25,954 bases of DNA, taken from a virus. The stretch lies in the IMG/VR virus record IMGVR_UViG_3300020188_000045, positions 1-25,954 of that record. One strand, given 5' to 3'. The first letter of the stretch is position 1. Each line of letters begins with the position of its first letter. The notes beneath the pieces are model-generated. The model did not search any database. It saw nothing but the letters and a program-made list of their open reading frames with translations, and was not told where the DNA came from. Below, one piece after another: positions 1 to 25,954 of this stretch. The position numbers were made by a program, and so were the translations under genes.

Positions 1-2
1 AT

Positions 3-209
3 TTTGAGATTGAGGGGCAGTGGGAGCTAATCAGAAATGAAAGAGATAAGCTTCTAGCAGAAACAGATTTTATTGTTCTTAAGTCATATGAGGCTAGAGT
101 TCCTGTTCCAGAAGAATACGTCATATACCGCCAGGAACTTAGAGATATCCCTCAGTCACAAACAGACCCATATAATATTGTTTGGCCAGAGCTATATCCA
201 GAATCATAA
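3..209 (+). CDS. Tail fibre assembly chaperone-like protein, C-terminal part
   Basis: An open frame enters from the left edge and ends at TAA 207-209, giving the last 68 residues. The visible pattern is W-x-x-IR-x-xR-x-x-LLAETD, then E-x-x-x-YRQ-x-LRDIPQ, and finally DPYNIVWPE. This matches the phage tail assembly chaperone family (Phage_tail_APC, PF16778), small proteins found next to tail fibre genes and thought to help fibres fold or attach. That family knowledge is recalled, not searched. The following genes are fibre or adhesin-like, which agrees. The N-terminus lies outside the window, so total length and start are unknown. The next gene has its own -10 box and Shine-Dalgarno in the 38-base gap. 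Confidence 0.75.
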   Translation, partial: FEIEGQWELIRNERDKLLAETDFIVLKSYEARVPVPEEYVIYRQELRDIPQSQTDPYNIVWPELYPES

Positions 210-222
210 AGACAAAATAGTG

Positions 223-228
223 TATAAT
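223..228 (+). promoter_or_regulatory. Putative -10 box before the first fibre gene
   Basis: TATAAT at 223-228 lies in the gap after the chaperone-like gene. A transcript would begin near 235, just before the Shine-Dalgarno GAAGGAG (236-242) and the ATG at 248. No -35 hexamer is evident 17 bases upstream, and no TGn extension is present at the right spacing. Confidence 0.5.
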
Positions 229-247
229 TAATACTGAAGGAGTTTGT

Positions 248-829
248 ATGGCATTAGACTTTCCCAGTTCACCTAGCGATGGTGACACATATGATAATTT
301 TTATTGGGATGCAACAGCTGGCATTTGGAGACGACAGCTAACCATTACAGAGTTCAACGATCTTTCCGATGTTACCGTTCCAACCCCATCTGATGGAGAT
401 TTTCTAGTATATGATAATGCCAGTGGAAATTGGGTAAATGAAACAATTACCTACTCTTATGACATAAATGATCTAACAAGCCTTGATAGCTCTAGTATTA
501 TTTCTGCACCAAACTATGATATTGATGTAACAACATCTAGCAGCCCAGGAACTTTAAACCTTGACTTCTCCTCAGACACTGGCTTGTATACCGTTTCAAT
601 TGATGAAGCCTTAACTATCACTGGAAGTAACTATATTGCTGGTGGAATCAAAACACTAAGAATTGTTAACACTGGTGCATCAGACAGAACATTCTCATAC
701 CCAGCAAACTGGACATTTGTTGGCATTATCCCGACATCAATTACCGCTGGGAAAACTGGTATCTTAACAGTTACATCATTCACCACATCAGATACGGGAT
801 GCGTAGCAGCATACATTGAGGAGCTATAA
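248..829 (+). CDS. Short fibre or virion-associated protein with DGD...W modules
   Basis: This 193-residue protein begins FPSSPSDGDTYDNFYW. It then has a second, related segment, VPTPSDGDFLVYDNASGNW, at about residues 44-62. Both follow the P-x-DGD-x...W pattern common in fibre and tail proteins of aquatic phages. The remainder is rich in Ser, Thr and hydrophobic residues, and alternating beta-strand-like segments suggest a beta-sandwich. The start is well supported by GAAGGAG 6 bases before the ATG. The stop codon overlaps the ATG of the glycine-rich gene by one base, so the two are probably translationally coupled. A shorter relative pairs with a second glycine-rich gene at 4027. The exact role (fibre stem, adaptor or receptor-binding part) cannot be read from sequence. 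Confidence 0.7.
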   Translation: MALDFPSSPSDGDTYDNFYWDATAGIWRRQLTITEFNDLSDVTVPTPSDGDFLVYDNASGNWVNETITYSYDINDLTSLDSSSIISAPNYDIDVTTSSSPGTLNLDFSSDTGLYTVSIDEALTITGSNYIAGGIKTLRIVNTGASDRTFSYPANWTFVGIIPTSITAGKTGILTVTSFTTSDTGCVAAYIEEL

Positions 830-1785
830 TGCCTCTTCATGGATTTAGAAGCCCTGCATCACTAGGTTTGGTTTGGGAGCCAATACAGGCCACTGGTGGA
901 ACAGTAAGCACTTACACTGGCTCTACTGGAATAACTTGGAAAGTGCATACTTTTACTACAGTTGGAAGCTCAACTTTTACCGTTACTGATCCTGGAACTA
1001 CTGGAGAGGTTCAGTATCTTATTGTCGCTGGTGGTGGTGGTAGCGGTGCTTCTAAAGATGACGTTACTTTAGCTGGTGGTGGTGGTGGAGGAGGATTTAG
1101 GTCAAATGCACAGGGAACAGATTCTGGCGACCATGGTTCTGGTGGTGGTGCTTCTGCTGAGTCAAGAATGTTTTTGACATCTGGAAGCTATACCGTAACA
1201 GTGGGTGATGGTGGTGCTGGTGGTAGTGGTGGAACTGGTGGTGGTTCTAATGGAGAAAACTCATCATTTAATGGAAAAACCAGCCAAGGCGGTGGTGGTA
1301 GAACATCATACTTTACTAAGCCTGCAAACTCTGGTGGTTCTGGTGGTGGAACTGGTAATGGTAGTACTGGAACTGCTGGTGGAGATGGAACTGCTGGGCA
1401 GGGGTATGCTGGTGGTGCTTCTGGACCATATGGAACGTCTCAGGGTGGTGCTGGAGGTGGGGGTGGTGCTGCTGCTGCTGGTGCTGATGCTGCAACTAAT
1501 GATGGTGGTGATGGCGGAGTTGGACAGTTTAACCGCATACCAACTGGAACAAACGTAAGGTATGGTGGCGGTGGCGGTGGGTCTGGTAGACTGACTGCTG
1601 GTGCTGGTGGCTTTGGTGGTGGCGCAGCTGGTAGGACTGGAATAAACAGCGGTATTGCTGGAACAGATGGTCGTGGTGGCGGTGCTGGTGGATCAGCATA
1701 CTTCTCAACAGCGGCAGGTTCCAAAGGTGGTGCAGCTGGCGGTTCTGGAATTGTTTCAATTAGATATATACTAAGTTACGGGTAG
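829..1785 (+). CDS. Glycine-rich tail adhesin / receptor-binding protein (copy 1)
   Basis: The 318-residue protein has a beta-rich head (about residues 1-65) ending in VQYLIVAGGGG. A long domain dominated by Gly-Gly runs of 3-7 residues with Ser, Ala and Thr follows. The end is GGSGIVSIRY, the usual closing strand of phage glycine-rich domains. Such poly-glycine domains form packed polyglycine-II helices in tail-tip adhesins, for example the gp38-type adhesins of T-even phages; that is family knowledge. By inference it sits at a fibre tip and contacts the host surface. GAGGAG at 818-823 supports the ATG. GGT-rich codon runs make it prone to in-frame recombination with the similar gene at 4242. 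Proline-rich and histidine-rich reverse-strand frames here are shadows. Confidence 0.72.
   Translation: MPLHGFRSPASLGLVWEPIQATGGTVSTYTGSTGITWKVHTFTTVGSSTFTVTDPGTTGEVQYLIVAGGGGSGASKDDVTLAGGGGGGGFRSNAQGTDSGDHGSGGGASAESRMFLTSGSYTVTVGDGGAGGSGGTGGGSNGENSSFNGKTSQGGGGRTSYFTKPANSGGSGGGTGNGSTGTAGGDGTAGQGYAGGASGPYGTSQGGAGGGGGAAAAGADAATNDGGDGGVGQFNRIPTGTNVRYGGGGGGSGRLTAGAGGFGGGAAGRTGINSGIAGTDGRGGGAGGSAYFSTAAGSKGGAAGGSGIVSIRYILSYG
1190..1745 (+). repeat. Low-complexity GGT/GGC/GGA tract coding poly-glycine
   Basis: Dense in-frame GGT, GGC and GGA codon runs encode the glycine-rich domain. The tract is degenerate, not a strict tandem array. A similar tract occurs at about 4440-5125 in the second copy, offering homology for recombination. 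Confidence 0.7.
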
Positions 1786-1787
1786 AT

Positions 1788-2276
1788 ATGAAAGTAAAAA
1801 TAAATTTTGATACTATCAATAAAGATTGGAACATAGATACGTCTATGGTTGACCCATATGATGACTATGTTGACTTTTATTTTAATTTTAAACAAAATGG
1901 TTCTGAAGAAGTTGAGTTCGATAATCTAAAGTTTGGGTATGCTATTTCTTTTGACGGTATACCTTTCGGTGGCGAGGAATATCCAAAGAATACTATGCAA
2001 TATATTGCTACAGATCAAACTTATTTAGAAATATCAAGAGTATTTGGTTTCAGACCTAATAGAACATATTATATAGATGCTTGGGCAGAAAATGCTGGAG
2101 AATCATTTTCAGAAATTTTGCCGCTAGAGGTTCCAATACCAGAACAACCATATCTGTCCTGGACATGGAATGATGATGCTGCAGAATGGCAGCCACCATT
2201 CCCACCACCAGATGATGGAAATATGTATCAGTGGATAGAAGAAACGCAATCCTGGACTCTTGTTGTGATAGACTAG
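1788..2276 (+). CDS. Small beta-rich virion protein with C-terminal DGN...W module
   Basis: This 162-residue protein of unknown function starts two bases after the stop of the glycine-rich gene, with only a weak GGG-type ribosome site, so coupling is likely. The first 115 or so residues alternate hydrophobic and polar residues and contain RPNRTYYIDAWAEN, which resembles a strand pair of an immunoglobulin or fibronectin-III-like sandwich (inference). The C-terminus carries PYLSWTWNDDAAEWQPP followed by PDDGNMYQWIEETQSW. That Trp/Pro-rich module recurs at the ends of fibre proteins in marine phages. It is probably a fibre accessory or attachment protein. No catalytic motif, signal peptide or membrane segment was seen. 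Confidence 0.62.
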   Translation: MKVKINFDTINKDWNIDTSMVDPYDDYVDFYFNFKQNGSEEVEFDNLKFGYAISFDGIPFGGEEYPKNTMQYIATDQTYLEISRVFGFRPNRTYYIDAWAENAGESFSEILPLEVPIPEQPYLSWTWNDDAAEWQPPFPPPDDGNMYQWIEETQSWTLVVID

Positions 2277-2280
2277 CTCT

Positions 2281-3366
2281 ATGACTAAAAAGGGTATGAA
2301 AGTCGCAGTATATACCATTGCGCTAAACGAAGAACAGTTTATTGAACGTTGGTATGAGTCAGCTAAAGATGCTGACTATCTTTTAATTGCTGATACTGGC
2401 AGCACAGATGATGCATTGCTTACCGCTGCTAAGTATGGTATAGAGGTTGCTTCTATTCTTGTCAGACCTTGGCGTTTTGATAATGCTCGTAATGCTGCTC
2501 TAGCATTGTTGCCAGAAGATATTGACTACTGCATTGCTTTGGATATGGATGAAGTGCTACTTCCTGGCTGGAGAAAACATTTAGAAAAAGCTCATAAAGA
2601 AGGTGCTACTCGCCCACGGTATCAATATACATGGTCTTGGAAAGATGAAAAAGAAACTATCCCTGGACTACAATATGGCGGAGATAAGATTCATTCTAGA
2701 TTTGGATACCGTTGGAAACATCCAGTTCATGAAGTATTAACTACAGACAGAATTGAAGAGAAGCAGAGCTGGGTAGATTTAGAGATACATCATCACCCAG
2801 ATAGCACAAAGTCACGTGGACAGTATATGCCACTACTCAGGTTGGCAGTAGAAGAAGATCCACTAGATGATCGTAACGCACACTATTATGCTAGAGAGCT
2901 TTTCTTTCATTTTCAATTTGAAGAAGCAAAGAAAGAATTTATTAGGCACCTTTCGTTACCCCGATCTACTTGGAAGCCAGAGCGTTCAGCGTCTATGAGA
3001 TACATTGCTAAATGTAGCACTGGGCAGGAAAAGGAAGACTGGTTCATAAAAGCAGTTGAGGAGACACCAGATAGAAGAGAGCCAATAGTTGATTTAGCAA
3101 GATTCTATTATGAAAATCAAAAATGGGAAGAATGCCTAAAGTATTCTGAAATGGCATTAGCTATTAAAGAGCGACCATTAGAATATTTGTGTGAAGAGGA
3201 TGCTTGGGGAGACCTTCCATATGATTTGGCTGCTATTTCTGCTTATGCCGTCGGGGAATACGATAAAGCATTAGAATATGGAATAGAAGCATCTAAACTT
3301 AATCCATCTAGCGAAAGACTAAAGTCCAATCTAGCTCATTATTCTAGCAAAGTTGTAAGCAAATAG
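2281..3366 (+). CDS. Family-2-type glycosyltransferase with TPR-like C-terminal repeats
   Basis: The 361-residue protein has an N-terminal GT-A fold signature: VYTIALNEEQFIERW (residues 10-24), IADTGSTDD (36-44) and the metal- and nucleotide-sugar-binding LDMDE with D88 and D90. Residues about 190-350 are helical with TPR-like repeats (YYARELFFHFQFEEAKKEF; DLAARFYYENQKWEE-like; AVGEYDKALEYG). This two-part architecture is known in glycosyltransferases that modify proteins or surface polymers. Lying inside the fibre gene cluster, it most likely glycosylates a virion protein, perhaps the Ser/Thr- and Gly-rich adhesins or the collagen-like fibre. Host surface modification is the alternative. The start could be ATG 2281 or the in-frame ATG 2296; neither has a strong Shine-Dalgarno. 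Confidence 0.82.
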   Translation: MTKKGMKVAVYTIALNEEQFIERWYESAKDADYLLIADTGSTDDALLTAAKYGIEVASILVRPWRFDNARNAALALLPEDIDYCIALDMDEVLLPGWRKHLEKAHKEGATRPRYQYTWSWKDEKETIPGLQYGGDKIHSRFGYRWKHPVHEVLTTDRIEEKQSWVDLEIHHHPDSTKSRGQYMPLLRLAVEEDPLDDRNAHYYARELFFHFQFEEAKKEFIRHLSLPRSTWKPERSASMRYIAKCSTGQEKEDWFIKAVEETPDRREPIVDLARFYYENQKWEECLKYSEMALAIKERPLEYLCEEDAWGDLPYDLAAISAYAVGEYDKALEYGIEASKLNPSSERLKSNLAHYSSKVVSK

Positions 3367-3371
3367 CATGT

Positions 3372-3377
3372 TATAAT
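3372..3377 (+). promoter_or_regulatory. Putative extended -10 box (TGtTATAAT)
   Basis: TATAAT with TG at 3369-3370 and one spacer base forms an extended -10 element right after the glycosyltransferase stop. Transcription would start near 3384, ahead of GGAGG at 3394-3398 and the TTG start at 3405. No -35 box is evident. Confidence 0.55.
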
Positions 3378-3404
3378 TAGATTAGTCTTTTATGGAGGAA
3401 TATA

Positions 3405-3995
3405 TTGGCAACTAGAATTCAGCAGCGTAGAGGAACTGCAGCAGAGTGGGCTGCTGCAAACCCTGTTCTTGCTCTTGGTGAAATTGGTTATGACACAACC
3501 AATTTTAATATTCGTATCGGTGATGGTATAGCTGCGTGGAATGAATTAGAATCAATTAGTGGTCCTCAAGGAGAGATCGGAGAACAGGGTGAAGTAGGCC
3601 CACAGGGCGAGCAAGGCCCAACTGGCCCAACGGGTCCGACAGGGCCAACTGGTCCCACTGGTGCAGCAGCATTCTTTGTTTCTGCTACAGCACCTACAGC
3701 ACCTAATGATGGTGATGGATGGTTTAATTCTGAAACAGCAGTAACAGCTATTTGGTATGAAGATGTTGATGGTGGCCAATGGGTAGAGGCTGGAAATAGT
3801 GGACCGACAGGTCCGACAGGACCAACAGGTGCACAGGGTATTCAAGGACCTTCTGGTGGACAAACATTTATATCAGAATCATCTCCAGCAACAGCAAATA
3901 CTGGAGACCTTTGGTTAGACTCTGCTACTGGCTATCTCTATGTTTATTATCAAGACACTGATTCCTCACAATGGGTACAGGTAAACATTCCTTAA
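3405..3995 (+). CDS. Collagen-like tail fibre protein with Mtd-type N-terminal domain (TTG start)
   Basis: The 196-residue protein begins ATRIQQRRGTAAEW...LALGEIGYDT...IRIGDGIAAWNEL. This resembles the N-terminal domain of the phage major tropism determinant and related fibre proteins. Collagen-like Gly-x-y repeats follow at residues about 53-88 and 133-151, mostly GPT triplets that would form a trimeric stalk. After each repeat block is a related module (NDGDGWFNSE...IWYEDVDGGQWVE and TGDLWLDSA...YYQDTDSSQWVQ), giving an alternating stalk-module layout. The start is TTG: no ATG fits, GGAGG lies at 3394-3398, and the following residues match where relatives begin. It is likely a trimeric virion fibre, and possibly a glycosyltransferase substrate. 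Confidence 0.78.
   Translation: MATRIQQRRGTAAEWAAANPVLALGEIGYDTTNFNIRIGDGIAAWNELESISGPQGEIGEQGEVGPQGEQGPTGPTGPTGPTGPTGAAAFFVSATAPTAPNDGDGWFNSETAVTAIWYEDVDGGQWVEAGNSGPTGPTGPTGAQGIQGPSGGQTFISESSPATANTGDLWLDSATGYLYVYYQDTDSSQWVQVNIP
3561..3668 (+). repeat. Collagen-like Gly-x-y triplet repeat
   Basis: In-frame nonamer-like units of the type GG(T/C/G)CC(A/G/C)AC(T/G/A) encode GPT triplets. A second, shorter block is at 3801-3857. Wobble bases differ between units, so the array is not a very recent expansion. Confidence 0.75.
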
Positions 3996-4000
3996 TGGTA

Positions 4001-4006
4001 TATAAT
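4001..4006 (+). promoter_or_regulatory. Putative -10 box before the second DGD/adhesin pair
   Basis: TATAAT lies 5 bases after the collagen-like gene stop. A transcript would begin at about 4013, at the 5' edge of the Shine-Dalgarno AGAAGGAG (4012-4019), with ATG at 4027. There is no clear -35 box. Confidence 0.5.
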
Positions 4007-4026
4007 ATTTTAGAAGGAGTATACAG

Positions 4027-4242
4027 ATGGCAGCATTAAACTTTCCAGCTAACCCAACAGATGGTGATATTTACGAGGGGTATGTTTGGGTAGATGCTAT
4101 TGGTGCATGGCAAATCAATGATCAGACTGCTAAAATTATAAATACTGACGGTGAGGCTGGTCAAAAGATTTATGTTGGCTCTGTTGATCCAGTTTCTGGA
4201 TATACTCTTTTTGCAGGGGATGTATGGATTGAGGTTCCATAA
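4027..4242 (+). CDS. Short DGD...W fibre-associated protein (copy 2)
   Basis: The 71-residue protein starts MAALNFPANPTDGDIYEGYVW and has GAWQIND shortly after. This clearly resembles the start of the 193-residue protein at 248 (MALDFPSSPSDGDTYDNFYW). It ends in a beta-rich segment (YVGSVDPVSGYTLFAGDVW). A strong Shine-Dalgarno, AGAAGGAG, supports the ATG. Its TAA overlaps the next ATG by one base, as in the first pair. It is likely a small adaptor or fold module for the glycine-rich adhesin encoded directly after it; the role is inferred from pairing only. Confidence 0.68.
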   Translation: MAALNFPANPTDGDIYEGYVWVDAIGAWQINDQTAKIINTDGEAGQKIYVGSVDPVSGYTLFAGDVWIEVP

Positions 4243-5147
4243 TGGCATATTCTTTTGGTAATGCTAAGGTATGGAATGGTTCTGCTTGGATACCAGCACT
4301 TCCTGGATCTGCAGTTGTCGATGAGACAGCTTCTTCTTTTGATGTAGCTGTAACAACTGGTGGTTATAGATATTTAGCTTGGACATCTACTGGTGAGCAT
4401 GATCTTGTTATTCAATCTCCAGGTCTTTTAGAAGTTTTAATGGTTGGCGGTGGCGGTGGTGGGTCTACTGGTGAATCTAGTGATAACTGTGGTGGTGGAG
4501 GTGGTGCTGGTGGTGTCATCAATGGAAGTTTTTTCTTTGATGCTGGAACCACTGTTGTTCGTGTAGGTGCTGGTGCTCCTGGAACATCAAACAGTGGTCT
4601 TGGTGGTGATGGGGAGTCGTCTTATATTGAGGGCCGTATCTATGCTGTAGGCGGTGGAGGTGGTGGTGGCACCCAGAACAAACAAGAGTATGGGTCTAAG
4701 GGTGGTTCTGGTGGTGGAGGTGCTTCATCTAGTAGTCGTCCAGGTGGTGACGGTATTCCTGGACAAGGTAATGCTGGTGGAACTGGATTCGGTGGTGACG
4801 GTGGTGGCGGTGGCGGTGGTGCTGGAGAAGCTGGCGGAGATGCAACTACAAACCAAGGTGGTCTTGGTGGAAATGGAACTAGTGCTTTCTCTGACTGGGG
4901 CAATGCATGTAGTGTCGGAGAGCTTATATTCCCAAGCACAAGGTGGTTTGCTGGCGGTGGCGGTGGAGGAGATAGAGACAGTGGCGCTGTTGATGGTGGT
5001 AACGGCGGCGGAGGTAGGGGAGAAACTGGCTCAACAATTCCTACAGCAGCATTAGCAAATACTGGTGGCGGAGGCGGTGGAGCAGAGGCAGCTTCTGTTG
5101 GCGGTGATGGTGGCTCTGGGGTAGTTATTTTTAGATACGCAGTCTAA
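4242..5147 (+). CDS. Glycine-rich tail adhesin / receptor-binding protein (copy 2)
   Basis: This 301-residue relative of the protein at 829 has the same plan. A beta-rich head (about 1-60) includes YRYLAWTSTGEHDLVIQSPG and then LLEVLMVGGGGGG. A long domain of Gly runs comes next, and the closing strand is GGDGGSGVVIFRYAV. The head differs strongly from copy 1, so the two may bind different partners or receptors. GAGG at 4231-4234 supports the start, and the overlap with the preceding gene suggests coupling. The poly-glycine domain is typical of surface-exposed phage adhesins (family knowledge); receptor binding is inferred. Its termination codon is followed by a short gap with an extended -10-like box. 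Confidence 0.72.
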   Translation: MAYSFGNAKVWNGSAWIPALPGSAVVDETASSFDVAVTTGGYRYLAWTSTGEHDLVIQSPGLLEVLMVGGGGGGSTGESSDNCGGGGGAGGVINGSFFFDAGTTVVRVGAGAPGTSNSGLGGDGESSYIEGRIYAVGGGGGGGTQNKQEYGSKGGSGGGGASSSSRPGGDGIPGQGNAGGTGFGGDGGGGGGGAGEAGGDATTNQGGLGGNGTSAFSDWGNACSVGELIFPSTRWFAGGGGGGDRDSGAVDGGNGGGGRGETGSTIPTAALANTGGGGGGAEAASVGGDGGSGVVIFRYAV

Positions 5148-5157
5148 TCCTTTATGA

Positions 5158-5163
5158 TAAAAT
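5158..5163 (+). promoter_or_regulatory. Putative extended -10 box (TGaTAAAAT)
   Basis: TAAAAT preceded by TG at 5155-5156 matches an extended -10 with one departure from consensus. Transcription would start near 5170, giving a leader of about 9 bases with a weak GGAGA (5170-5174) before the ATG at 5179. Confidence 0.4.
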
Positions 5164-5178
5164 AGACATGGAGAACAC

Positions 5179-8100
5179 ATGTCAAATCCTTCTAACCTTT
5201 ACGCAGAACAGGTTTTTTCTGAACACCCTTTAGCCCTATGGCCTCTAGACGAGACGGTAGATTATCTTTCTATCACTACTGAAAATGCTAAAGATCTTTC
5301 AAATACTTCTTCTTGGACATATTCTAACTGTTCTGTTTCTATAGATTCTTCTCAGAGTATCCCAAATAGTTCTAAGGTTGTTTATAGCATTGTTTCTGAA
5401 GATGTTTTTTCTTTTGAGATAGAGTCTCAAGATATGGTTGACACTTATCTTAATGAAGATCTTGGAAGTGTTGCTATTGGTTTTTATTGCTACCCAAATT
5501 CGCAAAACATAGAGTCTATAGAGTTTGGATACAAGTATGATGGTGTAGGTGTTCCAAGATACACCAATAGCCTTGAGCGTGTTGAGCAGGTAACCGCTTT
5601 TAATCAAGATGGTTGGCAGTTTTTACATCATACCTTTGACTTACCAGATGTTGAGCAGATTGTATTTAATGCAGATGGTCTTTCTACTACTGCTGGACCA
5701 GCAACCAAGTTTCTTCTAGCCGATCATGGATTTTCTGATGGAGATAGAATTAAGGTCGATGCGTCTTTTGATTTGCCTTTAGCACTAAACCGATACACAG
5801 AATACTTTGTTGTGAATGCAGACGATGATACTTTTGAAATAGAAGATACCGTAGGATCTGGCGGTATAAGTTTTAATAAACCAAGATTTGGAACACTTTA
5901 TGTTTTACCAGTTAAAACAATAACACCTTTTATTAGGTATAACCTTGTATATGATCAAACAATAACTACTTATGTCGGAGGGTTTGCTATAGGACAGTAT
6001 GCTGAAGAATTTTTTGATACTTCTGATGGTGTCACTGCTTCAGAAATAACTTCGGTAAATATTGATAAAGAATATTATGGCCTAGAGTCTGATCTTTACG
6101 GTCTAGAAAGTTCTCCAGGATACTATCTTGCTAGAGAAAATAAGCTATTGGCAAAAAATACTAACATGCCAATGGTTTATGGATCTTCCACAGTAACATC
6201 AATAATGCCAGAGAGATTTGGCGGACCATCGATTATTCTTCCAGGTAATGGATTCTTAAATGAGTCTGGAAGATACAGAACATACACGGTAGAGTTTTGG
6301 TTAAGAATTAATCCAGACACTAGAGAGCCAAAAAGAATATTTGGTCCAATTAGTTCAGAAGATGGAATTTATGTTGATGGACCGTTTATAACAGTTAAAA
6401 TAGGTGAAGGAATCCAGGCACACTATATTGGCGAATGGTATAGGCCAATGCTTATTAATCTTATTGTTTTTGAAAATGGGGCTTCTCTTGTTATTAATGG
6501 CGAGAAGGTTCTGGATGTATCTTTTGATACTTCCGAACTAGATCTTCCAGCAGAAACCAACCTGGCTGGCAAAAGTCAAGACTGGCTTGGCTTCTATTCA
6601 TATGAAGAAATCAGTAAGTTTGAAATAGACTGTTTTGCAATATATTCTTACCGAGTGCCATCTGCTGTCTCAAAAAGAAGGTGGGTATATGGACAGGCAG
6701 TATCATTCCCTAATGAGCTAGCATCGTCATACTTCGGAGAATCTTTTCCAATAGACTATACCCTCTCCAACTATAGCAATAACTATACTTATCCAGATAT
6801 AGCTAAATGGCAACAGGGAACTTTAGAAAACGCTTCTACTACCAACAATGTTTTATCTCCACCTTCATATTCTCTTCCAGAAATTATTTTTAACAACAAG
6901 ACGGAAGACAGCTGGTATCGTGGATTGTCAAGAATAGCATCTAACGCTATCATGATGAAGCCAGATGAATCATGGGTAGATACGGATGGATATTTGTTCT
7001 TTAATAGCGTTAGTGTTCTGAATCAAAAAACAGTAGCTTTCTATGGATTATTTGAGTCTCCAATAGGATACTCTAGTTCAGAAACTTTGTTTAGGATTGA
7101 AAACAAAACAACAAAGAATTATCTTGATGCTATGACTAATACAAGATCAAACAATGTTTCTTCAATTAGTGATACTGTAATAAATTCAGTAGGCCACGGT
7201 CTTTCAACTAACGATTTGATTTCTTTCTCTGGCTCTTTACCACCTGAAATTATAGAAAATAAAGATTATCTCGTAAATGTAATTGATGACGATAGCTTCA
7301 CGATATCTAACTCTAAAGACGGTGATCAGATATCAATTTCAACGATCACTGAAAACTCTGTTCAGTTTATTGCTAATACTATTCAGTATAAACTTTTTTA
7401 TAATAATGTCGAAGAGCTGGTTTATGAGACACCAGCTATAACAATGGGACATTCTTTTGTTGCTGGACTTAACTTCAAAGACTTTTCGAATACGTTCGGA
7501 GGGAACGTTTCAACTTTGCTAAACAATAGGGCTGATCTAAGTCTTTACCTGGCTGGTAACAAATCATTTACAAATACATTCTCTGGATATATTTATAGAA
7601 TAGGTTTTTGCACAAAGCAAAATGTTTCAGAGCTGAGCTATCTGTTTGGATCAAATGGCTTACCATTTTTAAGATACCAGTTTGATGGTGGAACTCCAGA
7701 AGAGTATATTCCAGAAGAAATAGCTAACGGTGGCTATCCATATGAAGAATACATTAACGACATTCTTTCACATAAAGCTAGCTACACTATCGGTGTAAAA
7801 GACTTTTTCGGAGAAAGATACCTAGACATAGAGACCAGTTCGTATTGGCAGGATTATATTCCTCTAAGTTATTTTGCTAAAAAGGTTAAAAATAAAAGCG
7901 GGCAAGATGAATACAGTATTGATTTTATTCAAATCAATTCTAATACCACAGTTCCAGAGACATATTTAAATGACGCATACTATACAAACGATTCGGGCAT
8001 TAGAACCTACATTTCTTTTCAAACAATATCTGGTGGAGCAACACTTTCGGCTAACTCTTTCGTAAACACCCAGTCAATAGATAGGTCAAGGCTTGTTGAG

Positions 8101-9063
8101 CCGTCCTCTGAGTGGGTAAATACCAAGTATGAGGTCGTAAATGGTTCTATTGTTTATCTGCCACCTTCAATAGATATTGAAGACACAGCCATAGTTTTAC
8201 ACATTGTCATGAAGTCTGACGGCATTATAAAGAATCCAATCAAGATTAGATCCTTACAGCTGTCTTCAAGAAGTCTCGACTCATTGATCACTAATCCAAT
8301 AAATACCAAGTTCGGTGAGCCTATGTATCCATACACAAGGTATGGCTTCTACTATGACTACAAAGCAAGAAATCCATATTTAATGTATAAAGATAGCACT
8401 CCGCATTTATACCTGACTAAAAATAGTGGAATAGAATTAACTGGATCTTTTGGTGACGCTGATCGTGGTATTGCGATGAGAATTAATAGAGAAAGACTTT
8501 CAGTATATGATCTTGCTGCAATACAAATGTCTGCAAAGTTTAATAGGGCAGATATCGTTGACTCCGATTTGCCACTACTAGAAGTTGACAGCAATAATCC
8601 AGATAATAAGATTAAGATTTTTATTAAGCCATCCAAACCATCTTCTGACAGATTTGTTCTATATGCTACAGATCAAAATGATGTAGAGGTTGATTCTGTA
8701 ATCTTTTATTTAAATGGTAGAAGGGTGCAAGCACCAACTATTTCTGTTAATGAATGGAACATGATTGGACTAGGTTTTGCCACACCTATAAGTTTTGATG
8801 GCACGGCTGGAACCATAAATATCGTCGGACCAATCCTAATCAACAACCTAACATACTATGGTCTAGATGCCTTGCAGAGAGAAAGTATTCCAATTCTAGG
8901 AGCAAATGAATATCCTGGCGTTAACTTGGAGAATGTTTATCAATTGTTTACTGGAACCAATAAGACAATATTCAGCGATGATGTTACACTCAGACCAATT
9001 GAGTATAGATATGCAGTAAATAATAATGCTTCTTTACAGTCTGCAACCATTAAACCAGTATAG
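5179..9063 (+). CDS. Large LamG-type (concanavalin-like) minor tail / fibre protein
   Basis: This 1294-residue protein is modular. It opens with SEHPLALWPLDE (about 14-25), a common lead-in to LamG or concanavalin-like lectin domains. A central segment at about 370-455 (VEFWLRINPDTREPKRIFGP ... ENGASLVINGEKVLDVSFDT) looks like a full LamG jelly roll. Two copies of a small beta module are visible: ADHGFSDGDRIKV...YFVVNADDDTFEIED (about 178-220) and VGHGLSTNDLISF...YLVNVIDDDSFTIS (about 668-710). They match the 'HGLs-GD...tFtl' domain seen in many phage tail proteins. Later parts (LRYQFDG, WNMIGLGFATP) suggest further lectin-like domains. It likely forms a tail-side fibre that binds host glycans. 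No lytic catalytic motif was seen. Confidence 0.75.
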   Translation: MSNPSNLYAEQVFSEHPLALWPLDETVDYLSITTENAKDLSNTSSWTYSNCSVSIDSSQSIPNSSKVVYSIVSEDVFSFEIESQDMVDTYLNEDLGSVAIGFYCYPNSQNIESIEFGYKYDGVGVPRYTNSLERVEQVTAFNQDGWQFLHHTFDLPDVEQIVFNADGLSTTAGPATKFLLADHGFSDGDRIKVDASFDLPLALNRYTEYFVVNADDDTFEIEDTVGSGGISFNKPRFGTLYVLPVKTITPFIRYNLVYDQTITTYVGGFAIGQYAEEFFDTSDGVTASEITSVNIDKEYYGLESDLYGLESSPGYYLARENKLLAKNTNMPMVYGSSTVTSIMPERFGGPSIILPGNGFLNESGRYRTYTVEFWLRINPDTREPKRIFGPISSEDGIYVDGPFITVKIGEGIQAHYIGEWYRPMLINLIVFENGASLVINGEKVLDVSFDTSELDLPAETNLAGKSQDWLGFYSYEEISKFEIDCFAIYSYRVPSAVSKRRWVYGQAVSFPNELASSYFGESFPIDYTLSNYSNNYTYPDIAKWQQGTLENASTTNNVLSPPSYSLPEIIFNNKTEDSWYRGLSRIASNAIMMKPDESWVDTDGYLFFNSVSVLNQKTVAFYGLFESPIGYSSSETLFRIENKTTKNYLDAMTNTRSNNVSSISDTVINSVGHGLSTNDLISFSGSLPPEIIENKDYLVNVIDDDSFTISNSKDGDQISISTITENSVQFIANTIQYKLFYNNVEELVYETPAITMGHSFVAGLNFKDFSNTFGGNVSTLLNNRADLSLYLAGNKSFTNTFSGYIYRIGFCTKQNVSELSYLFGSNGLPFLRYQFDGGTPEEYIPEEIANGGYPYEEYINDILSHKASYTIGVKDFFGERYLDIETSSYWQDYIPLSYFAKKVKNKSGQDEYSIDFIQINSNTTVPETYLNDAYYTNDSGIRTYISFQTISGGATLSANSFVNTQSIDRSRLVEPSSEWVNTKYEVVNGSIVYLPPSIDIEDTAIVLHIVMKSDGIIKNPIKIRSLQLSSRSLDSLITNPINTKFGEPMYPYTRYGFYYDYKARNPYLMYKDSTPHLYLTKNSGIELTGSFGDADRGIAMRINRERLSVYDLAAIQMSAKFNRADIVDSDLPLLEVDSNNPDNKIKIFIKPSKPSSDRFVLYATDQNDVEVDSVIFYLNGRRVQAPTISVNEWNMIGLGFATPISFDGTAGTINIVGPILINNLTYYGLDALQRESIPILGANEYPGVNLENVYQLFTGTNKTIFSDDVTLRPIEYRYAVNNNASLQSATIKPV

Positions 9064-9068
9064 TGTGA

Positions 9069-9074
9069 TATAAT
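9069..9074 (+). promoter_or_regulatory. Putative extended -10 box for a leaderless transcript (TGTGaTATAAT)
   Basis: TATAAT with TG at 9066-9067 (context TGTGA) ends exactly 6 bases before the ATG at 9081. The usual -10 to start distance puts the first transcribed base at or next to the A of the ATG. No Shine-Dalgarno exists, so a leaderless mRNA is the simplest reading. Confidence 0.6.
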
Positions 9075-9080
9075 TAAACC

Positions 9081-9449
9081 ATGAATGCTGGTAGAGAAGA
9101 TCAAATTGGTAAGTCTAAGGTCACTTTTATTGATAAAGGGTATGACTGGGGTGTCTATGTGTGGAAAAGAGCTAACGGTAAGTGGTTTACTGACGGAAGT
9201 GGAAACATTTTAAACATTCCTTCCATGAAAGGCGACATTTCTAAACTTTCTGAACTAAAACAGGCAGCTGCCTACTATGGAGAGCCAGATGGAGAACCAG
9301 TTTTCTTTGCTGGGCTAAGCAGAGTAACTGACGAAGAATACAATGAGCAGCTTGATCGAATGAAAGAGGGCCTGATTCCTAACCTTAACGATCTTGGTGC
9401 AGTACATGCTGCACAGCAGACTTTGAAGACTTATGGTGACGAGGGATAG
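9081..9449 (+). CDS. Small conserved-looking protein upstream of portal, function unknown
   Basis: The 122-residue soluble protein has no recognised catalytic motif. Residues about 10-50 (VTFIDKGYDWGVYVWKRANG and ILNIPSMKGDISK) look like a small beta domain. The rest is helical and acidic (SELKQAAAYYG, VTDEEYNEQLDRMKEG, LGAVHAAQQTLKTYGD). It lies immediately before the portal, its stop (TAG 9447-9449) abutting the portal ATG, which suggests a head-assembly or packaging-related role, though position is the only argument. The start lacks a Shine-Dalgarno, and a TATAAT box ends 6 bases upstream, indicating leaderless expression. A terminase subunit would be expected in this position in many phages, but this protein is too small and lacks ATPase motifs. 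Confidence 0.65.
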   Translation: MNAGREDQIGKSKVTFIDKGYDWGVYVWKRANGKWFTDGSGNILNIPSMKGDISKLSELKQAAAYYGEPDGEPVFFAGLSRVTDEEYNEQLDRMKEGLIPNLNDLGAVHAAQQTLKTYGDEG

Positions 9450-11054
9450 ATGACTGAAGAATATATTCTTGGAGCTAGTGTTCCAGAGCAAGAACTTGCA
9501 GAAGATCTTTTTAAAAAAAGAGATCCATTCAACAAGCCATGGGAAGATCTTAAAAATCTTAATGGGCTAGAGACTAACTTTAAGAGAAGAACAAGCCGAA
9601 TGGCTAAGGCATTGGAGATGCCCCCAACAGACCAATACCTAACTAACGCTAGGGCAATTGCATCTGGAAGAGACGGTGCTCAATCTAAAGAGATTAACCC
9701 TGGAGACGTATTCCGTAATGGTTACGGTATGTTTGATGTCATTACACCACCATGGAATCTATACGAGCTTGCCAATTATTACGACACTTCTTTTGCTAAT
9801 CACGCAGCTATTGATGCCAAGGTAGAGAACATTGTTGGTCTTGGCTATGACTTTGAAGTATCTCAAAGAACAATGCTAAGACTAGAGGACAACCCATCTT
9901 CTGAATCTGTAGATCGTGCTCGTAAAAGAATTGAAAGAGCTAAGATTGAGCTAAGAGACTGGATTGAAAATCTTAACGATGAAGAATCGTTTACAGAAAC
10001 ATTAACAAAATTTTATACAGACGTACAAGCTACAGGAAACGGATATTTAGAAATTGGTAGAACAATTAACGGAGAGATTGGCTATGTCGGCCACATCCCA
10101 TCAACTACGATGCGTGTGCGCAGATTGCGTGACGGGTACGTACAAATAATTGGACAGAAGGTTGTTTACTTCAGAAACTTCGGGGCAAAGAACCCAAACC
10201 CAATGACAACCGATCCAAGACCAAACGAGATTCTTCACTATAAAGAATACTCACCACTAAACACATTCTATGGTGTTCCAGACATTATGTCTGCAATTAC
10301 CTCATTGCATGGAGACCAGTTGGCATCCCAGTACAACATTGACTATTTTGCGAATAAGGCAACACCAAGATATATCGTAACCTTAAAGGGTGCAAAGCTG
10401 TCTGGAGATGCTGAAGACAAACTGTTTAGATTCTTGCAAACAAATCTCAAGGGGCAGTCACACAGAACTCTTTACATCCCACTACCTGGCGACTCAGACA
10501 CCAACAAGGTTGAGTTTAAGATGGAGCCAATCGAAAGTGGTGTACAAGAAGCATCGTTCAAGGAATATCGTACACAGAACCGTGACGATATTTTAATTGC
10601 ACACCAAGTTCCTCTATCAAAGATTGGTGGTGGCGATAGCTCTGCTATTGCTGCAGCTTTGGCTCAAGACCGTACATTCAAGGAGCAGGTATCAAGACCA
10701 GCTCAGCGTAATCTTGAAAAAATGATTAACAGACTTGTTAAGGAAAAAACTGATATAATTGAATTCAAGTTCAATGAACTTACGTTGACAGACGAAATTG
10801 CACAATCGCAAATTTTGGAAAGATACGTAAAAACTCAGGTAATTACACCAAACGAGGCAAGGCAGCAGTTGGGCCTACCGCAGCGTTCAGACGGGGATGA
10901 CCCATTTGAAATGACTGCTAGACAAGCTACTGACATGAGAGCAAACACTGCTCGAAATAGGCAGAGGGATACTGAGAGATCGAATAACCAGGCAGACAGT
11001 CCTGGCACGGTTGACGGAAGAAATCCACAGGGCGAAGGCCCAGCATCAGAATAA
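9450..11054 (+). CDS. Portal protein
   Basis: The 534-residue protein matches the phage portal family (PF04860, HK97/PBSX type). Portal proteins form the dodecameric ring at the capsid vertex through which DNA is packaged and to which the tail attaches. Recognisable parts are PPWNLYELANYYDTS (about 98-112), IGYVGHIPSTTMRV, LHYKEYSPLNTFYGVPDI, the helical FKEYRTQNRDDILIAHQVP segment, and the conserved SKIGGGDSSAIAAALAQD. The C-terminal tail (about 485-534) is polar, rich in Arg, Asn and Gln, and probably disordered. Its length is normal for the family. GAGGG at 9441-9445 lies only 4 bases before the ATG, and the preceding gene abuts it. The protease, scaffold and capsid genes follow in the standard head-gene order. 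Confidence 0.9.
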   Translation: MTEEYILGASVPEQELAEDLFKKRDPFNKPWEDLKNLNGLETNFKRRTSRMAKALEMPPTDQYLTNARAIASGRDGAQSKEINPGDVFRNGYGMFDVITPPWNLYELANYYDTSFANHAAIDAKVENIVGLGYDFEVSQRTMLRLEDNPSSESVDRARKRIERAKIELRDWIENLNDEESFTETLTKFYTDVQATGNGYLEIGRTINGEIGYVGHIPSTTMRVRRLRDGYVQIIGQKVVYFRNFGAKNPNPMTTDPRPNEILHYKEYSPLNTFYGVPDIMSAITSLHGDQLASQYNIDYFANKATPRYIVTLKGAKLSGDAEDKLFRFLQTNLKGQSHRTLYIPLPGDSDTNKVEFKMEPIESGVQEASFKEYRTQNRDDILIAHQVPLSKIGGGDSSAIAAALAQDRTFKEQVSRPAQRNLEKMINRLVKEKTDIIEFKFNELTLTDEIAQSQILERYVKTQVITPNEARQQLGLPQRSDGDDPFEMTARQATDMRANTARNRQRDTERSNNQADSPGTVDGRNPQGEGPASE

Positions 11055-11075
11055 AAAAGTAACATTTTTGTAAAT

Positions 11076-11087
11076 TTTTTATAAAAA
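11076..11087 (+). repeat. Perfect AT palindrome upstream of the protease -10 box
   Basis: TTTTTATAAAAA is a perfect 12-base palindrome ending 5 bases before the TATAAT at 11093. It could be an operator, a promoter spacer feature or simple AT richness. The surrounding gap (11055-11107) is also A/T-rich. Confidence 0.3.
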
Positions 11088-11092
11088 GGTTA

Positions 11093-11098
11093 TATAAT
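11093..11098 (+). promoter_or_regulatory. Putative -10 box for the protease gene, near-leaderless
   Basis: TATAAT ends 9 bases before the ATG at 11108. A start site about 7 bases downstream would leave a leader of only 2-3 bases. No Shine-Dalgarno precedes this ATG, so translation would rely on leaderless-type initiation. The TGn extension is absent. Confidence 0.5.
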
Positions 11099-11107
11099 GG
11101 ATTTAGT

Positions 11108-12466
11108 ATGACTATTTTAAAAGCTCATTGGGATACTGATGGCGATTCACTTCGCCTTTCAATGCCATTCTCAAAAGTAGATCAGGAGAGACGTATTGTC
11201 TCTGGTTTTGCTACTCTAGACAATGTTGATCGTCAAAACGATATTGTCACTTCTGAAGCCAGCATGAAGGCTTTCAAGAAATTCCGTGGTAACATCCGTG
11301 AGATGCACCAACCATCAGCTGTTGGAAAGATGGTAGACTTTAAAGAAGACAAATACTTCGATCCAGAAACTAAGAAGTTCTATCGTGGTGTTTATGTATC
11401 AGCATATGTTTCCAAGGGTGCACAGGACGCATGGGAAAAAGTTCTAGACGGAACTTACACTGGTTTCTCTATCGGTGGAAAGATGCTAAAATGGGATGAT
11501 GGGTATAATGCAGAGACAGAAGATCAGATTCGTGTCATTAAGGAATATGACTTGATTGAGCTTTCTCTTGTTGATTCTCCAGCAAATCAGTTTGCTAGCA
11601 TCCTTTCTGTTGAAAAGGTTGATGGCGTTGATGTTATCAAAGGTATCGATGCAGATACTGTAATTGAAAATGTTTTCTGGGATTCAAATTCTGATCTTGT
11701 CCTTCTATCAGAAGCAGATTCTGAGATCAGCCCAGTTTCTGGAGAAGTTATGCAGAATATTGGATTTGTTGAAAAAGCAGATAATGAGAAAGCTGACATG
11801 GTAAAGTTCTTAATTGATAGTGCTAAAGGCATTAGTACAGTTAAGATAGCAAAGGAGGTAAGTCCTATGACTGACGCAACAGAAGAACTCGTAGAGAAAT
11901 CCGACGAGGTCGTTGAAGAAGTAGAGGTCGCTCCAGAGGCAGATGCCGAAGCTGTTGAGGCTGAGGAAGCTGAAGAGACTGAAGCCGAAGAGGCAGAGGT
12001 CGAAGAAAAAGCTGATACAGTTGATGCAGAGTCCGAAGCTGAGGTCACAAAATCAGACGAAGCCGAGGGCAACCAGGCTGAGGTTGAAAAGGCCGACGTA
12101 GCCGAGGAAGAGGTAGAGGTATCTAAGTCAGATGATGTAGCTGTAGACACAGTTGCTGAAATCAAAGACACTCTTACATCAGCCTTTAGCGATCTAACAG
12201 AAACTGTGAAGTTTTTAAACGAGCAGATTTCTGAATTGAAGAAGTCAGTTGGTGCCGTTTCTGAAGAGGTAGCTTCAACAAAGCAAAACCTATCAGAAGC
12301 AACTGAGAAGTTCAATGAGTTTGGAAAGAGAGTGGATGCTGTAGAGCAAGACACAGCTTTCCGTAAGTCTGGCGATCTTGGCGAGATCGTACAGGAGCAA
12401 CCAGAAATGGTTGAAAAATCCCTATGGGGCGGTCGTTTCCTCAAAACTGCCGACTTGTTTAAATAA
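11108..12466 (+). CDS. Prohead maturation protease (XkdF/S78-like) with C-terminal scaffold domain
   Basis: The 452-residue protein has an N-terminal serine protease domain (about 1-185). Key residues are probable catalytic His67 in REMHQP and Ser121 in GFSIGG, followed by the family-typical EYDLIELSLVDSPANQFAS. This fits XkdF-like/S78-type prohead proteases, which cut scaffold and capsid proteins during head maturation. From about residue 255 the protein becomes very acidic (Glu/Ala/Val-rich to about 345), then forms a predicted coiled coil (about 347-418), a scaffold-like architecture. The end, VEKSLWGGRFLKTADLFK, is likely the capsid-binding tail by analogy with other scaffolds. A strong internal ribosome site before Met254 suggests separate scaffold production. 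The main ATG lacks a Shine-Dalgarno. Confidence 0.85.
   Translation: MTILKAHWDTDGDSLRLSMPFSKVDQERRIVSGFATLDNVDRQNDIVTSEASMKAFKKFRGNIREMHQPSAVGKMVDFKEDKYFDPETKKFYRGVYVSAYVSKGAQDAWEKVLDGTYTGFSIGGKMLKWDDGYNAETEDQIRVIKEYDLIELSLVDSPANQFASILSVEKVDGVDVIKGIDADTVIENVFWDSNSDLVLLSEADSEISPVSGEVMQNIGFVEKADNEKADMVKFLIDSAKGISTVKIAKEVSPMTDATEELVEKSDEVVEEVEVAPEADAEAVEAEEAEETEAEEAEVEEKADTVDAESEAEVTKSDEAEGNQAEVEKADVAEEEVEVSKSDDVAVDTVAEIKDTLTSAFSDLTETVKFLNEQISELKKSVGAVSEEVASTKQNLSEATEKFNEFGKRVDAVEQDTAFRKSGDLGEIVQEQPEMVEKSLWGGRFLKTADLFK
11852..11859 (+). promoter_or_regulatory. Strong internal ribosome-binding site for a nested scaffold gene
   Basis: AAGGAGGT lies inside the protease gene, 7 bases before the in-frame ATG at 11867. 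This is close to a perfect complement of the 16S rRNA 3' end. It encodes an unremarkable I-A-K-E-V stretch, so protein need does not obviously explain it. Confidence 0.7.
11867..12466 (+). CDS. Nested head scaffold protein (internal in-frame start in protease gene)
   Basis: An in-frame ATG (Met254 of the protease fusion) follows AAAGGAGGT with ideal 7-base spacing. It would yield a 199-residue protein made only of the acidic region, coiled coil and C-terminal tail, without the protease domain. This is the arrangement of lambda C and Nu3, where the scaffold is translated from inside the protease gene (established for lambda). The predicted protein is highly acidic and helical, as scaffolds usually are. 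The contrast between this strong site and the leaderless protease start would give many scaffolds per protease, as assembly requires. Seven K-[A/S]-D motifs occur across the fusion, five of them in this part. Independent translation is inferred, not shown. Confidence 0.65.
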   Translation: MTDATEELVEKSDEVVEEVEVAPEADAEAVEAEEAEETEAEEAEVEEKADTVDAESEAEVTKSDEAEGNQAEVEKADVAEEEVEVSKSDDVAVDTVAEIKDTLTSAFSDLTETVKFLNEQISELKKSVGAVSEEVASTKQNLSEATEKFNEFGKRVDAVEQDTAFRKSGDLGEIVQEQPEMVEKSLWGGRFLKTADLFK

Positions 12467-12489
12467 TAAAATCACTTAGGAGGTGACAA

Positions 12490-13611
12490 ATGTCGGAAGA
12501 GATTAAGAAGAATAATCCAGACAGTGCAGACGCTGACTCAGGCCGTTATAACGCTGAGGGTGGTTTTGCATCTGGTGGCATCGGTGGGGTAACAAACCCT
12601 GGCGCTGACACACTGGGCAACATTCCTACCGCTAGCTTTGGCGTAACTACAGGTCCAAATGCCGTAAATCCTTCGGGTGATGCAGCAAGTGGTATCCTTC
12701 GTCCAGAACAGGCTCGTCGTTTTATTGACTATGTCTGGGACGGAACAGTTCTCGCCAAAGATGGTCGTCGTGTGACTATGCGTGCAAACACAATGGAGCT
12801 TGAGAAAGTTAACGTTGGAGAGCGTGTTATTCGTGCGGCATCACAAGGTATTGGTGACTACACCAACACTGGCGCAACCTTCAGCAAGGTCGAACTTACT
12901 ACAAAGAAGATTCGTCTTGACTGGGAGGTAACAGCAGAAGCACTTGAAGACAACGTTGAGGGTGCTGGTCTTGAGGACCACCTGGTTCGTTTGATGACAA
13001 ATGCATTCGCAAATGACATCGAAGACCTAGCCATTAATGGTGACGGTTCAACAGGTAACTTCCTTTCGATCATGGATGGGTTCGTTAACAGAACTAAGAC
13101 AAACGGTGACGCAAATGAAGCCGTTGTTACAGTTACTGACAACGCTTGGACCCCAGAGGTAATGCAGGAAATCATTCTTGCAATGCCACGTAAGTTCCGT
13201 GCTCTAAAGAACAACCTCAAGTTCTACGCTGGTACAGATGCATTCCAGGGTATCGTTAAGAACAACGGTACACTTTCTGACGCTATTGCTGAAGCATTTG
13301 CTGGACAGGTATCTGGAACTGAAGCTAACGCTCAGTCCTACCTTGACGGTGTTGGACAGACATTCGGTGGTGCTCGTACCACTCGTGTTCTAGGAATCGA
13401 CGTAATGGAGGTTCCATACTACCCAGAGGGCTATGTAGACCTTACATTCCCAAGCAACCGCATCTGGGGCTTCCAGCGTGACATCACGGTTAACCGTGAG
13501 TACGTTGCGAAGAAGGACACAATCGAGTACACTGTGTTCGTCCGTTTCGGAATCCAGTGGGAAGAAGAGGATGCTATTGCCTTCGCAGATGCAGAGGCAG
13601 ACGCTAGCTAA
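12490..13611 (+). CDS. Major capsid protein (HK97 fold)
   Basis: The 373-residue protein has a Gly/Asn/Ala-rich, probably flexible first 65 residues. The HK97-type body follows: ILRPEQARRFIDYVWDGTVL, then a basic and Glu-rich arm (RRVTMRANTMELEKVNVGER), LTTKKIRLDWEVTAEALEDN, a long helix with FANDIEDLAINGDGS, and LGIDVMEVPYYPEG near the end. The pattern and the position straight after portal and protease-scaffold make the call firm. TAGGAGGTGA at 12478-12487 is an almost ideal Shine-Dalgarno close to the ATG, fitting the most abundant virion protein. Codon choice here looks more C-ending (AAC, TTC, GAC) than in the fibre genes, consistent with high expression. A strong terminator follows. Whether the N-terminus is cleaved by the protease cannot be seen. 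Confidence 0.88.
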   Translation: MSEEIKKNNPDSADADSGRYNAEGGFASGGIGGVTNPGADTLGNIPTASFGVTTGPNAVNPSGDAASGILRPEQARRFIDYVWDGTVLAKDGRRVTMRANTMELEKVNVGERVIRAASQGIGDYTNTGATFSKVELTTKKIRLDWEVTAEALEDNVEGAGLEDHLVRLMTNAFANDIEDLAINGDGSTGNFLSIMDGFVNRTKTNGDANEAVVTVTDNAWTPEVMQEIILAMPRKFRALKNNLKFYAGTDAFQGIVKNNGTLSDAIAEAFAGQVSGTEANAQSYLDGVGQTFGGARTTRVLGIDVMEVPYYPEGYVDLTFPSNRIWGFQRDITVNREYVAKKDTIEYTVFVRFGIQWEEEDAIAFADAEADAS

Positions 13612-13632
13612 TCCTAGTTAACCCAATAGATT

Positions 13633-13663
13633 GGGGACGGAGCGATTGCTCCGTCCCCTTTCT
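13633..13663 (+). terminator. Rho-independent terminator after the capsid gene
   Basis: GGGGACGGAGC (13633-13643) pairs perfectly with GCTCCGTCCCC (13648-13658) around a GATT loop and is followed by TTTCT. An 11-bp GC-rich perfect stem is a strong intrinsic terminator. A new -10 box begins only 11 bases further on. Confidence 0.9.
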
Positions 13664-13673
13664 AATTTACTGA

Positions 13674-13679
13674 TATAAT
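13674..13679 (+). promoter_or_regulatory. Putative extended -10 box after the capsid terminator (TGaTATAAT)
   Basis: TATAAT preceded by TG at 13671-13672 restarts transcription directly after the terminator. The predicted first base is near 13686, within the Shine-Dalgarno AAGGAGG (13685-13691) of the next gene. The spacing thus gives a very short leader. Confidence 0.62.
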
Positions 13680-13696
13680 TGTTTAAGGAGGAAATA

Positions 13697-14056
13697 ATGC
13701 CAGGTAAAGAGCAAGCTATCAAAAACCCTGTACCAAAAAATTTTCAAAACAATACAATCACTGGTTCCAAAGGTAGTAAAAAAACTAAACAACAAGTTCT
13801 TGCCCCAGTAGCAGATGGAGCTATTGGGAGCACAGATAGGCCAATAGACACTTCTATTCAGGATAAGCCTAAAAAGGTTAAGTCTGAAAAAGAGATGGTG
13901 GCGATCTTCTCTGGAAGAAATGCCAATTGGAGTGGTGTTGGGAGAGTGTCTGTCGGATACAACATAGTGACAAGAGATGCAGCTAATGCGTGGTTAGGCA
14001 AGTCCTACATTCGTGAAGCTACACCAGAAGAAGTCGCTAGGGAATACGGAAAGTAG
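13697..14056 (+). CDS. Small post-capsid protein of unknown function
   Basis: The 119-residue protein has a basic, low-complexity first half (many Lys, Ser, Thr, Gln). A compact C-terminal domain from about residue 68 contains MVAIFSGRNANWSGVGRV, YNIVTRDAANAWL and ATPEEVAREYGK. The domain looks conserved and may bind capsid or nucleic acid, but no family can be named with certainty. ATG 13697 is preferred over an upstream in-frame TTG at 13679 because AAGGAGG lies just before it and the TTG overlaps the -10 box. Its position between capsid and connector genes suggests a head-completion, decoration or neck role (inference). Confidence 0.65.
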   Translation: MPGKEQAIKNPVPKNFQNNTITGSKGSKKTKQQVLAPVADGAIGSTDRPIDTSIQDKPKKVKSEKEMVAIFSGRNANWSGVGRVSVGYNIVTRDAANAWLGKSYIREATPEEVAREYGK

Positions 14057-14059
14057 AAA

Positions 14060-14938
14060 ATGGACATATTGCGAGTGCCCTCGTTGGCAACTAATGCTAG
14101 TATCACTGGACTTACTGCATCGACAGAGTATACTTATACTATTGTTGATGATGTTGATCATTCTATTACAGAAGGCACCGCAACATCTGACTCTAATGGG
14201 AAGCTGACAGTTACTCTTCCACACGAATACGACGGCTCTTACACAGTCACGGTTAATGACGAAGAACACTACTTTTCTGTTGTTAGGCCATATGTTGATC
14301 CAACGACTAAAGGCACTACCGCTTCTGAGATTGCAGAATATGCTGGGTATGAAGAGTTGGCTAGAGCAATTATTGATTCTGTCGTGGCAGATGGATTCTA
14401 TTATCGTAAAAGATATATCGAAACAGTGGGCCTTGGTTCAGACTATTTGCCAGTATGGTATAAAGTTAACAAGGTTCTAAAGTTATACGAAAACAACGTA
14501 TTGCTTTATGATGCAGCTAACCCAGAAGACTATGAAACATCTTATTCTCTAACTTCTGATAAGACAGCAATCATGGAGGCTAGCACAGATCATCTTAATA
14601 GGCTTGAGGGTGCAGCACTAATAATGCCATCTGGAGGTTCAGATCTTCTTGATGTTAAGTATGTCTACCGTGGATTTCCAAGATCATTCGACTACAGAAT
14701 TCTTGTAACTCATGGCTACACAACAATCCCGTCAGATATTAAGAAAGCAGCAGAGCTTCTAATTGATGACATTTATTGTGGCAGACTAGAATACTTCCAA
14801 AGATATATTACTTCATACAACACAGACCAATTTAAGGTTCAGCTATCCCAGCAAGCCTTCTCTGGAACTGGTAATGTTATTGTTGATAAGATTCTGTCTA
14901 ACTATGCGAGGTCATACGGAACTCTAGGAGTGCTGTAA
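14060..14938 (+). CDS. Head-tail connector (adaptor-like) with N-terminal Ig-like domain
   Basis: The 292-residue protein has two parts. Residues 1-75 are beta-rich, with Thr/Ser repeats ending in YDGSYTVTVNDEEHYFSVVR, and look like an immunoglobulin or carbohydrate-binding-like fold. Residues about 80-292 begin VDPTTKGTTASEIAEYAGYE and are alpha-rich with inserted strands, as in phage head-tail adaptors that bind the portal. The segment TTIPSDIKKAAELLIDDIYC resembles the helix found in many adaptor proteins. It is the first of four genes linked by start-stop overlaps, the normal neck gene series. An Ig-like extension on a neck protein may be displayed at the virion surface. The adaptor call is from architecture and position, without a search. 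Confidence 0.65.
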   Translation: MDILRVPSLATNASITGLTASTEYTYTIVDDVDHSITEGTATSDSNGKLTVTLPHEYDGSYTVTVNDEEHYFSVVRPYVDPTTKGTTASEIAEYAGYEELARAIIDSVVADGFYYRKRYIETVGLGSDYLPVWYKVNKVLKLYENNVLLYDAANPEDYETSYSLTSDKTAIMEASTDHLNRLEGAALIMPSGGSDLLDVKYVYRGFPRSFDYRILVTHGYTTIPSDIKKAAELLIDDIYCGRLEYFQRYITSYNTDQFKVQLSQQAFSGTGNVIVDKILSNYARSYGTLGVL

Positions 14939-15384
14939 TGAGTTGCGATACTAAAGATTTTCGCTTTCCAATGCAGGCGGAAGTTTACTATCCAATTATT
15001 GAGCAGGGTGCATACGGCAATGTAGCTAAGACATGGACGTTTGATAAAGTTATTGTTGGAAACTTTGTGTATGCTGGATCAAACTATAAAGAAGAAATAG
15101 ATATTAATATTGAAGTCCTAAAAGATTCTCTTCTTATTTCTAGAGTAAAAGATGACATTAGAAAGAGTTCTTTTGATGAAACGTTTGGTCTTACGAACAT
15201 TATTTTGACTAACATTAAAGACAAAAACTGTAATGAAATTTATGTTGAGTCTGATGGCCCAAGGGTAGGGAAGTCAACTCTCTTTGAGATTGCTACTTTT
15301 CAACCATTTGTTGGACCATTTGGTAGCGTAGAGTATTACAAAATGATACTTAGAAGATCTGAGAATCAGGGGTTTGATGTATGA
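14938..15384 (+). CDS. Head-completion / head-closure protein (stopper-like)
   Basis: The 148-residue beta-rich protein shows a small-barrel pattern: MQAEVYYPIIEQGAYGNVAKTW, VIVGNFVYAGS, LTNIILTNIKD and FGSVEYYKMILRR. Head-closure (stopper) proteins are of this size and follow the adaptor gene. The ATG overlaps the previous stop by one base (TAATG), and AGGAG at 14926-14930 gives a 7-base spacing. Its own stop overlaps the next gene as ATGA. The role is assigned mostly by position and size; a strong motif is lacking. Confidence 0.55.
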   Translation: MSCDTKDFRFPMQAEVYYPIIEQGAYGNVAKTWTFDKVIVGNFVYAGSNYKEEIDINIEVLKDSLLISRVKDDIRKSSFDETFGLTNIILTNIKDKNCNEIYVESDGPRVGKSTLFEIATFQPFVGPFGSVEYYKMILRRSENQGFDV

Positions 15385-16061
15385 TTAGCGTAACCTTTGA
15401 TCGTAACGGATTATTCAATAAGCAGATGAGAAATCTCGTTGACTATTCTTTTGGCTTCATTGAGGGTGTAGAAAGAGGCAAGACACTATTCTTTGCACAG
15501 CTTGGTGAGGGCACAAAAGAAATTCTAGAACAGTTTATAGATTCTTCTGCTAGGCAAAATCCAGAAGCCTTGCACCACGTTTATGAGTGGTATCAGACTG
15601 GAAGCCCAGAGGGTAGGCTTTTTGATATTGACTACACAATCAGCAACCTCGGTCTTTCTATGATGTCTACCTTTAGACAATCAACATCTATTCGTAATGG
15701 GTCTACCGTTCCTTTTTATAATAAGGCAAGGGTAATGGAAGCTGGAATTTCTGTAAGAATTTCACCAACCAACGCCGAGAGACTTGTATTTGATATTGAC
15801 GGCAATACTATTGCTACACCAAATACTGTTACTGTAGACAATCCTGGTGGATCGTATGTGCAGGGTAGCTTCGGTGCTACTTTTGAGCTGTTCGTAAATA
15901 AATACTTTACCCAGGCAATACTTCAAACAACTGGATTGAATAAAAGATTCGGCAATGTTGTCACATATAACAAAAATCTACAAGCTGGTCTTAAGGTTGG
16001 TAGAAGTGCTGGTGTTGCTGCTGGCTATAGATGGATTACTAGCATGGGAGTAGATAGATAA
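15381..16061 (+). CDS. Neck / tail-completion protein (HK97 gp10-like position)
   Basis: The 226-residue protein starts helical (NKQMRNLVDYSFGFIEGVERGKTLFFAQL and ALHHVYEWYQTGSPEGRLF), followed by beta-rich segments (ARVMEAGISVRISP, TVTVDNPGGSYVQGS). It ends GVAAGYRWITSMGVDR. The size, the EWY and PF motifs, and the position between closure and terminator-like genes resemble neck proteins that join tail to head. It overlaps the upstream gene by four bases (ATGA) and the downstream gene by one base. Assignment as gp10-like is based on order and architecture, so the exact neck role remains uncertain. Confidence 0.55.
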   Translation: MISVTFDRNGLFNKQMRNLVDYSFGFIEGVERGKTLFFAQLGEGTKEILEQFIDSSARQNPEALHHVYEWYQTGSPEGRLFDIDYTISNLGLSMMSTFRQSTSIRNGSTVPFYNKARVMEAGISVRISPTNAERLVFDIDGNTIATPNTVTVDNPGGSYVQGSFGATFELFVNKYFTQAILQTTGLNKRFGNVVTYNKNLQAGLKVGRSAGVAAGYRWITSMGVDR

Positions 16062-16609
16062 TGGCTATAACTTATCCACCAGTTTTGATTAACGAATACC
16101 TTGCCGAAAAGGTCCCACAGAGATTGGCTGGTAAATTTAAGGGTGCATTTAAATTTTTCCCAACAATGCCAACAGACATTAACGCACTCGTAAAATCAAA
16201 CCCCTCTATGGCCAATGATGTCTTCGGAGTATATGACAGAATGTTCAGGCTTAATAGACAAGCTTTCCCACACGTAAAGTGTGAGCAGATGATGCTTTAC
16301 TTATACAAGATGAATAGTGATCCAGAATTATTGCTAGAGACAACACAGGTTATTCAAGATCTTCTAGATAGAAAAGATGAGTCTGCTCAAGAGGTTAATG
16401 CCTGGATATCAGAAAACACAAACAATGCTGGGATGGTAGTCCTCGGCAGCGGTAGACTACAAAGAACATTTAAGCCAGTATTCTTTCATGAAATGAATCT
16501 CTTTTCTCTGGAAGAATCAAGAGACATCGTATCACAACAAACCAATAGAACTTTTATTGCTACAAAGTTAATTATTAATTATGACTACCATGTTCACGAT
16601 TATTCATAA
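16061..16609 (+). CDS. Tail terminator-like protein
   Basis: This 182-residue protein opens MAITYPPVLINEYLAEKV and has FKFFPTMPTDINALV. It contains the compact sequence AFPHVKCEQMMLYLYKMNSD, the helical LLETTQVIQDLLDRKDESAQ and a final strand LIINYDYHVHDYS. Proteins of this pattern precede the tail tube gene in actinobacterial-phage-like genomes (recalled knowledge, moderate certainty). Tail terminators cap the tail tube end that meets the head. GGGAG at 16046-16050 lies upstream, and the previous stop overlaps the ATG. A promoter-bearing gap separates it from the tube gene. Confidence 0.58.
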   Translation: MAITYPPVLINEYLAEKVPQRLAGKFKGAFKFFPTMPTDINALVKSNPSMANDVFGVYDRMFRLNRQAFPHVKCEQMMLYLYKMNSDPELLLETTQVIQDLLDRKDESAQEVNAWISENTNNAGMVVLGSGRLQRTFKPVFFHEMNLFSLEESRDIVSQQTNRTFIATKLIINYDYHVHDYS

Positions 16610-16617
16610 ATGGTGTA

Positions 16618-16623
16618 TATAAT
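16618..16623 (+). promoter_or_regulatory. Putative -10 box for the tail tube gene
   Basis: TATAAT (or the overlapping TATATA at 16616-16621) lies in the 66-base gap before the tube gene. Transcription would start near 16628-16630, giving a leader of about 46 bases, the longest in this window. A GAGGTGA Shine-Dalgarno is at 16663-16669. Confidence 0.5.
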
Positions 16624-16627
16624 AGTA

Positions 16628-16657
16628 ATGAGGAAACACGCCCATATTTCATTATAG
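16628..16657 (+). other. Possible 9-codon leader ORF upstream of the tail tube gene
   Basis: ATG 16628 opens a short frame coding MRKHAHISL and ends at TAG 16655-16657, six bases before the tube gene's Shine-Dalgarno. It sits where transcription may begin, so it could be translated leaderlessly. It may equally be chance; nothing else supports it. Confidence 0.25.
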
Positions 16658-16675
16658 AAAATGAGGTGAAAAATT

Positions 16676-17353
16676 ATGGCATATTCTCGTGGTCAAAGTA
16701 CCAACATTATCGTTGGTGCAGCTGCGCTATTCACTTACGAGGACGGTACGCTGATTGATGACTCTCTTCCAGCATTGGATGAGGATGTTTCTTACAAGAC
16801 AACATTGTCAACAGCACCAAACACCGACGCCTTCCGTAACGTTGGATACACCATGAACGGTCTTGAGATCGTTTTCCAGCCAGACTTCGGTGAGGTCCAG
16901 GTAGACCAGGTTTTGGACGTTGCTAAGCTTTACAAGCAGGGAATGCAGGTTAACCTTAACACTGCTTTCGCTGAGGCAACACTCGAAAACCTTCTATTCT
17001 CACTAGCTGGTAAAGAAGCCGACATCGATGCAAATGGTTCTTCCACTGCTGACGATTTCGACAACACAAAGTGGGCTGGAAACAAGGTATTGAACATGTC
17101 TGCTGGTGACATCGGTGAATGTCCAGTAGAACGTGGTTTGGTAGCCATTGGTCCAGGTACAGGTAACTGTGCAGCTTCAGAATCCATCGAGCGCATCTAC
17201 GTTGCATACCGTGCACTCTCTATCGAGAGCGTTACAGTTTCTGCAAAGCGTGATGAGCCTACTATGTACGAGGTATCGTTCCGCCTTCTTCCAGATGATG
17301 ACACAGCATCATATGGTAAGATCGTTGACCGTACACTATCTCTAATTTCATAG
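16676..17353 (+). CDS. Major tail tube protein
   Basis: The 225-residue protein begins MAYSRGQSTNIIVGAAALFTY and includes YTMNGLEIVFQPDFGEVQVD, LYKQGMQVNLNTAFAEATLENLLFSLAG-type segments, and a closing beta strand set (RALSIESVTVSAKRDEPTMY, EVSFRLLPDDD). This is the usual plan of siphovirus tail tube subunits, which stack as hexamers around the tape measure. Its codons favour AAC, TTC and GAC as in the capsid gene, fitting high expression. GAGGTGA at 16663-16669 supports the ATG. The gene is set off by its own promoter upstream and a strong terminator 15 bases downstream, so it can be transcribed as a single unit. Chaperone and tape measure genes follow in the expected order. Confidence 0.82.
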   Translation: MAYSRGQSTNIIVGAAALFTYEDGTLIDDSLPALDEDVSYKTTLSTAPNTDAFRNVGYTMNGLEIVFQPDFGEVQVDQVLDVAKLYKQGMQVNLNTAFAEATLENLLFSLAGKEADIDANGSSTADDFDNTKWAGNKVLNMSAGDIGECPVERGLVAIGPGTGNCAASESIERIYVAYRALSIESVTVSAKRDEPTMYEVSFRLLPDDDTASYGKIVDRTLSLIS

Positions 17354-17368
17354 TCTAACTAAACACAT

Positions 17369-17406
17369 AATACAGCCCAGGGCCTTGCTCTGGGCTGTAT
17401 TGTTTT
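17369..17406 (+). terminator. Rho-independent terminator after the tail tube gene
   Basis: AATACAGCCCAGGGC (17369-17383) pairs with GCTCTGGGCTGTATT (17387-17401) with a single G-T wobble and a CTT loop, followed by GTTTT. The 15-bp stem makes this a strong terminator. The next -10 box begins 3 bases after the T run. Confidence 0.9.
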
Positions 17407-17408
17407 GG

Positions 17409-17414
17409 TACAAT
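17409..17414 (+). promoter_or_regulatory. Putative extended -10 box for the leaderless long chaperone gene (TGgTACAAT)
   Basis: TACAAT preceded by TG at 17406-17407 ends exactly 6 bases before ATG 17421, the same geometry as at 9069-9081. There is no Shine-Dalgarno, so the transcript would be leaderless. The T run of the terminator overlaps its upstream edge. Confidence 0.55.
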
Positions 17415-17420
17415 GTATTA

Positions 17421-18125
17421 ATGGTAAAAAGAGTTTTTGAGACTGGATATATTAATCTTATTGATGGCACCCTTGTACAGATGGGTCCACTTAAGATTAA
17501 GTTCTATGTAGAGTTCATGTCTTATTTTAATCTAATCAAATTTGCCAAGGGTGATTTTGAGGCTATCTCTGTTCTTTCTGAGTGTGCTACTGTTTGCATG
17601 AAGCAGCACTACCCCGTTGTTCAAACGAGGGCAGATCTAGAAGAGCTTGTAGATATGCCAACCATATACAAAATTCTAGATCTTTGCTCTGGTATTAAAA
17701 TTAATCCAGATAAAGAAGAAAACATAGAAAGTCAGGCTAAAGATAATGCAGAGAAGCAGGGGTCTTGGGAAGACTTTGATCTAGTTGGCTTAGAGGCAGA
17801 AGCATTCCTTGTTGGTAGCTGGAAAAGCTTTGATGATCTAGAATCTTCTATCACTATGCCCGAACTTATAAAGATAATAGAAACCAAAAGAGAAATAGAA
17901 AATAATCAAAGAAAGTTTGACGCTGCACTACAAGGTGTTGACCTAGAAAAAGAAGAAAACAATGGTCGTGATCCTTGGGAAGAAATGAAGGCCAGAGTCT
18001 TCAGCGGTGGACAAAGTAGTGATCCAGATGATATACTTTCACTACAAGGACAAAACGCAGCAAAGGCTGGTTTTGGTATTGGTATGGGTCTTTCTTACGA
18101 ACGGGTAGATCGCAAGAAAGACTAG
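17421..18125 (+). CDS. Long tail assembly chaperone (GT-like), paralogue of the next gene
   Basis: The 234-residue protein has an N-terminal domain (about 10-95: LIDG, PLKI, FM, EC, MKQ, LEELVDMPTIYKI, CSG) that matches the short chaperone encoded at 18169 motif for motif. After a linker comes a second domain with VGSWKSFDDLESSITMPELI (131-150), KFDAALQGVDLEKEE, WEEMKARVFSGG and AAKAGFGIGMGLSYERVD. This corresponds to the T part of lambda gpGT-type chaperones, which recruit tube subunits to the tape measure. It is encoded in a single frame, with no frameshift needed. ATG 17421 is chosen because an upstream in-frame TTG (17385) lies inside the terminator hairpin. A -10 box ends 6 bases upstream and no Shine-Dalgarno is present. 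Confidence 0.75.
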   Translation: MVKRVFETGYINLIDGTLVQMGPLKIKFYVEFMSYFNLIKFAKGDFEAISVLSECATVCMKQHYPVVQTRADLEELVDMPTIYKILDLCSGIKINPDKEENIESQAKDNAEKQGSWEDFDLVGLEAEAFLVGSWKSFDDLESSITMPELIKIIETKREIENNQRKFDAALQGVDLEKEENNGRDPWEEMKARVFSGGQSSDPDDILSLQGQNAAKAGFGIGMGLSYERVDRKKD

Positions 18126-18132
18126 TTTGTGT

Positions 18133-18138
18133 TATAAT
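18133..18138 (+). promoter_or_regulatory. Putative extended -10 box for the short chaperone gene (TGtTATAAT)
   Basis: TATAAT with TG at 18130-18131 lies 7 bases after the long chaperone's stop. Transcription would start near 18145 and include the Shine-Dalgarno AAAGGAG (18151-18157) before ATG 18169. This separate promoter can set the short-form level independently. Confidence 0.62.
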
Positions 18139-18168
18139 TGTATAGTCTCAAAAGGAGAGAAAAAAATA

Positions 18169-18486
18169 ATGGCAACAAATGTAAATGAAGAAAAAACCGT
18201 AAAACTAATCGACGGTCAGGAGATTTCCCTTCGACCACTAAAAATTTCACTACTTAGACCATTCATGCAAAAGTTTGAGCAGATTCAAGAGGTGGTAAAC
18301 GATAATGAGAAATCAATGAGTATTCTTATGGAGTGCGTACAGATTGCTATGAAGCAGTACAAGCCTGAACTAGCTGAAGATCTGACTGCACTTGAAGAGA
18401 TTGTCGATCTACCAACGGTATATCGAATTGTAGAGGAAGCATCTGGAGCTAGAGTCTCCGAAGGTAGCCTCATTAATATGCAATAG
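18169..18486 (+). CDS. Short tail assembly chaperone (G-like), paralogue of the preceding gene
   Basis: The 105-residue protein MATNVNEEKTVKLIDGQEIS... shares LIDG, PLKI, FM, SILMEC, MKQ, LEEIVDLPTVYRI and ASG, in the same order and nearly the same spacing, with residues 10-95 of the upstream protein, but lacks the second domain. It therefore corresponds to the short G form of the lambda G/GT pair, made here from its own gene. ATG 18169 is chosen because a longer in-frame reading from 18127 would run through the -10 box, while AAAGGAG sits 11 bases before this ATG. No slippery heptamer was found near its end, and it stops normally at TAG 18484-18486. The tape measure follows after 14 bases. 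Confidence 0.75.
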   Translation: MATNVNEEKTVKLIDGQEISLRPLKISLLRPFMQKFEQIQEVVNDNEKSMSILMECVQIAMKQYKPELAEDLTALEEIVDLPTVYRIVEEASGARVSEGSLINMQ

Positions 18487-18500
18487 GAGAGTGCCCGTAG

Positions 18501-21500
18501 ATGGCTGACGCACAAGCCAATATTAACGTTAACCTTAATACCTCTGAGGCGTTAGCCAGTCTACGTACTTTGCAGGCTCAGATTTCCACGTTCCATCAAA
18601 CGATGGCAAAGGGAAATGCGACTGCCCTTGCTGATTCTGCTGCAATGCAGAGAAATCTTATCAATAGCATTAATGCTACTGGTAAGTTTTCTGCTACTAT
18701 GCGAACAGTTTCTACCACAACTGAATCGTTTACTCGTGCACTAGAAACAAACAAGCTCTCTATGAGAGAGTATTTCAGGTATGCTGGCGGTGCTTCTAAA
18801 ACATTCGGAAGAATGTTTAGGTCAGAGTTTGATACGATCAATAAGGTTGCCCGTGAAAGAGTAAAGACTCTTCAGACTCAGTATATTAAAATGGGTCGTG
18901 ATGCCAGCGGTGCAATGAAAGCAATGGCTGTTAGGCCATTAGCACTAGACTTAGATAATCTTGCCACTAAGACTGCTATTGCTGCTCAAAGACAGCAATT
19001 GTTTAATCAGTTGCTAAGACAGGGTTCTACAAACCTTCTAAACTTTGGTAAGAACACCCAGTGGGCTGGTCGTCAGCTTATGGTTGGTTTCACCGTCCCT
19101 CTTACTATCTTTGGTACGGTTGCTGCTAAAACATTCATGGACCTAGAAGAACAGGCTATTAGGTTTAAGCGTGTTTACGGTGAGCTATTTACTACCCAGG
19201 CTGAGACAGATCAAATGCTTGAGCAGCTGCAAACACTTGGTAGAGAGTTCACAAAATATGGCGTAGCTCTTAAAGACACCATGGAGATGGCAGCTGATGC
19301 TGCGGCTATGGGTAAGATGGGTGCAGATCTTCTTGCGCAGGTAGGCGAAGCATCCAAGCTAGCTGTCCTTGGTGGGGTAGAGCAAGAAAAAGCACTAGAA
19401 ACAACTATTTCTCTAACTAACGCATTTGGTGTAGCTGCAGATGATTTGTCAAATAAAATTGACTTCTTAAACGCAGTTGAAAACCAAACTGTTGTTAGCA
19501 TTGAAGATCTTACCACGGCTATTCCAAAAGCTGGTCCAGTAGTCAAACAGCTTGGTGGAGATGTTGAGGATCTCGCATTCTTCCTTACCGCCATGAAAGA
19601 GGGTGGAATTAATGCATCAGAGGGTGCTAACGCTCTAAAGTCTGGTTTGGCAAGGATTATTAATCCAACAGATCGAGCATCAGAAATGCTTGCTGGGCTT
19701 GGTATTAACATTAACGGAATTGTAGAAGGTAATGCTGGCGACGTAAAGGGGACTATTGTTGAACTGGCAACTGCCCTAGACACTCTAGACCCTCTCAATA
19801 AAGCAAGAGCTATTGAAGAACTATTCGGTAAGTTCCAGTTTGCTAGAATTTCAACTTTGATGCAAAACGTAATTGGCGAGGGTACACAGGCACAGCGTGT
19901 TCTACAACTAACTCAGGCAAGCACTGAAGAGCTTGCAATCCTAACTGAGCGAGAGCTTAAGCGAGTAGAGGATTCACCACTTTATAAGTTTAAGCAAGCT
20001 TTTGAAGACTTAAAGATTTCTTTGATCCCAATTGGTGAAGCATTCCTTAAAGCAGTGACACCTATTATTGAGTTTGGTGCTAGGCTGCTAGATAAGTTTG
20101 ATGCAATGAATGATGGAGCTAAAAGCTTTGTTGTTGCACTTGTTGCTGGGCTAGGCGTTATTGCCCCGACTCTTCTTATGACCGTTGGTCTTGTTGGTAA
20201 CGGTGTCGCCAACCTAATCAAATTCTTTAGCTGGATGAGTCAAATAGGCAAATCGAGTGCCAATATGACAGAGCTTGGCATGTCTACTCAGTATATGACT
20301 CAGGAACAGCTTGAAGCTAATGCTGTTGCTTCTTCGCTAAATCAGACACACACTACTCTTAGGCAAACATTTACTTCTGAGGCAGCAGCTGTTAATGCAC
20401 TGACCTTATCATACAATAAAGCAATTGCCGCACAAAGAGCATTGCTGGCAAGTGGTGGCGGAGCTAAGGTAGCTAGGGGAGCTAAGCCAGCTGGCATGGC
20501 AACGGGTGGTATCGTAAAGAAGTATGCTAAGGGCGTTACGATGGTCCCTGGTCCAAAGGGGGCTGGTGACGTTGTTCCAGCTATGCTTTCTCCAGGGGAA
20601 GCTGTTATTCCAGTTGAAGAAACTAAGAGATATTTTCCACTAATTCAAGCAATGATTGCTGGAGCTATCCCTGGCTTTGCTAATGGTTTTGATGGAGATT
20701 ACACTAAACTAGCTCAACATCTTGCTGGAAGAAAAACAAATATTACAGCAATGCGAGACTACCTTGCTACTAGCGGTTTAAGTAAGGATTTTTTAAATCA
20801 GCTCGCTAACAGTAAGGCTGGATCTGTAACAAAAATTGGAGATTTGCAAAAGCTAACAAGCAGCTTCATGAAGTCATCTGGCAGCATGGATTTTTCTCAC
20901 ACAAGATCTGCCACAAGAATTAGTCTTTCCGATGCTTCAAAGTTTAGTGGTGCTGCTGGTGCAAGAGCACAAGAAATGATAAAGGCTGGTGGAACAACTG
21001 AAACAACTAACCCAAGAATCTACTCTTCTTGGGGTTTCATGGGCGATAGAGATTTAAATAAAGCATCTGGATCACTGGGTGGTGCAAATCTATCGGCCTA
21101 TGCTGCTGCAACTAAGAATGTTACACCAGAGCAAATGTGGGGTCGTGCGTTCCAAGCTGGCGGTGCAGACATATTTGGTAAAGATTCTCCAGCCATGAAG
21201 GCTTTTGGAAAAGCTTTTCAAGGAGAAATGGATAAAGCTGCAAAAACTTTTGAAAAGGTTTTTGACACAGATGCAAGACTGAATAAAGCTCTTGAGAGAA
21301 ATCCAGCTCTTAAGGCAACAAGCCTAGAAGATATTGAGCGTAAAGCAATGCAAAGGCTTCCAGCTCAGTATAAGGCACAGGTTGCTGGAGTTCAGGCAAA
21401 AGCTTTACAAACTCCAGCCCCAGGTGCAACTGCAGTTAAGTTTAACCCTACAGCCGAGTTGAGACAGCAGCTTGCAAAACTATTTCCAAAGGAAAGCAAG

Positions 21501-24500
21501 TATGTTAGACAGGGTGGGTCTGGAAAGCTTGTTACTGGCGGAATGGCTCTGGGTGTAAATAAATCAGACAGGACTTTGTTTGGAAAGCTAATTGCTAAAG
21601 ATCTCAATGTTAGAGAAGAAGCCATTGCTGCTCAAGAGGAAGATACAAAGGTTGTTAGAAAAGGGACTGAGCAGAAAAAGGATACTGGAAAGAAGGCTGT
21701 TAAGGCTAGCAAGGCATCTGCTAAGGCTGCTCAGACTAGAGTCGTTGATGGTAGAGAGCAGGTTTTCCGAGGCGGTAAATGGGTTGATAAAGTAAGAAGC
21801 GACGCTGCACAAAGAGCAAATCAAGAAAGGGCTGCAAGGACACAAGAAGCAGATCAGAAGAGAGAAGCTCGTAATGCTAGAAGAAGAGAGCTTTATGCCC
21901 AAAGAAAGGCTGCACAGCAAGTTCCAGCCCCAGATGCTGCAGAACAAAGAAGAGCACCTGGCATGGGCGGCGGTGGCAGGATGGGTATCGGTATGGCTGT
22001 TTCTTCAGCTGCTATTGCTGCTTCAATGGCTCCTGGTAAGGTTGGAGAAGTAGGTCAATCTCTTATTATGCCAGCTATTGTTGCTAGCTCATTGTTAATG
22101 CTACCGCCAAAAATTATGGTAGTTGTTGGTGCACTATCTCTTGCTGGATTCTCTATTTATAAAATGGTTGATGCTTTTAAGAGTGCATCAAAAGAAGCTA
22201 TGACTTTGGCAGAAGAGCTTGGGGTAGGTTCTAAGTCTATGGATAGACTGTCAGAGTTTGCTGGAAATGTTACAGCCAGTCAAATTATGAACAAGAGAAG
22301 GGCAGAAGGCTTTGCCCCATATCAGATTCAACCAGGTAAGCAAACATTTGGTTCAGCCTTCTTGGGATCTGAAGCTGGAACAGAACTAAAAGATTCTATA
22401 TCTAAAGCACTTGAGTCACAAGATCTACAGGCAGTACAACAACAAATTGTTAATCAGATGACAACTGCTATTGCTACTGGAGCACTTAACGCAGCACAGG
22501 CAAGAAGCATAGTTTATGAGCTTGGTAAAGAGCTAGGCGATTATTCTTTTGCTATCAATGTTAATGGTAAACTAACTCAGCTAATTGGGCCTAACGGAGA
22601 GAATTTGCTTAATGACCCGCTTGGCGTAAGGCTTGAGATCATGCAAGAGTCTGTTGATGCAGTAGAAAGCTCATTTGAGGCAATCGACGCATCAGGAGTC
22701 GGAGCTAGGCTTGGAACAAAGATAGGTCTCGGTGCGGCTGCAACTGTGGCTGGCGTTTGGGGCGGAGCAGCGATTGGAGCTAAAATTGGTGCTGCTGTTG
22801 GAACTGCCATCACCCCAGGAATTGGAACAGCCATCGGAGTGCTTGCTGGTGCAGCTCTAGGGGTTGGTGTAACCGCAGCTATTAGCGTAGCTGATTTTGA
22901 AAAGATTGGAAACCTTTCTGGTGCCGCTATTGCTAACTCCGTAATGCTTGTTCAGCAAAGGCAGGATATTCTTGATTCTCTTGATATTGAGTATGAAAAG
23001 AGAATTGCGGCAGCGACAGCGGCGGGGGATACTGCTGAAGCAGATAGGTTAACCAACCAATACCTTGAGGAAAGACAGCAGTTCCTTGAACAAACTGGTC
23101 AAGCAATTAGCGATGTAGCTTCTCAGATTGCCAATGCCCCGTCATTCCTCGGCCTGTTTGGGGAAAAGCCAGCAATGCTTGATGCACTAAATGATGCAAT
23201 TAAGATGGCCTATGAAGATAACCCACTTGCTCAAATGATGGCCATGGGTGTTCAAGAACAAATCAAAGACATTGACTTTGGAGCAACAGAAAGAGAAGTA
23301 ACCCTTTCTCTACTTCTTGCTTCAAAGGATATTGACCCAGCAGCACTTAGCGGCTTTTTAGCAACATTCGGCGGTGACACTGCAACAATAGATACTTTTA
23401 TTGACATTACAACCAACCTCGGTGGTGCAGAGGGTGGCAGAGTTCTTCAGGTAATGAATCTTTTTGAAGATGATGTCAATAAGACTCAGTTCCTTGCAGA
23501 TGTAAAAGCTAGGGGTGCAAATGCAGCTGGATTCTTGGATGCATTCCAGCAGATTGCTCAGACAGCAGCGGGTGGTCAGGTAGACCTTCAAGCTTCCCTT
23601 GATTTCTATCTAAATAATCCAGAACTTCTTCAAGATTACGAACAAGATATGCAAAGGCTTAGAGCACAGGCAGCAGCAGGACCAATATCTCAGGACTTTA
23701 TTATTAACTATATTGGAGAAAACGTTGCGGATATTATTGCCACAGATCAGGCATATTTTGATTCCCTTGACCCAGTTCAGCAGGTAACGTATATTCAAAC
23801 TGTTAGAACCATTTATGAAACATATGGAGAAAACTTTAGAGAAACTCCAGCCTTTGTTTCTTGGAGAAGAAGCCAGCCTTCTAGTGTTCCAGATGAAGGA
23901 TTCTTTACCCAGTCAGCTAATCAGCTGACACAGGCACCAGCCCTAGCACCTGGAGGAGCAGAAGAGCTTGCCCCAGAACCACAGGGCGGAGGCTCAAAAG
24001 ATCAGTCTAGCATTCTTGACGATGTTCTCAAGAAACTTCGTGATTATAGAGATCTTCAGGTAGGTATTCTAAAGGGCTGGAAGAATATTTCTACTAAGCT
24101 TGAAGAGCTTTTTGGTGGAGATGCTGGTATTTCTGGATTCCGTGGACTCTCACAACAGATGAGAGATATTGGACTCGGTGAAAATTTCATTGAGATGATT
24201 GTTGGAATGAGTCCAGAAGACTACGAGAAGTATAAGGACTCTTTGTTTGTATTTGATGACAAGGGTAATCTTGCTGGCATTACCACAGAAGCTAGAGCAT
24301 TAGCTAAAGCATTAGATGCGATCACTCTTGGAGAGTTCCAAAACGAACAAGAATCAACCCTTATTAGTATGCAAAAGCAGGTTGCTGCAGCTAGAAAACT
24401 TGTTTCTGCTGGACTTGACTGGTCACAAGCTTACGAGATGGCTGCAGATGCAGGACTTGCCGCTGCTATTGTTGCGGAGCAAAATCTCAATAATATTCGT

Positions 24501-25954
24501 GAACTCGTAAATCTTGTTAGGCAAACAGAGAGAATGACTGCAGATCAGGCTGCAGCTTCGGCAGTAGCTACAGCTAATTCTGCAACAGCTAATCTTCGTA
24601 AAGTGCAAGAATTTATTGCCAAGAATTCTTCAGCATTGACAGATCGTCAAAAAGAAGCAATTCTGAACGATGAAGATCTTCAAAGACTTGTTCTGAATCC
24701 ATCAATCAATCCTGAAGTTTTGAGACAAGCTCTTAGAGATGCAGAAAATGCTGCACAGCTTGATCTCGAAATCAAGAAAATGACTTTCACTGGTTTGCAG
24801 GAAATCTTCACAGATGGCTTTGGCAAGGCGATGGAAGCTTTCGCTGCCAAAGAGCAGCAAATTGATATTGATTTCCAATTTTCGACTGCCTCTGACCAGG
24901 CTATTATTCAGGCAGCAGAAAGGCAGATATCAGACATTAGATATCTCGTTGATGATCTTGAGGCAGATCTTACTCGCATTAGATATCAAGAAGATGAAAT
25001 CAATAAGAGGTATAAGGATAGGCTGGATGCTCTTAATGAGGTTGCCGATATTAATGAGAAGCTTTCTGCACAGCAAGAGGCACAGCTAACCGTAGCCGAT
25101 GCTCTGTCCCGTGGTGATATTTCTGCTGCCGCAAGAGCAGCTCAAGAATATAGGCAACAACTTGCACAAGATAATGCTACTCAGCAAAGAGATGACCTTA
25201 CACGTCAAAAAGATATTGAGCTTGCAGCTGTGCGTGGACAGATGGGTATGTCTAGGTCACAAATTGAGGCACAGATCCTTGAATATCAGAAGCAAATCCT
25301 TGAAATTGAAGAGTCTCAGCTTGAGCCAGCACAGCAAAGAGTTACCCTTGCCGAAAGACTTAAGATGGATGCCATCGCTAGCCTTGAGATTCTTGGTAAG
25401 ACAAGGCTTGAGTGGGAGGCTGTTAAGAACAGGGTAGACTTAGCAGTAACCAGCAGCGAAGATTATATTAACGCTATGAGGGAAGCTCTTGGTGTAGTTC
25501 AGGATATTGTTACATATTGGGATAGTATTGATAATCAGTCTAATAAAGATTTGTTTGTCAACGTAAGAATGAACACTCAAGAGTTTGATAACCTTCCGAT
25601 ACCTCTTGCTGATGGGGCACAGCCTCTCTCCGATTCAAGCGGCAGCGGCAGTGCAACACCAGAGCCAGAGCCAGTGGTGACTCCACCAGCTTCTGCCGTA
25701 AATGTTAGCACATCAAGAGATTCTGTTTCTATTTCTAGCAGTTTGCAGGAAGAAGAGGGAGCGATCGAGGGATGGTTTAATAACCTTACAAACCAAGGAT
25801 GGTTTAAGAGTCTTCAGGCTATCGGAATTGTCTTTGGACAAAAGGTACAAGAAGGATTTACAAATATCGGTGAGACTATAGATCAAAATATCATTCAGCC
25901 AATAAAAGATAAGTGGAATGAATTTGCAACTTGGGTTGATACAAATGTGATTCA
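18501..25954 (+). CDS. Tail tape measure protein, very large, 3' end outside window
   Basis: The frame stays open from ATG 18501 (AGGAGAG at 18485-18491) to the window edge, giving at least 2484 residues. Residues about 212-520 are the TP901-type core of tape measure proteins (FMDLEEQAIRFKRVYGE, TMEMAADAAAMGKMGADLL, TAIPKAGPVVKQLGGD). Hydrophobic segments lie at about 543-565, and a glycine motif VPGPKGAGDVVPAMLSPGEA is at 682-701. Residues about 1157-1227 are hydrophobic, and about 1409-1463 are a Gly/Ala-zipper region. From about 2120 the protein is helical and Gln/Glu-rich (coiled coil-like), ending in a Ser/Pro linker (about 2376-2400) and another hydrophobic-amphipathic part. The protein sets tail length and can help open the membrane. 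Roughly residues 740-1150 hold an inserted region of unknown function, basic and Lys/Arg/Ala-rich at its end. Confidence 0.9.
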   Translation, partial: MADAQANINVNLNTSEALASLRTLQAQISTFHQTMAKGNATALADSAAMQRNLINSINATGKFSATMRTVSTTTESFTRALETNKLSMREYFRYAGGASKTFGRMFRSEFDTINKVARERVKTLQTQYIKMGRDASGAMKAMAVRPLALDLDNLATKTAIAAQRQQLFNQLLRQGSTNLLNFGKNTQWAGRQLMVGFTVPLTIFGTVAAKTFMDLEEQAIRFKRVYGELFTTQAETDQMLEQLQTLGREFTKYGVALKDTMEMAADAAAMGKMGADLLAQVGEASKLAVLGGVEQEKALETTISLTNAFGVAADDLSNKIDFLNAVENQTVVSIEDLTTAIPKAGPVVKQLGGDVEDLAFFLTAMKEGGINASEGANALKSGLARIINPTDRASEMLAGLGININGIVEGNAGDVKGTIVELATALDTLDPLNKARAIEELFGKFQFARISTLMQNVIGEGTQAQRVLQLTQASTEELAILTERELKRVEDSPLYKFKQAFEDLKISLIPIGEAFLKAVTPIIEFGARLLDKFDAMNDGAKSFVVALVAGLGVIAPTLLMTVGLVGNGVANLIKFFSWMSQIGKSSANMTELGMSTQYMTQEQLEANAVASSLNQTHTTLRQTFTSEAAAVNALTLSYNKAIAAQRALLASGGGAKVARGAKPAGMATGGIVKKYAKGVTMVPGPKGAGDVVPAMLSPGEAVIPVEETKRYFPLIQAMIAGAIPGFANGFDGDYTKLAQHLAGRKTNITAMRDYLATSGLSKDFLNQLANSKAGSVTKIGDLQKLTSSFMKSSGSMDFSHTRSATRISLSDASKFSGAAGARAQEMIKAGGTTETTNPRIYSSWGFMGDRDLNKASGSLGGANLSAYAAATKNVTPEQMWGRAFQAGGADIFGKDSPAMKAFGKAFQGEMDKAAKTFEKVFDTDARLNKALERNPALKATSLEDIERKAMQRLPAQYKAQVAGVQAKALQTPAPGATAVKFNPTAELRQQLAKLFPKESKYVRQGGSGKLVTGGMALGVNKSDRTLFGKLIAKDLNVREEAIAAQEEDTKVVRKGTEQKKDTGKKAVKASKASAKAAQTRVVDGREQVFRGGKWVDKVRSDAAQRANQERAARTQEADQKREARNARRRELYAQRKAAQQVPAPDAAEQRRAPGMGGGGRMGIGMAVSSAAIAASMAPGKVGEVGQSLIMPAIVASSLLMLPPKIMVVVGALSLAGFSIYKMVDAFKSASKEAMTLAEELGVGSKSMDRLSEFAGNVTASQIMNKRRAEGFAPYQIQPGKQTFGSAFLGSEAGTELKDSISKALESQDLQAVQQQIVNQMTTAIATGALNAAQARSIVYELGKELGDYSFAINVNGKLTQLIGPNGENLLNDPLGVRLEIMQESVDAVESSFEAIDASGVGARLGTKIGLGAAATVAGVWGGAAIGAKIGAAVGTAITPGIGTAIGVLAGAALGVGVTAAISVADFEKIGNLSGAAIANSVMLVQQRQDILDSLDIEYEKRIAAATAAGDTAEADRLTNQYLEERQQFLEQTGQAISDVASQIANAPSFLGLFGEKPAMLDALNDAIKMAYEDNPLAQMMAMGVQEQIKDIDFGATEREVTLSLLLASKDIDPAALSGFLATFGGDTATIDTFIDITTNLGGAEGGRVLQVMNLFEDDVNKTQFLADVKARGANAAGFLDAFQQIAQTAAGGQVDLQASLDFYLNNPELLQDYEQDMQRLRAQAAAGPISQDFIINYIGENVADIIATDQAYFDSLDPVQQVTYIQTVRTIYETYGENFRETPAFVSWRRSQPSSVPDEGFFTQSANQLTQAPALAPGGAEELAPEPQGGGSKDQSSILDDVLKKLRDYRDLQVGILKGWKNISTKLEELFGGDAGISGFRGLSQQMRDIGLGENFIEMIVGMSPEDYEKYKDSLFVFDDKGNLAGITTEARALAKALDAITLGEFQNEQESTLISMQKQVAAARKLVSAGLDWSQAYEMAADAGLAAAIVAEQNLNNIRELVNLVRQTERMTADQAAASAVATANSATANLRKVQEFIAKNSSALTDRQKEAILNDEDLQRLVLNPSINPEVLRQALRDAENAAQLDLEIKKMTFTGLQEIFTDGFGKAMEAFAAKEQQIDIDFQFSTASDQAIIQAAERQISDIRYLVDDLEADLTRIRYQEDEINKRYKDRLDALNEVADINEKLSAQQEAQLTVADALSRGDISAAARAAQEYRQQLAQDNATQQRDDLTRQKDIELAAVRGQMGMSRSQIEAQILEYQKQILEIEESQLEPAQQRVTLAERLKMDAIASLEILGKTRLEWEAVKNRVDLAVTSSEDYINAMREALGVVQDIVTYWDSIDNQSNKDLFVNVRMNTQEFDNLPIPLADGAQPLSDSSGSGSATPEPEPVVTPPASAVNVSTSRDSVSISSSLQEEEGAIEGWFNNLTNQGWFKSLQAIGIVFGQKVQEGFTNIGETIDQNIIQPIKDKWNEFATWVDTNVI

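Follow-up and report, generated by a model that had tools for sequence, protein, structure and literature searches.

The virus record analysed here (IMG/VR IMGVR_UViG_3300020188_000045) is 25,954 bases long, and this whole stretch is referred to as the window. It contains two adjacent genes for tail assembly chaperones, which quite probably constitute a two-gene siphovirus equivalent of lambda gpG and gpGT, in which the frameshift has been replaced and the ratio of the two forms is most likely set at initiation. By sequence, the N-terminal domain is common to both products, and the long product has an extra C-terminal domain. The pair is located between the major tail protein gene and the tape measure gene, as in the G/GT arrangement of lambda-type phages (Table 1). 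According to the available part of one account of lambda, gpG and gpGT are made at a ratio of 30:1, the G part binds the tape measure protein and the T part binds the major tail protein; the same text describes the chaperone frameshift as widely conserved in long-tailed dsDNA phages, with the exception of T4 (PMC5009743).

Table 1. The chaperone genes of the window, their start signals and the two flanking genes.
Feature	Position	Strand	Basis
Major tail protein gene (context)	16676..17353	+	phrog_2175 'protein with Ig domain' E=9e-29; weak phrog_117 E=0.0016; position matches the major tail protein of annotated Streptomyces phages
Terminator-like hairpin, 11-bp stem 17370-17380 / 17390-17400, T-rich tail	17370..17406	+	Stem checked; shorter version from scan
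Extended -10 box TGGTACAAT, exactly 6 nt 5' of the long ATG, leaderless-type start	17406..17414	+	Sequence pattern
Long tail assembly chaperone, N and C domains in one frame, 234 aa	17421..18125	+	phrog_10504 at 1-107, phrog_10474 at 134-192
Extended -10 box TGTTATAAT of the short gene	18130..18138	+	TGnTAnnnT pattern
Shine-Dalgarno AAGGAG of the short gene	18152..18157	+	Sequence match
Short tail assembly chaperone, N domain only, 105 aa	18169..18486	+	phrog_10504 E=3e-17
Tape measure protein gene (context), ATG 18501, open at window end	18501..25952	+	phrog_10030 tail length tape measure E=5e-100, first 1166 aa

A preliminary description, made from the bases of the window, had proposed that a long chaperone gene in one continuous frame is followed by a separate short paralogue, and this layout was confirmed, with ATG and stop codons of both genes at the ends given in Table 1 and the long gene 5' of the short one. 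The N-domains of the two proteins were aligned from end to end with 36 identities in 97 positions (37%, E=2e-19), and the shared motifs that had been listed (LIDG, PLKI, FM, EC, MKQ, LEE-VD-PT-Y, and SG) were all present in that order in the alignment. When the short protein was used as a query over the window, matches were obtained at the long and short genes only. The profile search that the description had recommended placed both N-domains in phrog_10504, which was matched by 49/49 long and 49/49 short representatives, while phrog_10474 was matched by 49/49 long representatives. Structure prediction was in agreement, as the two N-domains share one predicted order of elements, two strands followed by helices (AlphaFold mean pLDDT of 81 for the short and 73 for the long protein). 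The two N-domains are thus similar, and homologous by sequence. In addition, the halves of the long gene are homologous to the 0-frame and -1-frame halves of the Streptomyces phage chaperones (hhalign 100%, E=2.9e-49 for the N half), and 10-44 nt separate the short stop codon from the tape measure start at the 192 loci that yielded both. Comparison with the HK97 chaperone 2ob9 gave weak scores (Z 4.6 over 82 residues for the short model, in the second row and tied with unrelated helical proteins; Z 4.2 over 85 residues for the long model). Foldseek gave no match to the short model at E<=0.001, a PDB profile search with the short profile returned nothing meaningful, and hhalign found no similarity to HK97 gp13. 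Because these fold and HK97 comparisons were weak or empty, the identification as chaperones rests on synteny and on the annotated Streptomyces homologues.

Relatives were collected by scanning IMG/VR with single proteins and with profiles of each half. The best 80 loci were kept per scan (12 in one), so the locus counts are not frequencies in nature. A contig found in several scans was counted each time among the loci, and certain IMG/VR records duplicate named Streptomyces phages; the counts called distinct are by sequence. Profile HMMs were used to classify 340 entries, comprising the IMG/VR loci, the window, two slices of the window and named phages. Among the matches listed, an unbroken long frame with N and C domains together was found at 209 loci (135 distinct long genes, the window and its two slices included), and a short N-only gene lay downstream of the fused gene at 204 of them. 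The five others (L072, L203, L232, L242, and L244) end about 225 nt or less past the long match. At 129 of the loci listed (95 distinct, named Streptomyces phages included), the C part follows a single N gene in the -1 frame, and the remaining two entries end at the N gene. None of the 340 entries had both layouts in one locus. The survey of related phages suggested at the outset therefore indicated that the two-gene layout is conserved.

Two apparent exceptions were rejected. A stop between the N and C parts was suspected in 16 loci; in the 15 that were read, the alignment had overrun the true stop, and the profile classification placed all 16 in the unbroken class. An intermediate with two N-domains before a shifted C part seemed to be present in L194-L196, and this was found to be one N-domain with an insertion; L194, L195, and L196 are frameshift-type chaperones with an insertion in the N-domain. 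In L226 (263-1204), the long frame has no stop where the others end and continues for 194 nt inside the short gene, which may be a sequencing error or a real fusion.

The named relatives were all Streptomyces phages, with 63 records matched by the short query and 127 by the long query in tblastn, at one place each. A tblastn comparison with 50,697 named phage records (E<=0.01) gave no tandem-type phage, so no cultured tandem-type phage is at hand. The bases of Annadreamy, Faust, Genie2, Coruscant, and Karimac show one gene for the N-domain, with the C-domain downstream of it in the -1 frame, and in the TunaTartare record the frameshift is annotated as a joined CDS. Two N-domain copies were present in each of nine tandem records of 65-125 kb and one in each of three frameshift records; these records may be incomplete. 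A gene for the actinobacterial protein WhiB was detected in 10 of these 12 records, the two without it being the two shortest, and a WhiB search over 14 control genomes gave a match in Corynebacterium only. Because of WhiB, an actinobacterial host is likely. A scan of genome contigs with the long protein, sensitive to close relatives only, revealed no prophage or host copy.

The preliminary description had stated that the two genes stand in place of a frameshift, and the relatives bear this out, since they encode these two domains in frames 0 and -1 and carry CCCAAAC-type slip sites. A phased X-XXY-YYZ heptamer was present at the overlap in 85/95 distinct frameshift loci, compared with 4.1% of 4750 same-length control windows of the same G genes. 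Most of these heptamers were CCCAAAC or CCCAAAT, with few GGGAAAC or AAATTTA; the CCCAAA/GGGAAA type was found at the overlap of 83/95 distinct loci versus 0% of the control windows. The other 10 loci are Karimac-like, with CCCGGAA and no canonical heptamer. In these loci (L005, L006, L007, L179-L184, and L262), CCCGGAA lies where the -1 overlap starts or close to it and is a possible unusual slip site. It might be argued that frameshifting or processing of the long gene continues to supply some short form and that the second gene merely tops it up. Some phased heptamer was indeed present near the N-C junction in 20/135 distinct fused long genes; however, this did not exceed the rate over the rest of these genes (control 21%), CCCAAAx or GGGAAAx occurred near the junction in 0/135 distinct fused genes, compared with the 83/95 of the frameshift relatives, and the long gene of the window has no phased X-XXY-YYZ heptamer anywhere. 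The sign of a frameshift that would have spoken against two separate genes is thus absent from the long gene, and we regard residual frameshifting or processing as very improbable.

The layouts and the slip sites in the relatives suggest that a frameshift gene was replaced by fused long and short genes, probably once. The C-domain tree was built from 92 of 151 reduced rows and given a midpoint root for drawing only; in it, one branch (support 72, not starred) separated the tandem rows from the frameshift rows, those of Streptomyces phages included. If the root lies among the frameshift rows, frameshifting was ancestral and was lost once. Two N-domain trees were also built, the first with 96 of 186 reduced rows, and the second with 96 rows after six long-branch rows were omitted and 25 long and 25 short proteins were sampled. 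The long proteins formed one clade on a long branch (support 100, starred, in both trees), and the short proteins formed one clade as well (95, starred, in the second tree; 89 in the first). A topology in which long and short proteins are held together was not rejected (p-AU 0.886). These separate clades, together with the 37% identity in the window, indicate that the long and short proteins have diverged for a long time, and this would suit a short paralogue that has become a helper with a new job, such as binding or capping a region of the tape measure, while the long protein alone performs the old roles of both G and GT. However, the short clade was nearer to some frameshift G proteins than the long clade was in the second N-domain tree, and the short gene has the promoter-leader-Shine-Dalgarno arrangement of the G gene. 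A new job for the short paralogue is therefore rather unlikely. Support in the C-domain tree for one origin of the two-gene layout is modest (72).

The start signals of the two genes differ. The long copy had been described as having a leaderless-type start, and the short copy as having its own extended -10 and a good Shine-Dalgarno; these signals were all found in the window, where no Shine-Dalgarno precedes the long gene (Table 1). The pattern TGNTAYAMTN6ATG occurs twice in the window versus 0.05 times expected from shuffling. A generic sigma-70 scan that required a -35 box listed neither chaperone promoter. The top match of that scan, at 18008-18037 (TGGACA-18-TATACT, with TG before the -10), lies within the C part of the long gene and may be a further promoter for the short gene or a chance occurrence (14 sites found vs 21.7 expected).

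The same signals were counted across the relatives. Starts were anchored by the profiles. A start was retained if 90 nt or more of sequence preceded it and its codon coincided with profile position 1 or was no more than two codons away; counted once per distinct sequence, this gave 110 distinct upstreams from 207 long starts, 113 from 202 short starts and 83 from 127 G starts. In the 110 distinct long genes, among the matches listed, the start was ATG in 110/110 and a Shine-Dalgarno 4-mer was found in 0/110. TAnnnT ending 5-8 nt before the ATG was present in 106/110, with TGnTAnnnT exactly 6 nt before the ATG in 77; in the other four, the box is farther upstream than 5-8 nt. Each of the 110 also had a terminator-like hairpin within 90 nt upstream, versus 4/110 shuffled sequences. 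In the 113 distinct short genes, a Shine-Dalgarno of four or more bases was found in 112 and TGnTAnnnT at 20-40 nt upstream in 112, with a close box in 0 and a hairpin in 2. The 83 distinct frameshift G genes had a Shine-Dalgarno in 83, TGnTAnnnT at 20-40 nt in 77, a close box in 0, a hairpin in 74 and a TTG start in 37, so that the start signals of the frameshift genes resemble those of the short gene. A BLAST-anchored count gave TGnTAnnnT at 5-8 nt in 88/103 long upstreams. In that count, a Shine-Dalgarno appeared in 2/103 entries taken as long and a close box in 8/110 taken as short; these exceptions were due to cross-hits between the paralogues (2 long-query matches on short genes and 17 short-query matches on long genes), and the profile-anchored count contained neither a long gene with a Shine-Dalgarno nor a short gene with a close box. 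The absence of a Shine-Dalgarno alone is not diagnostic, because the gene at 15381, one of nine other genes counted in the tandem loci, has one in 3/39 upstreams only.

TANNNT about 12 nt before the start has been described as the mark of leaderless genes, which make up on average 19% of genes in Actinobacteria, according to the portion of that study available (PMC3160421). The long gene of the window has its -10 box at about this distance and no Shine-Dalgarno. Two other sites in the window have related signals. TGATATAAT is located exactly 6 nt before the ATG of the ORF at 9081-9449 (span 9066-9449; phrog_9394, unknown function, just 5' of the portal gene), which would be a second leaderless-type start. 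At 13633-13700, a strong terminator-like hairpin is directly followed by TGATATAAT, AAGGAGG, and ATG (13698). This order of terminator, promoter and leader is the layout of the frameshift G genes, and because of it the listed TTG start at 13679 is probably wrong.

The contrast in start signals might nevertheless be a by-product of a common leaderless promoter type, with no role in the ratio, even if the two-gene reading is right. TGNTAYAMTN6ATG occurred 95 times in 13 records of these phages, versus 5 times for a reversed control pattern. Leaderless-type starts are thus in general use in the group, in frameshift phages as well; each record, whether tandem or frameshift, has 2 to 15 such boxes, and the long gene is therefore not alone in using them. 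Against this, the box at 5-8 nt was found in 106/110 long and 0/113 short genes, and TGnTAnnnT at that distance in 0/396 distinct upstreams of nine other head and tail genes in the tandem loci. A mere by-product is on balance unlikely, though it deserves more weight than the two alternatives considered above. A leaderless-type long gene is consistently paired with a short gene that has a Shine-Dalgarno, and this points to a concrete and testable replacement for the frameshift.

From these features we infer transcript starts, leaderless translation, a protein ratio and binding roles for the two chaperones. The short product would be the equivalent of lambda gpG and the long product that of gpGT. 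An ancestral single gene would have made the long form by -1 frameshifting until two genes took its place: an upstream copy with the N and C domains joined in one frame, whose translation would give the long form, and a downstream copy cut to the N domain, which would give the short form. By analogy with lambda, the N domains may coat the tape measure, and the scarce long form may recruit the major tail protein through its C domain. The hairpin would separate the chaperone genes from the major tail protein gene. The long gene would be transcribed from its own extended -10 promoter, with an mRNA starting at or near the ATG and no Shine-Dalgarno, while the short gene would have a second extended -10 promoter and a Shine-Dalgarno and would also be carried on the transcript of the long gene. 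A message reading through the hairpin would offer no ribosome site for the long gene and a good one for the short gene. More short than long form would be expected, because of the hairpin, the ribosome sites of the read-through message and the presence of the short gene on both transcripts, and the start signals may thus set the ratio. Leaderless messages can be well translated in Actinobacteria. For this reason, and because such starts are common in these phages, it is not assured that leaderless means scarce. The fuller proposal is therefore tentative and falls somewhat short of probable: that in a large, presumably actinobacterial phage clade the frameshift control of the ratio was replaced, probably once, by duplication and a switch of translation mode, the leaderless scarce form and the Shine-Dalgarno abundant form doing the counting of the slippery site.

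Several other features of the window were recorded. Two related fibre-like genes at 829-1785 and 4242-5147, both with Gly_rich_2 domains and both in phrog_2295, flank genes for a glycosyltransferase and an Mtd_N-collagen protein. Between the fibre-like genes and the portal, an ORF of 1294 aa at 5179-9063 had no PHROG or Pfam match at E<=0.001.

In lambda (gpG/gpGT) and HK97 (gp13 and its frameshift product), a short N form and a long N-C form are likewise made at one locus (available part of PMC5009743; HK97 record). However, their long form arises by a -1 frameshift at a slippery site, compared with a continuous frame and no phased heptamer here, and the likeness to HK97 gp13 is limited to a weak similarity of fold. 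Lambda-type chaperones have the short form in large excess, and neither form belongs to the virion. A two-gene solution is already known, as the accessible text of PMC10885494, citing Vladimirov et al. (2022), reports that some T4-like phages have a short gene and a longer fusion gene instead of frameshifting. The likeness lies in a separate short gene and a fused long gene. Searches of open PubMed Central papers, with passages of PMC12859696, PMC12846349, and PMC5679792, revealed no description of a two-gene chaperone in siphoviruses of Actinobacteria or of the leaderless/Shine-Dalgarno pairing. The long gene resembles the 'TA-led' genes of Actinobacteria, as set out in the part of PMC3160421 consulted, in having a TANNNT box some 12 nt ahead of the start and in lacking a Shine-Dalgarno; it differs in being a phage assembly gene, predicted to be leaderless, that is paired with a Shine-Dalgarno paralogue. 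The closest known systems are those of the Stanwilliamsviridae Streptomyces phages (Annadreamy, Faust, TunaTartare, Karimac, Genie2, and Coruscant), which have homologous N and C domains, the same gene neighbours and, as here, a terminator and a promoter upstream of the chaperone. They differ in having one gene, at one place per record, whose long form is made by a -1 frameshift and whose G start has a Shine-Dalgarno. Frameshift and two-gene layouts thus occur within one homologous family with the same gene neighbours, which provides a natural comparison of how the ratio is set and allows one to ask what the frameshift is needed for and how the ratio survives its loss.
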